Of a stretch of 64,000 nt of DNA, positions 1-64,000 are shown piece after piece. Made by a program: the position numbers and the translations under genes. Each line of letters begins with the position of its first letter. The first letter of the stretch is position 1. This DNA comes from Erythrobacter sp. BLCC-B19 (GTDB taxonomy: Bacteria; Pseudomonadota; Alphaproteobacteria; Sphingomonadales; Sphingomonadaceae). Below the pieces are notes generated by a model. That model was not told the origin of the DNA. It searched no databases and was given only the letters and a program-made list of their open reading frames with translations. The stretch spans positions 952,001 through 1,016,000 of the forward strand of contig NZ_CP117516.1 in NCBI RefSeq assembly GCF_028621955.1. Reading direction: 5' to 3'.

Positions 1-2916
1 GCGTTCGATTTCCTCGTTCTGGATCGCACGCGTACGGTCGTCGATCTCGATCCCGTGGCGGTTGAACACCCGGACTTCGACGATGGTGCCCGCCACGCCC
101 GGGGGCAGACGCAGCGAGGTGTCACGCACGTCGCTCGCCTTTTCGCCGAAGATCGCGCGCAGCAGCTTTTCTTCCGGGGTCATCGGCGATTCACCCTTGG
201 GGGTGATCTTGCCGACGAGGATGTCGCCCGGGTGAACTTCCGCACCGATATAGACGATGCCCGCTTCGTCGAGGTTGCGCAGGGCTTCCTCGCCGACGTT
301 GGGAATGTCGCGGGTGATGTCTTCCGGCCCGAGCTTGGTGTCGCGGGCCATGACTTCGAACTCCTCGATGTGGATCGAGGTGAAGACGTCGTCCTTCACG
401 ATGCGTTCGCTGATCAGGATCGAGTCTTCGTAGTTGTAGCCATTCCACGGCATGAACGCGACGAGGCTGTTCTTGCCCAGCGCGAGTTCACCCAGATCGG
501 TCGAGGGACCGTCAGCGATGATGTCGCCCTGTTCGATCACGTCACCCACCTTCACCAGCGGACGCTGGTTGATGCAGGTGTTCTGGTTCGAACGCTGGAA
601 CTTCTGCAGGGTGTAGATGTCCACGCCCGACTGGCCGGGTTCGACATCGCCGATCGCGCGGATCACGATACGGGTCGCGTCGACCTGGTCGACGATCCCG
701 CCGCGCTTGGCGGCAATCGCCGCGCCCGAATCGCGCGCCACGGTTTCTTCCATGCCGGTGCCGACCCACGGCGCTTCCGCCTTCACGAGCGGTACGGCCT
801 GACGCTGCATGTTCGAGCCCATCAGCGCGCGGTTGGCGTCATCGTTTTCGAGGAACGGGATCAGCGAGGCCGCAACCGAGACGAGCTGCTTGGGGCTCAC
901 GTCCATCAGCGTGATCTGCTCGCGCGGCGCCATCAGGTTGTCGCCGTTGTGACGCGCCGAGACCAGCTCTTCGACGAAGCTGCCATCCGCGTTCAGTTCA
1001 GCCGAGGCCTGCGCAACGGTGTGCTTCTGCTCCTCCATTGCGGAGAGGTAGATCACGTCCGCCGTCACCTTGCCGTCGATGACCTTGCGATACGGGGTTT
1101 CGATGAAGCCGTACTTGTTGACGCGGCTGAAGCTCGCGAGCGAGTTGATCAGACCGATGTTCGGGCCTTCCGGCGTTTCGATCGGGCAGATGCGGCCATA
1201 GTGCGTCGGGTGAACGTCGCGGACTTCGAAGCCGGCGCGCTCGCGGGTGAGACCACCCGGCCCGAGCGCCGAAACGCGGCGCTTGTGGGTGACTTCCGAA
1301 AGCGGGTTGGTCTGGTCCATGAACTGCGAAAGCTGCGAGGAGCCGAAGAACTCGCGCACCGCAGCCACTGCGGGCTTGGCGTTGATGAGGTCGTTCGGCA
1401 TCACAGTCGACACGTCGACCGAGCTCATGCGCTCCTTCACCGCGCGCTCCATGCGCAGCAGGCCGACGCGGTACTGGTTTTCCAGAAGCTCGCCCACCGA
1501 ACGCACGCGGCGGTTGCCGAGGTTGTCGATGTCGTCGACTTCGCCCTTGCCGTCCTTGAGGCCGACCAGCTCCTTCACCACCGCGAGGATGTCTTCCTTG
1601 CGCAGCGTGGTGATGGTGTCCTCGCATTCGAGGCCCAGACGCATGTTGAGCTTCACGCGGCCCACGGCCGAGAGGTCATAGCGTTCGGCATCGAAGAACA
1701 GGCCTTCGAACAGCGCCTCGGCGGTTTCCTTCGTCGGCGGTTCGCCCGGGCGCATGACCTTGTAGATCGCCTCGAGGCCTTCGTCGCGGTTCTCGGCCTT
1801 GTCGGCCTTCAGCGTGTTGCGGATCCACGGGCCAGTGTTGATCTCGTCGATGTCGAGCAGCGGGAGACGGTCGATCCCGGCCTTGTCGAGAATGTCGACG
1901 TGCTCGAGCGTCACTTCATCGCCCGCTTCGATGTAGATGCGGCCGGTGCTCTCGTCGATCATGTCAGCGGCGGCATAGCGGCTGACGACTTCCTCGGTCG
2001 GCAGCAGCAGTTCGGTGAGGCCATCCTTGGCGGCCTTGTTGGCAGCACGCGGGCTGATCTTCTGGCCAGCGGGGAAGACTTCCTCGCCGGTGGCTGCATC
2101 GACCAGCGCGAAGGTCGGCTTGGCGTTGCGCCACTGTTCGGCCACGAAGGGGATCTTCCACCCGTCCTTGGCGCGGTCCCAGGTGACGGTGTTGTAGAAG
2201 TAGCCGAGGATGTCTTCGGCATCGAGGCCGAGCGAATAGAGCAGCGCGGTGACCGGCAGCTTGCGCTTGCGGTCGATGCGGACGTTAACGATGTCCTTGG
2301 CGTCGAACTCGAAGTCGAGCCACGAGCCGCGGTAGGGGATCACGCGCGCGGCGAACAGCAGCTTGCCCGAGGAGTGGGTCTTGCCGCGGTCATGATCGAA
2401 CAGCACGCCCGGCGAGCGGTGCATCTGCGAGACGATCACGCGCTCGGTGCCGTTGATGATGAAGGTGCCGTTCTCAGTCATGAGCGGCATGTCGCCCATG
2501 TAGACGTCCTGCTCCTTGATATCGAGGACGGAGCGGGTTTCGGTTTCGCTGTCCACCTCGAACACGATGAGGCGCAGGGTCACCTTCATCGGGGCGGCAT
2601 AGGTGATGCCGCGCTGACGGCACTCGGTGGTGTCGTACTTGGGCTCTTCGAGTTCGTAGTGGACGAAATCGAGTTCGGCGGTGCCGGCGAAATCGCGGAT
2701 CGGGAAGACGCTGCGCAGCGTCTTTTCAAGGCCCGAGACATAGCCCGTCGCCTTGTCCGAACGCAGGAACTGCTCGTAGCTTTCGCGCTGAACCTCGATC
2801 AGGTTCGGCATCTGCACCACTTCGTGGATGTCGCCGAAGATCTTGCGGATGCGCTTCTTGGCGGTCCCTTGCGCCTTGCGGCTGCGGGTGACGGGCGGCT
2901 TCGCCTTGGTGGCCAT
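1..2916 (-). CDS. rpoB: RNA polymerase beta subunit, 5' part (C-terminus outside window)
   Basis: This is the catalytic beta subunit of RNA polymerase. The reading frame runs from an ATG at 2916 down to base 1 without a stop, giving 972 codons of a protein that is usually near 1,390 residues. The N-terminus ([20 protein letters not shown]) is followed by the usual Sphingomonadales-type RpoB sequence. The rifampicin pocket lies around 1250-1345 and reads [20 protein letters not shown], then [13 protein letters not shown]. This is the wild-type pattern at the classic resistance positions (Asp516, His526 and Ser531 in E. coli numbering). No strong ribosome binding site is visible; a weak GAGG lies about 13 nt upstream. 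The gene is divergent from rplJL instead of following it, which is the odd point here. Confidence 0.97.
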
Positions 2917-3161
2917 GGAGGGGTCTTGCCTCTTCGATTGGGCCGCGAGAGGGGAAGCCTCACGCGGACGGGAAAAACGCGGTCGTTCGACGCGAAAAAA
3001 GCCACCATGCCGAACGCACAAAAGCCGCTTGCCCAGCCCCGCAATTGTCGCAGGTCGGCAGCAGCATTCGTCAAGCGTCGCGATAGTGGCGTGTCGCCGC
3101 TTCCATCCGAAAGCCGATTCCCGCGCATGAATCGGCCCTGCTCGAAGCGGGCGAGGACGGG

Positions 3162-3190
3162 CATTTAGGAACAGCCCGCCGCCCTGTCAA
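3162..3190 (-). promoter_or_regulatory. Candidate sigma-70 promoter for rpoB
   Basis: Read on the minus strand, a perfect TTGACA (3190-3185) is followed by a 17-nt spacer and TAAATG (3167-3162). Transcription would start near 3155, leaving a leader of about 240 nt before the rpoB ATG. The rest of the 342-bp gap (2917-3258) holds no gene I can support. A dedicated promoter would be needed because rplJL is not upstream on the same strand. Confidence 0.5.
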
Positions 3191-3258
3191 CGCCCTGCGT
3201 CCACGCACCCAGAATGGGCTTGCGGCAGGGCGGGCAAAGCTTGCTACAAGCGCGGGCC

Positions 3259-4323
3259 ATGAGCAAGCCCGCCGCCCCCGCCCCTCCACCCCCCAACCCG
3301 GTCGAAGACCCGGTGCGTTTCCTCGAACTCGGGCTTGGGCTCGCCGAGGGCGTGACCGGCGGGCTTGCCCGCGCGCTCGTCGAACGGGCGCTGGCGCGGC
3401 ACGGCGATGATCCGCGCTGGCAGGCGCTGGCGGGGACGGTGCTGCGCCATGATGTGCCCGATTTCCACGCCCGGATGCTGCGCGACCATGCCCGCAACGC
3501 CGCCTATCGCGCGGCGATCGAGCGGTTGGCGCGCGGCAGGGTGGTGCTCGACATCGGCACCGGATCGGGGCTGCTGGCGATGATGGCCGCCCGCGCCGGG
3601 GCCGCGCACGTCTATGCCTGCGAGGCCAGCCCGCTGCTCGCCGCCAGCGCGCGGGCAGTGATCGCGGCCAATGGCCTCGCAGACCGGATCACCCTGTTCG
3701 ACCGTCATTCCACTGCGCTTGACCGGGTGCGCGATCTGGGCGGCGGGGTCGATCTGGTGGTATCGGAGCTGTTCTGCCACACCCTTATCGGCGAAGGCGT
3801 GCTCGGTTCGCTCAGTCATGCCCGCGCTGAGCTCGCCGCACCCGGCGCGCTGTTCGTGCCCGAACGCGCCAGCATCGAAGTCGCGCTGGCGCAGTTCCCG
3901 CCCTTCACCGCCGACATCAGCGCGGTCGAAGGCTTCGATCTCGGCGCGTTCGGCCCGCACCTTCACACAGCGCGCTGGTGTCCGGCGGACAGCCCGGCGC
4001 TGCACCTGCACAGCGCCCCGGCCAGCCTGTTCGCTTTCGATTTCAACACGGGCGCGCTCGATCCGGTCGGGGCGGGCGAAGCGAGGCTCGTCAGCACCGG
4101 AGGCACCGTCAACGGGCTGGCGCAATGGCTGAGGCTGACCTTTGCCGACGGCATCGCTTACGAGAACCGACCCGGCAGCGCGCCCGATCTGCACTGGATG
4201 ATCGGCCTTGCCCCCGGTGCGACTTTCGAAACCGCCCCCGGTGACCATTTCCGCGCGGGCGGCGCCTATGCCGCCGACACCCTTTCCTTGTGGTGCGCGC
4301 CGGAGGATGTCGGTCGGGCCTAA
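3259..4323 (+). CDS. PRMT-like SAM-dependent methyltransferase
   Basis: This is a 354-residue class I methyltransferase resembling protein arginine methyltransferases. The SAM-binding motif I (VLDIGTGSG) is at residues 96-104. It is preceded by a PRMT-like pre-core segment (HARMLRDHARNAAYRAAI, residues 70-87). An acidic residue, CEAS, ends strand beta 2. The segment VSELFCHTLIGEGVL resembles the PRMT double-E loop, with two glutamates ready to bind a guanidinium group. The C-terminal half matches the PRMT beta-barrel region in length. The ATG at 3259 is chosen because the upstream in-frame start adds only a low-complexity extension. The substrate cannot be read from sequence. Bacterial members of this family are poorly characterised, so arginine methylation is an inference. 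Confidence 0.75.
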   Translation: MSKPAAPAPPPPNPVEDPVRFLELGLGLAEGVTGGLARALVERALARHGDDPRWQALAGTVLRHDVPDFHARMLRDHARNAAYRAAIERLARGRVVLDIGTGSGLLAMMAARAGAAHVYACEASPLLAASARAVIAANGLADRITLFDRHSTALDRVRDLGGGVDLVVSELFCHTLIGEGVLGSLSHARAELAAPGALFVPERASIEVALAQFPPFTADISAVEGFDLGAFGPHLHTARWCPADSPALHLHSAPASLFAFDFNTGALDPVGAGEARLVSTGGTVNGLAQWLRLTFADGIAYENRPGSAPDLHWMIGLAPGATFETAPGDHFRAGGAYAADTLSLWCAPEDVGRA

Positions 4324-4325
4324 TC

Positions 4326-4371
4326 GAAAAACGACACGCTCAATATCGTTTTTCAATATTATTGATTGACG
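4326..4371 (+). promoter_or_regulatory. AT-rich inverted and direct repeats upstream of the DUF2975/regulator module
   Basis: A perfect 9-bp inverted repeat (GAAAAACGA at 4326-4334, TCGTTTTTC at 4346-4354) lies just after the methyltransferase stop. It overlaps a direct repeat TCAATAT (4340-4346 and 4353-4359) and the palindrome TCAAT-ATT-ATTGA (4353-4365). A TTGACG at 4366-4371 could be a -35 box. The block is strikingly AT-rich for this genome. It could be a terminator for the methyltransferase, an operator for the small HTH regulator encoded downstream, or both. Confidence 0.4.
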
Positions 4372-4436
4372 ATAAGCCGCAAATCGGATTACACGACCTT
4401 TATCGAATCACAATGTGAAAGATAAAGGAGATCGAT

Positions 4437-4574
4437 ATGCCCCGCCTCGCCAACCACGCCCTTGCCGCCTGCGCTGCGGTTTTTCTCTCGCTCGCGTCGA
4501 TCGGCGCAGTCGTGACGGTGCCGCCCGCGCAGGCCGCCGCGCCTGCCGCGCTCGACCTGCCGGTTCTGGCCTGA
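4437..4574 (+). CDS. Small secreted peptide, 45 aa
   Basis: This short reading frame starts at ATG 4437, six bases after a strong AAAGGAG (4424-4430). The peptide has a positive N-terminus (MPRLANH), a hydrophobic core (residues 8-28) and an Ala-rich stretch with a possible signal-peptidase site near PPAQAAA (residues 29-35). The mature part would be only about ten residues (PAALDLPVLA). It lies 22 nt before the DUF2975 gene and probably shares its transcript. I do not recognise a family. The good ribosome binding site and signal-peptide pattern argue that it is translated. It might instead serve as a leader that couples translation to the next gene. Confidence 0.5.
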   Translation: MPRLANHALAACAAVFLSLASIGAVVTVPPAQAAAPAALDLPVLA

Positions 4575-4596
4575 TCGCCCTGAAAGGAGCACGCCG

Positions 4597-5142
4597 ATGA
4601 AATCCCCCGGAAACGACCTGCTGCTGATTGCCGGCAAATCCCTGACCCTGCTGATCCAGGGCCTGATGGCGCTGGCCAGTGCCACCATCATTCTCGTTAT
4701 GATCGCGCTGCCGTTCTATCACGACAGCATCAATATCGAAGCGCGCGCCGAATTCGGCCCTGACATCACCGCCATGCCGTTCGGCGCGGTGCTCGTGCTG
4801 TTGGCGGTGGTCTGCGTGCTGTGCGCGGCGGTGTTCCTGTTCTTCGGCAAGCTGCGCGGCATTATCGACACGGTCGCCGCAGGTGATCCCTTCGTGCCCG
4901 AGAACGCCGACCGGCTGAGCGCGATGGGTTGGATCCTGATCGGCATCCACGCCCTCACCTTCGTATCGACCGCAACGGCCGCAATCGTCTCGGCCTGGGC
5001 GGCGCAGTTTACCGATACCACGCTCGAGGGAGGCTTCGATATCAGCCTGACCCCGGTGCTGATGGTGATCGTGCTGTTCATCCTTGCCCGCGTGTTCCGC
5101 CATGGCGCCGCGATGCGCGAAGACCTCGAAGGGACAGTGTGA
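4597..5142 (+). CDS. DUF2975 family membrane protein
   Basis: This 181-residue integral membrane protein has four predicted transmembrane segments, near residues 12-38, 60-80, 105-130 and 145-165. Its layout matches the DUF2975 family, which commonly precedes a tiny YozG-type HTH regulator. Here it overlaps that regulator's open frame through TGATG. A GAAAGGAG lies 8 nt before the ATG. Function is unknown in the family. The pairing suggests a membrane protein whose expression or signal is tied to the regulator. Confidence 0.75.
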   Translation: MKSPGNDLLLIAGKSLTLLIQGLMALASATIILVMIALPFYHDSINIEARAEFGPDITAMPFGAVLVLLAVVCVLCAAVFLFFGKLRGIIDTVAAGDPFVPENADRLSAMGWILIGIHALTFVSTATAAIVSAWAAQFTDTTLEGGFDISLTPVLMVIVLFILARVFRHGAAMREDLEGTV

Positions 5143-5180
5143 TGCCCCCCAGCAACGACGACCTCGAAGGAGCCCGCATC

Positions 5181-5384
5181 ATGGTCAAGCTTGACGACCT
5201 GCTCCATGCCCGCCGCATGACCCTCACTGAACTGGCCGACCGGGTGGGGCTGACCCTTGCCAACCTGTCGATCCTCAAGACCGGAAAGGCCAAGGCTATC
5301 CGCTTTTCCACCCTCGCTGCGATCTGCCGCGAACTGCAATGCCAGCCAGGTGACCTGCTGGGCTATCGCGGGGACGAGACCTGA
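5181..5384 (+). CDS. YozG-type small HTH (Cro/C1, XRE) transcriptional regulator
   Basis: This 67-residue DNA-binding protein consists almost entirely of one helix-turn-helix. The diagnostic run is LADRVGLTLANLSILKTGKA, then IRFSTLAAICRELQCQPGDLLGY, typical of YozG-like regulators. The ATG at 5181 follows GAAGGAG (5166-5172) at good spacing and gives the usual family length. An earlier ATG at 5142, overlapping the DUF2975 stop, would add 13 residues and is less likely. It probably controls its own module, and the AT-rich repeats at 4326-4371 are the obvious candidate operator. Confidence 0.85.
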   Translation: MVKLDDLLHARRMTLTELADRVGLTLANLSILKTGKAKAIRFSTLAAICRELQCQPGDLLGYRGDET

Positions 5385-5421
5385 GCCGCCAATTCGCTTG
5401 ACTCTGACGCCCGATCTTCTA

Positions 5422-5447
5422 GAGGCCCGCCCCGACCGGCGGGCCTC
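5422..5447 (+). terminator. GC-rich hairpin after the regulator gene
   Basis: A perfect 10-bp stem (GAGGCCCGCC at 5422-5431, GGCGGGCCTC at 5438-5447) has a 6-nt loop. No U-run follows, so termination would be inefficient or factor-assisted. It separates the regulator gene from the ribosomal-protein leader. Confidence 0.5.
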
Positions 5448-5705
5448 GTGCTTGTGCCGCGTCATCCGTCCGAGACAGTTGGTGAAGGCAATCGGGTCTT
5501 CTTAATTTCCAGCCTAGACGGGGAAACGAGATTTTGCCGGGCAGCCCCGCATGGGCCTGCCCCGCGCGTGCCAGATGGCACACCCTCCTTCCCTATCGAC
5601 GGACTCGCCCGTGTACGGAGCCTTCGCGGCCCTGTGCGCGGACATAACGTAGCCGGTCTCGGCGGGGAGCCATTCCCGCCAAGGCCATTTGTGAAGGAGT
5701 ATGGC
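5448..5705 (+). promoter_or_regulatory. Leader region of rplJL (probable L10 autoregulatory leader)
   Basis: About 260 nt of untranslated sequence precede rplJ. It contains a hairpin GGGCAG/CTGCCC (5539-5562), extended by CCC/GGG inside, and a second hairpin GTGCC-AGAT-GGCAC (5568-5581). L10-L12 leaders that bind the L10(L12) complex are known upstream of rplJ in many bacteria. Assigning this one is an inference from position and structure, as the kink-turn was not verified. The in-frame extension of rplJ into this region has no family homology. A TTGACT at 5398-5403 may be a -35 box, but no good -10 was found. Confidence 0.4.
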
Positions 5706-6221
5706 ATGGATCGTTCGCAGAAAGCCGACGCGGTTGCCCAGCTCAATGCGGTCTTCAACGAGGTTGCCGTGGTGGTTGTCACCCGCAATCTCGGCATGAC
5801 GGTGGCCCAGTCCACCGACCTGCGCGGGAAGATGCGCGATGCTGGCGCCACCTACAAGGTTGCGAAGAACCGTCTCGCCAAGCTCGCCCTCGAGAACACC
5901 GACTATGTCGGGCTCGGTGATATGCTCACCGGCCCGGTCGGGCTGGCCTGGTCGACCGACCCGGTCGCGGCTGCCAAGGCCGCTGTCGATTTCGCCAAGA
6001 CGAACGACAAGCTCGAAATCGTCGGCGGGTCGATGGGTTCGGTCGTGCTCGACGAAGCAGGGATCAAGGCGCTCGCCACGATGCCGAGCCTCGACGAGAT
6101 GCGCGCCAAGCTCATCGGGCTGGTCAACGCCCCGGCGACGAAGATCGCCCAGGTCGTCACCGCACCCGCTGCGAAGGTCGCCCGTGTTTTCGCCGCCTAC
6201 GCGGACAAGGACGCAGCGTAA
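5706..6221 (+). CDS. rplJ: 50S ribosomal protein L10
   Basis: This 171-residue protein forms the base of the ribosomal stalk and anchors L7/L12 dimers. The N-terminus MDRSQKADAVAQLNAVFNEV and the central NRLAKLALENTDY are standard L10 sequence. The C-terminal helix (residues 130-171) is the L12-binding region. The ATG at 5706 is chosen because GAAGGA lies 8-9 nt upstream and the protein then has family length. A nearby ATG at 5701 is out of frame. It is followed by rplL after 74 nt. Confidence 0.97.
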   Translation: MDRSQKADAVAQLNAVFNEVAVVVVTRNLGMTVAQSTDLRGKMRDAGATYKVAKNRLAKLALENTDYVGLGDMLTGPVGLAWSTDPVAAAKAAVDFAKTNDKLEIVGGSMGSVVLDEAGIKALATMPSLDEMRAKLIGLVNAPATKIAQVVTAPAAKVARVFAAYADKDAA

Positions 6222-6295
6222 GAGACGTTTTTCGCCAGACGAAACAATCTGTTGGGGCATTTTCCCGCCCCGCCACCAATTTGGAGTGAACCATC

Positions 6296-6670
6296 ATGGC
6301 CGATATTGCCAAGCTTGTTGAAGAACTTTCGAAGCTGACCGTGCTCGAAGCCGCCGACCTCGCCAAGGCGCTTGAAGAAGCGTGGGGCGTGAGCGCCGCT
6401 GCTGCGGTTGCCGTTGCTGCGCCCGCCGCTGGCGGCGATGCCCCGGCTGCCGAAGAGCAGACCGAGTTCGACGTCATCCTGACCGGCGACGGCGGCAAGA
6501 AGATCCAGGTCATCAAGGAAGTCCGCGCCATCACCGGCCTGGGCCTGACCGAAGCCAAGGCGCTTGTCGAAGGCGCGCCGAAGGCCGTCAAGGAAGGCGT
6601 GTCGAAGGCCGAAGCCGAAGACATCAAGAAGAAGATCGAAGAAGCCGGCGGCACCGTCGAGCTCAAGTAA
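6296..6670 (+). CDS. rplL: 50S ribosomal protein L7/L12
   Basis: This 124-residue acidic stalk protein recruits translation factors to the ribosome. It shows an N-terminal dimerisation helix pair (residues 1-30), an Ala-rich hinge (about 35-55) and the compact C-terminal domain starting at EQTEFDVIL. The conserved factor-binding run [20 protein letters not shown] is intact. It is co-transcribed with rplJ. In most bacteria rpoBC follows directly, but here a strong terminator and then curli genes follow. Confidence 0.97.
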
Positions 6671-6703
6671 GCTCGAAACCGCGGCCTTCAGGTCGACAAC
6701 AAG

Positions 6704-6737
6704 AAGGGCGGTGCCAGCAATGGCGCCGCCCTTTTTT
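6704..6737 (+). terminator. Rho-independent terminator of rplJL
   Basis: A 12-bp stem (AAGGGCGGTGCC at 6704-6715, GGCGCCGCCCTT at 6722-6733, with one G-U pair) has a 6-nt loop and is followed by TTTTTT to 6737. It closes the rplJL transcript and confirms that rpoB is not downstream. Confidence 0.9.
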
Positions 6738-7074
6738 GCGTCGCGGCAGTTGAGGCTCGGCCGCCATGCCGCGCGCACTCGCCCGCCGCCGCCGCGCCTG
6801 TGCATAACTCCAGGCCGAAGCGCGCGGTGCAAGCCGGATCATAAGGTTAACCGCTTGCATGGGATGCATCGAAGCACGAAAACGAGCCGCAAACCGGTCT
6901 GTGCGAGGACACCCCTGACGCGTGCCACAGGCCGGAAATGGCGTGGAAGCCCGTGATTTTTCGCACAAAACCACCATTTTGGAGGTTTCTCTCCGCCCTC
7001 GGGGCCGCAGATAAAGTGCAAAGATTGCAGGTGTCTAGCCGAAGGACGGTTTTGCGGCGGCTACGGGAAGTTAC

Positions 7075-7102
7075 TTTACACCCTGTTAATAACCCCTAAC
7101 AT
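7075..7102 (+). promoter_or_regulatory. Candidate promoter of the curli operon
   Basis: TTTACA (7075-7080), a 16-nt spacer and TAACAT (7097-7102) form a plausible sigma-70 promoter 93 bp before csgF. The spacer contains the near-palindrome GTTAATAAC. The rest of the 457-bp gap 6738-7194 shows no convincing gene. It is moderately AT-richer near 6950-7110, as expected for a control region. No csgD-like regulator gene is present in the window. Confidence 0.35.
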
Positions 7103-7194
7103 TGTCTCATCGAGTCGCCGAGTCGAAAGACTTTGAACGTGGCAATGGGGAAGATACCCCAAGCAGCGGTTCCTCGGTAAGTTTGGGGGGTTTG

Positions 7195-7614
7195 ATGTCG
7201 ATCTGCAAGACAGGCCTTGTGGCGTGCGTACTGCTTGCTGCTGCTCCGGTGGCCGCGCAGGATCTCGTGCATGAGCCGATCAGCCCCACCTTTGGCGGCA
7301 ACCCCTTCAATTCGCAGCACGTGCTTGGCGTTGCCAACGCCAACAACGATTTCCGCGATCCGCGCGCCGCCAGCAGCAACTCGCAGGCCGACATCTTCGC
7401 CCGCCAGCTGCAATCGCGCCTGCTCTCGGCGCTGTCGTCGCAGATCGTCGATGCCATCTTCGGCGAGAACCCGCAGGAAAGCGGCACGATCAGCTTTGGC
7501 GGTCAGACCATCGAGTTTTTCCGCACGCTGGAAGAAGTGACCCTCATCATCAAGAACGACACCACGGGTGAGGAAACCCGCATCGTCGTTCCGCTGTTCA
7601 TCGAAGTGAACTGA
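7195..7614 (+). CDS. csgF: Curli assembly protein CsgF
   Basis: This 139-residue secreted protein couples the CsgG pore to the nucleator CsgB at the cell surface. A signal peptide (MSICKTGLVACVLLAAAPVAAQ) ends near residue 22. The mature start carries the CsgF signature region SPTFGGNPFNSQHVLGVANA, equivalent to the FGGNP segment that inserts into the CsgG pore in E. coli. The C-terminus is a beta-rich domain. The start at 7195 gives a correct signal peptide; the longer frame upstream does not. csgG follows 8 nt later. Confidence 0.9.
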   Translation: MSICKTGLVACVLLAAAPVAAQDLVHEPISPTFGGNPFNSQHVLGVANANNDFRDPRAASSNSQADIFARQLQSRLLSALSSQIVDAIFGENPQESGTISFGGQTIEFFRTLEEVTLIIKNDTTGEETRIVVPLFIEVN

Positions 7615-7622
7615 GGCCGGAA

Positions 7623-8597
7623 ATGCGCAAGCTCGCCTCCCTTGCTCTGGCATCCGTGACCGCGCTGGCGCTGTCGGGTTGCATGAGTATGCCGCAGGAC
7701 GGCCGCAATTCGATGGCGACCACCACCAGCCTCGCCTATTTCCCGAAGAAGACCCAGACCCAGACCCTGCTCAACCAGCTGCCTGCTCCGCAGCGGCCGG
7801 TGGCGATCGCGGTCTATGGCTTCACCGATCAGACCGGCCAGTTCAAGCCGAGCGAAACCGGGCAGACGCTGTCGCGCGCCGTGACGCAAGGGGCCAGTTC
7901 AATGCTGGTCAAGGCGTTGCAGGATGCGGGCAACCGTGGCTGGTTCACCGTGGTCGAGCGCGAGCGGCTGGATAACCTTCTGAAGGAACGCCAGATCATT
8001 GGCGAGATGCGCAAGCGCTATCTCGGCGAACAGGAAGTCGATCCCAATGCCCTGCCCGCCTTGCTGTTTGCCGGCGTGCTGCTGGAAGGCGGGATTGTCG
8101 GCTACGACACCAACACCGTCACCGGCGGCGCAGGCGCGGCCTTCCTCGGGATTGGCGCGCGCACCGAATACCGCCAGGACACCGTGACCGTCTATCTGCG
8201 CGCCGTTTCGGTGCGCACCGGCGAGGTGCTGGCCAACGTCACCGCTTCCAAGACCATCGCCAGCCAGGCGCTCGGCGCCAGTGCCTTCAAGTTCGTGGCC
8301 TTCCGCGAACTGCTTGAGGCCGAGGCCGGGATCACGTCGAACGAGCCCGATCAGGTCGCCTTGCAGCAGGCGATCGAAAAGGCCGTCTATGGCCTCGTGC
8401 TTGAGGGCGTGGACCTCGATCTGTGGCGCTTCAACGACATGGCCGCCGCCATGCCGCTGCTTGCCGCCTACCGCGCCGAGCGCGATGGACTTTATGACGC
8501 CAGCGACATCCAGAAAGCGGTCAAGCGGGCGGGTTCGCTCACGGCCCTGACGGTGGTCGATGGCGACAAACAGGATGACCGGAGCGACGGTTCGTAG
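7623..8597 (+). CDS. csgG: Curli secretion channel lipoprotein CsgG
   Basis: This 324-residue outer-membrane lipoprotein forms the nonameric export pore for curli subunits. A lipoprotein signal peptide ends in LALSGC with the lipidated Cys at position 20. The conserved VAIAVYGFTDQTGQFKPSE and the VVERERLDNLLKERQII helix are typical of CsgG. So is the GIGARTEYRQDTVTVYLRAV barrel strand. The length is slightly above E. coli CsgG (277 aa), with a C-terminal extension after the WRF segment. It is translated with csgF from one transcript. Confidence 0.95.
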   Translation: MRKLASLALASVTALALSGCMSMPQDGRNSMATTTSLAYFPKKTQTQTLLNQLPAPQRPVAIAVYGFTDQTGQFKPSETGQTLSRAVTQGASSMLVKALQDAGNRGWFTVVERERLDNLLKERQIIGEMRKRYLGEQEVDPNALPALLFAGVLLEGGIVGYDTNTVTGGAGAAFLGIGARTEYRQDTVTVYLRAVSVRTGEVLANVTASKTIASQALGASAFKFVAFRELLEAEAGITSNEPDQVALQQAIEKAVYGLVLEGVDLDLWRFNDMAAAMPLLAAYRAERDGLYDASDIQKAVKRAGSLTALTVVDGDKQDDRSDGS

Positions 8598-8710
8598 CTC
8601 TGCAAAGGAATTCCCGGGGGGGCTTCATCGTCTGACGGGATAGACCAGAAGAGCACCGCAAGGTGCCGGCTGGGCCGCAAAATAAAGCACGCAAAGGAGC
8701 GGCAACTCCG

Positions 8711-8983
8711 ATGCGCGCGAGGAAAAGGTATGCGATCACCTGTTTGGTCCGGCGTCTGACGCGCCGTGGCCAACGCCGGGTATCGCCTATCGTTAGGGCG
8801 GATGCAACCATGAATACCCGGCGGAAATTGACGGCCATCTCCAGCACGACCCACCCGGCCCGCATTGGCCTTGTGGTTGGCCATGCCCGTCCTTCCCGCA
8901 CCAACCGCACCCGCATCACCATTCCGGCACCAGCGACGCAAGTACGTCAGCTGGGCCTGAACCTGTCGCACAACTTCAAGTGA
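8711..8983 (+). pseudogene. Possible small basic ORF or degenerate remnant between csgG and csgA1
   Basis: The 409-bp gap 8598-9006 contains one open frame of 90 codons starting at ATG 8711, 11 nt after AAAGGAG (8693-8699). The product would be very Arg-rich and unlike curli proteins, and I recognise no family. The last residues (RQLGLNLSHNFK) resemble the final strand of an outer-membrane beta-barrel. That hints at a decayed barrel gene, but the similarity is short. An equally good reading is a non-coding leader of csgA1. The gap shows no convincing terminator. Confidence 0.2.
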
Positions 8984-9006
8984 TCCAAAGCAGAAGGAAC
9001 TAGGCA

Positions 9007-11091
9007 ATGAAGAAGGCAATCAAAGCAGGCGTGTCGCTGATGGCGCTGTCCCTCGCGGGCGCGGCACTGGCGCAGGCCGTGCCCAACACGTCCGATGTCG
9101 AACAGACCGGCGTGAACGAAATCGCTGAAGTGACCCAGAGCGGCACCGGCACCAACGACAGCGAAATCGATCAGGACGGCAGCGGCAACACCGCAACCGT
9201 CACGCAGACGAGCGTTTCGGGCGGCACCAACGTTTCCGACATCCTGCAAGCCGCTGGCTCCAGCGGCAACACCGCGACCGTCGAACAGACGGGCGAAGGC
9301 AACGACAGCGACGTGACCCAAGAGGGCACCGACAGCACGGTCGAAGTCACGCAGGACGGCACCGACAACGTTTCGGGCGTGACCCAGAACGCGCTGGAAG
9401 CCACCACGATCGTCACGCAGAATGGCAATGCCAACTTCTCGAGTGTCGGCCAGACCGGCGATAACGCCACCGTGAACGTCACCCAGACCAACACCGAGCC
9501 CATGATCGACGGCAACGACTCCGCCATCACCCAGAGCGGCGACGGTTCGTCGGCCACCGTCGGCCAGACCGGTCAGGGCAACATCTCGAACATCACCCAG
9601 ACCGGTGCCGGTTCGCTGACCGAAGTCACTCAGGATGGTGTCGGCAACGACAGCAGCGTGATCCAGGGCGGATCGCTCGCCGACGCCTTCGTTTCCCAGA
9701 CGGGTGAAGGCAACGAGTCCGACATCGGCCAGACCGGCGTCAGCTCGGTGACCGACATCGTCCAGAACGGCGAACTCAACAAGTCGACCGTGACCCAGTC
9801 GGGTTCGGGCTCGGTGACCAATGTCGATCAGGATGGCGACCGCAACAACTCGACCGTGACCCAGTCGGCCAGCCTTGCCGATGTCACCATCGACCAGAAC
9901 GGCACGCGCAACACTTCGACCGTGGGCCAGAGCGGCCTCAACTCGTCGACCACTGTCACGCAGACCAACAGCGATCCCATGCTGGTCGGCAACACCTCGA
10001 CCGTGACGCAGAGCGGCATCAACTCGGATACCGACGTCACCCAGAACGGCAGCCTCAACAACTCGGGCATCACCCAGTCGGGCCTCGGTGCGGTTGCTGT
10101 GATCAGCCAGGATGGCGAAGGCAACATCTCGACCGCGAGCGAAACCGGCGCGGCCTCCAACCTGGCTGTCACCCAGCTGGGCACCGGCAACGATTCGGGC
10201 GTGACCCAGAACGGCGCCGGTTCGGAAGTCGACATCTTCCAGGACGGTGAGACCAACGTCTCGCGCGTCACCGGCACCGGTGCAGGCTCGACCGTCAACG
10301 TCAGCCAGACCGGCACCGACAACAACAGCACCGTCGGCCAGACGGGCGTGCTGCTCGAAGGTCTGACCAACGCCGACGTCATCCAGAACGGCGAACGCAA
10401 CACCTCGACGATCAGCCAGCTGGCTGGCCGCGCCGACGTGCTGGTCGATCAGGACGGCAACGACAACTTCGCTGATGTCCGCGGCACCGCCAACGGTTCG
10501 GATGCGACCATCAATCAGGATGGCAACAGCAACCGTTCGGAAGTCGATCAGAACTCGGCGCTGCTCCGCGTCGGTTTCGTCAACCTGCCGATCATCAACG
10601 AAAACCAGAGCGTGACCGTCACGCAGGATGGCGACAACAACCTGTCGAAGGTCGATCAGTACGGCCGCAATCAGGTGGCTTCGATCACCCAGATCGGTGA
10701 AGGCAACACCTCGGGCGTTCCCGGCGGTGCGACCGGCATCACCCAGGTGGGCGAAAACCAGCTCGCGACCCTGCTGCAGGAAGGCGATGGCAACACCTCG
10801 ACGATCAACCAGGGCACCAATGGTGACTTCAACGTGGTCCGCACCACGGCGAGCGACGGCAACATTGCCGACGTGATCCAGTCGGGTGACGATGGCGAGT
10901 CGAGCGTGAACCAGAACGGCGACTTCAACACCGCCAATGTGAACCAGCTCGACGGCGGTATGTCGAACATCTCGGCCATCACCCAGAACGGCAACAACAA
11001 CATTGCCGACGTGACCCAGAGCGCCACCGGCAACAATTCGGCGATCAGCCAGACGGGCAACACCCACACGGCGACGGTGATCCAGAACTAA
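9007..11091 (+). CDS. Giant curlin-repeat amyloid subunit 1 (CsgA-like)
   Basis: This 694-residue secreted protein is built almost wholly of curlin repeats after a signal peptide (about residues 1-22, ending AALAQA). The recurring strand unit is x-V-x-Q-x-G-x-x-N-x-S/A of 10-11 residues. About 60 such units fill the protein, which corresponds to about 30 beta-helix layers; E. coli CsgA has five in 151 residues. I see no Cys or Trp. There is a higher-order repeat: the break VTQTNTEPMIDGN at residues 158-170 recurs as VTQTNSDPMLVGN at 317-329, exactly 159 codons later, with flanking units in register. It is expected to be exported through CsgG and to polymerise on the cell surface. Confidence 0.9.
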   Translation: MKKAIKAGVSLMALSLAGAALAQAVPNTSDVEQTGVNEIAEVTQSGTGTNDSEIDQDGSGNTATVTQTSVSGGTNVSDILQAAGSSGNTATVEQTGEGNDSDVTQEGTDSTVEVTQDGTDNVSGVTQNALEATTIVTQNGNANFSSVGQTGDNATVNVTQTNTEPMIDGNDSAITQSGDGSSATVGQTGQGNISNITQTGAGSLTEVTQDGVGNDSSVIQGGSLADAFVSQTGEGNESDIGQTGVSSVTDIVQNGELNKSTVTQSGSGSVTNVDQDGDRNNSTVTQSASLADVTIDQNGTRNTSTVGQSGLNSSTTVTQTNSDPMLVGNTSTVTQSGINSDTDVTQNGSLNNSGITQSGLGAVAVISQDGEGNISTASETGAASNLAVTQLGTGNDSGVTQNGAGSEVDIFQDGETNVSRVTGTGAGSTVNVSQTGTDNNSTVGQTGVLLEGLTNADVIQNGERNTSTISQLAGRADVLVDQDGNDNFADVRGTANGSDATINQDGNSNRSEVDQNSALLRVGFVNLPIINENQSVTVTQDGDNNLSKVDQYGRNQVASITQIGEGNTSGVPGGATGITQVGENQLATLLQEGDGNTSTINQGTNGDFNVVRTTASDGNIADVIQSGDDGESSVNQNGDFNTANVNQLDGGMSNISAITQNGNNNIADVTQSATGNNSAISQTGNTHTATVIQN

Positions 11092-11109
11092 GCATCGAAA
11101 CAATCGTGC

Positions 11110-11143
11110 CGGACGGGGCTCCGAGTGATGCCCCTCCGGTCCG
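11110..11143 (+). other. Imperfect GC hairpin between curlin genes 1 and 2
   Basis: CGGAC-GGGG (11110-11118) pairs with CCCC-tccg-GTCCG (11131-11143), leaving a 4-nt bulge and a 12-nt loop. No U-run follows. It could act as a processing or partial-termination signal that sets relative subunit levels. The csgA2 start follows 18 nt later. Confidence 0.4.
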
Positions 11144-11161
11144 TCGAAAGGATATGATACC

Positions 11162-12709
11162 ATGAAGAACATCATCATTTCCGGGGCTTCGGTGCTGGCT
11201 CTTGCCATCGCCGCTCCCGGCCTCGCTCAGAACGTGTCGACGATTGACCAGACGGGCACCAGCAATGGCGCAACGGTCACGCAAGCCGGCCAGAACACCT
11301 CGGACATCGACCAGAACGGCATGACCAACGCCGCGACCGTCGATCAGGATGGCACCGGCGGCGAATCCACGATCGCACAGACCGGCAACACCAACCGCGC
11401 CAACACCACGCAGGACACCATCGATGGCCTCGCCGAAGTGGAGCAGACCGGTAACAGCAACCAGTCCGACATCACCCAGACCGACGAGAATGCGGGCGGC
11501 ACCCTGGGCGTGCCGGGTTCGGATCCGGAAGCCTTCGTCACGCAGACCGGCAACTCCAACGAGTCGACCGTGACCCAGACCAACAGCGCTGTCAGCTTCG
11601 ACCTGATCGCCAGCGTCAACCAGAGTGGCGACGGCAGCAAGTCGACCGTGACCCAGTCGGCCAGCGGTGCAGGTTCGGGCGATCTCAACGCCAACGTCAC
11701 TCAGGCCAATGGCGCGACCTCGACCGTCACGCAGGTGGCAAGCGGGGCATCGGCGATCAACCAGGATGCGATCATCGATCAGGACGGGGTCAACACCTCG
11801 ACCGTCGAACAGACCTTCCTGCTGGGCAATTCCAACCGGTACAGCGCCACCGTGTTCCAGCGCGGCACCGGCAACGAATCGACCGTGACTCAGGACGACG
11901 TGCTGCCCGCCACCGGCTTCCAGGACGAGCGGCTGAGCGCGACCGTCACCCAGACGGGTGATGGCAACACCTCGACCGTGAACCAGCTCAACAAGATCGC
12001 CAATGCCTCGGTTACCCAGTCGGGTAACAACAACGAGAGCGAGGTGATGCAGAACGGTTCGAACTTCATGTCGGCAACCGTGCTGCAGACCGGTGACGAC
12101 AACTTCTCGAAGGTCGATCAGATCGGCAACACCCAGACGGCTGACATCTTCCAGGCTGGCAACAATGTCCGTTCGACGGTCAACCAGACCGGTGGGCGCA
12201 GCAATGCGGCCTATATCGACCAGCTGGTGGGTTCGGACGGCTCGCAGTCGACCGTCACCCAGAACGGTGTGGGCGCCACGCATCAGAACAATGATGTCTT
12301 CGTGACCCAGTCGGCGATCAACAACATCTCGGTCGCGACGCAGACCGGCTTCAACAGCCGTGCCGAAATCACCCAGTCGGGTGCCGGCAACGACAGTGAA
12401 GTCACCCAGACCGGCAATGTCGATCTGGCACCGACGGCGGTCAGCAACCGTGCAACGGTCAATCAGACCGGCACCAACGGCGAATCCGACGTGATGCAGT
12501 CGGGCTCGCTCAACGATGCGCTGCTGAACCAGGGCGGGGACGACAACCTCGCCGACGTCAAGCAGACCGGTATCGGCAACGATTCGGACATCACCCAGAG
12601 CGGTCTGTCGAACGATGCACTGGTGACGCAGAACAACAACGGCAACGTGTCGAACATCGTTCAGTCGGGCACCGGCGGTTCGGTGACGGTCACGCAGGGC
12701 GGAATGTAA
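11162..12709 (+). CDS. Giant curlin-repeat amyloid subunit 2 (CsgA-like)
   Basis: This 515-residue curlin-repeat protein has a signal peptide (MKNIIISGASVLALAIAAPGLAQ) and then continuous strand units such as TIDQTGTSNGATVTQAGQN. By length it has room for about 22 beta-helix layers. It follows csgA1 by 70 nt and has the same composition, dominated by Asn, Gln, Ser, Thr and Gly. It differs from subunit 1 in the placement of longer inter-repeat loops, for example GTLGVPGSDPEAF near residue 115 and DVLPATGFQDERL near 245. It also lacks an obvious 159-residue super-repeat. This suggests divergence after an old duplication, not a recent copy. It is probably a co-polymerising major subunit. Confidence 0.9.
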   Translation: MKNIIISGASVLALAIAAPGLAQNVSTIDQTGTSNGATVTQAGQNTSDIDQNGMTNAATVDQDGTGGESTIAQTGNTNRANTTQDTIDGLAEVEQTGNSNQSDITQTDENAGGTLGVPGSDPEAFVTQTGNSNESTVTQTNSAVSFDLIASVNQSGDGSKSTVTQSASGAGSGDLNANVTQANGATSTVTQVASGASAINQDAIIDQDGVNTSTVEQTFLLGNSNRYSATVFQRGTGNESTVTQDDVLPATGFQDERLSATVTQTGDGNTSTVNQLNKIANASVTQSGNNNESEVMQNGSNFMSATVLQTGDDNFSKVDQIGNTQTADIFQAGNNVRSTVNQTGGRSNAAYIDQLVGSDGSQSTVTQNGVGATHQNNDVFVTQSAINNISVATQTGFNSRAEITQSGAGNDSEVTQTGNVDLAPTAVSNRATVNQTGTNGESDVMQSGSLNDALLNQGGDDNLADVKQTGIGNDSDITQSGLSNDALVTQNNNGNVSNIVQSGTGGSVTVTQGGM

Positions 12710-12715
12710 TGCCTG

Positions 12716-12750
12716 GAGCCCCGGGCGCGGTTTTGATCGCCCCGGGGCTC
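12716..12750 (+). other. Strong GC hairpin between curlin genes 2 and 3
   Basis: A perfect 10-bp stem, GAGCCCCGGG (12716-12725) with CCCGGGGCTC (12741-12750), encloses a 15-nt loop. A U-rich tract lies in the loop, not after the stem. It is most likely an mRNA-stabilising or attenuating element inside the curli transcript. Confidence 0.5.
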
Positions 12751-12826
12751 TCTCGGCCCAGTCGCCTTGTGCCTGTGCCGACGTCGCATTCACTTCCAAG
12801 CCATTCGTTCTTCGAAGGAATTTGAG

Positions 12827-14485
12827 ATGAAGTATGCAATTCTGGCCGGCGTATCAGTGCTGGCCTTCGCGATGGCGGCACCTGCTGCTGCGCAGGACAA
12901 TTCGTCCACCATCACCCAGACGGGCGGAACCCAGACGGCAACCGTCCAGCAGACCGGCCAGAACGCCGCTGCGACGGTGGTTCAGGGCAATGCCGACAAT
13001 ACCACTACGATCACGCAGGAAGCCAATTCCGGCGGCGATGCCACGGTGACTCAGACCGGCGCCGACAATAATGCAACCGTGGGCCAGACCGCGCTCAATT
13101 CGGTCGCCGAAATCGAGCAGTCGGGTGATCGTAACGAGGCATCGCTGATCCAGGGCCGTGCTGCCAACAGCAACAACCAGACCAACGGCCAGCAAGCACT
13201 GCTGGTGCAGGCCGGGGATGACAACGGCATCATCGCCAATCAGTCGGGCACCAGCAGCGATCTCAGCATTTCGCAGAGTGGCAACAACAACGATGCGACG
13301 CTGACCCAGTCGGGCTTCGACAACAGCTCGGGCGACGATACGAATCCGGCGCTTGTCGGGATCGACCAGTCGGGCAACGACAATGATGCCTTCGTGACCC
13401 AGTCGGGCCAGCTGTCGGACGCTTTTGTCAATCAGGGCGGCGACTTCAACATCGCCACGATCAATCAGACGGTCAACAACCTGCCCAATCCTCCGGGCGG
13501 CAATGATCCGCGCGTTGCGACGGCGACCATCAACCAGGGCGGTGATCGCAACGAAAGCACGATCAACCAGAACGGCCCCGGCACGGCGACCATCTCGGCC
13601 CGCCTGATGACCGCCACCAGCACGCAGAACGGTGACGACAACGACAGCACCATCACCCAGGCCAACACCGCGGTTCTGGCCGGCGCCTCGTCGAATGCCG
13701 CAACTGTCACCCAGAGCGGAACCTTCAACGACTCGAGCGTCAATCAGGACGGCGTCGAGCTGGATGCGACCATTGAGCAGAACGGGGATACGGGCGAATC
13801 GACCGTGATCCAGTCGGGCACGGGCAGCGATGCCTTCGTCATTCAAGGTGGTTCGGGCCAGATCGCCAGCGTGACCCAGTCGGGCACCGACAACCTGTCG
13901 CAGAGCATCCAGAGCGGCAGCGGCAACGAATTGACCGTGACGCAGAGCGGCACCGGTGGTGATTCGGGCATTGTGCAGGGCAGTTCGGGCAACGTCGCCT
14001 TTGTCGACCAGATCGGCACGGGCGGTTACAGCCGGGTGTACCAGGGCGATGTCGGCCCGGGCAGCAACAACACCGCCGATGTGACCCAGACGGGCCTCAA
14101 CAACTCGTTCATTGGTCAGGGCACCGGAAGCCGCAACTCGGCGACGGTGATCCAGACCAACACCGGCGGGCCGGTCAACACCAGCACCGTGCAGCAGGGC
14201 GATATCGACTTGGTCGGCAACAACGTGCTCGGCGATGACAACACGGCTGCCAACATCACTCAGACCGGCAGCGGCAACTCGAGCACTGTGACCCAGTCGG
14301 ACACGCTGTCCCTGGGCGGCTTCAACTCGGCTGAAGTGACCCAGCTGGGCGCCGACAACCTCAGCACCGTCACGCAGAACGGTGCCAACAACTCGGCCGA
14401 GGTCTCGCAGACCGGCGATGATCACCAGTCGTTCGTCACCCAGACGGGCACTGGCAACATGGCCACGGTCACACAGGGTATGTAA
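12827..14485 (+). CDS. Giant curlin-repeat amyloid subunit 3 (CsgA-like)
   Basis: This 552-residue curlin-repeat protein has a signal peptide (MKYAILAGVSVLAFAMAAPAAAQ). The ATG at 12827 is preceded by GAAGGAAT at suitable spacing, and the upstream in-frame Met gives a Cys/Arg-rich extension that would block export. Repeat units such as STITQTGGTQTATVQQTGQN run to the C-terminus (TVTQGM), with room for about 24 layers. Some units carry longer loops, such as NNLPNPPGGNDPRVA near residue 220. Subunits 2 and 3 both end on VTQG-Met, which suggests close paralogy. The gene lies 117 nt after subunit 2. Confidence 0.9.
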   Translation: MKYAILAGVSVLAFAMAAPAAAQDNSSTITQTGGTQTATVQQTGQNAAATVVQGNADNTTTITQEANSGGDATVTQTGADNNATVGQTALNSVAEIEQSGDRNEASLIQGRAANSNNQTNGQQALLVQAGDDNGIIANQSGTSSDLSISQSGNNNDATLTQSGFDNSSGDDTNPALVGIDQSGNDNDAFVTQSGQLSDAFVNQGGDFNIATINQTVNNLPNPPGGNDPRVATATINQGGDRNESTINQNGPGTATISARLMTATSTQNGDDNDSTITQANTAVLAGASSNAATVTQSGTFNDSSVNQDGVELDATIEQNGDTGESTVIQSGTGSDAFVIQGGSGQIASVTQSGTDNLSQSIQSGSGNELTVTQSGTGGDSGIVQGSSGNVAFVDQIGTGGYSRVYQGDVGPGSNNTADVTQTGLNNSFIGQGTGSRNSATVIQTNTGGPVNTSTVQQGDIDLVGNNVLGDDNTAANITQTGSGNSSTVTQSDTLSLGGFNSAEVTQLGADNLSTVTQNGANNSAEVSQTGDDHQSFVTQTGTGNMATVTQGM

Positions 14486-14495
14486 GCCCGAAGCG

Positions 14496-14524
14496 CCCGG
14501 GCGGGAGCAATGCTCTCGCCCGGG
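14496..14524 (+). other. Strong GC hairpin between curlin gene 3 and csgB
   Basis: The stem pairs CCCGGGCGGGAGC (14496-14508) with GCTCTCGCCCGGG (14512-14524), 13 bp with one G-U pair, around a 3-nt AAT loop. No U-run follows. Of the intergenic hairpins in the curlin array this is the most stable by inspection. Confidence 0.55.
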
Positions 14525-14551
14525 GCAGCTTTATGCAGTATGGAAGGGTGA

Positions 14552-15202
14552 ATGATGGCGCGATCCCCCCTCGATGTGGTCCGCAGCGGCACCTTGGCCG
14601 CAGCGCTTATCGCCGTCCCCGCCCTCGCGCAGAGCGAAGAGCCCTCACGCGGTGTCTTCGTCGCACAGATTGGCGATGGGAGCCGCGCGACCGTCAGCCA
14701 GCAGAATTCCGACAGCCTCGCCAACATCGTGCAGGAGGGGAACGACAACCAGGTCGACCTCGCCCAGACCGGCATCGCCGCGCACCGCGCCCGGATCGTG
14801 CAGGATGGCGACAACAATGTCGTCAAGGCAGAGCAGGATGGTGCCGGCGCGACCGACCTTGCGCTGTTGCAGGACGGCTTGGGCAATACCGCCCTCGTGC
14901 TCCAGCGGGAAAGCTCAGCGACCGCTACGACCAGCGCCGAGATCATCCAGAGCGGCAATGGCAATCGCATCATCCTTGCACAGGATGGCAGCGACAACAC
15001 CGCCAGCCTGACCCAGCAGGGCGACGGCAACACCATGACCGCGACCCAGATCGACAGCGGCAATACGTTGCAATGGACCCAGAACGGCAATGCTCTGGCT
15101 GATCTCGTGATCTCGCAAACGGGCGGCGCGACGATGGAGATCACGCAGAGCAACACCGGCGAAGGCGTGCAGTTCATGCCGCCAGCCGGTGCAGGCGGCT
15201 GA
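14552..15202 (+). CDS. CsgB-like curli minor subunit / nucleator
   Basis: This 216-residue secreted protein has a signal peptide (to about residue 26, ALAQS) and about eight curlin layers, with units such as IVQEGNDNQVDLAQTGI. It is shorter than its three neighbours. Unlike them it has charged and less regular repeats (HRARIVQDGDNNVVKAEQDG), features that fit the CsgB nucleator role. The C-terminus (EGVQFMPPAGAGG) departs from the repeat. Two ATGs (14552, 14555) are possible; GGAAGGGTG lies just upstream. CsgB function is inferred from size, charge and operon position. Confidence 0.7.
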   Translation: MMARSPLDVVRSGTLAAALIAVPALAQSEEPSRGVFVAQIGDGSRATVSQQNSDSLANIVQEGNDNQVDLAQTGIAAHRARIVQDGDNNVVKAEQDGAGATDLALLQDGLGNTALVLQRESSATATTSAEIIQSGNGNRIILAQDGSDNTASLTQQGDGNTMTATQIDSGNTLQWTQNGNALADLVISQTGGATMEITQSNTGEGVQFMPPAGAGG

Positions 15203-15218
15203 GGTCGGCGGATCGGGG

Positions 15219-15998
15219 ATGATGCAGCCGATGCGCCTTGCTGGCCTTGGGGCAGGTTTTGGGTTGGCCCTCGCCAGTCTTACAACGGGTGCGTCCGCGC
15301 AGCAGGACGACGCGCTCCCGCCTGCCAGCCGCACCGAGGCGAGCCAGATCGAAATGCCGCAGGCCTCGGGCAGCAGCGCCGCAGGACGCGCCTATCTCGA
15401 CGAAAGCGGACGCCCCGCCACTGCCGCACAGCCGCGCGCCAGTCTGGTGCAGACCGCCGGCGGCCAGATCTCGCGCGGCGACAGCAACGCGCCCGCCAGC
15501 CAGATCAGCGCGCGCGGGCAAGGCGGGCCGGGCATGGTCCAGCTGTCCAAGGTCGATCTCGACGCCACCCTCGCGCAGCTTTCCCCGGCCGAGCGCCGGG
15601 TGCTGTTGCAGGCGATCGAGGGCACAGACATCTGCGATAACCCGCCCGATGTCCCGGCCATTCAGGCGCTCTGTCTCAACCGGATCGAGACCCGCTCGGG
15701 CGAGTTTGCCAATCTTGCGCCCGCCTCGGCGAGCGCCGAGGATCAGCTGCTGCGCGGCAATCTTGAGAGCACCTCGCTGCCCAGCGTCGCGCAGGTGATC
15801 GAACGGCTGGCGCGCGGCGGGGCATCAAGCGGGGATTTCAGCAATCAGGCCATCGCCTCGATCGCATTGGGCTCCAATCCGACCATCCAGCCTGCTCCCC
15901 CGCGCGAGGAAAAGCCCGAGAGCACTGCTGGTCTGGGCGAAGAGGCCCAGGCGCTGATCAATGCACTCATCAACCAGCTGGGAGGCGGCGCGCCATGA
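15219..15998 (+). CDS. Curli-operon secreted protein of unknown function, two conserved-looking Cys
   Basis: This secreted protein of about 259 residues has a signal peptide (MRLAGLGAGFGLALASLTTGASA). It has no curlin repeats. An Ala/Ser/Gln-rich linker leads to a compact central segment, KVDLDATLAQLSPAERRVLL, followed by a Cys pair in TDICDNPPDVPAIQALCLNR that could form a disulfide. The C-terminal part (GLGEEAQALINALINQLGGG) is helical. The start at 15219 follows GGCGGA; 15222 and 15231 are alternatives. The stop overlaps the next start (ATGA), so the two are translationally coupled. I do not recognise a named family. Export and position suggest a curli assembly or anchoring factor. Confidence 0.7.
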   Translation: MMQPMRLAGLGAGFGLALASLTTGASAQQDDALPPASRTEASQIEMPQASGSSAAGRAYLDESGRPATAAQPRASLVQTAGGQISRGDSNAPASQISARGQGGPGMVQLSKVDLDATLAQLSPAERRVLLQAIEGTDICDNPPDVPAIQALCLNRIETRSGEFANLAPASASAEDQLLRGNLESTSLPSVAQVIERLARGGASSGDFSNQAIASIALGSNPTIQPAPPREEKPESTAGLGEEAQALINALINQLGGGAP

Positions 15999-16351
15999 CC
16001 CCTGCCCTGCCGCCCTATGCTGCGGCGCTGGCTCTGCTTGCGCAGGCAACAGGAGCCCCGATGACCGACCAGCCCCACGCGCTCTCGCTCGATGTCCACG
16101 AACACGACGGCCTGGTCGAAGTGCAGCTGATCGGCCTGTCGCCGCGCGCGCAGGCGGTCAGCTATGCGCTCGAAGTGACCGGGCAATCGACCGCGCGCCA
16201 CCGCGGCTCGACCACGCTCGCGCCCGATACCCGCGCGGTGCTTTCGACCATGCGCACAAAGGCAGGGGCGGACTGGTGCGTGAAACTGGTCGCCGAAGAA
16301 GAAGGCCGCGCGCCATACGAGATCACGCGCGGGGCTTGCCCCACCCCGTAG
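15995..16351 (+). CDS. CsgH-like periplasmic curli inhibitor (candidate)
   Basis: This 118-residue exported protein overlaps the previous stop by ATGA. A short hydrophobic N-terminus (PPYAAALALLAQATGAP) serves as signal or anchor. The remainder is predicted all-beta, with strands LSLDVHEHDGLVEVQLIGL and QAVSYALEVTGQSTARHRGS, and two Cys (WCVKL, GACPTP) that could bridge. CsgH is the alphaproteobacterial counterpart of CsgC that keeps curli subunits from polymerising in the periplasm. Size, all-beta fold and operon position fit it. I cannot confirm homology by alignment, so the assignment is tentative. Confidence 0.5.
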   Translation: MTPALPPYAAALALLAQATGAPMTDQPHALSLDVHEHDGLVEVQLIGLSPRAQAVSYALEVTGQSTARHRGSTTLAPDTRAVLSTMRTKAGADWCVKLVAEEEGRAPYEITRGACPTP

Positions 16352-16363
16352 GTATTGTGCCGA

Positions 16364-17917
16364 TCAGGGGCCGAGCATCGGCGTGCTGATCTGCTCCATG
16401 TGCACCTTGTGCGCATTCTTGGGCCGGGTATCGGTAAGGCCGACATTGAACTCGTCATAGACCGGATCATAGCTGATCGGGATGCCCTGCGCCTGCAAGG
16501 CGGACAGCGCCACATAGGTGTCGCCCGCCGATGACTGACGGATGCGGGCCAGCTGGGCGGGATCATAGCGGTTGGCGAGCAGCTCGACCACCGAGCCGAG
16601 CCGTACCTTGAGCCCCTCGGGCGATTGCTGGAAATCGACCATGCCGGCAGTCTTGCCGTCAACCCGGGTGAGAAGCCGGGATGTGATGGTCTGCTGATAG
16701 CGGCTGCTCGCCGCGCCAGCGGGTGCGGCAAGCGCAGGTTTGGGTTTCGGCAAAGCGGCGACGGCCGCTGGTGCCGGTGCAGGAACGCTGGCGGGCTTTG
16801 CCGTCGGTGTCGGCGCGGCGACGGGGGCCGGAGCAGCCGCCGGGCGCGGCGCGGCAATCGGCGCGCGCGCGGCAGGCACCGCAGCAGCGCTCGCGCTGAC
16901 TGGCGCGGCCGGACGCGCAGCCGCTGCAAGCGGCGCGCTGGCGGGTGCGGAGGCCGGACGCGCAGCTGTGGCGGCGGGCGGCGCGGTTCGGGACGCGATG
17001 GTCTGCGCGGTGGTCACCTGATCGATCGCCCCGCGCGGCGCAGGCGCGCGGCCGGTGGCGCTGCCAGCGGCGGGCAGCGGGGATGCAGGAGCAAGCGTTG
17101 CCGTCGGCGTGACCTGCGGCGCCGATGGCGCTGCTGCCACTGGCGCGGGACGAGCAGCGCTCGCCGGGGTCGATGGCGCTGTCGGTTCTACCGCGACACC
17201 GGCGTTCACCCCGCCTGCGCTGATCGGTGCGGCAGGCACGGGCGCGGCAGCGGCAAGGCGCGCGGCTGGCGGCGCTGGCTCGGCTGCGGGGAGCTTGGCA
17301 GGTGCGGCGGCTCCGGTTGTCACCGCTACGGGCTGGGCCGGCAGGACGGCGCGGGCAACCGGCTCCACCTGCGGGGCGGACGGCGCGGTCACAGCGTCAA
17401 GCGCGCCCGCATCCTCGCCGAGCGCGGTGACGCGCGCGGCCGGAGCAACCAGCGCCGGAGCGCTGCTCTCGGCGCGCGGCAAGCTTGGCGGCGCAAGCTG
17501 CGCGGGCGGCATTTGCACAGGCGCCACAGGCTCGGGCAAGGGCGCAGGCTCGATCAGGCGTTCTGTCTGTGCCGGAAGGGTAGCAAGGCCCGCCGACGGA
17601 TTTGCGGCGATCAAGGCGGCATAGCGCACACCTGTCAGCGCAGGGCCAGATACCGCTGCAACGCCGAACCGTTTGGCGGCGGGATCCTTGGCCGGGACCG
17701 GAGGGGGCAGCCCGTCACGCCCGAGGCTCCCGTCGACATCGCCGGCACCCACCGAGAATTCCGGAACGGTCAGCGCAGCGATCACCACCACGCTGCCGGG
17801 GACGACCCGCGCCATCACCCGCCGACCCAGACCCTTGCGACGCACGGGCGCAACCGCGTCAGCGCCGTCTGCGCACGCGTCAGCCTCAGCATCGAGTGGT
17901 GGTCTGCAATCTGTCAC
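16364..17917 (-). CDS. Ala/Pro-rich membrane-anchored protein with conserved-looking C-terminal domain
   Basis: This 517-residue protein converges on csgH with a 12-nt gap. A basic N-terminus (RRKGLGRRVMAR, residues 27-38) precedes one transmembrane segment (VVPGSVVVIAALTVPEF), so it is probably a single-pass inner-membrane protein with a periplasmic body. Residues 70-400 are low-complexity Ala/Pro/Val, like a flexible spacer. The last 115 residues form an ordered domain containing DGKTAGMVDFQQSPEGLKVR, then LGSVVELLANRYDPAQLARI and a terminal segment rich in Tyr and Asp. The start codon is GTG. A TonB-like or secretin-associated spacer architecture comes to mind, but I recognise no family. 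A role with curli is inferred only from location. Confidence 0.6.
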   Translation of the reverse strand: MTDCRPPLDAEADACADGADAVAPVRRKGLGRRVMARVVPGSVVVIAALTVPEFSVGAGDVDGSLGRDGLPPPVPAKDPAAKRFGVAAVSGPALTGVRYAALIAANPSAGLATLPAQTERLIEPAPLPEPVAPVQMPPAQLAPPSLPRAESSAPALVAPAARVTALGEDAGALDAVTAPSAPQVEPVARAVLPAQPVAVTTGAAAPAKLPAAEPAPPAARLAAAAPVPAAPISAGGVNAGVAVEPTAPSTPASAARPAPVAAAPSAPQVTPTATLAPASPLPAAGSATGRAPAPRGAIDQVTTAQTIASRTAPPAATAARPASAPASAPLAAAARPAAPVSASAAAVPAARAPIAAPRPAAAPAPVAAPTPTAKPASVPAPAPAAVAALPKPKPALAAPAGAASSRYQQTITSRLLTRVDGKTAGMVDFQQSPEGLKVRLGSVVELLANRYDPAQLARIRQSSAGDTYVALSALQAQGIPISYDPVYDEFNVGLTDTRPKNAHKVHMEQISTPMLGP

Positions 17918-18147
17918 AAAAGCCCCCAGAGCACGTTCCTATGCGGCGCTGCAACGATTCGGCAAAGAGAAATCCGTCCCGGATCGGGATTCGACTTTGC
18001 TAAGATGCTGATATTCAATGATCCGGCTAAGAGGCAACGGGGACACCAGCGCGGCAGTGGTGCCAATTTGGCGCAGATTACGATTGCGCTTCCCCCGAAT
18101 CGCCCCTGCGCCTATCCGGGCCGGCTCGCCTTGCGGCGCGCACCGTT

Positions 18148-19554
18148 ATGACCATGCACGATACCACCACCACTCTCGACACGCCCGGCTGGGGGCAGGA
18201 GATCCGCGCGACGCTGGCGCTGGCGGTGCCGCTGGCTGCGACCAATCTGCTGCAAATGCTGATCCACGCGGTCGACGTGATCTTCATCGCGCGCCTCGGC
18301 GACACGCCGCTTGCCGCATCGAGCCTTGCGATCGCGATCTTCGGCCTCACGGTCTGGGCCATGACCGGCCTCGTCGGCGCCTGCGCGCCGCTGATCTCCG
18401 CCGAGCGCGGGCGGCGCTTGCACGCGGTGCGCGAGATCCGCCGCACGGTGCGGATGGGAATGTGGGTGGCCGCGGGATTCGGCTGCGTCGGCATGGGGAT
18501 TGCCTTTGCCGGTGAGCGGCTGCTGCTGGCGAGCGGTCAGGATCCCGCGATTGCGGCGATGGCGGGCGATTTCCTGTTTGTGCTGGCCTTCGCGATGATC
18601 CCCATGATCCTTGCCGGCGTGTTCCGCATCTTCGTCGCCGCGCTGGGCAAGCCCGGCTATGCCACCGCGATCACGCTGCTGGCGCTGGGCACCAATATCC
18701 TCGGCAACTGGACGCTGGTGTTCGGCAATCTCGGCCTGCCTGCGCTGGGCCTGATGGGCTCGGCGCTGTCGAGCGTCATCACAGCGCTCGCGATGCTGGC
18801 GGCCTATGTCGTCGTCATCACCCGCGATCGCACGCTCAGGCGCTATCGCATCTTCGGGCGCTGGTGGCGGCCGGAATGGCGGCGGCTGCGCGACATCATG
18901 GTGATCGGCACGCCGATTGCGCTCACCGTGCTGGCCGAGGCCGGGCTGTTCAGCGGCGCGGCACTGCTCATGGGCCGCTTCGGCGAGACCGAGCTTGCCG
19001 CGCATACGCTGGCGCTGAACCTCGCCGCGCTCGCCTTCCAGATCCCCTTCGGCACCGCACAGGCGGCGACGATCCGCGTGGGCTTCCACCATGGTGCGGG
19101 TGACGCGCAAGCGGCGGGCCGGGCGGGCTGGGTCGCGCTCGCGATCGGCACGGGGTTCATGAGCACCACCGCGCTTGCGATGCTGCTGATGCCGACGCTG
19201 CTGCTCAAGGTCTATATCGACCCGGCCGCCCCGGCCAATGCAGCGCTGGTGGGCTTTGCGCTGCAATATCTGCTGTGGGCGGCGATCTTCCAGCTGGCCG
19301 ACGGCGTGCAGGCGGTGGGCGCGGGGGCGCTCAGGGGCTTGCAGGACACCCAGGTGCCGATGTGGATCGCGATCTTCAGCTATTGGGTGCCCGGCTTCGG
19401 TCTCGCCATCGGCCTTGGCTTCTACACCCCGCTTGAGGGAACGGGCGTGTGGATCGGGCTTGCCACCGGGCTGTTCTTCGCTGCGGCCGGGCTGCTGTGG
19501 CGCTGGGCGCGGCGCGACCGTCTGGGGCTGACGGACTACGCCGCTGCGGCCTAG
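18148..19554 (+). CDS. MATE family efflux transporter
   Basis: This 468-residue protein has twelve predicted transmembrane helices in two six-helix halves, the MATE fold that exports cationic compounds in exchange for H+ or Na+. The N-terminal half contains LAVPLAATNLLQMLIHAVDV, followed by FIARLGDTPLAASSLA, the conserved MATE start. The second half repeats the pattern at IGTPIALTVLAEAGLFSGAA and MGRFGETELAAHTLAL. ATGs at 18148 and 18154 are both possible. The substrate is unknown. Its stop overlaps the convergent mscS stop by 4 nt. The 230-bp gap upstream contains no clear gene. Confidence 0.9.
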   Translation: MTMHDTTTTLDTPGWGQEIRATLALAVPLAATNLLQMLIHAVDVIFIARLGDTPLAASSLAIAIFGLTVWAMTGLVGACAPLISAERGRRLHAVREIRRTVRMGMWVAAGFGCVGMGIAFAGERLLLASGQDPAIAAMAGDFLFVLAFAMIPMILAGVFRIFVAALGKPGYATAITLLALGTNILGNWTLVFGNLGLPALGLMGSALSSVITALAMLAAYVVVITRDRTLRRYRIFGRWWRPEWRRLRDIMVIGTPIALTVLAEAGLFSGAALLMGRFGETELAAHTLALNLAALAFQIPFGTAQAATIRVGFHHGAGDAQAAGRAGWVALAIGTGFMSTTALAMLLMPTLLLKVYIDPAAPANAALVGFALQYLLWAAIFQLADGVQAVGAGALRGLQDTQVPMWIAIFSYWVPGFGLAIGLGFYTPLEGTGVWIGLATGLFFAAAGLLWRWARRDRLGLTDYAAAA

Positions 19555-20414
19555 GACTTGGCTGGCAGCGCCCTGACCTCGCGCTGCGGGAAGGGGATCG
19601 AAATGCCGACCTCGTCGAACCGCCGCTTGGTCGCTTCGGTCAAGGCCCAGGACAGGCCGAGATAATCCTCGGTCTTGCACCATACCCTCAGGCCCATCGT
19701 CACCGCACTATCGGCCAGCGCCGCCACGAACACGGTGGGCGCGGGTTCGGACAAGACCCGCTGATCGGCATTGGCCAGCGCCAGCAGCTCGGCCCGCGCC
19801 TGTTCGATGCTGTCGTCATAGCCGATCCCGATCAGCAGCTCGAACCGCCGCTTGGGCATCCGCGAGAAGTTGATGATCGGCTTGTTCCACAGCTCGTTAT
19901 TGGGAACCATGACGTAGAGCCCGTCATATTGCAGCAGTTCGGTGGTGAACAGGCCGATGCCCTGAACCACCCCGGTGACAGCGCCCGCGGTGATCGCCTC
20001 GCCCACGCGGAAGGGCCGCTGGATCAGGATCATCACCCCGGCCGCGACATTCGACAGCGTGCCCTGAAGCGCCAGCCCCACAGCCAGCGCGAGGCCGCCC
20101 AGCGCTGCGATGATCGAGGTCGTCTGCACCCCGAACTGGGTCAGCACCGTGATGCCGACCACCACCCACAGCGCATACTTGATGATATTGCTGAGGAACT
20201 TGGCAACCGTCGGCTCGATCCGGCCCGATCGGGTCAGCGCGCGGTCGGCCCAGCGCGAGAGCCACCGGGCGAGGATCACCCCGATCACCAGCACCGCCAC
20301 CGCGCCGGTCAGATAGGCGAGGTTGGTCTTCAGCCACAGCCATGCCTCATGGGCGAAATTGATCTCGTCGCCGAGACTGGCGGCGATCTTGGGCGGCAGT
20401 TTGGGGGCGGACAT
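19551..20414 (-). CDS. Small-conductance mechanosensitive channel (MscS family)
   Basis: This 287-residue inner-membrane channel releases solutes on hypo-osmotic shock. Three transmembrane helices are visible; the third carries the Gly/Ala-packed pore motif LGGLALAVGLALQGTLSNVA. The beta domain follows (FRVGEAITAGAVTGVVQGIG) and then the alpha/beta vestibule ending in ISIPFPQREVRAL, the standard MscS C-terminal signature. Start chosen at ATG 20414 (MSAPKLPPK); the longer frame upstream adds an unlikely polar leader. It is divergent from groES. Confidence 0.92.
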   Translation of the reverse strand: MSAPKLPPKIAASLGDEINFAHEAWLWLKTNLAYLTGAVAVLVIGVILARWLSRWADRALTRSGRIEPTVAKFLSNIIKYALWVVVGITVLTQFGVQTTSIIAALGGLALAVGLALQGTLSNVAAGVMILIQRPFRVGEAITAGAVTGVVQGIGLFTTELLQYDGLYVMVPNNELWNKPIINFSRMPKRRFELLIGIGYDDSIEQARAELLALANADQRVLSEPAPTVFVAALADSAVTMGLRVWCKTEDYLGLSWALTEATKRRFDEVGISIPFPQREVRALPAKS

Positions 20415-20560
20415 GGGATCGGGGCTCCTGCTTGCGAGCGCCTTGCAATAACCATCCCCAAGGGTGCTGGCCACCCCTCGCCCAAAATCGCATCCGGCGC
20501 GAAATTTTTTGCGCGCGCAGGGCTTGATTCATTCCGCCCCCACGACCAAATGCCCCCGCG

Positions 20561-20587
20561 TTGGCACTCTCGGACGGAGAGTGCCAA
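20561..20587 (+). promoter_or_regulatory. CIRCE operator (HrcA binding site) upstream of groESL
   Basis: TTGGCACTC, nine spacer bases and GAGTGCCAA form a perfect 9-bp inverted repeat, differing from the classical CIRCE (TTAGCACTC-N9-GAGTGCTAA) by one symmetric substitution. It lies 34 nt before groES. HrcA binding here would repress groESL until heat shock. hrcA itself is not in the window. A TTGATT at 20524-20529 with CAAATG 17 nt later could be the promoter, but the -10 is weak. Confidence 0.9.
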
Positions 20588-20620
20588 GCCAACTCACCAT
20601 TTCAAGGAAAGGTCATACTC

Positions 20621-20908
20621 ATGGCATTTCGTCCGCTGCACGACCGCGTTGTGGTCCGTCGCATCGAAGCCGACACCAAGACTGCCGGCGGCATCATCAT
20701 CCCCGACAGCGCTCAGGAAAAGCCGAGCGAAGGCGAAGTCATCGCCGTGGGCGAAGGCGCCCGTGACGATGCCGGCAACCGCATCACCCCCGACGTCAAG
20801 GTCGGCGACCGCGTGCTGTTCGGCAAGTGGTCGGGCACCGAAGTCAAGATCGCTGGCGAAGACCTGCTGATCATGAAGGAAAGCGACATCATGGGGATCG
20901 TCGGCTAA
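20621..20908 (+). CDS. groES: Co-chaperonin GroES
   Basis: This 95-residue protein forms the heptameric lid of the GroEL folding chamber. It opens [20 protein letters not shown], has the mobile loop [20 protein letters not shown] (about residues 20-40) and ends ESDIMGIVG, all typical. The start follows AAGGAAAGG at 20604-20612 and gives the exact family length. It is under CIRCE control and co-transcribed with groEL, 53 nt downstream. Confidence 0.98.
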
Positions 20909-20934
20909 GCGCCGCGCCCTTCTTCCCTTTCTAA

Positions 20935-22593
<1,659 letters not shown>

Positions 22594-22610
22594 GCCGCTA
22601 GGGCGGGCGC

Positions 22611-22630
22611 GAGCCAGCGCAAGCTGGCTC
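22611..22630 (+). other. Hairpin with GCAA tetraloop after groEL
   Basis: GAGCCAGC-GCAA-GCTGGCTC is a perfect 8-bp stem with a stable GNRA tetraloop. The flanking GGCGGGCGC / GCACTCGCC can extend it with one mismatch. No U-run follows. It may protect the 3' end of the groESL mRNA. Confidence 0.5.
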
Positions 22631-22717
22631 CGCACTCGCCCAAGGCCGGTCAGCGGGGCGCCCACGCCCCGTCTGACGACTCGAGCTTTGCCCGAGGCGG
22701 CCCAAGCCAGACACAAG

Positions 22718-22750
22718 AAAACCCCGGCGGAGCGATCCGCCGGGGTTTTT
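22718..22750. terminator. Bidirectional rho-independent terminator of groESL
   Basis: The stem AAAACCCCGGCGGA (22718-22731) pairs with TCCGCCGGGGTTTT (22736-22749) around a GCGA loop, with a T-run on the plus strand and an A-run on the 5' side. It ends groESL and insulates the dioxygenase gene downstream. Confidence 0.9.
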
Positions 22751-22803
22751 CTGTGCCAGCCTCCATTTACCCCTTAGTGAACTTCCCCTGCCATAGCGGC
22801 ACC

Positions 22804-23892
22804 ATGGACGGTCTGCGCATCTCCCACGACACCTCGGCCTATGAAGTCCCCGCCGCGCTCGATGGCGCGGGGCGGCTGACGGCGGCTTGCGTCGCCCGCG
22901 CGCTGGCGATGATGGACACCCACGGCCTTGTCGTCCTCACCGGGCTCTTGTCCGGCGCCGAGGCCGATGCGGGGCTGTCGCTGATCCGCCAGACCATCGA
23001 CGATCCCGATCGCGCCCGCAGCACCTTTGCCAGCGAGACCGACAATCTCTACGTTCGGCGCGATTTCTGCTCCTTGCCGTCAAGCCCCGAGGTAACCGGC
23101 TTTGCGGCGATGCTCGCCCAGCGGCTCGAGGGCGTGATCGGCGAATATTGCGGCCGCTCGCGCCCCGTGCTCGAGATCGCGACCTTCACAAGCTACCTTG
23201 GCTCCTCGCACCAGTATATCCACCGCGATCCAGCAGGGGTGATCAGTATGTTTGCGGCGGTCGAGGACATCTCGCCGCAGCAAGGCGGCACGGTGTTCGT
23301 GCCCGGCACGCATCAGTTTGGCGGGGCCGATTATCGGCATGGCGGCGGTGCCTACGGGCAGATGGAGTTGTTCCGCACGCTGTGCAACGCGCGCATTTTC
23401 CGCCACAATCTCGCCAAGCTGCGGGCGATGCGCGGATCGGCGGAGGCGCCGCTTGCACCGGGCGAATTCCGCGACCGGGTGTTCTCGATGAAGTGGGATC
23501 AGCACCAGCCCAATCTGCTGCGCTTCCTCGCGGGCAAGAACTCGCAGTTCAGCCTGCGCCACCTCTGCCCGAGGACGCTGTGGCAGTTGTGGCGCAAGGG
23601 CGCGACGCTCGATCAGCGGTTCCGCCCGGTACAGGTCGCGCCGCGCAAGGGGACGGTGATCCTCTACCGCAGCGACCTGCTCCACGCCGGGCCGGACAAC
23701 CGGTCGGGCCAGCCGCGACGGTTCTTCGGCATGAGCATCGCGCGCGATCATCTCGACACCAAATACTGGCACGACGGCTACTCGCCGCACCCCACACTGG
23801 TGGCCGAGCCGCTGACCTTCGCCGACCTACTGGCCGCGCCGGGCCTTGCGGCCGCAGTGCCCGAACGCCGACCGGGCACCTTGGTGCGCTGA
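22804..23892 (+). CDS. Phytanoyl-CoA dioxygenase (PhyH) family protein
   Basis: This 362-residue putative Fe(II)/2-oxoglutarate-dependent oxygenase has a jelly-roll core. The metal triad is visible as HRD (His140, Asp142) and the distal His294 in LLHAGPDNRS. Arg300 or Arg305 is placed to bind 2-oxoglutarate. The segment GGTVFVPGTHQFGG is the conserved strand between them. The ATG at 22804 is preceded by only a weak ribosome binding site. It stands alone between the groESL terminator and a convergent gene, so the substrate cannot be inferred. Members act on lipids, antibiotics or small metabolites. Confidence 0.8.
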   Translation: MDGLRISHDTSAYEVPAALDGAGRLTAACVARALAMMDTHGLVVLTGLLSGAEADAGLSLIRQTIDDPDRARSTFASETDNLYVRRDFCSLPSSPEVTGFAAMLAQRLEGVIGEYCGRSRPVLEIATFTSYLGSSHQYIHRDPAGVISMFAAVEDISPQQGGTVFVPGTHQFGGADYRHGGGAYGQMELFRTLCNARIFRHNLAKLRAMRGSAEAPLAPGEFRDRVFSMKWDQHQPNLLRFLAGKNSQFSLRHLCPRTLWQLWRKGATLDQRFRPVQVAPRKGTVILYRSDLLHAGPDNRSGQPRRFFGMSIARDHLDTKYWHDGYSPHPTLVAEPLTFADLLAAPGLAAAVPERRPGTLVR

Positions 23893-23901
23893 AGCTGGCC
23901 C

Positions 23902-24840
23902 TCAATCCAGAAAGGGCAGCAGCCGGTCGTTCAGGGAGAAAACGTCCCGCAAGCACGCCTCCGTCCAGTCTTCACGCCGCTTGAAGGGGTGAGATCGCCA
24001 TCGGCCGGGCTCATGCCAGAAGACTCCCCCAGGCTTCGCAAACACAGGCATATCAGGCGCGATCCGGGACAATATCTTGTGAGATTCGCGGTAGATTTCC
24101 AGCGGTTCCGCCTTACGGCCCAGAAAGCTCTCTCGGATCGGCCCGCTCGTCACTGGTGGCCGATACAGGGGCGGAACGACAAAAATCGTCTTTTCAATGT
24201 ATTCGGACGACAGGATGACCTCAAGCTCAGACAAGGTCGAGGGCTGAGTGAATGGCAAGGCAAAAATGATCTGCGCCTGCTCCATCAGCAGCAGAGCCTT
24301 GTCCTCCCATTCGGCATCCGTGCTGTTGATTTCGCCCGGGCCAAATCCGACCCCCTTGCCGGATAGCGCGATTAGCGGCAGTCGGGGCTCGATCGCTCGC
24401 GCCAGCATATCTTCAATCGCGACGCGAAAGCCGTAGCGCACCACATCATCGCTGCCGATGTCGGTTGTCTCCCATGCGAACCGGTCATCCGAGAAGAATG
24501 GACGCACATAGAAGGCGTAGGGTTCTACGCTGACCATTGGAGACGCGAGCGTAGTTGCAATACGATGCGCCGCCCTATCCCTGTCGTGCTGCCGTGCCTT
24601 GCCCTCGCGAACGATCTGTCGGAAGCGGCTGACAAGAAGGATCAGGGGCAGAACGAGTATGGCAGCCAGCAAAACACCTAGTGCGATCTTACCAGACTGC
24701 GGAATTGATCCGAGCCAGCCCGGAAAGAACTTGTCGAGCAGCTTGGAAGCGACCGGAACGACCGAACCGAGCGCCAGCAATTGGAGCCCGAAGGTCGTCC
24801 ACGGATGCGTTTCGCTTGTCGGTGGTGGGCGCGTTACCAT
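23902..24840 (-). CDS. Two-helix membrane protein with a Rossmann-like cytosolic domain, unknown function
   Basis: This 312-residue protein has two N-terminal transmembrane helices (about residues 16-38 and 50-72), then a soluble domain of about 220 residues. The domain pattern is FYVRPFFSDDRFAWE, an amphipathic helix, PLIALSGKGVGFGPGE, EWEDKALLLMEQAQIIFALP and SELEVILSSEYIEKTIFVVP. This alternation of strands and helices with D/E-rich turns resembles membrane-tethered TIR/SLOG-like families, but no catalytic residue can be assigned. By eye the GC content is clearly lower than in neighbours, which suggests acquisition by transfer. It converges on the dioxygenase and lies 56 nt downstream of glpX. 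Confidence 0.55.
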   Translation of the reverse strand: MVTRPPPTSETHPWTTFGLQLLALGSVVPVASKLLDKFFPGWLGSIPQSGKIALGVLLAAILVLPLILLVSRFRQIVREGKARQHDRDRAAHRIATTLASPMVSVEPYAFYVRPFFSDDRFAWETTDIGSDDVVRYGFRVAIEDMLARAIEPRLPLIALSGKGVGFGPGEINSTDAEWEDKALLLMEQAQIIFALPFTQPSTLSELEVILSSEYIEKTIFVVPPLYRPPVTSGPIRESFLGRKAEPLEIYRESHKILSRIAPDMPVFAKPGGVFWHEPGRWRSHPFKRREDWTEACLRDVFSLNDRLLPFLD

Positions 24841-24896
24841 GATCCCCGTTCACGCCAGCAGGCGCAACCATGTCCTGCCTGGTCGGTGCGCGCTGA

Positions 24897-25913
24897 TCAC
24901 CCGATCCGGTGTTCGCCCCGGATCCACCGCACCGTTCCAGAGCTGGCCCGCATCACCACGCTTTCGGTGGTCAGGATCGTCTGTCCGGTCGGCTTGCGGC
25001 GGCGCTTGACCCCGCCCAGCAGCGAACCGTCGGTCACCCCGGTGGCGGCGAAGATGCAGTCACCCTTGGCGAGGTCTTCCAGCTTGTAGATGCGATTGAG
25101 GTCTTCGATCCCCCACTTGGCGGCACGGGCCTTTTCGTCATCGTTGCGGAACACCAGCCGCCCGTTGAACTGCCCGCCGACGCAGCGCAGCGCGGCCGCC
25201 GCCAGCACGCCTTCGGGCGCGCCGCCCTGGCCCATGTAGAGGTCGATGGTGGTTTCCTCGTCGGTCACCGCGATCACCCCCGCGACATCGCCGTCGCCGA
25301 TCAGCACCACGCCGCAGCCGAGGCTGCGCAGCTCGGCGATGAGGTCAGCATGGCGCGGACGATCGAGCACGCAGACGTTGATCTGCGACGGTTCGACACC
25401 CTTGGCCTTGGCGACCGCGCAGACGTTTTCGGTGGGCGACTTGGCGAGATCGATGATGCCCTCGGGATAGCCCGGGCCGACCGCCAGCTTGTCCATATAG
25501 ACGTCGGGTGCGTTGAGCAGGCAGCCTTCTTCCGCCGCCGCCAGCACCGCAAGCGCATTGGGCCCCGCCTTGGCGGTGATGGTGGTGCCTTCGAGCGGAT
25601 CCAATGCGATGTCGATCTTCGGGCCTTTGCCCATGCCGACCTTCTCGCCGATATAGAGCATCGGTGCCTCGTCACGCTCGCCTTCGCCGATCACCACGGT
25701 GCCGTCGATATAGAGGTTGTCGAAGGCCTTGCGCATGGCTTCCACCGCGGCTGCGTCAGCCGCCTTCTCGTCCCCGCGCCCGACCAGCTGCGCTGCCGCA
25801 ATCGCCGCCGCTTCGGTGACGCGCACCATCTCCAGCACCAGGACGCGCTGGATCGCGTTTTCGGCGGAAGCTTGCCCGGCAGGCACGAGGTCGGTATCGG
25901 GTGTCGAGTTCAT
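24897..25913 (-). CDS. glpX: Class II fructose-1,6-bisphosphatase
   Basis: This 338-residue gluconeogenic enzyme hydrolyses fructose 1,6-bisphosphate to fructose 6-phosphate. The metal-binding motifs GEGERDEAPMLY and DIALDPLEGTTITAKAGPNA are those of the GlpX family. The segment ADLIAELRSLGCGVVLIGDGDVAG is also typical. The ATG at 25913 is chosen with AAGGGCTG upstream; the longer frame adds 14 residues without support. In relatives it is commonly next to hom. Here three plus-strand genes separate them. Confidence 0.95.
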   Translation of the reverse strand: MNSTPDTDLVPAGQASAENAIQRVLVLEMVRVTEAAAIAAAQLVGRGDEKAADAAAVEAMRKAFDNLYIDGTVVIGEGERDEAPMLYIGEKVGMGKGPKIDIALDPLEGTTITAKAGPNALAVLAAAEEGCLLNAPDVYMDKLAVGPGYPEGIIDLAKSPTENVCAVAKAKGVEPSQINVCVLDRPRHADLIAELRSLGCGVVLIGDGDVAGVIAVTDEETTIDLYMGQGGAPEGVLAAAALRCVGGQFNGRLVFRNDDEKARAAKWGIEDLNRIYKLEDLAKGDCIFAATGVTDGSLLGGVKRRRKPTGQTILTTESVVMRASSGTVRWIRGEHRIG

Positions 25914-25978
25914 GTCCAATTCAGCCCTTCTTCGCTCTGGTTGCGTCCCAGCCATGTATCAGACCGGCGCTTAAGCGG

Positions 25979-26620
25979 ATGGAGACGGGTTTGTCGAGCA
26001 AAGCAACGTCTGCCCGCACCCAATTGCGGATTGTGCTGGCCGTTATCGCCGGAACGATGGCGATGCCACTGGCCGCGCAGGATGACACGACCGAGACACC
26101 TGCGCCCGCTGCCGAAACACCCCCACCTCCGCCGGCGCCAGCCGAGCCTCGGCCGCGAATCGACCTGATGGTCACCGTGCCGCGCAGCGATGCCAGCGAG
26201 GCGCAATTGCAGGAGTGCCGTGACGATACCGACGCGGGCACGATCAGCGGCGAAATCGTGGTCTGCCGCGAAGTCAGGCAGGACGGCAAGACCCCGCTGA
26301 CCGGGGATCGCGCCGCCACGCAGAAGCGCTATGCCGAGGAAACCGCGCTGAAGGGCGCACCGCGCGCACCCGAAGCTTTCGGCATCCCCGACAATGGCAA
26401 GGGGATCGGCTTCGGCAAGCCGCCGCCGGCTGCAATCATGATCGATGTCGCGGCGCTGCCCAAGGCACCGGAAGGCTCCGACGCGGATCGCATCGCGCGC
26501 GGGCTTGCGCCGCTGGGCGAGGAGCGCGAGCTCACCGAAGAGGAAGAAAAGGCGCGGCGCGAGGCGGCGGGGATCAAGACCAGCGTGCCGCCCAGACCCA
26601 AGAAGGGGAAGGGCGGATAG
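25979..26620 (+). CDS. Secreted Pro-rich protein, tandem paralogue A
   Basis: This 213-residue protein has a signal peptide (TQLRIVLAVIAGTMAMPLAAQ, after a short basic start) and a Pro-rich segment (residues 40-60). Two motifs are shared with the next gene: QECRDDTDAGTISGEIVVCR, with two Cys, and PPPAAIMIDVAALPKAPEGSD, followed by ADRIARGLAPL. The C-terminus is charged (EEEEKARREAAGIK). I recognise no named family; proteins of this kind are common in Sphingomonadales as hypothetical periplasmic proteins. It starts 65 bp from divergent glpX, so that gap must hold both promoters. Confidence 0.7.
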   Translation: METGLSSKATSARTQLRIVLAVIAGTMAMPLAAQDDTTETPAPAAETPPPPPAPAEPRPRIDLMVTVPRSDASEAQLQECRDDTDAGTISGEIVVCREVRQDGKTPLTGDRAATQKRYAEETALKGAPRAPEAFGIPDNGKGIGFGKPPPAAIMIDVAALPKAPEGSDADRIARGLAPLGEERELTEEEEKARREAAGIKTSVPPRPKKGKGG

Positions 26621-26631
26621 GAGCGCCCGCC

Positions 26632-27321
26632 GTGCTTGCCGCCCTCATCGTGGCCGCTCTGGCCGCCCAGGTCGCCACCGAACCGCAGGTGCCGATCGGG
26701 CCTTATGTGCCGCCCCAGCAGACGCTTCGCCTGCCGACCGGCACCGCGCCGCCCAAGCCCGCCAAGCCTGCCGAGCGCGCCGAGCCTGAACGCCCGCGCA
26801 TCCCGATCGACCTTGGCCCCGATGCGCCGATGGCCGAACCGCCGCAGCAGATCGACATTCTCGCGCCCCCGCAAACCTCCGAGGCCGCCAATGCTGCCGA
26901 GTTGAAGGAGTGCGAAGACCAGACCGAGCGCGGGGTCGTGGCGGGCGAGATCGTGGTGTGCCGCGCGCTTCCGGCGGATACCTCGCAGCTCTATTCCGGC
27001 AGCCGCGAGGCGTGGCTCAAGGCCTATGCCGAGCGCACCAAGGGGCCAAGCACCCCCGATGTCGATGGCAGCGGGCTGCCTGCGGGCATGGTGCCGATGA
27101 TCACCATTATCGGCTGCTTCTTCGGCCCCTGCCCCAAGCCCCCGGCGCTGATGATCGATGTCGAGGCGATTGCAACCCCGCCCGCAGGCTCGGACGCCGA
27201 GCGGGTCGCACAGGGGCTCAAGCCGGTGGAAGGCGACGACGCGCCGCTCGATGCCGACGCACGAGGGCGGATCGCGGCGGAGCTGGGGTTGCCGGAGGCT
27301 GGTCGACCGGAGGAGGAATAA
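26632..27321 (+). CDS. Secreted Pro-rich protein, tandem paralogue B
   Basis: This 229-residue protein begins at GTG 26632, 8 nt after TAGGAG. A short hydrophobic start (LAALIVAALAAQVA) is a signal peptide. It shares with paralogue A the two-Cys motif (KECEDQTERGVVAGEIVVCR) and PPALMIDVEAIATPPAGSDA, followed by ERVAQGLKPVE. It differs by an inserted hydrophobic loop with two Cys (IIGCFFGPCPKPP). The 11-nt spacing shows one transcript. The pair arose by tandem duplication. Function is unknown. Confidence 0.7.
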   Translation: MLAALIVAALAAQVATEPQVPIGPYVPPQQTLRLPTGTAPPKPAKPAERAEPERPRIPIDLGPDAPMAEPPQQIDILAPPQTSEAANAAELKECEDQTERGVVAGEIVVCRALPADTSQLYSGSREAWLKAYAERTKGPSTPDVDGSGLPAGMVPMITIIGCFFGPCPKPPALMIDVEAIATPPAGSDAERVAQGLKPVEGDDAPLDADARGRIAAELGLPEAGRPEEE

Positions 27322-27325
27322 GCTT

Positions 27326-27760
27326 ATGCAGCCACCAGCCAAACCTCCTCATGACACCAAACTGGGCTTCACGGGTGTCGCGCTGACAACGGCACGCCTG
27401 CCAAAGACAACGTACGAGGCGTTTGCGGCTGTAAAGGCGGAGCTGGAGCCGATATTGGTCGCGTCAGGCTTTTTCAAGGATGCGCCGTTTTCCTGGATCA
27501 CCCTTGCGATACGATACGGCCTCAGGAACGAGGAGAAGCCCCACTACGGTCGGATCTCCAAAAAGTATGGCGATCTACCCTTGTCGTTGGAAGTTGATGT
27601 CCATGAGATGCTCGGAGCGTCCTTGGATGAGTTGAAGGTTGTCATTCGCCGGGCATCGCTTCGTGCATTGATCCATGCTGGCGAGAAGTATCACCGCCCA
27701 ATCAATGCGTTGCGCGACCTTGCTGACCAAGGCACTTTGCGTGGAAGCTCGCTTAACTAA
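27326..27760 (+). CDS. Candidate immunity protein (Imm39-like), orphan
   Basis: This 144-residue soluble protein follows paralogue B by 4 nt with a strong GAGGAGG site. The core FFKDAPFSWITLAIRYGLRN, then KPHYGRISKKYGDLPLSLEVDV, matches my recollection of the Imm39 immunity family, whose members neutralise polymorphic toxins. This is recognition from memory, not an alignment. By eye, GC content is lower than in neighbours. No toxin gene with an RHS, LXG or WXG-type architecture is adjacent. Its last bases overlap the convergent hom stop by 4 nt. Confidence 0.5.
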   Translation: MQPPAKPPHDTKLGFTGVALTTARLPKTTYEAFAAVKAELEPILVASGFFKDAPFSWITLAIRYGLRNEEKPHYGRISKKYGDLPLSLEVDVHEMLGASLDELKVVIRRASLRALIHAGEKYHRPINALRDLADQGTLRGSSLN

Positions 27761-29094
27761 AGCGGCAGGATCGGAAGCACCAGCGGATCGCCAGCGAGGC
27801 TTTCCGACCCCTCCAGCAGCGCCAGCGCCTTGGCGACGCAGCGTTCCGGGCCTTCGTGGGTGACCATCGCCACCATCACCTCGCCCCCGCTCTGCGATCG
27901 ACCCTGCTGGATCAGGCTCTCGATCGACACGTCCCCGTCGCGCAGCGCGGCGGTGAGTTCGGCGAGCACGCCGGGGCGGTCTTTCACCATGAAGCGCAGA
28001 TAGGTGCGTTCGGTCCGGTCACCCGGCTCGGCCGGCGGCAGCGCGGCGAGCTGGGCCGAGGGGATCGAGAAAGGCGCGCCCACTTCGTCGCGGGCGATGT
28101 CGATGAGGTCGGCGGCGACCGCGCTCGCCGTGGGGCCGTCGCCTGCGCCTGCGCCCTGGAACAGCAGGCGGCCGGAGAAATTGCCCTCGGCCACCACGGC
28201 GTTGGTGGGGCCATCGACGGCGCTCAAGGGGTGGCCCTTGGCGACGAGGCAGGGGCGCACGCGCTGGAGCAGGCGCGGGCCATCGGCGGCCTCCTCGACA
28301 TCGGCCTCGCCGATCAGCCTGATGACAAAGCCCAGCGCATCGGCCTGGGCAATGTCGGCAGCGCGCACCTGCGTGATGCCCGTCACCCGCACGCTGGCGA
28401 AATCGACCTGCGTGCCGAAGCCGATCGCGGCGAGGATGGCGAGCTTGTGCGCCGCGTCCACGCCCTCGATGTCGAAGGCCGGATCAGCCTCCGCAAACCC
28501 GAGGCGTTGGGCTTCGGCCAGCACGGCGGCGAAGTCCGCGCCGGTCGCTTCCATCTCGGACAGGATGTAATTGCAGGTGCCGTTGAGGATGCCGTAGACC
28601 TTGGTGAGCGCGTTGGCCGAGGTGCCTTCGCGCAGGCCCTTGATGACCGGGATCCCGCCCGCGACCGCCGCCTCGAACTTCAGCGCGGCATTGTTCGCCT
28701 CTGCCAGCTGGGCAAGCTCCAGCCCGTGATGCGCGATCATCGCCTTGTTGGCGGTGACCAGCCCCTTGCCCGCCCCGAGCGCCGCGCGCGAGCAGGCGAG
28801 CGCCGGGCCATCCGACCCGCCGACCAGCTCGACCACCACGTCAACGTCATCGCGCCGGGCGAGCGCGGTCATGTCGTCTTCCCAGGCGAAGCGGGCGATG
28901 TCGACGCCGCGATCCTTGCCCCGCTCGCGCGCGCTGACCGCGACCACCTCGATCGGGCGCCCGGCGCGCGCGGCGATCAGCTTCGCGTTGGTATCGAGCA
29001 GCCGGATCACGCCTGCGCCGACGGTGCCGAGCCCGGCAATGGCAATGCGCAGCGGTGCGGCGGCGGTGTTGGCGGTAGTCAAGCGGCCCTCCAT
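27757..29094 (-). CDS. hom: Homoserine dehydrogenase
   Basis: This 445-residue enzyme reduces aspartate semialdehyde to homoserine in threonine and methionine synthesis. The NAD(P)-binding start LRIAIAGLGTVGAGVIRLLD is present. The substrate and catalytic regions GILNGTCNYILSEM and GFAEADPAFDIEGVDAAHKL follow, with the catalytic Lys in the last. An ACT regulatory domain occupies the last 80 residues (MVKDRPGVLAELTAALRDGD). The start at 29094 (MEGRLTTA) or 29097 cannot be separated. The ACT domain implies feedback control by threonine. Confidence 0.96.
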   Translation of the reverse strand: MEGRLTTANTAAAPLRIAIAGLGTVGAGVIRLLDTNAKLIAARAGRPIEVVAVSARERGKDRGVDIARFAWEDDMTALARRDDVDVVVELVGGSDGPALACSRAALGAGKGLVTANKAMIAHHGLELAQLAEANNAALKFEAAVAGGIPVIKGLREGTSANALTKVYGILNGTCNYILSEMEATGADFAAVLAEAQRLGFAEADPAFDIEGVDAAHKLAILAAIGFGTQVDFASVRVTGITQVRAADIAQADALGFVIRLIGEADVEEAADGPRLLQRVRPCLVAKGHPLSAVDGPTNAVVAEGNFSGRLLFQGAGAGDGPTASAVAADLIDIARDEVGAPFSIPSAQLAALPPAEPGDRTERTYLRFMVKDRPGVLAELTAALRDGDVSIESLIQQGRSQSGGEVMVAMVTHEGPERCVAKALALLEGSESLAGDPLVLPILPL

Positions 29095-29154
29095 CAATGA
29101 CGGGGACAGGCGCTTAACCGTGCCGGGCCTGCGGTCAAGCGTGGATACGTCTTC

Positions 29155-30018
29155 CTAGCCCTGCGTGATCCGCCGCTCGCAAGCACCGAGTGCCGCGCGC
29201 ACGAAGGCATAATCGCCCGCCGCCAACCGCCGCTCGTCGGACTCGCGGGCAAGGTTGGCGCTGCTCGGCAGCTGATCGGGCAGCGAACAGGCGAGGCGAT
29301 ACCAGCGCAATGTCTCAGGGCTTGGCGCGCGTGCGGACGAATCGATGATCTCGCCCCACGACACGCCCCACTGCGGTGCCTGCCCCGGACGGCGCAGGAT
29401 CGTGATGGCGACCGGTGCGCGAGTTTCGGTGGCGAGGAAGATCTGCGTCTCCGATTCGCCTACCAGCGTGCCCGGCACCGCCAGCGCGTCGCTGATCCCG
29501 GTGATCCGGGGCGGCACGTCGGGCCCGTAAAGCTCGGTCAGGATCGGGCGCAGCCGGGCCTCGAGCGCGGGGGAATAGTCGAGCTGGCCCTGCTTCGAGA
29601 CCAGCTGCACCGATCCCGCCCGGCCCGGCACGGCGCGCGCGAACAGCAGAAACTCCCGCTTTTTCAGCTTCGGCACCTTGCCCTTGGCGTCCAGCGGAAC
29701 GTCGACGACATAGTTGAGCGCGCCCCCGATGCTGCTGCGTCCGGCGATCAGCGCCACGGTCTGCGCCTCGACATAAAGCCGCGCGAATCCCGGTGCGAGG
29801 CCCGGCGCGCGCTCGGGCTTGAGAGCCGTAGCGGCGCGAATCTGCACCCGGATCACCAGCTCGGAAGCCTCCGAAAGGGTCGCCAGATCGGCATAGGTCG
29901 GCCCGTTTTCGGACACCGCGGGCGCGGCCGGAAGGGTCTGCGCCTGCCCTGCAACGGGCACCCAGATCAGCCCTGCCACCGCTGTCATGGAAAGCTTCAG
30001 AGGATTGAAAAACGGCAT
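29155..30018 (-). CDS. Secreted hypothetical protein
   Basis: This 287-residue exported protein has a signal peptide (MTAVAGLIWVPVAGQAQ, after a short lead). The body begins YADLATLSEASELVIRVQIR and continues as a predicted beta-rich domain with a central KKREFLLFARAVPGRAGSVQ. Two Cys (LACSLPD, GACERR) near the C-terminus may pair. I recognise no family. It is transcribed toward hom, with 60 nt between, and may be its upstream operon partner. No enzymatic motif is visible. Confidence 0.65.
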   Translation of the reverse strand: MPFFNPLKLSMTAVAGLIWVPVAGQAQTLPAAPAVSENGPTYADLATLSEASELVIRVQIRAATALKPERAPGLAPGFARLYVEAQTVALIAGRSSIGGALNYVVDVPLDAKGKVPKLKKREFLLFARAVPGRAGSVQLVSKQGQLDYSPALEARLRPILTELYGPDVPPRITGISDALAVPGTLVGESETQIFLATETRAPVAITILRRPGQAPQWGVSWGEIIDSSARAPSPETLRWYRLACSLPDQLPSSANLARESDERRLAAGDYAFVRAALGACERRITQG

Positions 30019-30414
30019 TAATTCATCCTTAACCTGTGGCCCTGCCGGTGCCTGCGAACGGCGCCCGAACGATGCTCCCCTATCATGTCTTATTGCACAT
30101 CGCTCGCAGTGAATTGGCGCTGAACCGCAAAAGCGTTTGATCGACTAGGGGTTGCCCGTTAAAGCCCGCAGTGCTGATTGCGCGGGACTGGGGACATTGC
30201 CGCTCAGACAGTTCAGGTTGCGTATAGGGTCCCTAAGCCCTGTATGTGCCAGCCGGGGAGAGTTCGGGCTTTGCGTTTATTGCGCAGGCCGCCCTGCTTC
30301 TCATCCGGCGTGGGAGGACCGAAATGACCGGGATCCGCTCGCCGACCGCAAGGCCGGCTGGGTGGGGAGTGTGCCGATCGCATGATCGGCGAGTATTTGG
30401 AGAGAAAGCGCTGG
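30019..30414. other. Divergent control region before tonB
   Basis: This is a 396-bp gap between the secreted hypothetical gene and tonB. I found no gene with a credible start and no clear terminator. A TATAGG near 30220 might be a -10 box but lacks a well-spaced -35. No recognisable Fur box was found by eye. An in-frame ATG at 30382 could extend tonB by 11 residues. Confidence 0.4.
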
Positions 30415-31092
30415 ATGTCCTACGCTAGCCAAGCCCAGGCCGGGAACAAGACGACCTCAATCGTGATGGTGGCGCTGATCCACATCGCGGTCGGGTATCT
30501 GCTTGTGACCGGACTTGCCATTGACGCTGTGAAGCAGATTGCCGAGCGCGTCACCACCGTCGAAGTCAAGGAAGAAGAGCCGCCGCCACCGGACGAGCCG
30601 CCGCCGCCGCCGGAAGACACCCCCGAACCGACTTCGCCGCCGCCGCCCAACGCGCCGCCGATGCCGTTCGATCTGCCGACCAACAACCAGGCAGAAACCA
30701 CGCGTGATCCCACGCCGGTTGCCCCCGTCGATCCGCGGCCGAGCACGCCGCAGCCGGCTCCCGTGGGCCCGCCGACCCAGCCCAAGCCGCCGTCCAAGGC
30801 GCGTGGGGTGAAGACCAAGGGTGAACGTGGCTGGGCCGCGCGCATTCAGGAAGACTATCCGCGTCGTGCTGCGCAGGAAGAGATCGAGGGCACCGTCGGT
30901 GTGCGCGTCACTGTGACCGCTGAAGGCCGCGCCACCAATTGTTCGGTCAGCTCGTCGAGCGGTTCGGACATTCTCGACAGCGCTGCCTGCAAGGCGGTGG
31001 AACGCTACGCCCGGTTTGAGCCTGCGCTCAATGATGCGGGCGAACCGATCAGCGCCAGCTGGTCGACCCGCATTACCTACAAGCTGAACTGA
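30415..31092 (+). CDS. tonB: TonB energy transducer
   Basis: This 225-residue inner-membrane protein carries proton-motive energy to outer-membrane receptors. It has one N-terminal transmembrane helix (SIVMVALIHIAVGYLLVTGL) with the conserved His. A Pro-rich periplasmic spacer (EEEPPPPDEPPPPPEDTPEP and onward, about residues 50-130) follows. The C-terminal TonB fold runs ARIQEDYPRRAAQEEIEGTV to YKLN. Start chosen at 30415, ten bases after GGAGAG. It is followed by exbB and exbD genes, forming a complete motor. Confidence 0.93.
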   Translation: MSYASQAQAGNKTTSIVMVALIHIAVGYLLVTGLAIDAVKQIAERVTTVEVKEEEPPPPDEPPPPPEDTPEPTSPPPPNAPPMPFDLPTNNQAETTRDPTPVAPVDPRPSTPQPAPVGPPTQPKPPSKARGVKTKGERGWAARIQEDYPRRAAQEEIEGTVGVRVTVTAEGRATNCSVSSSSGSDILDSAACKAVERYARFEPALNDAGEPISASWSTRITYKLN

Positions 31093-31168
31093 CGGATCAA
31101 TCGCGCGGGCGGCCCCGACATTCGGGCCGCCGGCCACCCAGACAATTCTTTCAAGAGGACTTTTCGCA

Positions 31169-31951
31169 ATGAACCTTTACCTTCTCGCCGCCGGCGCCGC
31201 CGCCGAAGCAGCCCCCGAAAGCAAGTTCGGCTTCGTGCAAGCCATGAAGGAAGGCGGCCCGGTCGCCTGGTCGATCCTTGCCATCATGGTGATCATGTCG
31301 GTCGGCTCGTTCTACATCATGTTCACCAAGCTGTTCGAACAGAACAAGGTGATGAAGCAGTACAAGACTGTCGAGACCGCCTTCTGGCGCGCGCCGAGCC
31401 TCAAGGAAGGCGCGACCAAGCTCGAGAAGAACAGCGCATGGCGCCAGCTGGCCGACGACGCCGTCAAGGCCCAGGAAGACCACGGCAAGATGACCGACAG
31501 CCTCGAATCGCATGACTACATGCACGGTTCGCTCCAGCGTTCGGAAGATTCGATCAACGCCGTTCTGGCCGGTGGTCTGCCCTTCCTCGCCACCGTCGGT
31601 GCGACCGCGCCGTTCGTGGGTCTGCTCGGCACCGTGATCGGGATCTACCGCGCGCTGATCAACATCGGCATCGCCGGCAACGCCTCGATCGACAAGGTCG
31701 CCGGCCCGGTCGGTGAAGCGCTGATCATGACCGCGATCGGTCTGCTCGTCGCTGTGCCTGCGGTGTTCGCGTTCAACTGGCTGCAGGGCCGCAACCGCAA
31801 GATCGCGGCGCTGCTGAGCACCTTCTCGACCGACCTGCTCGCCTACATGAACTCGAACGGCGCGGTGAAGCCGGCTGTGACGGCGGCTCCGGCCCCGGCG
31901 GCCAAGCCGGCTGCCAAGCCCGCTGCCAACCCGACGCTCAACAAGTCCTGA
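31169..31951 (+). CDS. exbB: ExbB proton-channel subunit (MotA/TolQ/ExbB)
   Basis: This 260-residue inner-membrane protein forms the pentameric scaffold of the TonB motor. TM1 is WSILAIMVIMSVGSFYIMF. The MotA/TolQ/ExbB block LATVGATAPFVGLLGTVIGI carries the conserved Thr that faces ExbD, and VGEALIMTAIGLLVAVPAVF forms the last helix. The C-terminal tail is Ala/Pro/Lys-rich. It stands alone for four ExbD-like partners downstream. Confidence 0.95.
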   Translation: MNLYLLAAGAAAEAAPESKFGFVQAMKEGGPVAWSILAIMVIMSVGSFYIMFTKLFEQNKVMKQYKTVETAFWRAPSLKEGATKLEKNSAWRQLADDAVKAQEDHGKMTDSLESHDYMHGSLQRSEDSINAVLAGGLPFLATVGATAPFVGLLGTVIGIYRALINIGIAGNASIDKVAGPVGEALIMTAIGLLVAVPAVFAFNWLQGRNRKIAALLSTFSTDLLAYMNSNGAVKPAVTAAPAPAAKPAAKPAANPTLNKS

Positions 31952-31968
31952 TCGTCATTGCCTTTGCT

Positions 31969-31999
31969 CGGCGGGAGCTGGCTTCGGCCTCTCCCGCCG
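31969..31999 (+). other. Hairpin between exbB and exbD1
   Basis: CGGCGGGAG (31969-31977) pairs with CTCCCGCCG (31991-31999), a perfect 9-bp stem with a 13-nt loop and no U-run. It is probably a partial-termination or processing element that sets ExbB above ExbD, in keeping with the 5:2 motor stoichiometry. Confidence 0.45.
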
Positions 32000-32076
32000 C
32001 TGCCCCGGTCACAGCGCACCGCGCCGCCGCCGGGAAGGCTCATCAAGTCAATGTTTTGACAGGCTAGGAATTCACA

Positions 32077-32607
32077 ATGGCGATTTCTACGGGAGGCGGG
32101 GCCGATACCCCCATGTCCGACATCAACACCACGCCGCTGGTGGACGTGATGCTGGTGCTCCTGATCATCTTCCTCATCGCGGTTCCCGTGGCGATCCAGA
32201 CGATCGAGAAGCTGGAGATCCCGGTCTTCGAATCGGTCGAATCGAAGACCAAGGTGGAAAACCTGCTGCTCACGGTCAGCACCACCGACGATGCCGGCCG
32301 CGCAGCCGGGGAACCGGGCTTTGCCGGCGCCTCGCGCAACGGCGAATGCCGGGTTTACTTCAACAACATCACTCCGGTGACCTCGGCCGAGCTGGAAAAG
32401 CAGGCGTTCGAGCGGCTTGACGCGATCGTCAAGCGCGCAGGCGGGGCCGAGAACCTGATGAAGAACCCCGAGGACATTCCCCAGGTTCACATCCGTGGCG
32501 ACGTCAACGCGCCCTGGAAGTGCGTTGCGGGCACGATCTACAACATCCAGCGCGCTGGCTATCCGGTGGTCGGGTTCATTTCGAACCCGGTCGATCCGGG
32601 CGCCTGA
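32077..32607 (+). CDS. exbD: ExbD subunit 1
   Basis: This 176-residue single-pass protein has the conserved motif DINTTPLVDVMLVLLIIFLI, including the proton-carrying Asp in the transmembrane helix. The periplasmic domain is longer than in E. coli (141 aa), with an inserted segment around DAGRAAGEPGFAGASRNGEC and a second Cys later (WKCVAG). The last residues (YPVVGFISNPVDPG) are usual. It is the first of four ExbD-like genes. Confidence 0.92.
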   Translation: MAISTGGGADTPMSDINTTPLVDVMLVLLIIFLIAVPVAIQTIEKLEIPVFESVESKTKVENLLLTVSTTDDAGRAAGEPGFAGASRNGECRVYFNNITPVTSAELEKQAFERLDAIVKRAGGAENLMKNPEDIPQVHIRGDVNAPWKCVAGTIYNIQRAGYPVVGFISNPVDPGA

Positions 32608-32631
32608 CGCGGCCACTAGGGAGTAACTGAC

Positions 32632-33063
32632 ATGGGTATGTCTGGAGGCAAGCTCGACGGCGAGCCGATGATGGACATGAACATGACGCCGCTGATCGAC
32701 GTTCTGCTCGTTCTGCTCATCATGTTCATCATCACCATCCCGGTGGCGACCCACTCGGTCGACATCGATCTGCCGACCCCGTCGCCGATCAACAATCCGC
32801 CGCCGATCGATCCGGTCAAGAACAAGGTCGTGCTCACCATGAACGAGCAGATCCTGTGGAACGGCACGGTCGTCGATGAAGGTCAGCTGATGACCATCCT
32901 CGAACAGACCAAGGCGATGGCGGTTGAGCCGGAGCTGCAGTTCGAACCGGAACCGCTCGCAAGCTATGACCTGTCGGCCCGCGTGCTGCAGATCATCAAG
33001 GGCTCGGGCGTGACCAAGTTCGGTTTTGTCGGCAACGACCGCTACCGCGACTTCGGCAAGTAA
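32632..33063 (+). CDS. exbD: ExbD subunit 2
   Basis: This 143-residue ExbD has MNMTPLIDVLLVLLIMFIIT with the essential Asp intact. The periplasmic domain ends VTKFGFVGNDRYRDFGK. It lies 24 nt after exbD1 and is followed by a strong terminator, which closes the tonB-exbB-exbD1-exbD2 transcript. Confidence 0.93.
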   Translation: MGMSGGKLDGEPMMDMNMTPLIDVLLVLLIMFIITIPVATHSVDIDLPTPSPINNPPPIDPVKNKVVLTMNEQILWNGTVVDEGQLMTILEQTKAMAVEPELQFEPEPLASYDLSARVLQIIKGSGVTKFGFVGNDRYRDFGK

Positions 33064-33133
33064 GCCGCGCCGTCACGCGGTGGCCCGCCTTGTCGGGTTT
33101 TGCACCGCTGCTGTACGGTTTTGCACAGAGACA

Positions 33134-33167
33134 AGGGGCGCTGCGAGTGATCGCGGCGCCCCTTTTT
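33134..33167 (+). terminator. Rho-independent terminator of the tonB-exbB-exbD operon
   Basis: A 13-bp stem (AGGGGCGCTGCGA at 33134-33146, TCGCGGCGCCCCT at 33151-33163, one G-U pair) has a GTGA loop and is followed by TTTTT to 33167. exbD3-exbD4 must therefore have their own promoter in the following 136 bp. Confidence 0.92.
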
Positions 33168-33303
33168 CATGGGCGCCGCGGCGCGCTGTTCGGTTGCTGT
33201 CCTGATACCGGTACGCATTAGGCAACTGCTTGGTTTTGCGATAAACTCCATCCAGCAGCACGGCCGCCCCCTGCCGCCGATGCTGCAATGAGGAGAGCGC
33301 CCC

Positions 33304-33735
33304 ATGCCGCACACCGTGTCCCGCCCCAACCTCTACGGCCCCCGCCCCCGCCCGATGGGCGACATGAACGTCACCCCCTTCATCGACGTGTTGCTGGTGC
33401 TGCTGATCATGCTGATCCTCGCCATCCCCGCCCCGGTCAATGTCACCCCGGTCGACCTGCCCAAGGGCGAAGCGAGGCTCCCGGTGCTGGAGAGCAATAC
33501 CGTCACCATCGACGCCGACGACCGCCTGTCATGGAACGGAACTGCCGTCTCGGCCAAGGATCTGCGCGCCCAGATCGCCGCCGCCAGCGCGCGCGCCGAT
33601 CAGCCCGTGCTGCGCTTCGATCCCGATGCCCTCGCCAGTTACGATGTGGCCGCGCGCACCATCGCCCTGATCCGCGAGGAGGGGGCGGAAAGCTTCACCT
33701 TCGTCGGCAACGACCGCTTCCGGAACCTCGACTGA
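33304..33735 (+). CDS. exbD: ExbD subunit 3
   Basis: This 143-residue ExbD paralogue has MNVTPFIDVLLVLLIMLILA with the essential Asp intact. The C-terminus (ESFTFVGNDRFRNLD) aligns with ExbD2 (FGFVGNDRYRDFGK), so the two are close relatives. It lies after a terminator, 240 bp from exbD2. Its stop overlaps the next start (TGATG), indicating coupling to exbD4. Confidence 0.9.
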   Translation: MPHTVSRPNLYGPRPRPMGDMNVTPFIDVLLVLLIMLILAIPAPVNVTPVDLPKGEARLPVLESNTVTIDADDRLSWNGTAVSAKDLRAQIAAASARADQPVLRFDPDALASYDVAARTIALIREEGAESFTFVGNDRFRNLD

Positions 33736-34334
33736 TGCCCCACCCGGCGATGCGCCGCAGCCCCGCACCGCGGCGCTTCGACCACGGCCAACCGATCCGC
33801 GGCATCGACACGCGCCCGATGCTGTTCGTCGCGCTGTTCATCGCGGTGGTGTTCCTGCTCGCCGCAAGCCAGGTCCCCACACACGCGCTGCTGGTGGATC
33901 TGCGCCCCCCGCCCGCCAATCTGCCAGACGAGGCCGATCCGCCAATCGTGCTACGCATAAGGGTCACCCCTGAGGATGCCATCTTGTTCAACGGCGTGGC
34001 GGTGGATTCCGGGCAATTGGAGGTGCTGCTCAATCACGCCAGCACACTCGAACCGCGCGCGCTGCTGGCCTTCGAACCCGATGGGAACGCCTCCTATAAT
34101 CTCTCTGTCCATACGCTCGCATTGATCCAGCGAGCGGGCATGATCGACCAATGGTTCTGCATGGACGGGATGAGGCAGCACAAGGACTTCGGCAAGAGCT
34201 ACGGCCATCCCATGCCCTTGCTGTTCAGCCTGCGGTTGGAGGGCCGGCCCCAGTTCGATGTTCCGGGGGCCGAGGCGATGCTGCCGAAAACCGATACCGA
34301 CTGCATCCCCGCACCGCTCCACCAGCCGCGCTAA
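33735..34334 (+). CDS. ExbD-like protein 4, degenerate (essential Asp missing)
   Basis: This 199-residue protein aligns with ExbD3 along its length. The transmembrane start reads IDTRPMLFVALFIAVVFLLA, where ExbD3 has MNVTPFIDVLLVLLIMLILA, so Leu-Phe replaces the Ile-Asp carrying the proton-pathway Asp. The periplasmic part keeps ExbD features (PEDAILFNGVAVDSGQLEVL, then a segment ending KDFGK). A further 34-residue tail with one Cys follows. It is probably not a working motor subunit. Regulation or drift are possible. The stop overlaps the convergent helicase stop. Confidence 0.7.
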   Translation: MPHPAMRRSPAPRRFDHGQPIRGIDTRPMLFVALFIAVVFLLAASQVPTHALLVDLRPPPANLPDEADPPIVLRIRVTPEDAILFNGVAVDSGQLEVLLNHASTLEPRALLAFEPDGNASYNLSVHTLALIQRAGMIDQWFCMDGMRQHKDFGKSYGHPMPLLFSLRLEGRPQFDVPGAEAMLPKTDTDCIPAPLHQPR

Positions 34335-36799
34335 TCCCCCTCGAGCGGTGCATCCGGGCGCATCGCGGCGGCGATCAGCCCTTCGGCTTCGAGCAGCAAT
34401 TCGTCATCCACCGCCCCCTGCGGCACCGCCTCGCGCCCGATCATGGTCATCACCGGCACCGCGAGCGGGGAGACCCGCTCCAGCTCGACATGGACCAACT
34501 CGCGCTCCGAGCGCTCAAGCAGGTCAGCCAAGCGCCCCACATCCGTCATCCGCGCCCGCGCATCGGCCCAGGCGGCTTCGATCAACACGTGATCGGGCTC
34601 GTATTTCCGCAGCACATCATAGATCAGATCGGTCGAGAAGGTGACCTGCTTGCCGGTCTTCTTCTGCCCCGGATGCTGACGCTCGACGAGGCCGGAGATC
34701 ACCGCGACCTCACGGAAGGCGCGGCGCAACAGGTGGCTTTCGGTGACCCATTCGGTGAACTCGTGGGTCAGAATGTCAGGCGAGAGCAGCGGCGCGGGGT
34801 CGGTGACGGGCTTCAATCCCCACACCGCAAGGCAATAGTCGTTCGCCACGAAGCCGCCGGGGAGCAATCCGCGATCCTCCATCCGCCGGGTGATGAGCAT
34901 CCCGAGGCTCTGGTTCGCGTTCCAGCCCTCGAAGGTGTAGTAGCAAGTGTATTGCTTGCCCCCGTGCGGGAAGCTTTCGACCAGCAGCTCGCCCGGCGCA
35001 GGCAGGCGCGAGCGGTAGTCCTGCATCTCCAGCCATTCGCGCACATCATCGGGAAAGCGCGCCCACCCCGCCCGGTCGGAGAGCATCGCCTGCACCCGCG
35101 TGGACAGGTGGGTGGTGAGCGGCAGCCGCAACCCGCCATAGCTGGGGATCGTCGCGCTCTTCTTCGCGGCGCGGACGGTCACATCCATGTCCTTCACACC
35201 CTCGACCTCAAGGCTCATGCCAGCGAAGAAGAAGGTGTCGCCCGGGGAGAGTTGCGCGGCGAAGCGTTCTTCGACCTTGCCGAGGCTGCGGCCGTTCTTG
35301 AACCGCACATTGAGCATCTCGCTATCGACGATGATCCCGGCATTCATCCGGTGGCGCTGCGCCTGATTGGGGTGCGCGAGTCGCCACACGCCGTCCTTGC
35401 CCCGCACGATCCGCTGGAACCGGTCATAGGCCTTGAGCGCATAGCCACCGTTGGAGACGAACCCCAGCACGCGCTGGAAGGTCGCCGCGTCCACCCAGCT
35501 ATAGGCCAGCGCAGACCGCACCTCCGCCAAAAGCACATCCTCATGGAACGGCCCCGCGCAGGCGCAAGCCATCACGTGCTGGGCGAGCACATCGAGGCTG
35601 CCGGGGCGGAACGCCTCGCCATCGCGCTGGCCTTGGTCGACCGCTTCCTTTGCCGCCATGGCTTCGAGGAATTCGAAGCGGTTGCCCGGCACCAGCACCG
35701 CGCGGCTCGGCACATCGAGCCGGTGCCCCGCGCGCCCGATCCGCTGGAGCAGGCGCGATGACCCCTTGGGCGCGCCCATCTGCACCACCAGATCAATGTC
35801 GCCCCAGTCGATCCCGAGATCGAGGCTGGCGGTGCACACCAGCGCGCGCAAGTCCCCCCGCGCCATCGCCTCCTCGACCTTGCGCCGCGCCTCGGTGCTC
35901 AGCGAGCCGTGGTGGATGCCGATGGGGAGGTGATCCTCGTTCGCCTCCCACAGGCACTGGAAGATGAATTCGGCGAGGAAGCGCGTGTTGGTGAAGACCA
36001 GCGTGGTGCGATTGGCCTTGATCGCCTCGTAAAGCTGCGGAACGGCCCAGCGCCCGGCATGGCCGCCCCAAGGGACGCGCTCTTCCTGCGGGAGCAGAAT
36101 CTCGACCTCGGGATCCGCGCCCTCCTCGCCTAGCACCAGCGCCGCCGCCGCGATCTCGCCGTCTGCGCCGGACTGGGGTGCGAGCCATTCCTGGAAGTCG
36201 CGCGGGTTGGCCAAAGTGGCTGACAGTGCCACCCGCTGGGCCTGAGGCGCGAGCGCGTGAAGCCGCGCGAGGCTCAGCGCCAGCAGATCACCGCGCTTGT
36301 CGGTGGCAAAGGCGTGAACCTCGTCGATCACGACCCGCTTCAAACCGCCAAACAGCTCGGCGCTTTCGGGGTAGGAGAGCAGCAGCGAGAGGCTCTCGGG
36401 CGTGGTCAGCAGGATGTGCGGGGGGCGCTCGCGCTGGCGTTTCTTGCGATCCGAAGGTGTGTCGCCACTGCGGGTCTCGACCTTGATGGGCAGGCCGATC
36501 TCTTCGATGGGCGTCAGCAGGTTGCGCTTCACGTCCTGCGCCAGCGCCTTCAATGGCGAGACGTAGAGCGTGTGCAGCCCGTCATGCGGCGGCGTGTCGC
36601 CCGCAAAGTCGCACAGGGTCGGCAGGAAGCCCGCGAGCGTCTTGCCCGCCCCGGTATCAGCCACCAGCAGCGCATGGCGGCCCGCGCGTGCCTCGGCGAG
36701 CATATCGAGCTGATGGCGGCGCACGCGCCACCCCCGCGCGGAAAACCACGCGGCGATGGCAGGCGGCAGCGGAGGAGCGGCGGCCTCGGCGGCGGTCAC
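34331..36799 (-). CDS. Lhr-type DEXH-box helicase (ligase-associated DNA damage response type)
   Basis: This 822-residue superfamily 2 helicase is likely to act in DNA repair. Walker A is ADTGAGKT (residue 47 onward), motif II is DEVH (VIDEVHAFATDKRGD) and motif III follows (VALSATLANPRDF). Motif VI is QRIGRAGHR. The C-terminal half is the Lhr-core winged-helix and accessory region. Family members of this length are usually found with an ATP-dependent DNA ligase and a phosphoesterase. Neither is adjacent here. The start is GTG, one base after the DUF2059 stop. Confidence 0.88.
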   Translation of the reverse strand: MTAAEAAAPPLPPAIAAWFSARGWRVRRHQLDMLAEARAGRHALLVADTGAGKTLAGFLPTLCDFAGDTPPHDGLHTLYVSPLKALAQDVKRNLLTPIEEIGLPIKVETRSGDTPSDRKKRQRERPPHILLTTPESLSLLLSYPESAELFGGLKRVVIDEVHAFATDKRGDLLALSLARLHALAPQAQRVALSATLANPRDFQEWLAPQSGADGEIAAAALVLGEEGADPEVEILLPQEERVPWGGHAGRWAVPQLYEAIKANRTTLVFTNTRFLAEFIFQCLWEANEDHLPIGIHHGSLSTEARRKVEEAMARGDLRALVCTASLDLGIDWGDIDLVVQMGAPKGSSRLLQRIGRAGHRLDVPSRAVLVPGNRFEFLEAMAAKEAVDQGQRDGEAFRPGSLDVLAQHVMACACAGPFHEDVLLAEVRSALAYSWVDAATFQRVLGFVSNGGYALKAYDRFQRIVRGKDGVWRLAHPNQAQRHRMNAGIIVDSEMLNVRFKNGRSLGKVEERFAAQLSPGDTFFFAGMSLEVEGVKDMDVTVRAAKKSATIPSYGGLRLPLTTHLSTRVQAMLSDRAGWARFPDDVREWLEMQDYRSRLPAPGELLVESFPHGGKQYTCYYTFEGWNANQSLGMLITRRMEDRGLLPGGFVANDYCLAVWGLKPVTDPAPLLSPDILTHEFTEWVTESHLLRRAFREVAVISGLVERQHPGQKKTGKQVTFSTDLIYDVLRKYEPDHVLIEAAWADARARMTDVGRLADLLERSERELVHVELERVSPLAVPVMTMIGREAVPQGAVDDELLLEAEGLIAAAMRPDAPLEGD

Positions 36800-36800
36800 A

Positions 36801-37694
36801 TCAGTCGATTTGCGGCGGCTCGGGCGCCATCACCGGGGAGGTCGAGACGATACTGCTCTCGATCTCCTCGACGCTCATGCCGGTCAGCTTTGCGACCTTG
36901 GCCTTGTCGGCCTTGCTCAGATCAGAAAAGCTGCGCGCCGCGGGCAGGTTCGCGGTGCGCTCGGTGATGCGCGATTCCATCTGGCCGATCATTGAAAACA
37001 GCGCGGGCATGGCCTCCATGCTGGCGGCCATCAGGCGCGGGTCGCTCGCCATCGAGAGGGATTCGCGCGCATACTTGCTTCCCGCTTCGGTCGTGAAGAA
37101 GGTGTCGATCGCGGCAAGTTCGGTCTCGGAGAAGCGGATCGCGTAAAGCTCGGCCATGGCGCGGCGCATCGGCGGCTCCATCACGTCCATGACCTCGCCC
37201 AGCAGTTCGGGGATCATCGCCTTGGTGGCAGCCTCACGCTCCTGCCACGCCGGATCGAGCAGGGCGAGCGCCTCGGCTGCCTGTTCATCGGAGAGCGGCT
37301 CCACATCGAACGGCGACAGCGACAAGGCGCGGGCGAGCGCAGGCTTGGGGCCGGAGGGCATATCCCCCAGCCCGCCAAGTCCGCCCAGCCCGTCGAACAT
37401 CCCGCTGGTCAGCTCGGCCATCGCGCCCTTGGGCATGATCCGGTCGATCAGCTTTTCGGCAGCAGGAAGGCGTGCCTGCTGTTCGGCGGTGAGCGGTTCG
37501 GCCTTCGCCATCCCGCCCATCATCCCGGCGAGCGCGGCCATTGCCTGCTCGTCGTCCGAAAGCTGCTCGCCGTCATCGGTTGCAGGTTCGGCTTCGATCA
37601 TCGGCACGGTTTCGTCCTGCGCCGCAAGGGTGGCAGGGGCCGCCAGCAGCGACAGAGCCGAACCGGCGGCAAGCATCAGGCGCAGGGATTTCAT
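36801..37694 (-). CDS. DUF2059 domain periplasmic protein
   Basis: This 297-residue exported protein has a signal peptide (MKSLRLMLAAGSALSLLAAPATLAAQ in two pieces, cleaved near residue 25). After an acidic linker, the helical body carries the DUF2059-like stretch MRRAMAELYAIRFSETELAA, then IDTFFTTEAGSKYARESLSM, which is the diagnostic part. The C-terminus is disordered. It is expressed upstream of the helicase with a one-base gap. Function is unknown in the family. Confidence 0.75.
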   Translation of the reverse strand: MKSLRLMLAAGSALSLLAAPATLAAQDETVPMIEAEPATDDGEQLSDDEQAMAALAGMMGGMAKAEPLTAEQQARLPAAEKLIDRIMPKGAMAELTSGMFDGLGGLGGLGDMPSGPKPALARALSLSPFDVEPLSDEQAAEALALLDPAWQEREAATKAMIPELLGEVMDVMEPPMRRAMAELYAIRFSETELAAIDTFFTTEAGSKYARESLSMASDPRLMAASMEAMPALFSMIGQMESRITERTANLPAARSFSDLSKADKAKVAKLTGMSVEEIESSIVSTSPVMAPEPPQID

Positions 37695-37753
37695 GCGATT
37701 CTCTCCATTTCGATGGAGCCTAAGTGCCCCAGCATCGGCCCTCTGGATAGGGG

Positions 37754-39394
37754 TTAAAGCGATTGCAGCAGTTCCTTCGATACCCGCCCCGGCGCCTTGA
37801 GCGTCGCCTCGATCAGCGCGGTTTCGGCCTTGCAGCGATCGGGGTGATCGGGCTTGGTCAGGGCAGCGACCAGCCGCTCCTCGGGCAGGCCGCTGCCCTT
37901 GATGGTCTGGTCCACCAGCCAGCCCGGGATCGAATAGCGGATTTGCCTGCCCTCTGGCTTGTGGTTCAGCACCTTGGCTTCGAGCAATTGCTTGAGCAGC
38001 GCCTGTTCCCTCCCGCGCTGCTTCTCGTCGAGCTTCAAGGGCAAGCTCGCGAAGTCGGCGGCCATGATGTTGCGGCAGACATCGGGCGACTGGGCGAGCG
38101 CGGCGCGCATCCAGCTACCGCGCAGGTCGGCGCGCACCACCAGCTCGTCATACTCGGCCACCTCGGCCGAAGCCGCCGCACGGAACCGCACGAAGGCGAG
38201 CGCGGCATCGGTGTTGCTGCCCTGCCCGACGGCGAGCTTCCACTGATCGACAAACACCGGATCGGCCTTGCGCACGGTAGCCAGATCGGTGCCGGGGCCG
38301 AACACTTCAGCCGCCGCGATGCTCAACTGGGCCTCGATCAGCGCCTGCGAGACTTCTTCGCTCGAAGGTGCCGAACCGTCGCTGTCGTCGCTGGCAAGAT
38401 TGCCCGCCAGCCGCACCAGTGCCGATCCGACCAGCACCAGGATGAAAATCCACCGCACCACGCTCGGCCCGGTGCCGCCCGGTGTCCCGTCCAGCGCCCC
38501 GCCCTTGTCCCACGAGGCGACCCGTTCGGGATCGAGGTGGCTTTCCAGTTCGGGATAGCGCTGGCGGATGCCGGTCAGCAGCTTGTCGACCTCCAGCCGC
38601 TTGACCTTGAGCCGGTCGAAGAACCCCGCCCGCCCGGGGCGCGAGAGTTCCGTCCACGCCTTGTGCAGCGGGTGTTCGGGCTTCTGCACATTCTCGTGGA
38701 AGCGCATCCCCTTCAATCGCTGGTTGAGGAACATCAGCGCCGGGCGTTCCTCCAGCGCGCCAGCCTCGCCCAGCCAGCCGAAGGCGGCGTTGGCAGGCTC
38801 GACGAAGGGGGCCGAGCGCGGCCAGGTGCGCGCGAAGACTTCGGCCAGCCCGTCATCAAGCGCATCATTTTCGGCCAGATCGGCGACCTCGGCCCGCGCG
38901 ATCAGCACATCGAGCGCGGCAAGGCCTTCCTCCAGCTCGGCATGAGTGACGGCCTCGTCGCTGTTGGCGCCATCGGGATAGAGCACATCGAGCAGCGTGT
39001 TCCACGCCGCGCGGGCGCGCCGCTGGTCTTCGGTCAGCTCCGGCTGGGGCGCGGAGCCGAAATCCGGGTCGGCCTCGCCGGGACGCTGGATGCCGGGCGC
39101 GATGTCCCATGCGCCGCCATCATCCAGCCAGTCGTCATCGGGATCATCGTCAAGCGCGCCGAGGCCGTAGAGCTCGCCCTCATCCTCGTCCTCGTCCGTT
39201 TCCTCCGCGTCCTCGCGCACGCCCTGCGCCGCCAGCCACAAGGCAGAATCGCGCGCGCGGCGCAGTTCGGCATAGCCGGCGATATCCTCGTCGACATTGG
39301 TCGCGCGCAGGATGTCGGCATAGGCCTTGCGGATCGCCCCCGCATCGCTGGTGGGATCGATCCCGAGCCGGCTCCACGGAAAAGGCCGGCTCAT
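37754..39394 (-). CDS. J-like membrane protein, partner of HscC-type Hsp70 (HPD lost)
   Basis: This 546-residue protein has an N-terminal J-like fold, PWSRLGIDPTSDAGAIRKAY, then ADILRATNVDEDIAGYAELR. The normal His-Pro-Asp between helices II and III is replaced by Asn-Val-Asp. A strongly acidic segment (about residues 60-115) follows. A single transmembrane helix (VVRWIFILVLVGSALVRLAG) is near residues 310-330. The rest is likely periplasmic or helical. Its ATG overlaps the Hsp70 stop (ATGA). In E. coli HscC works with DjlB and DjlC, so a partner role is inferred from context. Confidence 0.7.
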   Translation of the reverse strand: MSRPFPWSRLGIDPTSDAGAIRKAYADILRATNVDEDIAGYAELRRARDSALWLAAQGVREDAEETDEDEDEGELYGLGALDDDPDDDWLDDGGAWDIAPGIQRPGEADPDFGSAPQPELTEDQRRARAAWNTLLDVLYPDGANSDEAVTHAELEEGLAALDVLIARAEVADLAENDALDDGLAEVFARTWPRSAPFVEPANAAFGWLGEAGALEERPALMFLNQRLKGMRFHENVQKPEHPLHKAWTELSRPGRAGFFDRLKVKRLEVDKLLTGIRQRYPELESHLDPERVASWDKGGALDGTPGGTGPSVVRWIFILVLVGSALVRLAGNLASDDSDGSAPSSEEVSQALIEAQLSIAAAEVFGPGTDLATVRKADPVFVDQWKLAVGQGSNTDAALAFVRFRAAASAEVAEYDELVVRADLRGSWMRAALAQSPDVCRNIMAADFASLPLKLDEKQRGREQALLKQLLEAKVLNHKPEGRQIRYSIPGWLVDQTIKGSGLPEERLVAALTKPDHPDRCKAETALIEATLKAPGRVSKELLQSL

Positions 39395-41109
39395 AGCGGC
39401 GGATTGGCCTCGATCTGGTCAAGCAGCCCGCCCAGCGCGTCGCGCGCGTCGGCGATGATGCGCGGGTCCTGCTTGTCGAGCGCGCCCTGAAACTCGGTGA
39501 GCGCCTGCCCGATATAATCGCGCACCGGGCCGGTGAAGCCTTCATAGGCGCGTTCGGCGCGCGCCAGCATGGCGACATTCTCCGCTTCATCGCGCGGATG
39601 CACCTTCAGCTTGTCCAGCGCCTTGCGCCGCGCCTCGATGTCCTTCTGGCTGCGGCGGTCATCCTCGTCGACGATCACCAGATTGCGCTTGAGCCCGGTC
39701 ACGGGCACCTCGACATCCACCTCCAGCAGCCCGCTGGTATCATAGGTGAAGCGCACATCGACCCCCACCTCGCCTGCCGGGCGCGGGGGGACGGGAACCT
39801 CAAGTTCGCCCAGCTTGACGTTCTTCTTCACGTCACGCGCTTCGCCCTGATAGATCGCGAACAGCACCTTGCGCTGGTTGTCGCCGAGCGTGAAGAACCG
39901 CTCGATCCGGCTCACCGGCACGGGGGTGTTGCGCTCGATGATCGGGGCGAAGATGTCGTCGTGAAACCGGCCATGCGCATCGCGGGTGGCGGTGTTGACC
40001 CCGAGCGTGAAGGGCGCAACGTCGGTGATGCGGATTTCCTCCAGCCCATCCCCGCCCGACAAGAGCCCCGCCTGAATGGCCGCGCCCAGCGCGACGGCAT
40101 GATCGGGGTGGACGGTGGAATTGGGGAAGCGCCCGAACATCCGGGTCAGCGCCTTCCTCACCACCGGCATCCGCGTCGCCCCGCCGACCAGCACGATGTC
40201 CGACAGGCTCTTCACATCGATATGGCAGTCCCGCAGCGCGCGGATCACCGGATCGCGCAGGCGCTTGACGAGGCCGGCGGCGGCCTCCTCGAAGGCTTCG
40301 GTGGTGACCCTTGCGGTGACCGGCGTGCCATCGGCAACCACGTTGAAGTCGGCGGCTTCGGAGGTGGTGAGCGCGCGCCGCGTGCGTTCGGCGGCGAGGT
40401 TGAGCAGCGCGCGGCGGCGGTCTGCCGGGATGCGATCCAGAGCGCCGGGGTTGTCGAGCAGCGGCTCGACCAGCTTCACCAGCGCCTCGTCGAAATCATC
40501 GCCGCCCAGCCGGTTGTCCCCCGCCGAGGCGCGCACTTCGACGATGCCTTCGAACATCTCGACAATCGAGACGTCGAAGGTGCCCCCGCCAAGGTCGAAC
40601 ACCAGAAACGGCTCGCGGTCACCCCGGTCGGCAAGGCCGAAGGCGAGCGCGGCGGCCGTGGGTTCATTGATGAGGCGCTTGACCTCAAGCCCGGCGATCT
40701 CGCCCGCGCGGCGGGTGGCGCGGCGCTGGCGTTCGTTGAAATAGGCAGGGACAGTGATGACTGCCGCTGTGGGCCGCTCGCCCATCGCCGCTTCGACATC
40801 GTCGGCCAGCGAGCGCAGCACCATCGCCGAGAGGTCTTCGGGGCTGAGGGTCGTCCCCGCCAGCGTGACGGTGGAGGCGGTGCCCATCATCCGCTTGAAG
40901 CTGGTGACGGTGTCCGCCGGATGGGTCGCCATGCGGTCTAGCGCGGCTTCTCCCACCCAGCTCTGCCCGCCCTTGGCAAGGCTGACCGCCGAGGGGGTGA
41001 GCTCCTTGCCCAGCGCATTGGGCACCAGCTGCGGCGCACCATCCTTCCACACCGCGACCGCGCTGTTGGTGGTGCCAAGATCAATCCCTACGAGCATGGC
41101 GGTTGTCAT
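39391..41109 (-). CDS. HscC-like Hsp70 chaperone
   Basis: This 572-residue Hsp70 is shorter than DnaK (about 635) and lacks most of the C-terminal lid. The nucleotide-binding domain shows GIDLGTTNSAVAVWKDG, VITVPAYFNERQRRATR, VKRLINEPTAAALAFGL and FDLGGGTFDVSIVE. The substrate-binding domain begins near residue 370 (DVAPFTLGVNTATRD). E. coli HscC (556 aa) has this layout. It heads an operon with the J-like gene. The real client is unknown. Confidence 0.85.
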   Translation of the reverse strand: MTTAMLVGIDLGTTNSAVAVWKDGAPQLVPNALGKELTPSAVSLAKGGQSWVGEAALDRMATHPADTVTSFKRMMGTASTVTLAGTTLSPEDLSAMVLRSLADDVEAAMGERPTAAVITVPAYFNERQRRATRRAGEIAGLEVKRLINEPTAAALAFGLADRGDREPFLVFDLGGGTFDVSIVEMFEGIVEVRASAGDNRLGGDDFDEALVKLVEPLLDNPGALDRIPADRRRALLNLAAERTRRALTTSEAADFNVVADGTPVTARVTTEAFEEAAAGLVKRLRDPVIRALRDCHIDVKSLSDIVLVGGATRMPVVRKALTRMFGRFPNSTVHPDHAVALGAAIQAGLLSGGDGLEEIRITDVAPFTLGVNTATRDAHGRFHDDIFAPIIERNTPVPVSRIERFFTLGDNQRKVLFAIYQGEARDVKKNVKLGELEVPVPPRPAGEVGVDVRFTYDTSGLLEVDVEVPVTGLKRNLVIVDEDDRRSQKDIEARRKALDKLKVHPRDEAENVAMLARAERAYEGFTGPVRDYIGQALTEFQGALDKQDPRIIADARDALGGLLDQIEANPPL

Positions 41110-41146
41110 AGCCGACCGCCCGCGTCAGGCAATTGGAATTGCAGGG

Positions 41147-42562
41147 CTAGTGGCCGACGCTCTCGCCCCGTTCGAGGCCTGATGCGGCAAGCTGCGCGTC
41201 GATCTGCGCGAGCAGCCGGTCGAGCCCCGCCTGCGTGTCGCTTTCCGCCCGGGCCACCAGCACGTCCTGCGTGTTGGACGCGCGCAGCAGCCACCAGCCG
41301 TCCTTCGTGTTCACCCGCACGCCATCGGTGGTGTTGACGCTTTCAACCTCCGGCCCCGGCGCCGTGGCAAGCCGCTCGGCGATTTCGGCCATCGCGGCGA
41401 ATTTGCGCGCCTCATCGACCTGAAAGCGCAGTTCGGGGGTGTTGAGCATCGGCGGGATCGCGGAGCGCAGTTCGGTCACCGATTTGCCGAGTCGCGCCGC
41501 CGCCGCCAGCAGGCGCACCCCAGCATAGAGCGCATCGTCATAGCCGTAATATTCGTCCGCAAAGAACACATGGCCGCTCATCTCGCCCGCCAATGGCGCA
41601 CCAGTTTCCTTCATTTTGGATTTGATCAGCGAGTGGCCGGTCTTCCACATCAGCGGCTCGCCGCCGAGTTCGGCCACGCGGTCGAACAGCGCCCGGCTGG
41701 CCTTCACATCGGCGATAATCGTCGCATTCGGACGGTTTTTGAGCAGATCCTCGGCATAGATCATCAGCAGCTGATCGCCCCAGATCACCCGGCCCGTGCC
41801 GTCGATCGCCCCGATCCGGTCGCCATCCCCGTCGAAAGCCACTCCGAAATCGAGGTTCTTTGCCGCGACGAGCGCACGCAGATCGGTCAGATTGGCTTCC
41901 ACAGTCGGATCAGGATGGTGGTTTGGAAAATGTCCATCAACATCAGTAAACAGCAGATGATGTTCTCCCGGCAGCCGGGCCGCCAGCGCTTCGAGCGCGG
42001 GGCCAGCCGCGCCGTTGCCCGCATCCCAGCCGACGCGGATCTTCTCCAGCGCCTCGGGATCGATCCCGGCCAGCCCATCGAGCAGACGCTCGACATACTC
42101 GCCGAGGATGTCGCGCGTGGTGACGCTGCCCATGCCGCTGGCGAACGCGCCGTCTGCTGCCAGTTTCCCGAGCTTCTGGATATCGGCGCCGAAGAACGGC
42201 CGGCCAAGAAATACCATCTTGAAGCCATTGTAATTGGGGGGATTGTGGCTGCCAGTTATCTGAATGCCGCCATCCACCTGTTCGGCTGAGGCTTCGGCGT
42301 AATAGAGCATCGGCGTCGCCGCGAGGCCGATCCGCACGACATCGCAACCGCTCGCCGTCAGCCCCTCGACCAGCGCGTGTTCGAGCATGGGCGAACTCAC
42401 GCGCCCGTCGTAACCCACCGCAACGGTCTTCCCGCCCGCCTCGCGCAGCAGCGTGCCAAACGCCCGGCCGATCGCCCGCGCATCATCGGCGCCTAGGGTT
42501 TCGCCAATGATCCCGCGAATGTCGTATTCGCGCAGCACGGTCGGGTGGAAATGATGTTGCAT
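41147..42562 (-). CDS. Phosphomannomutase/phosphoglucomutase
   Basis: This 471-residue member of the alpha-D-phosphohexomutase superfamily interconverts hexose 6- and 1-phosphates for polysaccharide synthesis. The catalytic phosphoserine loop is ITGSHNPPNYNGFK. The metal-binding loop is FDGDGDRIGAID. The sugar-binding segment is EMSGHVFFADEYYGYDD, and the phosphate-binding C-terminus is LLRASNTQD. Length and motifs match the AlgC/ManB type. It is followed downstream by the Hsp70 gene, 37 nt away. Confidence 0.93.
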   Translation of the reverse strand: MQHHFHPTVLREYDIRGIIGETLGADDARAIGRAFGTLLREAGGKTVAVGYDGRVSSPMLEHALVEGLTASGCDVVRIGLAATPMLYYAEASAEQVDGGIQITGSHNPPNYNGFKMVFLGRPFFGADIQKLGKLAADGAFASGMGSVTTRDILGEYVERLLDGLAGIDPEALEKIRVGWDAGNGAAGPALEALAARLPGEHHLLFTDVDGHFPNHHPDPTVEANLTDLRALVAAKNLDFGVAFDGDGDRIGAIDGTGRVIWGDQLLMIYAEDLLKNRPNATIIADVKASRALFDRVAELGGEPLMWKTGHSLIKSKMKETGAPLAGEMSGHVFFADEYYGYDDALYAGVRLLAAAARLGKSVTELRSAIPPMLNTPELRFQVDEARKFAAMAEIAERLATAPGPEVESVNTTDGVRVNTKDGWWLLRASNTQDVLVARAESDTQAGLDRLLAQIDAQLAASGLERGESVGH

Positions 42563-42719
42563 GGTGGGCGATGCTCCTCTTTGCCTCAGGCTGGCTACCC
42601 GACGGGCGGCAGGATCGTGCCGATGTTCGCATCCATAACGGATTGAACCTCCCGGCTATTCCCACCATTCCCGGCCCGGATCGTCAGACCCCCAGGATGC
42701 CCTTGTGTCAATTGCGGGG

Positions 42720-43037
42720 TTACCGCAGGCCATCATCATCCGAAGTCGGCAGCGGTGCGCCCGGCAGTTCGGCCAGCAGCAGATCGCGCGCCGCATTGGC
42801 TTCCTGCATCGCGGCCGTGGTGCCGCCCTTGTCGGGATGGACCAGCGTCACCAGCCGGCGATGGGCAGCGATAATCTCGTCCCGCCCCGCCCCGGCCTCG
42901 ACCCCGAGCAGCTTGCGCGCGCGGAAGATCGCCTGGCTGCGGGTCGGCGTGGGTCGCAGGAAATCCCACGGCCATTTGCCGGTCGCCCAGCGGCAGAAGA
43001 AGCACGCCACCGCAATCAGGATCACCGCGCGCAGCAT
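42720..43037 (-). CDS. Small membrane-anchored J-domain protein
   Basis: This 105-residue protein has one N-terminal transmembrane helix (LRAVILIAVACFFCRWATG) and a C-terminal J domain. The HPD motif is intact (LVTLVHPDKGGTTAAMQEAN). The arrangement resembles the Tim14/DjlA-like short anchors that stimulate Hsp70 ATPase at a membrane. Its ATG overlaps the mipZ stop (TGATG), so the two are co-translated. Which Hsp70 it serves is unknown. The HscC homologue lies 1.6 kb away on the same strand. Confidence 0.85.
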   Translation of the reverse strand: MLRAVILIAVACFFCRWATGKWPWDFLRPTPTRSQAIFRARKLLGVEAGAGRDEIIAAHRRLVTLVHPDKGGTTAAMQEANAARDLLLAELPGAPLPTSDDDGLR

Positions 43038-43912
43038 CAGGCCAACTCCAGCTCCCCTTGTTCACGATCGAAGGCCGGCAGGCTCAAGGCCTTCACCAGC
43101 GCGCGCAACTCCTGCCGCGCGACGAGGTGGCTGGTGCCAAGATCGCCGAGGTGCCCCTTGTCGAGCAAGGTCAGCCCGCTCGGGAACAGCTCGCGATAGA
43201 TCACGCGCTCCGACAGGCCTTGCGTCACCCGGAAACCGACGCGCTTGGCCATCTCGTTCAGCGCCTTGTGCAGACGCGCCTGGTTGCGCGCCTCGACGTG
43301 GCCGGTGCGGTTGCGCACCACGATCCAGTCCATCTCGGGCCGCTGCTGCTCGATCGTCATCCGGCTGCGCTTCATCCGCGCCTCCCAGATCAACTCGGCA
43401 AAGAACGAAAGCTTGCGCACCTTGAAGGTCTCGGCATCGACCTGCCCGATCAGGTCGAAATCGACGAAGCTGTCGTTCATCGGGGTCACCAGCGTATCGG
43501 CGTGTTCGACCGCGATCCGCGCGAAGGGATCATCGCGCCCCGGATTGTCGACGATGAGGAAATCGCACGAGGCTTCCATCCGCCGGATCATCGCGATCAG
43601 ATCGCCGGTGGTCTCCCCGCGAAACACCTCGCACGCCGGGGTCGGCAGCGTGAGGCCGCGCTTTTCGAGCGTCGCGAGCCGGTTCTCGATGTAGCGATGC
43701 GTGGTGCGCTGGCGCGGATCGAGGTCGATCGCGGCCACCCGCGCGCCCAGATAGGACAGCGCCACCGCCACGTGCACCGCCGTGGTCGACTTGCCGGTGC
43801 CGCCCTTTTCATTGGCAAAGACGATGCGATGCGCCTGCCCCTTGCGCAGGCGACGCCCGGCGAGCACGGGTTCGGCAGGCTGGACGCTCGATGCAGGCGG
43901 CATTGCAGTCAC
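43037..43912 (-). CDS. mipZ: Division-plane positioning ATPase MipZ
   Basis: This 291-residue ParA/MinD-family ATPase forms a gradient from ParB-bound poles and inhibits FtsZ. The deviant Walker A, VFANEKGGTGKSTTAVHVAV, is present, as are LGARVAAIDLDPRQRTTHRY and DFLIVDNPGRDDPFARIA. The segment PMNDSFVDFDLIGQVDAETF is also typical. It needs ParB and parS; a parS-like site is in this window at 48937-48952. It is divergent from panC. Confidence 0.93.
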   Translation of the reverse strand: MTAMPPASSVQPAEPVLAGRRLRKGQAHRIVFANEKGGTGKSTTAVHVAVALSYLGARVAAIDLDPRQRTTHRYIENRLATLEKRGLTLPTPACEVFRGETTGDLIAMIRRMEASCDFLIVDNPGRDDPFARIAVEHADTLVTPMNDSFVDFDLIGQVDAETFKVRKLSFFAELIWEARMKRSRMTIEQQRPEMDWIVVRNRTGHVEARNQARLHKALNEMAKRVGFRVTQGLSERVIYRELFPSGLTLLDKGHLGDLGTSHLVARQELRALVKALSLPAFDREQGELELA

Positions 43913-43998
43913 GGGGGCTCTCTGGCAGCGGATCGGCTTGAATTGGGACAGGAAGCGCCGCTAGGGCGCGGTTTCGGTCTAACCGTGGAGGCGTGGCG

Positions 43999-44877
43999 GT
44001 GCAAACGGTCAATGGGTTGCTGATGTTGAGAACCGCTTTGGCACAGCTGCGCGGCGGAGGCGGATCGCCCCGTTCACGCATCGCGCTGGTGCCCACGATG
44101 GGCGCGCTGCACGAAGGCCATCTGACCCTGGTCCGCCGCGCCCGGGCCGCGGCCGATCACGTGGTCGCCTCGATTTTCGTCAATCCCAAGCAGTTCGGCC
44201 CCAACGAGGATCTCGACGCCTACCCCCGCCAATTGGCCGCCGACGCGGCGCTGCTGGAGGCCGAGGGCGTGGCGCTGCTGTGGGCGCCGACGGTGGAGGC
44301 GATGTATCCGGCGGGCTTTGCCAGCAATATCAGCGTCGCCGGGGTCAGCGATGGCCTGTGCGGCGCGGCCCGGCCCGGCCATTTCGACGGCGTGGCAACG
44401 GTGGTGTGCAAGCTGTTCAACCAGGTGCAGCCCGATGTGGCCTTCTTCGGGGAAAAGGACTTCCAGCAGCTCGCGGTGATCCGGACGATGGCGCGCGACC
44501 TTGATCTGACCGCGCCGCACGTCGACGCGATCATCGGGGTTCCCACCGTGCGCGAGCCGGACGGCCTCGCCATGAGCAGCCGCAACCGCTACCTCACCCC
44601 CGAACAGCGCGCCGCAGCAGCGGCGCTGCCCCGCGCGATGAAGACGGCGATTGCCGCGATCGAGGGCGGCGCGCAGGTAACCGCCACCCTCGCCGGGTTG
44701 GAGGCCGCCTTGATCGCGGCAGGCTTTGCCAGCGTCGATTACGCCGTGCTGGCCGACAGCACATCGCTCGCCCCGCTTGGCGCGCTCGGCCCCACCCCCG
44801 CACGCCTGCTGGTCGCCGCCCGGATCGGCGGGACACGGTTGATCGACAACATGGCGGTCACCCCGCGCCAGTCCTGA
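43999..44877 (+). CDS. panC: Pantoate-beta-alanine ligase
   Basis: This 292-residue enzyme makes pantothenate from pantoate, beta-alanine and ATP. The HIGH-like loop VPTMGALHEGHLTLVRRA, ASIFVNPKQFGPNEDLDAYP and the AMSSRNRYL (KMSKS-like) motif are present. GTG 43999 (MQTVNGLLM) is preferred over GTG 43993 because GGAG at 43987-43990 is then 8 nt upstream. It is a single gene before tRNA-Gly. Confidence 0.95.
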   Translation: MQTVNGLLMLRTALAQLRGGGGSPRSRIALVPTMGALHEGHLTLVRRARAAADHVVASIFVNPKQFGPNEDLDAYPRQLAADAALLEAEGVALLWAPTVEAMYPAGFASNISVAGVSDGLCGAARPGHFDGVATVVCKLFNQVQPDVAFFGEKDFQQLAVIRTMARDLDLTAPHVDAIIGVPTVREPDGLAMSSRNRYLTPEQRAAAAALPRAMKTAIAAIEGGAQVTATLAGLEAALIAAGFASVDYAVLADSTSLAPLGALGPTPARLLVAARIGGTRLIDNMAVTPRQS

Positions 44878-44939
44878 CACCGGCAAATCGCCGTTGACCT
44901 GCCAAGCCAAACAATGGCATTGGGCCGCCAGCCCAGTGA

Positions 44940-45013
<74 letters not shown>

Positions 45014-45225
45014 GCCCTCCCTTTCCCAACCCCATCTTGCCACCCACCGAGGCGACTTCGCCTCGGCGGTTCGTGCTGTGATCACGGCGGGCAGGTGTGT
45101 GCCGCCGACCTTGGCCACCTTGTCCGAACACGGCGCGATCTGACGGTGCAGGCCGATTTGAAGAAACCGGTGTCATAGAGAACGCGTGCGTGGCAATGAT
45201 CGCGCGCGAATCAATGTCGGAGCCG

Positions 45226-46641
45226 ATGATGACGCCTGCCCTCACCCTCCACCCCGATCGCCTGCTGCCGGTCGATCCGGCGATGCGCGACATTGCCCGG
45301 CGGCTCTATAACGCGGTCAAAAGCCTGCCGATCATCAGCCCGCATGGTCACACCGATCCGGCCTGGTTTGCGACCAATGCCCCCTTCGGCAATGCGACCG
45401 AGCTGCTGCTGGTGCCCGATCACTACGTGCTGCGGATGCTCTATTCGCAAGGGATTGCGATGGAAGACCTCGGCGTTGCCCCGGTCGGCGAGGAGAGCCG
45501 CGCCGATCCGCGCGCGGCGTGGCGCCTGTTTGCCAGCCATTACCACCTGTTCCGCGGCACGCCTTCGCAGATCTGGCTCGACTGGGTGTTCGCCGAGGCC
45601 TTCGGGCTCGATGTGCGGCTCTCCGCCGCCACCGCCGATCACTATTTCGACCACATCACCGATCGCCTCGCCAGCGATGCCTTCCGCCCGCGTGCGCTGT
45701 TTGAACGCTTCGGGATCGAGGTGATCGCCACCACCGAAAGCCCGCTCGATCCGCTCGCCCACCATCAGGCGATCCGCGACAGCGGGTGGCAGGGCCGGGT
45801 GATCACCGCCTATCGCCCCGATCCGGTGGTCGACCCGGAATTCGAAGGCTTCGCCGATAATCTCGCCCAGCTTGCCGCGATCACCGGGGAGGACTGCGAG
45901 AGCTGGGACGGCTATCTCGCCGCGCATCGCCAGCGCCGCGCGTTCTTCGCGCAGATGGGCGCAACCTCGACCGATCACGGCCACCCCACCGCAGCCACCG
46001 CCGACCTGCCCCGCGCCGAGGCCGCGGCGCTGTTCGCCCGCGTGCGCGGCGGGAAGGCCACCCCCGCCGATGCCGAGCTGTTCCGCGCGCAGATGCTCAC
46101 CGAAATGGCGGCGATGAGCCTTGAGGACGGGCTGGTGATGCAGATTCACCCCGGATCTTTCCGCAACCACAACCCGCAGCTGTTCCACCGCTTCGGCCGC
46201 GACAAGGGCGCCGACATCCCGACCCGCACCGACTATGTCACCGCGCTGCGCCCGCTGCTGGCGAAGTTCGGCAACGAAGCGGGGCTGACGATCATCCTCT
46301 TCACGCTCGACGAGAGCGCCTATGCCCGCGAACTCGCACCGCTGGCCGGGCATTACCCCGCGCTGCGATTGGGCCCGGCGTGGTGGTTCCATGACAGCCC
46401 CGAGGGGATGCGCCGCTTCCGCCGGATGACCACCGAGACGGCGGGCTTCTACAACACGGTCGGCTTCAACGACGATACCCGCGCTTTCCTCTCGATCCCC
46501 GCGCGCCACGATCTCGCCCGGCGGATCGACTGCGGCTATCTTGCCGAACTGGTCGCCGAACACCGGCTGAGCGAGGACGAGGCCGCCGAGCTGGCGCGCG
46601 ATCTCGCCTACAACCTCGCCAAGCAGGCCTACCGGCTGTGA
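45226..46641 (+). CDS. uxaC: Glucuronate isomerase
   Basis: This 471-residue enzyme converts D-glucuronate to fructuronate, or galacturonate to tagaturonate. The metal-binding PIISPHGHTDPAWFA is present. So are LFRGTPSQIWLDWVFAEAFG and the late conserved LGPAWWFHDSPEGMRRFRRM. ATGs at 45214, 45226 and 45229 are possible; GGAG at 45219-45222 fits the last two. Its stop overlaps the next gene (GTGA). The gap 45014-45225 shows nothing notable. Confidence 0.93.
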   Translation: MMTPALTLHPDRLLPVDPAMRDIARRLYNAVKSLPIISPHGHTDPAWFATNAPFGNATELLLVPDHYVLRMLYSQGIAMEDLGVAPVGEESRADPRAAWRLFASHYHLFRGTPSQIWLDWVFAEAFGLDVRLSAATADHYFDHITDRLASDAFRPRALFERFGIEVIATTESPLDPLAHHQAIRDSGWQGRVITAYRPDPVVDPEFEGFADNLAQLAAITGEDCESWDGYLAAHRQRRAFFAQMGATSTDHGHPTAATADLPRAEAAALFARVRGGKATPADAELFRAQMLTEMAAMSLEDGLVMQIHPGSFRNHNPQLFHRFGRDKGADIPTRTDYVTALRPLLAKFGNEAGLTIILFTLDESAYARELAPLAGHYPALRLGPAWWFHDSPEGMRRFRRMTTETAGFYNTVGFNDDTRAFLSIPARHDLARRIDCGYLAELVAEHRLSEDEAAELARDLAYNLAKQAYRL

Positions 46642-48011
46642 GGCTGTCGCGCGCGCAGCTCGATCATCTGCCGCCCGCGGTGCTGCGGCCGCAGCGGCTG
46701 CCGCAGGCCAGCGGTATCGTCCATTTCGGGATCGGCGCGTTCCACCGCGCGCATCAGGCGTGGTACACCGAGGCCTGCATCGCGGATGGCGCGCAGGAAT
46801 GGGGGATCAGCGGCGTGTCGCTGCGATCGGACAGCGTGGCCCGGCAGCTGAACCCGCAGGACGGGCTCTACACCCTCACCACGCGCACCGGAGCGCGCGC
46901 CGAGACCCGCGTGATCGGGGCGGTGCGCGAGGTGCTGGTCGGCTCTCCTGACCGTCAGGCGATCATCGCCCGGCTGGCCGCACCCGAATGTCACATCGCC
47001 AGCTTCACCATCACCGAAAAGGGCTATGCCCGCGCGCCTGACGGGGCGCTTGACCGGGCGCAGGCCGCTGGCGGTTTCTACCCGCTGCTGGAAGAGGCGC
47101 TGCGCCGCCGCCGCGCTGCGGGCCTTCCCGGCCTCACCCTGCTCAGCTGCGACAATCTGCCGGGCAATGGCACGATTCTGGGCCAATTGGTCGGCGCATG
47201 GCTCGATGCCGCCGATCCGGCGCTGGCGCGCTGGTTCGCGCAGGAATGCACCGCGCCCGAGACCATGATCGACCGCATCGTGCCTGCCTCCTCTCCCGCC
47301 GATCGTGATGACATCGCGGCCATGATCGGGATGCGCGACGAGGGCGCGGTGTTTGCCGAGCCGTTCAGCCAGTGGGTGATCGCCGGACGCTTTGCCGGGC
47401 CGCGTCCCGCGTGGGAGCACCACGGCGTGCAGATCGTCGCAAATGTCGCGCCTTACGAGAACGCCAAGCTCAGGATGCTCAACGGCGCCCATTCGCTGCT
47501 GGCCTATTGCGGGTTGGCGCGCGGGCACGCCTATGTTCATCAGGCCATCGCCGATCCGGCCTTGCGCGCGCTGGCCGAGGCGCTGATGCGCGAGGAGGCC
47601 GCACCCACCATCGCCGCCGGGCCGGGCCAGCGCCTTGACCCCTATGCCGATGACCTCATCGCCCGCTTTGCCAATGCGGCGCTCAATCACCGGCTGGCGC
47701 AGATCGCGATCGACGGCAGCCAGAAGATCCCGCAGCGCTGGCTGGCGACGCTGGCCGACGCGCAGGCGCAGCAGCGCGGCTGCCCGGCGATCCTCACCGC
47801 GCTTGCCGCCTGGCTGCGCCATGTGCGCGGCGACAACGGGCCGGTTGATGATCCGCTGGCCGATCAGCTGGCGGCCGTGTGGGCAAGGGAAGGCACGGGC
47901 GGGATCGTCACCGCGCTGTTCGGGCCGCAGGGGCTGCTGCGCTCGGCATGGGTGCCCACCCCTGACGAGAGCGCCTTCATCGCCGCGCGTCTGGCACCGG
48001 CCAGCGCATAG
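46638..48011 (+). CDS. uxuB: Mannitol dehydrogenase family protein, likely fructuronate reductase
   Basis: This 457-residue NAD-dependent polyol dehydrogenase has the family start IVHFGIGAFHRAHQAWYTEA. SCDNLPGNGTILGQLV and NVAPYENAKLRMLNGAHSLL, with the catalytic Lys, follow. It begins at GTG 46638, overlapping uxaC, so the pair would turn glucuronate into mannonate. The uxuB symbol rests on that coupling; mannitol dehydrogenase itself is possible. Downstream uxuA and kdgK are absent here. Confidence 0.85.
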   Translation: MRLSRAQLDHLPPAVLRPQRLPQASGIVHFGIGAFHRAHQAWYTEACIADGAQEWGISGVSLRSDSVARQLNPQDGLYTLTTRTGARAETRVIGAVREVLVGSPDRQAIIARLAAPECHIASFTITEKGYARAPDGALDRAQAAGGFYPLLEEALRRRRAAGLPGLTLLSCDNLPGNGTILGQLVGAWLDAADPALARWFAQECTAPETMIDRIVPASSPADRDDIAAMIGMRDEGAVFAEPFSQWVIAGRFAGPRPAWEHHGVQIVANVAPYENAKLRMLNGAHSLLAYCGLARGHAYVHQAIADPALRALAEALMREEAAPTIAAGPGQRLDPYADDLIARFANAALNHRLAQIAIDGSQKIPQRWLATLADAQAQQRGCPAILTALAAWLRHVRGDNGPVDDPLADQLAAVWAREGTGGIVTALFGPQGLLRSAWVPTPDESAFIAARLAPASA

Positions 48012-48120
48012 GGCTCGGCTTGTCGCAGCAGGCCTTGCCATGCGCGCCGCCGTCGCCAAATGTGAGGCCAAGACAAGGTGCCGCGCCGGCCCGCCCGCGC
48101 GCCGATCAGGAGAATTCGTG

Positions 48121-48852
48121 ATGACCCGTGCCAAGGCCTTTTCGCTCGCAATCGCTGCGCTCGCCCTGCCCGCTGCCGCGCTGCCGCTGGCGGTGAGCGC
48201 ACAGCAGAGCGCGCCTGCGCCTGCGCCTGCCGTCTTTACGCTCGCGCCATTGCCCTATGCGCCCGAGGCGCTTGAACCGGTGATCGATGCCGAGACGATG
48301 CGGATCCACCATGGCAAGCACCATCAGGCCTATGTCGACAATCTCAACAAGGCGATCGCCGCCGATCCGTCGCTCGCGGGGGTGCCGCTTGAACAGCTGG
48401 TCGCGCGCGCGGGCACGCTGCCGGCCGCGATCCGCAACAATGCCGGCGGACACTGGAACCACACCTTCTTCTGGGAGACGATGGCGCCGGCAGACAAGGT
48501 CGGCGCGATTTCCCCTGAGCTGGCCGCGGCGATCGACGCACAGTTCGGCGGGATGGACAAGTTCAAGGCGGCGTTCAAGGCCGCGGGCACGGCGCGGTTC
48601 GGATCGGGCTGGGTGTGGCTGATCGTGGGCGCGGACGGCAAGCTGGCGATCACATCGACCCCCAATCAGGACAACCCGCTGATGGACGCAGCCGAGGTCA
48701 AGGGCACGCCGGTGCTGGGCAATGACGTGTGGGAGCACGCCTATTACCTCAAGTGGCAGAACCGCCGCGGCGACTATCTCGATGGCTGGTGGCAGGTGGT
48801 CGACTGGGGCAAGGTCTCGGCGCGTTATGCGGCGGCGACCAAGGCGGGCTGA
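48121..48852 (+). CDS. Secreted Fe/Mn superoxide dismutase
   Basis: This 243-residue enzyme carries a signal peptide (FSLAIAALALPAAALPLAVSAQQ), so it acts in the periplasm. Metal ligands are visible in MRIHHGKHHQAYVDNL, NNAGGHWNHTFFW and GNDVWEHAYYLKW. The GGHWNH block and TPNQDNPL near the C-terminus favour manganese or cambialistic use over iron. No cytosolic copy is in the window. The gap to uxuB is 109 nt. Confidence 0.92.
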   Translation: MTRAKAFSLAIAALALPAAALPLAVSAQQSAPAPAPAVFTLAPLPYAPEALEPVIDAETMRIHHGKHHQAYVDNLNKAIAADPSLAGVPLEQLVARAGTLPAAIRNNAGGHWNHTFFWETMAPADKVGAISPELAAAIDAQFGGMDKFKAAFKAAGTARFGSGWVWLIVGADGKLAITSTPNQDNPLMDAAEVKGTPVLGNDVWEHAYYLKWQNRRGDYLDGWWQVVDWGKVSARYAAATKAG

Positions 48853-48936
48853 TTGGCGGCTGGCGCTGCCCTGCCATTGCAGGTTTTACGCAGGTGTTAC
48901 GCAGCGCTGGCGCGGCAAGCACCGGCGCTGCGGTGA

Positions 48937-48952
48937 TGTTTCACGTGAAACA
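48937..48952. promoter_or_regulatory. parS-like centromere site (ParB binding)
   Basis: TGTTTCACGTGAAACA is a perfect 16-bp palindrome, identical to the widely conserved chromosomal parS consensus. It lies between the superoxide dismutase and mnhG genes, both of whose coding frames end outside it. ParB loaded here would contact MipZ, encoded 5 kb away. No parA or parB gene is in the window. Confidence 0.85.
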
Positions 48953-48981
48953 CTGGCGCTATCGCAGGAGGCGCGGCGGGG

Positions 48982-49392
48982 CTAATCGCCCGCCATGTCG
49001 CCTGTGCTGCCCAGTTGCGGTGCCTCATGCGTCGCCCAATCGGCATCGGGCGAAGGGCGCTCGGGAAGCCCTGCCGGGCCGGGCACCTCGCCCCCCTCAC
49101 CCAGCCGCAACCGGTGCAGATGCACCTTGGCGATCAGGTTCGCGCTGACCGGCGCGGTGAGGAAGAGGAAGGCCGAAACGAGGATCTCGTGGGTGGTCCA
49201 CACCCCCTCGCCAAGTTGGAACCACACCACCGACGCGACAAGGATCGCGCCCAATCCCAACGTCGTGGCCTTGGTCGGGGCGTGGAGCCGCTCCATCAGC
49301 GAAGGCAGGCGCACCAGCCCCCAGCTGCCCACCAGCGCAAAGCCGGCCCCCAGCACGATCAACGCGCTGACAATGATCTCGGCAGCGGTCAT
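48982..49392 (-). CDS. mnhG: Na+/H+ antiporter subunit G
   Basis: This 136-residue membrane subunit of the Mrp antiporter has three helices, beginning AAEIIVSALIVLGAGFALVG. The family block VRLPSLMERLHAPTKATTLG follows. The C-terminal tail is longer than usual and Pro/Gly-rich (residues 100-136). It is the last gene of the operon. Its ATG overlaps the mnhF stop by 4 nt. Confidence 0.92.
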   Translation of the reverse strand: MTAAEIIVSALIVLGAGFALVGSWGLVRLPSLMERLHAPTKATTLGLGAILVASVVWFQLGEGVWTTHEILVSAFLFLTAPVSANLIAKVHLHRLRLGEGGEVPGPAGLPERPSPDADWATHEAPQLGSTGDMAGD

Positions 49393-49670
49393 TCGATGAT
49401 ATTCCCGCGCAGCACGAACTTGGCATAGGCCGCCGTGCCGATGAAACCGACCATCGCCAGCAGCAGCGCCGCCTCGAAGGACGTGCCGCTCCCGGTGGCG
49501 ATCCCGGCGAGCACGATCAGGCCGATGACATTGATCACCATCGTATCAAGCGCAAGGATCCGGTCGGCCACCCCCGGCCCCTTGAACAGCCGCCACAGGT
49601 TCATCGCCAATGCGAGCCCCAGCGCCGCAAAGCCGAAGGCGAGCGCCCCCTCAAGCACTGACAGGCTCAT
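49389..49670 (-). CDS. mnhF: Na+/H+ antiporter subunit F
   Basis: This 93-residue membrane subunit has three helices. The conserved start ALAMNLWRLFKGPGVADRIL and the LDTMVINVIGLIVL helix identify MrpF. It overlaps its neighbours by 4 nt on both sides, so its stoichiometry should follow that of the other subunits. Confidence 0.93.
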   Translation of the reverse strand: MSLSVLEGALAFGFAALGLALAMNLWRLFKGPGVADRILALDTMVINVIGLIVLAGIATGSGTSFEAALLLAMVGFIGTAAYAKFVLRGNIIE

Positions 49671-50152
49671 GCGAAAACCTCCTTCAGCCGGGCTTCGTAG
49701 CGCGCCTTGATCTTGGCAATTTCCGCTGCCGGATCAGGGGCATGGAGCGCGTGGACGAGCAGGAAACGGCCACAGGCGGAAACATCGGCAGAGACCGTGC
49801 CGGGGGTCAGGCTGATCGTGCCCGCCAGCACCGTGACCGCCTCGGGCGAGGCAAGGTCGAGCGGGATCGTCAGCCATGCGGGGCGCAGATCGCGGGTCGG
49901 CTTGAACAGCACGATCGCCGCGACCTCGAAGTTCGCGACGATGATGTCCCGCACCACCAGCGCGCAGAAAGCGAGCCCCTTGCCGAACCGCACCCGCGGT
50001 CGCCCCGGCCACCAGGGTGCGGTGAAGATCGGCACCAGCACGGCGAACACCAGCCCGAGGAACAGCGCGCCGAAGGTGAGGTCGCCGACCATCACCATCC
50101 ACATGACGACCAGCAGGACAGAGAGGCCGGGATGCGGCAACAGGCGGCTCAT
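49667..50152 (-). CDS. mnhE: Na+/H+ antiporter subunit E
   Basis: This 161-residue protein has an N-terminal membrane region and a cytosolic domain. VVRDIIVANFEVAAIVLFKP, then AITISLTPGT-like TISLTPGTVSADVS, is the MrpE signature. The true start is ATG 50152, overlapping the mnhD stop; the longer frame upstream lies inside mnhD. Confidence 0.92.
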   Translation of the reverse strand: MSRLLPHPGLSVLLVVMWMVMVGDLTFGALFLGLVFAVLVPIFTAPWWPGRPRVRFGKGLAFCALVVRDIIVANFEVAAIVLFKPTRDLRPAWLTIPLDLASPEAVTVLAGTISLTPGTVSADVSACGRFLLVHALHAPDPAAEIAKIKARYEARLKEVFA

Positions 50153-51672
50153 GGTGCAGGCTCCTGTCCCAGCACCGCAGCGCGGTTGACCAGCGGTTCG
50201 AGCACCTGCCAGGCCGTCTCGTCGGCATAGGCGCTCGCCCAGCCCGCACCCGCCGACAGCGCCGCCAGCAGTGCCAGTGCGACAGCAGCGGGCAAATGGT
50301 CGAGGCGGGACACCGTCCGGGCTGGAGCATCGCAGTCCTCCCGCACCTTCCAGAACACTGCACTGCCCACGCGGGCAAAGCCGACCACGCCGATGAAGGT
50401 CGTCCCCAGGATCACGCTCCACACCCAGCCCCAGCCGGATTGCCCTCCGGCGGCGGTGAGGATCAGCAGCTTGCCGATGAAGCCCGACAGCGGCGGCAGG
50501 CCGACCGCGGCAATCGCGGCAAGCATGAACAACAGCGCGACCCCGCTGCGCCCGGCAAAGTCGGGGCCGGGCTGCGCGGCATCGCCAAAGCTCCCCCTGC
50601 GCCGAGCGGCAATGTCGGCGATCAGGAACAGCGCGGCGGCTGCCAGCGTCGAATGGACGAGGTAATAGAGCCCCGCTCCAAGGCTCGGGCGGGTGAAGGC
50701 GGCGACCGCGATCAAGAGCGTGCCGGTCGACCCGATCACGCCGTAAGCTGCCTGTTCGGCCATGCTGCGCGCGGTGAACACCCCGGCAAAGCCGACGCAG
50801 GCGCTCACCAGCGCGGCGATCCACAGCCACTCGTAACCCGCCCCCGCCGCTGCGACCGCGTCCACGCCGAACACCTGCGGCACCACGCGGATGATGGCAT
50901 AGACGCCGACCTTGGTCATGATCGCAAACAGCGCCGCGACCGCCGGGGTGGCCACCGCATAGGTGCGCGGCAACCACAGGTGCAGCGGCACCACTGCGGC
51001 CTTCAGCGCAAACACGCTCACCAGCAGCAGCGCGGCGATCCGCAGCAGGCCTTGGTCAGCAGGCGGCACCTCAGCAACCCGCAGGCCCATGTCGGCCATG
51101 TTGAGCGTGCCGGTCAGCGCGTAGAGCATCCCCAGCGCGATCAGGAACACCGCCGAGCCGACGAGGTTCACGATCACATATTGCACCCCGGCCTTCAGCC
51201 GCGCCGCGCCCTGCCCGTGCAGCATCAAGCCGTAGGAGGCGATCAGCAGCACCTCGAAAAAGACGAAAAGGTTGAACAGGTCGCCGGTCAGGAACGCGCC
51301 ATTCAGACCCATCAGCTGGAACTGGAACAGCGCGTGGAAGTGCTGGCCCTTGGCCGAGGCCCGCGTGATTGTCGCATGAGCAAGCGCTATGAGCGCCAGC
51401 ACCGCGGTCAGCACCAGCATCATCGCCGCGAGCCGGTCTGCCACCAGCACGATCCCGAAGGGCGCGGGCCAATCGCCCAGCGCATAGACCGAGACCGTCC
51501 CATCCGCCGCCTGAACCATCAGCGCCAGCGCGGCGGCCAGCATGGCGAGGCACGCGGCAAAGCCCAGCCCGGCGCCCAGCGCGCGCCGCCGGCGCATGAT
51601 GAGCAGGATAATCGGTGCTGCCAGCGCGGGGATCGCGATGGGAACGACCGGCAGATGATCGGCGAGGGTCAC
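50149..51672 (-). CDS. mnhD: Na+/H+ antiporter subunit D
   Basis: This 507-residue membrane protein is related to complex I antiporter subunits. It shows about fourteen helices. The conserved proton channel block is FALKAAVVPLHLWLPRTYAV, with the key Lys, and GDLFNLFVFFEVLLIASYGL precedes it. It is one of the two ion-translocating cores of the Mrp complex, with MnhA. Confidence 0.95.
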   Translation of the reverse strand: MTLADHLPVVPIAIPALAAPIILLIMRRRRALGAGLGFAACLAMLAAALALMVQAADGTVSVYALGDWPAPFGIVLVADRLAAMMLVLTAVLALIALAHATITRASAKGQHFHALFQFQLMGLNGAFLTGDLFNLFVFFEVLLIASYGLMLHGQGAARLKAGVQYVIVNLVGSAVFLIALGMLYALTGTLNMADMGLRVAEVPPADQGLLRIAALLLVSVFALKAAVVPLHLWLPRTYAVATPAVAALFAIMTKVGVYAIIRVVPQVFGVDAVAAAGAGYEWLWIAALVSACVGFAGVFTARSMAEQAAYGVIGSTGTLLIAVAAFTRPSLGAGLYYLVHSTLAAAALFLIADIAARRRGSFGDAAQPGPDFAGRSGVALLFMLAAIAAVGLPPLSGFIGKLLILTAAGGQSGWGWVWSVILGTTFIGVVGFARVGSAVFWKVREDCDAPARTVSRLDHLPAAVALALLAALSAGAGWASAYADETAWQVLEPLVNRAAVLGQEPAP

Positions 51673-52055
51673 GGCTGGTCGCCCTCCGCCTCGTCCGCAG
51701 CCAGCCCGTCCTGCGGATCGCAGGGGACGCGCGCACCGTCGACATGGTCGCTGCCGCTCTCAAGGAAGCTGCGCAGGGCGAGGATCACCACAAAGGCCGT
51801 CATGCCGAAGGTGATGACGATCGCCGTCAGCACCAGCGCCTGCGGCAGCGGATCGGTATAGGCGCTCACGGTCTTGTCCCAGATCGGCGGGCGGCCGATC
51901 ACAAGCCTGCCGCTGGCAAACAGGAACAGGTTCACCGCATAGGAGATCAGGGTCAGCCCCAGCACCACCTGAAAGGTGCGCGCTCGCAGGGCGAGGAATA
52001 CGCCGCCTGCCACGAGCACGCCGATCGCGCTCGCCACGAGGAATTCGTAGCTCAT
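51669..52055 (-). CDS. mnhC: Na+/H+ antiporter subunit C
   Basis: This 128-residue NuoK-like subunit has three helices (YEFLVASAIGVLVAGGVFLA, VVLGLTLISYAVNLFLFASG and LVLTAIVITFGMTAFVVILA). The C-terminus is charged. It overlaps mnhAB and mnhD by 4 nt each. Confidence 0.93.
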   Translation of the reverse strand: MSYEFLVASAIGVLVAGGVFLALRARTFQVVLGLTLISYAVNLFLFASGRLVIGRPPIWDKTVSAYTDPLPQALVLTAIVITFGMTAFVVILALRSFLESGSDHVDGARVPCDPQDGLAADEAEGDQP

Positions 52056-54889
52056 GCCGCGTCCTCCTGCGCCTTGGCAGCGGCGCTGTCAGCGCGTTTG
52101 GAAATGTGGCTCAGCTGCGCCAGCGCCAGCATCACCGCGCCAAGCACCGTCAAGAACACGCCAGTATCGAACAGCATCGCGCTTGCGAGCTCGAACTTGC
52201 CGATCAGCGGAAGGCTGAAATAGTCGAACCAGCTGGTCAGGAACGGCGCGCCCAGCGCCATCGCCCCGAGACCCGTGGCCATCGCCACCAGCACGCCCCA
52301 GGCAATCAGGCTGTGCTCGGCGAAGGGCTTGCGCGCGTCCGACCAGTCAAACCCGGCGGCGAGATACTGGACGAGGAACGCCGCTGCCACCACCAGCGCG
52401 GCGATGAACCCGCCACCCGGCTGGTTGTGGCCGCGCAGGAACAGATAGATGCCCACCAGCAGCGTCAGCGGCAGGATGATCCGGCTCGCGATGAGCAGCA
52501 TCATCGGATGGCGCTCGGGCGAGAGCGGCATATCCGCGCGCCACGCCCTGAGCCGCGCGCCTGCCGCTCCGGTCGCCGCGGTGTCGAGCAGCGCGAAGAT
52601 GCCGAGGCCGGCGATCCCCAGCACGATGATCTCGCCGAGGGTATCGAAGGCGCGGAAGTCGACGAGGATGACGTTGACGACATTGCTGCCCCCGCCGCCG
52701 GGCTTGGCATTGGCGAGGTGGAAGGCGGCGATGCTCGCGCCCGGATCGCGCGTCAGCATCGCCCAGGCGATCCCGCCGACCAATACGCCAAGGCCCACGG
52801 CCAAAGCCCCGTCGCGCCACTTGCGCGGGGCAGAGGACAGCATCGGCGGGCTCTTGGGCAAGAGGTGCAGCGCGAGCAGCATCAGCAGGATCGTCACCAC
52901 CTCGACCGAAATCTGCGTCAGCGCGAGATCGGGGGCGGACAGTACGGCAAAGGCGAGGCTGACGACGAGGCCGATGACGCTGACATAGATCAGCACGCGC
53001 AGCCGGTTGCGGCTGTCGTTGACCACGGCAGCCGTCGCCGCGATCAGCAGCGCCCAGGCGATCACGGCCGGGACGGGCGCGGGGATGCCGGGGCGCGCGC
53101 CGGTCAGCACGCCGCCGCCGATCATCGCCCCCTCGATCACCAGCAGCGCGATCACCGCGAAGCTCGCCAGCAGCATGGTCTGGAGCGAGGGCGTATGGCT
53201 CGCGACCATCGCCTTGCGCACCCAGCGGTCGGCAAAGGCCATCACCCGCTCGAACAGGCGCTTGGCATCGGGCAGGCGGGCGCTCTCCCATGCGGCCAAC
53301 AGCAGCCTGTGTTGCCATAGCATCAGCGCCCCGCCCGCGACCGCGATCAGGCTGAGGATCAGCGCGAGGTTGACCCCGTGCCACAGGCCAATCTCGACCG
53401 CGGGGCGAGGCAGGCCGGTGACAGCCCCCGTCACCGCCCCCACCAGCGGCGCGGCCAGCGCCATCGGGACAAGGCCGAGCAGCACCGCCAGCGTGGTCAG
53501 CAAGGCGGGCGCGGCCCACATCCCTGCGCCCGGATCATGCGCGCGGGCAAAGGGCTCGGCCTCGCGCGGTTGGCCGAAGAACAGGTGCCCGGCGAGGCGC
53601 AGCGAATAGCCGACCGAGAATGTTGCCCCGATCGTCGCCAGCACCGGCAGCAGCCACGCCATTCCGAACAGCGCCAGCTTGGGCGTCTGGTAGAGCATCA
53701 GCTCCTTGGAAATGAACCCGCCCAGCGGCGGCAGCCCCGCCATCGACGCGGCGGCGAGCGTCGCGACGGCGGCGGTGATCGGCATGGCCTTGGCCAGCCC
53801 GCCAAGGCGGCGGATGTCGCGCGTGCCGGTTTCGTGCTCGACAATCCCGGCGGACATGAACAGCGCGGCCTTGAACGCCGCGTGGTTGAGGATGTGCAGC
53901 ACCGCCGCCATCGCCGCCGCCTCAAGGCTGAAGCCCAGCAGCATCACCAGCATCCCCAGCTGCGAGATCGTGGAATAGGCAAGGATGCTCTTCAGATCGT
54001 GCCGGAACAGCGCGACGCCCGCGCCGAACACCATCGTCACAAGACCGACCGTGGTGACGGTCACGGTGTAGAGTTCGGTTCCCGCCAGCACCGGCCACAG
54101 CCGCGCGAGCAGGAACACCCCCGCCTTCACCATAGTCGCGGAGTGCAGGTAAGCGCTGACCGGGGTCGGCGCGGCCATCGCGTGGGGAAGCCAGAAGTGG
54201 AACGGGAACTGCGCGGATTTGGTGAAGCAGCCGATCAGGATCAGCGTCAGCATCGCCGGATAGAGCGGCGATGCCTGCACCGCCTCCGCCCGCGTCAGGA
54301 TCGTCGCGAGGTCGAAACTCCCCGCCGTCATGCCCAGCAGCAGCAGCCCCGCAATCAGCGCGAGCCCGCCGCCGCCTGTCACCGCCAGCGCCATGCGCGC
54401 GCCCTGCCGCGCTTCGGGCTTGTGCTGCCAGAAACCGATCAGCAGGAAGGAGGCAAGGCTCGTCATTTCCCAGAAGATCAGCAGCAGCAGCACATTGCCC
54501 GCGATCACGATGCCCAGCATCGCGCCCTGAAACAGCATCAGGCTGGCAAAGAAGCGCCCGGTCGCCTCGCCCGGATAGAGATAGAAATAGGCGAAGATCA
54601 CCACCAGCAATCCGATCCCGAGGATCAGCAGCGCGAACATCCAGCCCAGCGGATCGACCATCAGTGTCAGATCGAGGCCGATGGCCGGCACCCATGCCCA
54701 CGCGGCTGAGGGCACTTCGCCGCCCATAACCGGCCCCGCAAGGCTCGCCAGCAAGGCCAGCCCGCCCGCGCTTGCGCCTGCCGCCAGTGCCGCATGGAGC
54801 GCGCGCGATGCCGTGTGCAGCAGCGCAATTGCGAGCGCGGCGGCAAAGGGCAGCGTGACCAGCAGCAAGAGCGTCAAGGCATAAGCCAT
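52052..54889 (-). CDS. mnhA: Na+/H+ antiporter subunits A and B, fused
   Basis: This 945-residue protein combines MrpA (about residues 1-770) with an MrpB domain at the C-terminus. The A part has the channel segment FTKSAQFPFHFWLPHAMAAP and the His-rich HILNHAAFKAALFMSAGIVE. The B part carries SRIILPLTLLVGIYLFLRGH, then NQPGGGFIAALVVAAAFLVQ, which is a separate gene in Bacillus. The start at 54889 (MAYALTLL) is supported by length. This is the first gene of six overlapping genes. The complex exchanges Na+ for H+ in alkali or salt stress. Confidence 0.93.
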   Translation of the reverse strand: MAYALTLLLLVTLPFAAALAIALLHTASRALHAALAAGASAGGLALLASLAGPVMGGEVPSAAWAWVPAIGLDLTLMVDPLGWMFALLILGIGLLVVIFAYFYLYPGEATGRFFASLMLFQGAMLGIVIAGNVLLLLIFWEMTSLASFLLIGFWQHKPEARQGARMALAVTGGGGLALIAGLLLLGMTAGSFDLATILTRAEAVQASPLYPAMLTLILIGCFTKSAQFPFHFWLPHAMAAPTPVSAYLHSATMVKAGVFLLARLWPVLAGTELYTVTVTTVGLVTMVFGAGVALFRHDLKSILAYSTISQLGMLVMLLGFSLEAAAMAAVLHILNHAAFKAALFMSAGIVEHETGTRDIRRLGGLAKAMPITAAVATLAAASMAGLPPLGGFISKELMLYQTPKLALFGMAWLLPVLATIGATFSVGYSLRLAGHLFFGQPREAEPFARAHDPGAGMWAAPALLTTLAVLLGLVPMALAAPLVGAVTGAVTGLPRPAVEIGLWHGVNLALILSLIAVAGGALMLWQHRLLLAAWESARLPDAKRLFERVMAFADRWVRKAMVASHTPSLQTMLLASFAVIALLVIEGAMIGGGVLTGARPGIPAPVPAVIAWALLIAATAAVVNDSRNRLRVLIYVSVIGLVVSLAFAVLSAPDLALTQISVEVVTILLMLLALHLLPKSPPMLSSAPRKWRDGALAVGLGVLVGGIAWAMLTRDPGASIAAFHLANAKPGGGGSNVVNVILVDFRAFDTLGEIIVLGIAGLGIFALLDTAATGAAGARLRAWRADMPLSPERHPMMLLIASRIILPLTLLVGIYLFLRGHNQPGGGFIAALVVAAAFLVQYLAAGFDWSDARKPFAEHSLIAWGVLVAMATGLGAMALGAPFLTSWFDYFSLPLIGKFELASAMLFDTGVFLTVLGAVMLALAQLSHISKRADSAAAKAQEDAA

Positions 54890-55031
54890 TGGCGGTTCCG
54901 GTGGTTCCCTTTGGCGTGGATCGGCGAGGCGAGCGGGCGCGCCCGGCACCCATTAGGGGCTTAGACGAGCGGGTTACATGATTACAACCCCGCGCGGCTC
55001 GCCCGGGTTCCCCCGGCGTGCGGCAGCGCGT

Positions 55032-55583
55032 TCAGTCGCCTTCGAATTCCATCAGCGAGGCGACGGTAATCCCCGCAGCCCGCAGGCGATCGGCACCGCC
55101 GAGGTCGGGCAGGTCGATCACGAACAGCGCATGGCTGACCACAGCGCCCGCCTTGCGCAGCAGCTCCGCCGAGGCAAGCGCGGTGCCGCCGGTGGCGATC
55201 AGGTCATCGACGATCACCACGCTCTGCCCGGGCACAACCGCGCCAGGGTCCATCTCGAGCCGGTCGGTGCCGTATTCGAGCGCATAGTCGATGCCGATGG
55301 TATTGATCGGCAGCTTGCCCGGCTTCCTCACAGGCACGAAGCCCACGCCCAGCTGCTCCGCCACCGCCGCGCCGAAGATGAAGCCGCGCGCTTCCATCCC
55401 GGCGATCTTGTGCGCGCCCACATCACCGGCGAGCGCGGCAAGGTGGTGGACGCTCGCGGCCATGCCCTGATGGTGGCCGATCAGCGTGGTGATATCGCGG
55501 AACTGGATGCCCGGTTGCGGAAAGTCCGGCACGGTGCGCACCAGCGCTTTCAGCTCGGCGGGAGAGAGATGCGGTGATGCCAT
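55032..55583 (-). CDS. apt: Adenine phosphoribosyltransferase
   Basis: This 183-residue enzyme salvages adenine to AMP with PRPP. The substrate loop is KIAGMEARGFIFGAAVAEQL and the PRPP-binding motif is VVIVDDLIATGGTALASAEL. It opens with the usual VRTVPDFPQPGIQFRDITTL. It lies downstream of petABC, but a hairpin at 55618-55650 separates them. Confidence 0.96.
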   Translation of the reverse strand: MASPHLSPAELKALVRTVPDFPQPGIQFRDITTLIGHHQGMAASVHHLAALAGDVGAHKIAGMEARGFIFGAAVAEQLGVGFVPVRKPGKLPINTIGIDYALEYGTDRLEMDPGAVVPGQSVVIVDDLIATGGTALASAELLRKAGAVVSHALFVIDLPDLGGADRLRAAGITVASLMEFEGD

Positions 55584-55617
55584 GTCCGAGAAGCCCCTTT
55601 TGCCCCCTCAAAGCAGA

Positions 55618-55650
55618 GCGCCCCGCCATCCGCAAGGGATGACGGGGCGC
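55618..55650 (-). terminator. Hairpin after petABC
   Basis: GCGCCCCG (55618-55625) pairs with CGGGGCGC (55643-55650), and CATCC with GGATG inside, around a short loop. No strong U-run follows on the minus strand, so it may slow rather than stop transcription into apt. Confidence 0.5.
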
Positions 55651-55675
55651 CAATGCGTGCCGGAGCGAGAGAAGC

Positions 55676-56533
55676 TTACGACTTCTTCGGCTTCATCCCG
55701 GCCCAGATCTGCTTGTAGCTGAGGAAGGCCAGCACGGTGGCGAACAGCAGGAAGCCGATCACGAACATCCCGGTCTGCTTGCGCTCCACCAGCGAAGGCT
55801 CGGCGGTCCAGGTCAGGAAGGCGGCCACGTCAGCCGACATCTGCGGGATGGTCGCCTTGGTGCCATCGGCATAGGTCACCTGCCCGTCAATCGAAAGCGG
55901 CGGGGGCATGGCGATGTTCACGTTGGGGAAGTGCTTGTTGAAGTAGAGGCCCGCGGGGGTCTCGAAACCAACCTTGGCTGCCTTGGCGGGATCGGGCTCG
56001 CCATAGCCGGTCAGCAGGTCATAGACGTAGTTCGAACCGTCATGACGCGCCTTGGTCATCAGCGAAAGATCGGGCGGAATGGCGTTGTTGTTGGCCGCAG
56101 CCGCCGCGATGTTGTTCGGGTAGGGGCTCGGGAAAGCGTCGGTCGGCTCGCCCGGACGGGTGGTGGTCTCACCGGTCGCCGGGTCGATGCCGGGGACGGT
56201 CCAGGCCGCCGCTTCGGCGTCAACTTCGGCTTCGGTGTAGCCGAGTTCCTGCAGGTTGCGGAAGGCGACGAACTTCAGGCTGTGGCAGGCCGAGCAGACC
56301 TCCTTGTAGACCTGATAGCCGCGCTGCAACTGGGCATAGTCCCACTTGCCGAACACGCCGTCGAACGAGAAGCCGGCTTCGGGGCCATGGCCATGCTCGT
56401 AGAAGGCATAGGACGGCTGCTTTTCCGGCGCCGGGCCGAAGGCGAAGTTGTAGGCACCGGGCAGGAGCGACCAGAGCACCAGCACCGCGGTGATGGCAAG
56501 GCCTGCAATGATGCCGCCGAGACGAATAGACAT
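55676..56533 (-). CDS. petC: Cytochrome c1 of the bc1 complex
   Basis: This 285-residue haem protein of complex III passes electrons to cytochrome c. The N-terminal signal-anchor (GLAITAVLVLWSLLPGAYNF) is followed by the haem-binding CSACHSL. The axial Met region lies in FPNVNIAMPPPLSIDGQVTY, and the C-terminal membrane anchor is MFVIGFLLFATVLAFLSYKQ. It is the third gene of petABC. Confidence 0.95.
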   Translation of the reverse strand: MSIRLGGIIAGLAITAVLVLWSLLPGAYNFAFGPAPEKQPSYAFYEHGHGPEAGFSFDGVFGKWDYAQLQRGYQVYKEVCSACHSLKFVAFRNLQELGYTEAEVDAEAAAWTVPGIDPATGETTTRPGEPTDAFPSPYPNNIAAAAANNNAIPPDLSLMTKARHDGSNYVYDLLTGYGEPDPAKAAKVGFETPAGLYFNKHFPNVNIAMPPPLSIDGQVTYADGTKATIPQMSADVAAFLTWTAEPSLVERKQTGMFVIGFLLFATVLAFLSYKQIWAGMKPKKS

Positions 56534-56587
56534 GACCGAACTCTTTCTCGTTATCGGTTCAGATTGCTGGGGCGTGCCCCCGGCCGA

Positions 56588-57949
56588 TTACTCGGCCGGT
56601 TGCAGCGAACCATCAGGAAGGGTGCCGGCGTCACCGCCGTCGACATTGCCAGCGCGCGGGGCTTCGGCCGCCTTGTCCTTGCCGACCACCGCTTCGGTGA
56701 TCGAGAAGGGCAGGGGCTTGGGCACCTCGATCTGGCTGACGATCGGCAGCACGACGAGGAAGTGCAGGAAGTAGTACGCCGTCGCGATCTGGCTGATGAT
56801 CACGTAGGGCTCTTCCGCCGGCGCACCGCCGCAGATGAACAGCGCGATCATGGTCGGGATCAGGCCGAACCAGAAGAACTTGCGGAACATCGGACGATAG
56901 TGACCCGAACGCACCGGGCTCTTGTCCAGCCAGGGCAGGATGAACCACAGCAGGATCGAGCCGAACATCGCGATCACGCCAAGCAGCTTGGCCGGGATCA
57001 GCACGATGCCGGTGAACGGGATGCTGAGGTCGCCGGTGAAGGCGCGCAGGATCGCGTAGAACGGCCAGAAGTACCATTCGGGCACGATGTGTGCAGGCGT
57101 CGAGAGCGGGTTCGCCTCGATGTAGTTGTCCGGGTGACCCAGCGCGTTGGGCAGGAAGAACACCATGGTGGTGAACAGGATCAGGAACACGCCGAGGCCG
57201 AAGCCGTCCTTGGCGGTGTAGTAGGGGTGGAACGGCACGGTGTCCGATTCCTGCTTCACTTCCACGCCGGTCGGGTTCGACGAGCCGGGGATGTGCAGCG
57301 CCCAGATGTGCAGGATCACGACGCCCGCGATCACAAAGGGCATCAGGAAGTGCAGCGAGAAGAAGCGGTTCAGCGCGGCGTTGTCCGGCGCGAAGCCGCC
57401 CAGCAGCCAGATCTGCAGCGGCTCGCCCACCAGCGGGATCGCGCTGAACAGGCCGGTGATGACCTGTGCGCCCCAGAAGCTCATCTGGCCCCACGGCAGC
57501 ACGTAGCCCATGAAGGCGGTCGCCATCATCAGCAGGAAGATCACCACGCCCAGCAGCCAGATCATCTCGCGCGGGGCCTTGTAGGAGGAGTAGAAGAACC
57601 CGCGGAAGATGTGCAGGTAGATCACGATGAAGAAGAAGCTCGCCCCGTTGGCGTGGGCGTAGCGCAGCATCCAGCCGTAGTTGACGTTGCGCATGATGTG
57701 CTCGACCGTGCCGAACGCGACCTGCGCGTTGGCGGCGTAGTGCATCGCAAGCACGACGCCAGTGACGATCTGGATCATCAGGCAGAAGCCGGCGAGCACG
57801 CCGAAGTTCCACATATAGTTGAGGTTGCGCGGCACCGGATAACCGGCCCCGACCGCATTGTAGACCAGACGCGGAAGCGGAAGCTTCTCGTCAAGCCACT
57901 TGGTCAAGGCGGTTTGCGGTTCGTACTGCTTGGCCCAGGCGAAACTCAT
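56588..57949 (-). CDS. petB: Cytochrome b of the bc1 complex
   Basis: This 453-residue membrane core of complex III binds haems b and quinone. Typical regions are [40 protein letters not shown] (haem ligand His) and [20 protein letters not shown]. The quinol-site [15 protein letters not shown] follows. The C-terminus is extended and Asp/Gly-rich. It lies 65 nt downstream of petA. Confidence 0.97.
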
Positions 57950-58014
57950 GGCGTTCTCTCGGCTTGATCGATGAAAAGATGGGTCGATTATGGTGTGCGG
58001 TCAGATACGCAGGC

Positions 58015-58578
58015 TTAGCCGACGCGGATGACGGTGTCGGAGGTGAACTCGTAATCCGGAACCACGAGGTTCTTGGGCGCCGGGCCTTTGCGGATGCGCG
58101 CGGCGGTGTCGTAGTGCGAACCGTGGCAGGGGCAGAAATAGCCGCCGAACTCGCCGCGGTTCTCACCTTCGGCCGCACCCAGCGGGACGCAGCCGAGGTG
58201 GGTGCAGACACCCATGGTGATGAGCAGGTCTTCGTGACCGGCCTTGGTGCGCTCGGCGAGGGTCTGGGGATCGCGCAGGCTGCCGACGTCGACCTTGTTG
58301 GCCTCTTCGATTTCCTTGGCGGTGAGGCGGCGCACGAACAGCGGCTGCTTGCGGAACACGGCCTTGATCGCCTGCCCTTCGGCGATCGCGCTGACATCGA
58401 CTTCGGTGGTGCTCGCCGCCTTGACGTCGGCCGAAGGGGCCATCTGGCTGACCAGCGGAAACAGCAGCGACGCGCCGCCAACGCCCGCGGTGCTCAGTGC
58501 CGCAATGTGGATCCAGTCGCGGCGACGCACGCCATCGGCGGTGCTGAGTTCGTTGGAGGCGGCCGTGTCAGTAGCCAT
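58015..58578 (-). CDS. petA: Rieske iron-sulfur protein of the bc1 complex
   Basis: This 187-residue protein carries the 2Fe-2S cluster that accepts electrons from quinol. The cluster motifs are MGVCTHLGCVPLG and FCPCHGSHYD. The N-terminal twin-arginine region RRRDWIHIAALSTAGVGGAS targets and anchors it. It heads petABC. The 232-nt gap upstream is likely to hold the promoter; I did not find a clear one. Confidence 0.97.
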   Translation of the reverse strand: MATDTAASNELSTADGVRRRDWIHIAALSTAGVGGASLLFPLVSQMAPSADVKAASTTEVDVSAIAEGQAIKAVFRKQPLFVRRLTAKEIEEANKVDVGSLRDPQTLAERTKAGHEDLLITMGVCTHLGCVPLGAAEGENRGEFGGYFCPCHGSHYDTAARIRKGPAPKNLVVPDYEFTSDTVIRVG

Positions 58579-58810
58579 TTCGTCTTACCCTGCTCGTTTT
58601 GCCGCGGCGGAGAGGCGTCCCGCGCGGCGTGATGTTCCAATGGCGAGGCTTGCGCCCCGGGGTGCGTATCCGTCGATTGGTCCCTGTTCCGGAGTTTGGA
58701 GCGCCTTGCGGCACCCTCCCCCCGAAACTTGGGCGGGGCAATTAACGGCAATCCAGCAAGATTCCAACCGTGTTTTAAGCAAGCCACGTTCGGCAGCGTG
58801 CAAGCCAACC

Positions 58811-59560
58811 TCAGGGCAGCGCGATCATGCTGATCTGCCTGCCATAATTCGCCTCACCCGCCTTGGTGGCGCGCCTGTGCGAATGGTAACGCGCGACGTG
58901 TGAGAATGTATCCCGCCCGACATCAGCAATTTTGCTAAGCCCCGCCGCAGCCAGCCGCGCCATGATGAACCCGGGCAGGTCGAACTGCCAGCGCGGGGCA
59001 CCCTCTCGGTCAGGCGCCGCGGCAAAGAAGCGCGCGGCATCGGGGGCAAAATGGGCGCGGAAGGGAGCATCGACCTCGTAGCTCGCCTGCGCGATGGTCG
59101 GCCCGAGCACCGCGGCGATGTTCGCCCGCGTGGCCCCCAGTGCCTCCATCGCGGCGATGGTGTTTTCGAGCACGCCGTCCACGGCCCCGCGCCACCCGGC
59201 ATGGGCTGCGCCGACGACACCTGCGGCGCGGTCGGCAAACAGGATCGGCCCGCAATCCGCCGTGACGATCCCGAGCACGATGCCGGGCGTGGCGGTGACG
59301 ACAGCATCGGCGACCGGACGGCCCTCGGCGCTGTCGTCCCATGCTGCAGTGACGGTGACGACATCGGGCGAATGCACCTGATGGGGCGCGGCGAGCTGGC
59401 CGCCGGGCAGGATCGCATCGGCTGCTGCGGCGCGCAGCGCCCGCACCTCGGCCCCATCCCCCGGCCCGCCGAAACCGAACTGGTGGGCGCCGCCGCTGCT
59501 GCCGAAAAAGCCATGCGGCACGCCTTCAAGCAGCGGCGCGGTGTCGGTCTGGAACGTCAC
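58811..59560 (-). CDS. pgeF: Laccase-domain protein, likely peptidoglycan editing factor
   Basis: This 249-residue member of the YfiH/PgeF family has purine nucleoside or amidase activity in characterised members. The metal-site region is VLGIVTADCGPILFADRAAG, then AHAGWRGAVDG. The C-terminal DTFSHVARYHSHRR replaces the usual Cys-containing DTFFSYRR type. It starts at GTG 59560 and is 4 nt downstream of pepN, so it is likely the second gene of that transcript. Confidence 0.88.
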   Translation of the reverse strand: MTFQTDTAPLLEGVPHGFFGSSGGAHQFGFGGPGDGAEVRALRAAAADAILPGGQLAAPHQVHSPDVVTVTAAWDDSAEGRPVADAVVTATPGIVLGIVTADCGPILFADRAAGVVGAAHAGWRGAVDGVLENTIAAMEALGATRANIAAVLGPTIAQASYEVDAPFRAHFAPDAARFFAAAPDREGAPRWQFDLPGFIMARLAAAGLSKIADVGRDTFSHVARYHSHRRATKAGEANYGRQISMIALP

Positions 59561-59564
59561 CTGC

Positions 59565-62225
59565 TCAACCTTCCAGCGAGCGGCTGACCTGCTCGAAGGT
59601 ATCGCGCGACAGGTTCCCCGCCGCGAGGATCCGCTCCAGCTCGCCCTTCATCAGCGCCGCCCGGCCCGCCTCGATCCGCCGCCAGCGCCCCAGCGAGGGG
59701 ACGAAGCGCGCCGCCGTCTGCGGATTGATCGGATCGAGCGCGAGGATGACATCGGCCACCATCCGATACCCTTCGCCATCCGCCTTGTGGAAACCCTTGG
59801 GGTTGCCCGCAAAGGCCATGTGCAGCGAGCGCACGCGGTTGGGGTTCTTCATGGTGAAGTCGGGATGCTCGGCCAGCTGGCGGACATGGGCGATCACATC
59901 GGGGTGGAGCGACAAGGCCTGCAAGGTGAACCACTTGTCGATCACCAGCTCGTTGCCCTTGTAGCGCTGGTAGAACGAGGCGAGCCGCTCAGGCCGCTGG
60001 GGGCAATCGAGCCCGCACAGCACCATCAGCGCGCCCTGCCGGTCGGTCATGTTGTCGGCGGCGTCGTATTGCGCCGCCGCCAGCGTGGCCGCGGTCGCCG
60101 GGTCGGCCGCCGCGATCAGGGCGAGCGCGATGGTCTTGACCTTGCGCGCCCCGCGCCCGGCCGGATCGTCAAGCGCAATCGCCGATGCTCGGGCGTGGAG
60201 TGCGGCGAGTTCAGCCGCGAGCGCCGTGCCGATGGCAGCCTTCAGCCCCTCGCGCGCGGCGTGGATCGCACCGGGATCGGCCTTGCGCTCTCCGACCGCC
60301 ATCGCTTCGAACAGATAGGTTTCGGACGGCAGCACCAGCAATTCGCCGCGCATCGCATCATCGAGCGCGTTGTCGGTAAGGCTTGACCGGAACGCGCCGA
60401 TGATCGCCGCCTCACCCGCCGCCTGCGCTTCTGCCGACAGCGTGCCACTCGCCGCGCCCACGAGGTGCCCGACGGCGAGTTCCTGCAAGGCTTCCGAACG
60501 GGCGAAAGGATCATCGTCATGCGCGGCGAGGAACACCAGATCCTCGCGCGCCAGATCACGCTCGATCACGACAGGCGCAGTAAAGCCGCGGTTGATCGAG
60601 ACCACCGGATCGGCGCCGGCGAGCGGCAGATCGAAGCACTGATCCTCATCGGTCAGCACGATCAGCTGCTCAGCCCCAAGCGCGCCCGAGCGTGCGTGGA
60701 GGGCGACCCGCAGGGGAATCGGCATCGGCAGCTTGTCGGGCTGGCCCGGCGTGACAGGGACTGTCTGCTTGAGGGTGAGCTTGAGCGTGTCGCCCGCGAC
60801 CACCTGCGATACGGCAATGCGCGGCGTACCGGCTTGCGCATACCAGCGGCGGAACTGGGTGAGATCGATCCCCGCGCCGTCTTCGATGGCCTTGATGAAA
60901 TCCTCGCAGGTCGCCGCCTCGCCATCGTGGCGGTCGAAGTAGAGGTCGCACCCTGCGCGGAACCGCGCCTCGCCCACCATCGCGCGCATCATGCGGATGA
61001 CTTCCGCGCCCTTGTTGTAGACGGTGGCTGTGTAGAAATTGCTGATCTCGCGGTAGCTGTCAGGCCGGATCGGGTGCGCGAGCGGCCCGGCATCCTCGGG
61101 GAACTGCGCGGCGCGCAGGATGCGCACATCCTCGATCCGCTTGACCGCCTCGCCCCGCATATCCTGGCTGAACAGCTGGTCGCGCAGCACGGTGAAGCCT
61201 TCCTTGAGGCTCAGCTGGAACCAATCGCGGCAGGTGATGCGGTTGCCCGACCAGTTGTGGAAATATTCGTGCGCGATCACGCCCTCGACCGCGTCGAAGT
61301 CCGCGTCGGTCGCGGTGTCGGGATCGGCCAGCACATACTTGGTGTTGAAGACGTTGAGCCCCTTGTTCTCCATCGCCCCCATGTTGAAATCGCTGACCGC
61401 GACGATGTTGTAGAGATCGAGGTCATATTCGCGGCCGAAGGTGTCCTCGTCCCACTTCATCGAGCGGTGGAGCGATTCGAGTGCATGGTCGGTGCGTTCG
61501 AGGTCTTCCTTGCGCACCCAGACATTGCATTCGACCACGCGGCCCGAGCGGGTGGTGAAAGGCTTGGAGTTCGCCACCAGATCGCCCGCCACCAGCGCGA
61601 AGAGATAGGACGGCTTGGGCCAGGGATCGTGCCATTCGGCCCAATGGGTGCCGTCGGCGTTCTCGCCCTCGGCCACGCGGTTGCCGTTGCACAGCAGGAT
61701 CGGGAAGAGCGCCTTGTCACCCTCCATCCGCACCGCATAGGTCGAAAGCACGTCGGGCCGATCGGGGAAGAAGGTGATGCGGCGGAAGCCCTCCGATTCG
61801 CACTGGGTGCAGAGCATCCCGTTCGAGGCGTAGAGGCCCATCAGCTGGGTGTTGGCGCTGGGGTCGATGGTGGTGACCACTTCGACCATGTGCTTGTCGC
61901 CCGGCAGGGTCACGATCAGGTCAGGCCCATCCATCCGCCACTCGGCCGGTGCGCCATCCACTGTCACGCTTGTCGCGGTGAGGCTGTCGCCGTTGAGGCG
62001 CAGTTCGTTCGTCGGCGCGGCGGCGGGGTTGCGCTCGACTGCGAGGGTCGCGGTGACATGGGTCGCGCTCAGCCCCAGCTGGAAATCGAGCTTCGTCGTC
62101 GGCACAGCCCAGGCAAAGGGCGTGTAGTCCTCGCGCCGAATGACGGGCGGCTCGTGCGGGGTGGGGGCGGCGTCGGCCAGTTCGGGGTTGGCTTCGGGGG
62201 TGATCGGGGTGCTTGCGATGTCCAT
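59565..62225 (-). CDS. pepN: Aminopeptidase N
   Basis: This 886-residue M1-family zinc metalloprotease removes N-terminal residues from peptides. The zinc motif is VEGVIAHEYFHNWSGNRITC, with the third ligand Glu in LSLKEGFTVLRDQLFSQDM. The exopeptidase motif is MGAMENKG. The C-terminal helical domain matches the bacterial PepN type. ATG 62225 is chosen over a TTG further upstream. It is divergent from the SDR gene. Confidence 0.95.
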   Translation of the reverse strand: MDIASTPITPEANPELADAAPTPHEPPVIRREDYTPFAWAVPTTKLDFQLGLSATHVTATLAVERNPAAAPTNELRLNGDSLTATSVTVDGAPAEWRMDGPDLIVTLPGDKHMVEVVTTIDPSANTQLMGLYASNGMLCTQCESEGFRRITFFPDRPDVLSTYAVRMEGDKALFPILLCNGNRVAEGENADGTHWAEWHDPWPKPSYLFALVAGDLVANSKPFTTRSGRVVECNVWVRKEDLERTDHALESLHRSMKWDEDTFGREYDLDLYNIVAVSDFNMGAMENKGLNVFNTKYVLADPDTATDADFDAVEGVIAHEYFHNWSGNRITCRDWFQLSLKEGFTVLRDQLFSQDMRGEAVKRIEDVRILRAAQFPEDAGPLAHPIRPDSYREISNFYTATVYNKGAEVIRMMRAMVGEARFRAGCDLYFDRHDGEAATCEDFIKAIEDGAGIDLTQFRRWYAQAGTPRIAVSQVVAGDTLKLTLKQTVPVTPGQPDKLPMPIPLRVALHARSGALGAEQLIVLTDEDQCFDLPLAGADPVVSINRGFTAPVVIERDLAREDLVFLAAHDDDPFARSEALQELAVGHLVGAASGTLSAEAQAAGEAAIIGAFRSSLTDNALDDAMRGELLVLPSETYLFEAMAVGERKADPGAIHAAREGLKAAIGTALAAELAALHARASAIALDDPAGRGARKVKTIALALIAAADPATAATLAAAQYDAADNMTDRQGALMVLCGLDCPQRPERLASFYQRYKGNELVIDKWFTLQALSLHPDVIAHVRQLAEHPDFTMKNPNRVRSLHMAFAGNPKGFHKADGEGYRMVADVILALDPINPQTAARFVPSLGRWRRIEAGRAALMKGELERILAAGNLSRDTFEQVSRSLEG

Positions 62226-62277
62226 GAGCGCCGATTTAGGTTGATTCGCACGGGCGTCCAATCTTTAGGTTGGCCGC

Positions 62278-63072
62278 ATGGCGCATTTGCTGATCTTCGG
62301 CCTCGGCTACACCGCCGGGCGTATTGCCGCCGCGATGCGGGCGCGGGGTTGGCAGGTAGCCGCCACAGGGAGCGCGGGCGACATCGCCTTTGCCGACCGC
62401 GATGCGGTGCTGGCAGCGATGGGCGAGGCGACGCATATCCTCTCCTCCGTCCCGCCCGAACGGGCGAGCGGCGGCGATCCGGTGCTGGAGGCCTATGGCG
62501 AAGCGCTGCAAGGCAAGGCTCTCTTCTACCTCTCCTCCACCGGCGTCTATGGCGACCGCGCGGGCGCATGGGTGGACGAGGCGACGCCGACCATCGCGCA
62601 AAGCGGAGAAGGCCGCCGAAACGCCCGGGCCGAGGCTGACCTCGCATGGCTCGGCATGGGCGCGCGGGTGTTCCGGCTGCCGGGCATTTACGGCCCGGGA
62701 CGCTCGGCGCTTGACCGGGTGAGGGAAGGCAAGGCGCGGCGGATCGACTTGCCCGGACAGGTGTTCAGCCGCGTCCACGTCGACGACATCGCCAGCGGGG
62801 TGGTCGCGGCGCTGGTGCAGGATGCCCCGGCGGGAGCCTACAATCTGGGCGACGACCTGCCGTGCAGCGGCAATGAAGTCACCGAGCACGCGTGCCGGCT
62901 GCTCGGCCTAGCCTTGCCGCCGCTGGAGTCGCTGGAGAAAGCGAACCTCTCCGAGATGGCGCGCGGGTTCTACATGGAGAACCGCCGGGTCGCCAACGGC
63001 AAGGCCAAGCGGGTGCTGGGGTGGTCGCCGCGCTATCCCACCTATGTCGAGGGGTTAGCGGCGCTGCTTTGA
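62278..63072 (+). CDS. NAD(P)-dependent epimerase/dehydratase (SDR, YeeZ-like)
   Basis: This 264-residue extended SDR has a short Rossmann start (LLIFGLGYTAGRIAAAMRAR), with a GLGYxA variant of the usual GxxGxxG. The active-site region STGVYGDRAGAWVDEATPT contains Tyr. The segment RVHVDDIASGVVAALVQ is followed by a sugar-nucleotide epimerase-like end. The substrate is unknown. It converges on, and overlaps by 18 nt, the DMT gene. Confidence 0.85.
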   Translation: MAHLLIFGLGYTAGRIAAAMRARGWQVAATGSAGDIAFADRDAVLAAMGEATHILSSVPPERASGGDPVLEAYGEALQGKALFYLSSTGVYGDRAGAWVDEATPTIAQSGEGRRNARAEADLAWLGMGARVFRLPGIYGPGRSALDRVREGKARRIDLPGQVFSRVHVDDIASGVVAALVQDAPAGAYNLGDDLPCSGNEVTEHACRLLGLALPPLESLEKANLSEMARGFYMENRRVANGKAKRVLGWSPRYPTYVEGLAALL

Positions 63073-63966
63073 ACGCAGCGCCAGCCCCATGCCGAGCAGC
63101 GCGAGCGCCATGCCGCCGGCCGAGAGCGCGTCCCACACGAAGCCCTCGAACAGGGTCGACAGCCCCATCGCCACGCATACCGTCACGATGCCGTTATAGG
63201 CGGTCTTCCCCGCGCCAATCTGGCGCACCAGATTGTAGTGCAGCGGAAAGGTCACCACCGATCCGATGATCGCGAGATAGGCCGTCCCCGCCCAGAACTG
63301 CCACCCGCTCGGCACCACCGGTGGGCCTTCGGTGGCGAGGGCATAGACGAGATCGAAGAGCACCCCATAGACCATCGCCCAGGCAAGGAAGCTGACCATC
63401 GGCACGCCCCTGCCGGTGGGGTTGGCCTGCACCACATTGGCGATCGAGGCCGCCATCATCCCGCCCACAGCCAGCACGATCCCCAGCAACACGTTGCCAC
63501 CGAGCGGCGCGGCGTTCCATTCGTGCACCAGCAGCATCGCCACACCTGCAATCGCCACCAGGCTGCCGCCGACAAAACCGCCCTGCACCCGCTCGCCGAT
63601 AAACACCCGTGCGAAGATCGCATTGGGCACCATCAGCAGCGCGAACATCACCGCGACGATGCCCGAGGTAATGTGCTGCTCGGAATGATAGACGAACAGG
63701 AAGTTGCCCGAAAACTGCGCGATCCCCACGCCCAGCGCCAACAGATGCTCGGGCCGGTTGAGCCGCAACCGCTGGCCCATGACCATCGCCAGCGCGAACA
63801 GCGCCGGGGTCGCCAGCATGAAGCGGTAGAACACACCCCACGCGGCGGGCACATCGGCGATCTGGCCGGTGATGACGAACCAGGTCGAACCCCAGATCGT
63901 CCCCGTCACGAGGAACGGGATCAGCACCTTGGGGCTGAGCATCGACGGAGCGGCGGTGTCACTCAC
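63055..63966 (-). CDS. EamA/DMT-family transporter
   Basis: This 303-residue protein has ten predicted transmembrane helices in two EamA repeats. FLVTGTIWGSTWFVITGQIA and VVAVMFALLMVPNAIFARVF-like IVAVMFALLMVPNAIFARVF belong to the first. AKTAYNGIVTVCVAMGLSTL-like AGKTAYNGIVTVCVAMGLST belongs to the second. Members export amino acids or metabolites. It begins at GTG 63966, overlapping an upstream stop by GTGA. Confidence 0.88.
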   Translation of the reverse strand: MSDTAAPSMLSPKVLIPFLVTGTIWGSTWFVITGQIADVPAAWGVFYRFMLATPALFALAMVMGQRLRLNRPEHLLALGVGIAQFSGNFLFVYHSEQHITSGIVAVMFALLMVPNAIFARVFIGERVQGGFVGGSLVAIAGVAMLLVHEWNAAPLGGNVLLGIVLAVGGMMAASIANVVQANPTGRGVPMVSFLAWAMVYGVLFDLVYALATEGPPVVPSGWQFWAGTAYLAIIGSVVTFPLHYNLVRQIGAGKTAYNGIVTVCVAMGLSTLFEGFVWDALSAGGMALALLGMGLALRSKQRR

Positions 63967-64000
63967 AGCGCGGCAATCGCCTTGCCCAGCGCGACGGCAT
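63963..64000 (-). CDS. C-terminal end of an unidentified gene
   Basis: Twelve codons (ending AVALGKAIAAL, then TGA at 63965-63963) precede the DMT gene, whose GTG overlaps this stop. The rest lies outside the window, so no product can be named. The overlap suggests translational coupling with the transporter. Confidence 0.5.
   Translation of the reverse strand, partial: AVALGKAIAAL

Follow-up and report, generated by a model that had tools for sequence, protein, structure and literature searches.

The window analysed here, a stretch of 64,000 nucleotides, very probably carries a complete CsgE-less curli (type VIII secretion) operon of the alphaproteobacterial kind; the bacterium belongs to the Sphingomonadales and resembles Erythrobacter. 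Curli are the sticky protein fibres of biofilms. As judged by homology, channel, adaptor, subunits and chaperone are all present. The giant size of the subunits is the usual one in this bacterial group and does not fall outside the range of the family. The more interesting part of the operon is ORF7, a gene beside the curlins for whose product no described family was found.

Gene content and organization of the locus

The operon comprises the following features, numbered by position in the window.

csgF, 7195..7614, + strand: 139 aa, signal peptide, CsgG adaptor; PF10614 at 104 bits (cut-off 25.8)
csgG, 7623..8597, + strand: 324 aa, outer-membrane secretion channel; PF03783 at 212 bits
Long curlin A1, 9007..11091, + strand: 694 aa, about 27 layers; 20 PF07012 stretches
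Long curlin A2, 11162..12709, + strand: 515 aa, about 20.5 layers; 13 PF07012 stretches
Long curlin A3, 12827..14485, + strand: 552 aa, about 21 layers; 15 PF07012 stretches
Short curlin, 14552..15202, + strand: 216 aa, 7 layers; 6 PF07012 stretches
ORF7, 15222..15998, + strand: 258 aa, predicted secreted; N-terminal motifs, then a two-cysteine block
Conserved block of ORF7 (residues 134-176), 15621..15749, + strand: from an alignment of 31 members
csgH, 15995..16351, + strand: 118 aa, alphaproteobacterial curli chaperone; NF041112 at 55.3 bits (cut-off 35)

The preliminary description had reported three tandem long curlins of 694, 515 and 552 residues; the genes are located as it claimed, and PF07012 matches all three. 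That description left out the short curlin, ORF7, csgH, the lack of csgE and the additional curlin gene beyond the window. CsgG and CsgF pass PF03783 and PF10614 of Pfam and score under the cut-offs of the NCBIfam models that bear their names (191 bits against 505 for CsgG, 27 against 171 for CsgF). The csgH product gave no Pfam match at E<=1. Signal peptides of the curlins and of ORF7 were judged by eye. The A3 reading frame is open already from a TTG at 12767, and an additional curlin gene lies elsewhere in the genome, beyond the window.

Gene order is conserved in related loci, running from csgF-csgG through the long curlins and a curlin of about 7 layers to ORF7 and often csgH. CsgF adjoins CsgG in 79 of 80 such loci, one to four long curlins occur in 74 of the 76 loci counted, and an ORF7 profile match and csgH are present in 65 and 52 of the 80, respectively. 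Wherever both ORF7 and CsgH occur (46 loci), the order curlin-ORF7-CsgH holds without exception. Related loci with consistently long subunits come from Sphingomonadales and Caulobacterales-like bacteria. Erythrobacter donghaensis is among the relatives with such an operon (locus L009).

Curlin repeats, subunit length and divergence

The commonest distance between Gln residues is exactly 11 residues (36, 23 and 23 times in A1, A2 and A3), which corresponds to two strands per 22-residue layer. Counting motifs yields 27, 20.5 and 21 layers, and 5.5 for E. coli CsgA by the same count, with a pattern-based finder that under-counts degenerate repeats, misses a few degenerate halves and may miss loop-rich proteins. 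An earlier estimate of 30, 22 and 24 layers, derived from length, was right about the abundance of layers and 1.5-3 above the motif counts in its figures, because a count based on length also takes in the signal peptide, inserted loops and halves that have degenerated. The best solved match of A1 is the curlin 8c50 (E 5.6e-22), probably the 15.5-repeat curlin of Pontibacter korlensis.

Subunit length, initially described as unusual, proved typical of the clade. Across 175 long curlins from 76 related loci, lengths range from 324 to 1110 aa (median 557 aa, 21 layers) with no separate giant group, and A1, A2 and A3 stand at the 80th, 33rd and 47th percentiles. These figures cover the loci with closed curlin frames (76 of 80; in three the curlin runs off the contig, and one has no curlin) and use a boundary between long and short curlins that we set at 310 aa, so that some short ones are possibly fragments. 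The layer counts also fall inside the 4-62 repeats of a published survey, which, in the portion available of PMC10192328, gives a secondary maximum near 22. Since giant curlins are routine, the main value of the comparison lies in closing that question.

The short curlin may be a CsgB-like nucleator, as its position and nearly constant size suggest. It scores 61 bits with the NCBIfam CsgB model, under the cut-off of 165. A1 exceeds the cut-offs of both the CsgB and the CsgA model and A2 narrowly exceeds that of CsgB, so these models cannot separate major from minor subunits here.

Against five relatives, dN/dS is 0.07-0.13 in CsgG, 0.32-0.38 in the short curlin and 0.39-0.73 in the long curlins; on these ratios all of these proteins are under purifying selection. 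The long curlins are 41-73% identical to the best-scoring curlin of each relative, against 90-95% for CsgG. Surface adhesins diverge at such a pace, and the long curlins might be single secreted adhesin rods on the cell, anchored by the 7-layer protein, rather than fibre subunits. This is very improbable, as Q, N and G positions are kept across the repeats, none of the four curlins shows another domain above its Pfam threshold, and their C-terminal end is a repeat without any further domain, like that of polymerising curlins. Curlin copy number and length also vary between close relatives, and two genomes in the survey of the order hold apparent curli operon remnants. Both observations would suit neutral repeat expansion, with some long curlins being decaying copies. 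It is extremely improbable, however, that this explains the locus: none of the three frames is disrupted, dN/dS stays below 1, and some of the indels among A1 relatives span complete 22-residue units and others do not.

Export apparatus and proposed mechanism

No match to PF10627 (CsgE) was obtained in this genome, with a positive E. coli control. In fetched sequences no longer than 20 kb, CsgE accompanies csgF in all 30 stretches that come from beyond the class and in none of the 10 that come from within it, so that in this sample the difference coincides exactly with the class boundary. The accessible text of PMC3521004 likewise treats CsgE as no defining feature of curli in Alphaproteobacteria. 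The largest curlin per CsgE-bearing stretch measures 151-553 aa (median 313.5; 26 of 30 with a recognised curlin), and curlins of CsgE-less stretches measure 117-862 aa (nine stretches). The idea that long subunits need the loss of CsgE is weakened, given that CsgE-bearing stretches reach 553 aa and that CsgE follows the class boundary.

In A1-A3 the first repeat lies no more than about 5 residues from the presumed cleavage site of the signal peptide, and no N22-like leader was seen after the signal peptides. Its absence was dropped as a special trait: N22 is itself an outlier among CsgA homologues, according to the part of PMC10192328 at hand, and a V-P-Q-aromatic start is found in four loci only (L122, L123, L124 and L127), E. 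coli included.

In CsgG, the E. coli eyelet residues Tyr51, Asn55 and Phe56 become Ser, Thr and Leu at aligned positions, in an alignment with a one-residue indel where the Phe56 position alone is anchored by its neighbours. Leu occupies that position in 79 of 80 loci, a possible sign of a different pore. The preliminary description had proposed that variation in length combined with conserved synteny would mark a distinct curli class, whose giant subunits would form long beta-helices ahead of fibre templating or independently of it and give filaments of different stiffness. Both features are seen in the related loci, with long subunits and conserved synteny across Sphingomonadales and Caulobacterales-like bacteria. 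Such a class is nonetheless quite improbable. No giant group stands out among the lengths, and part of their range is shared by CsgE-bearing stretches. A curlin model with 15.5 repeats agrees with a cryo-EM map of curli fibres (extract of PMC10192328), and the CsgG eyelet is so narrow that chains probably leave unfolded (extract of PMC7304575).

The apparent incompatibility of such subunits with CsgG had been raised as a puzzle; a 2015 review, cited here from partial text (PMC4389571), already discussed it. That text also describes curli subunits of 3-4 times the size, the lack of CsgE from many Alphaproteobacteria, and passage of CsgA fusions up to 8 times longer if they remain dynamic. CsgH acts like CsgC, as stated in an excerpt of PMC5135000.

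Ordinary CsgE-less type VIII secretion thus remains the preferred reading. By analogy with known curli biology, the curlins would reach the periplasm by Sec, be held disordered by CsgH and thread unfolded through the CsgG-CsgF pore, and the 7-layer curlin would nucleate. Each long curlin would then fold on the growing fibre into a left-handed beta-solenoid, a fold predicted by homology, of about 10-13 nm as against about 2.4 nm (computed at 4.8 Å per layer). Extra length would mean more layers per subunit and leave the fibre cross-section unchanged. It would cost little at the pore because a single unfolded chain passes at a time, and because no CsgE cage needs to enclose the whole subunit. 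Export, folding and amyloid formation of these curlins are all predictions from sequence.

ORF7, a candidate curli component

ORF7 matched nothing in Pfam or NCBIfam at E<=1. Its N-terminal half looks disordered, and many members carry repeated N-terminal Q-hydrophobic-S/T motifs, typically 12-13 residues apart, with a fuller form of hydrophobic-x-Gln-hydrophobic-Ser/Thr. In the conserved block, G134, D136, C138, C151, E156, R158, E173 and L176 are invariant among 31 members. As motif enrichment on 65 sequences treats relatives as independent, a reduced set of 23 was used, in which the looser motif is missing in 2 and the stricter one in 6. E. coli CsgA docks on CsgG through its V-P-Q-Y signal, at nine outer crevices lined by I121, L172, L236 and W237, and the form of the ORF7 motifs suggests a resemblance to this signal.

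Within the order of the window, ORF7 was detected in 27 of 297 genomes, and each of the 27 belongs to the 34 that have a CsgF match. No more than 9 first-look candidates were scored per genome, so that absences are provisional: manual inspection of loci brought up a weak ORF7 in one genome (G873) and a fragment in another (G714). Profiles show no similarity that would make ORF7 a diverged CsgE, CsgF or CsgH, and hhalign of 66 ORF7 against 31 CsgE sequences returned a probability of 0.1. An origin of its repeats as curlin half-repeats was also rejected, since the register differs and the hydrophobic residue directly follows Q. In a sister group, the ORF7 slot holds an unrelated protein with one or two [VL]xQ[IL]P motifs.

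Signal peptide, motifs and linkage lead us to guess that ORF7 probably assists export or an event in the periplasm. A more specific proposal, which we consider unlikely, is that ORF7 is a curli component of CsgE-less operons that docks multivalently on CsgG by V-P-Q-Y-like motifs, delivers or gates the leaderless long curlins, and replaces N22 plus CsgE; the sister-group protein would then look as if the role had been filled twice. The available sections of the long-curlin literature (PMC3521004, PMC10192328) mention no ORF7-like gene. How leaderless amyloid subunits of 500-700 residues reach CsgG in the absence of CsgE is a question that this operon is naturally suited to address. Should ORF7 turn out to act in targeting, a new curli gene would be added in these mostly environmental bacteria, and CsgG-based secretion could be approached from a new side.

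Comparison with known curli systems

The operon shares with the curli of E. coli K-12 (csgBAC, csgDEFG) the proteins CsgG and CsgF, curlin repeats of 22-23 residues and a short curlin beside the major ones. The chaperone is CsgH here and CsgC there. Unlike E. coli K-12, this genome has no csgE, its long curlins have 20-27 layers rather than 5, and A1-A3 carry no N22 leader. The CsgG eyelet reads Ser/Thr/Leu instead of Tyr/Asn/Phe, and ORF7 is an additional gene.

Closer parallels are found in the long-curlin systems described in the consulted parts of two studies, with CsgA homologues of up to 22 repeats (Dueholm 2012, PMC3521004) and up to 62 repeats (Sleutel 2023, PMC10192328). As here, these include Alphaproteobacteria without csgE in which csgH adjoins csgA/B. 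Dueholm 2012 suggested csgH as a stand-in for missing csgE and csgF, whereas in the present operon csgH occurs alongside csgF and csgG. The 15.5-repeat curlin of Pontibacter korlensis, as presented in the same portion of PMC10192328, has N-x-hydrophobic-x-hydrophobic-x-Q halves like those of the present curlins; both are long, and the P. korlensis protein forms fibres. It differs in having 15.5 repeats in place of the approximately 20-27 layers in three proteins encoded here.

Operon organization and curlin repeats

The window spans G000:C1:952001-1016000. Its curli operon runs on the forward strand and begins with csgF, csgG and three long curlin genes (A1, A2 and A3); the gene of a short curlin comes next, followed by ORF7 and csgH, the last recognized by an NCBIfam match. 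Gene positions, lengths and repeats confirm the three tandem long curlins of the preliminary description. Features referred to below are:

7623-8597, + strand: csgG
9007-14485, + strand: long curlin genes A1, A2 and A3 (694, 515 and 552 aa)
15222-15998, + strand: ORF7 (258 aa, signal peptide judged by eye), between the short curlin gene and csgH
16367-17917, - strand: 517-aa Pro/Ala-rich frame, convergent to the operon

In the long curlins, the commonest Gln-Gln spacing is 11 residues. Their repeats, often N-x-S-x-V-T-Q alternating with x-x-A-x-V-T-Q, begin at most about 5 residues after the presumed signal peptide cut and cover nearly the entire mature protein. Counting half-repeats yields 27, 20.5 and 21 layers of about 22 residues for A1, A2 and A3, and 7 for the short curlin; the identical rule gives 5.5 for Escherichia coli CsgA and 5.0 for CsgB. 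The preliminary description is thus right, its estimate of 30, 22 and 24 layers being slightly high. In five relatives whose CsgG is 90-95% identical, the best-scoring curlin shares 41-73% identity with A1 to A3, curlin orthology being presumed only. By this comparison, long curlins appear to evolve far faster than the secretion genes.

Two neighboring features deserve mention. The Pro/Ala-rich frame, for which neither Pfam nor NCBIfam gave a match at E<=1, recurs at the operon in several Erythrobacter-like relatives. A further long curlin gene, a 496-aa frame from GTG, lies outside the window, upstream of the operon by some 66 kb (G000:C1:891232-892722; L089:3233-4723). It is near a putative flagellin gene, named by eye, and inspection of the 9 kb read around it revealed no other curli genes.

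Long curlins among relatives

Relatives were compared through the best 80 of 90 loci retrieved with CsgG as query. The nearest (95% CsgG identity) belong to Erythrobacter donghaensis and a Porphyrobacter; others come from Sphingomonas, Sphingopyxis, Novosphingobium, Brevundimonas, Asticcacaulis and similar genera. Closed curlin frames were available in 76 of these best 80 loci, which carry 175 long curlins (at least 310 aa) of 324-1110 aa, with medians of 557 aa and 21 layers, and 80 shorter ones, 68 of them with 6.5-8 layers. One to four long curlins occur in 74 of the 76 loci and none in two. A1, A2 and A3 rank at the 80th, 33rd and 47th percentiles of the 175. Hence, the lengths of the window's curlins, previously described as giant, are not unusual.

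Published accounts, consulted in part, give 3-52 repeats per curlin with maxima at 3-8 and 9-14 (PMC12822426), and curlins with up to 22 repeats (PMC3521004). The export puzzle posed by long subunits, which the preliminary description points out, had already been raised together with the missing CsgE in PMC4389571; work cited in the same source indicates that CsgA fusions up to eight times longer pass if they are dynamic.

CsgE was not detected in the window's genome in a PF10627 search. In a draw from the phylum, 40 of 397 genomes had a CsgF match; 40 stretches were fetched from 39 of them, one having two places and the window's own genome being omitted. CsgE is present in 30/30 stretches outside the window's class and 0/10 inside it, one of these ten showing a sub-threshold CsgF match and no curli gene at all. 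The largest recognized curlin measures 151-553 aa in CsgE-bearing stretches (found in 26 of 30) and 117-862 aa in nine CsgE-less ones. The trend towards longer curlins without CsgE is confounded with phylogeny and does not demonstrate a cause.

Distribution and conservation of ORF7

Searches of Pfam and NCBIfam with ORF7 gave nothing at E<=1, and no Pfam family matches more than one of 31 members at E<=0.1. Titles and abstracts of the curli literature for this group, searched largely outside subscription journals, name no such gene. By profile, it occurs in 65 of the best 80 of 90 loci (partial or weak in two, L010 and L063), and a CsgH profile grown from the window copy matches 52 of the same 80. 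Among the 15 loci without ORF7, five break off no more than 300 bases past the last curlin, six carry csgH (L083-L088; a different protein fills the slot in four), and four have neither gene (L058, L078, L080 and L081).

Within the order of the window, presumably Sphingomonadales, ORF7 was found in 27 of 297 genomes; all 27 are among the 34 genomes with a CsgF match, and the other 263 yielded none. Three of the 27 matches contain an in-frame stop, and the match in genome G859 looks like a remnant. Of 289 genomes drawn from the class, six had a CsgF match and ORF7 occurred solely in the window's own, which indicates a limited range. Its dN/dS is 0.30-0.36 against relatives L009 (E. donghaensis), L010, L011 and L015, whereas the comparison with L012 gives 0.69 from a match of 74 residues, in a locus that breaks off shortly after its last curlin. 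A pair of cysteines with a spacing of 11-14 residues is shared by 65 of 66 sequences.

Apparent operon remnants were seen at L177 (genome G714), with only pieces of ORF7 and csgH by profile, besides a CsgF piece from the order-wide genome search, and at L178 (G859), where a single 206-aa reading frame is matched by both the csgF and the ORF7 profile. Neither csgG nor a curlin was found in these fetched stretches.

Glutamine motifs and the CsgG pore

The N-terminal half of ORF7 contains Q-[ILVM]-[STG] 164 times in 65 sequences versus a shuffle mean of 17, with successive distances of 12 or 13 in 76/102 cases. Among 23 sequences that share less than 45% identity with one another, the looser Q-[ILVM]-[STGPY] occurs 60 times versus 8.2 (sd 2.8) expected, and a stricter form, which also requires V, L, M or I at the second place before Q, 30 times versus 1.3; distances are 12 or 13 in 24/39. 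The looser form is absent from two of the 23 and the stricter from six; the window copy has four looser and two stricter motifs. Across 129 loci, frames of at least 80 codons without curlin repeats were scanned for runs of three motifs spaced 11-14 residues apart. Only ORF7 members (28 loci plus the window) have such runs, and no CsgE-bearing locus does.

In 97 of 177 motifs, V, L or M stands two places ahead of Q, giving a consensus, [VLM]-x-Q-[LVI]-[ST], that resembles V-P-Q-Y, the E. coli CsgA peptide that binds CsgG (PMC6957492, seen in part); one member reads VVPQLS. In a sister group (L083, L084, L085 and L087), the slot between short curlin and csgH holds a secreted-looking protein of about 180-200 aa, unrelated to ORF7 and with a different conserved block, QPTPExxAREIGPD, yet bearing one or two similar [VL]xQ[IL]P motifs. 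Since hydrophobic-x-Gln also occurs in curlin half-repeats, ORF7 may bind CsgG, curlins or neither.

The receptor side was compared with E. coli CsgG over the same best 80 of 90 loci. The pocket for CsgA Val3 (I121, L172, L236 and W237; same source) stays hydrophobic: W237 and L172 are kept in 80/80, L236 is Leu in 77/80, and the I121 position is Val, Ile, Leu or Met in 80/80. CsgE-bearing loci keep the pocket to a similar degree, so it is not special to the window's clade. Around CsgA Gln5, the Gly32 position holds Arg in 73/80 loci, whereas 26 of the 31 loci with CsgE, a set that includes E. coli, have Gly; Thr31 and Asp238 are variable, which counts against the identical peptide docking in the identical way. 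With the Gln5 surroundings not conserved, docking of ORF7 on CsgG through V-P-Q-Y-like motifs is an improbable reading of these sequences.

The E. coli eyelet comprises three stacked rings, Tyr51, Asn55 and Phe56 (PMC6957492; the same residues in precursor numbering in PMC7304575, both seen in part). Leu occupies the Phe56 position in 79 of the best 80 of 90 loci, the remaining one having Phe. Among the 31 CsgE-bearing loci the residue is Phe (27), Ile (three) or Tyr (one), and among nine further CsgE-less stretches of the class it is Leu (five) or aromatic (four). Leu here may make the pore wider or differently gated. The Tyr51 position, Ser or Thr in 78 of the 80, is a poor yardstick, being Tyr in just 9 of the 31 CsgE-bearing loci.

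Assembly in the light of known curli

From the literature, unfolded long curlins would most likely pass CsgG-CsgF, the 7-layer curlin would nucleate, and each long subunit would add 20-27 layers of 4.8 Å, about 10-13 nm, to a fiber of unchanged cross-section. The ordinary curli model explains all parts of the operon except ORF7.
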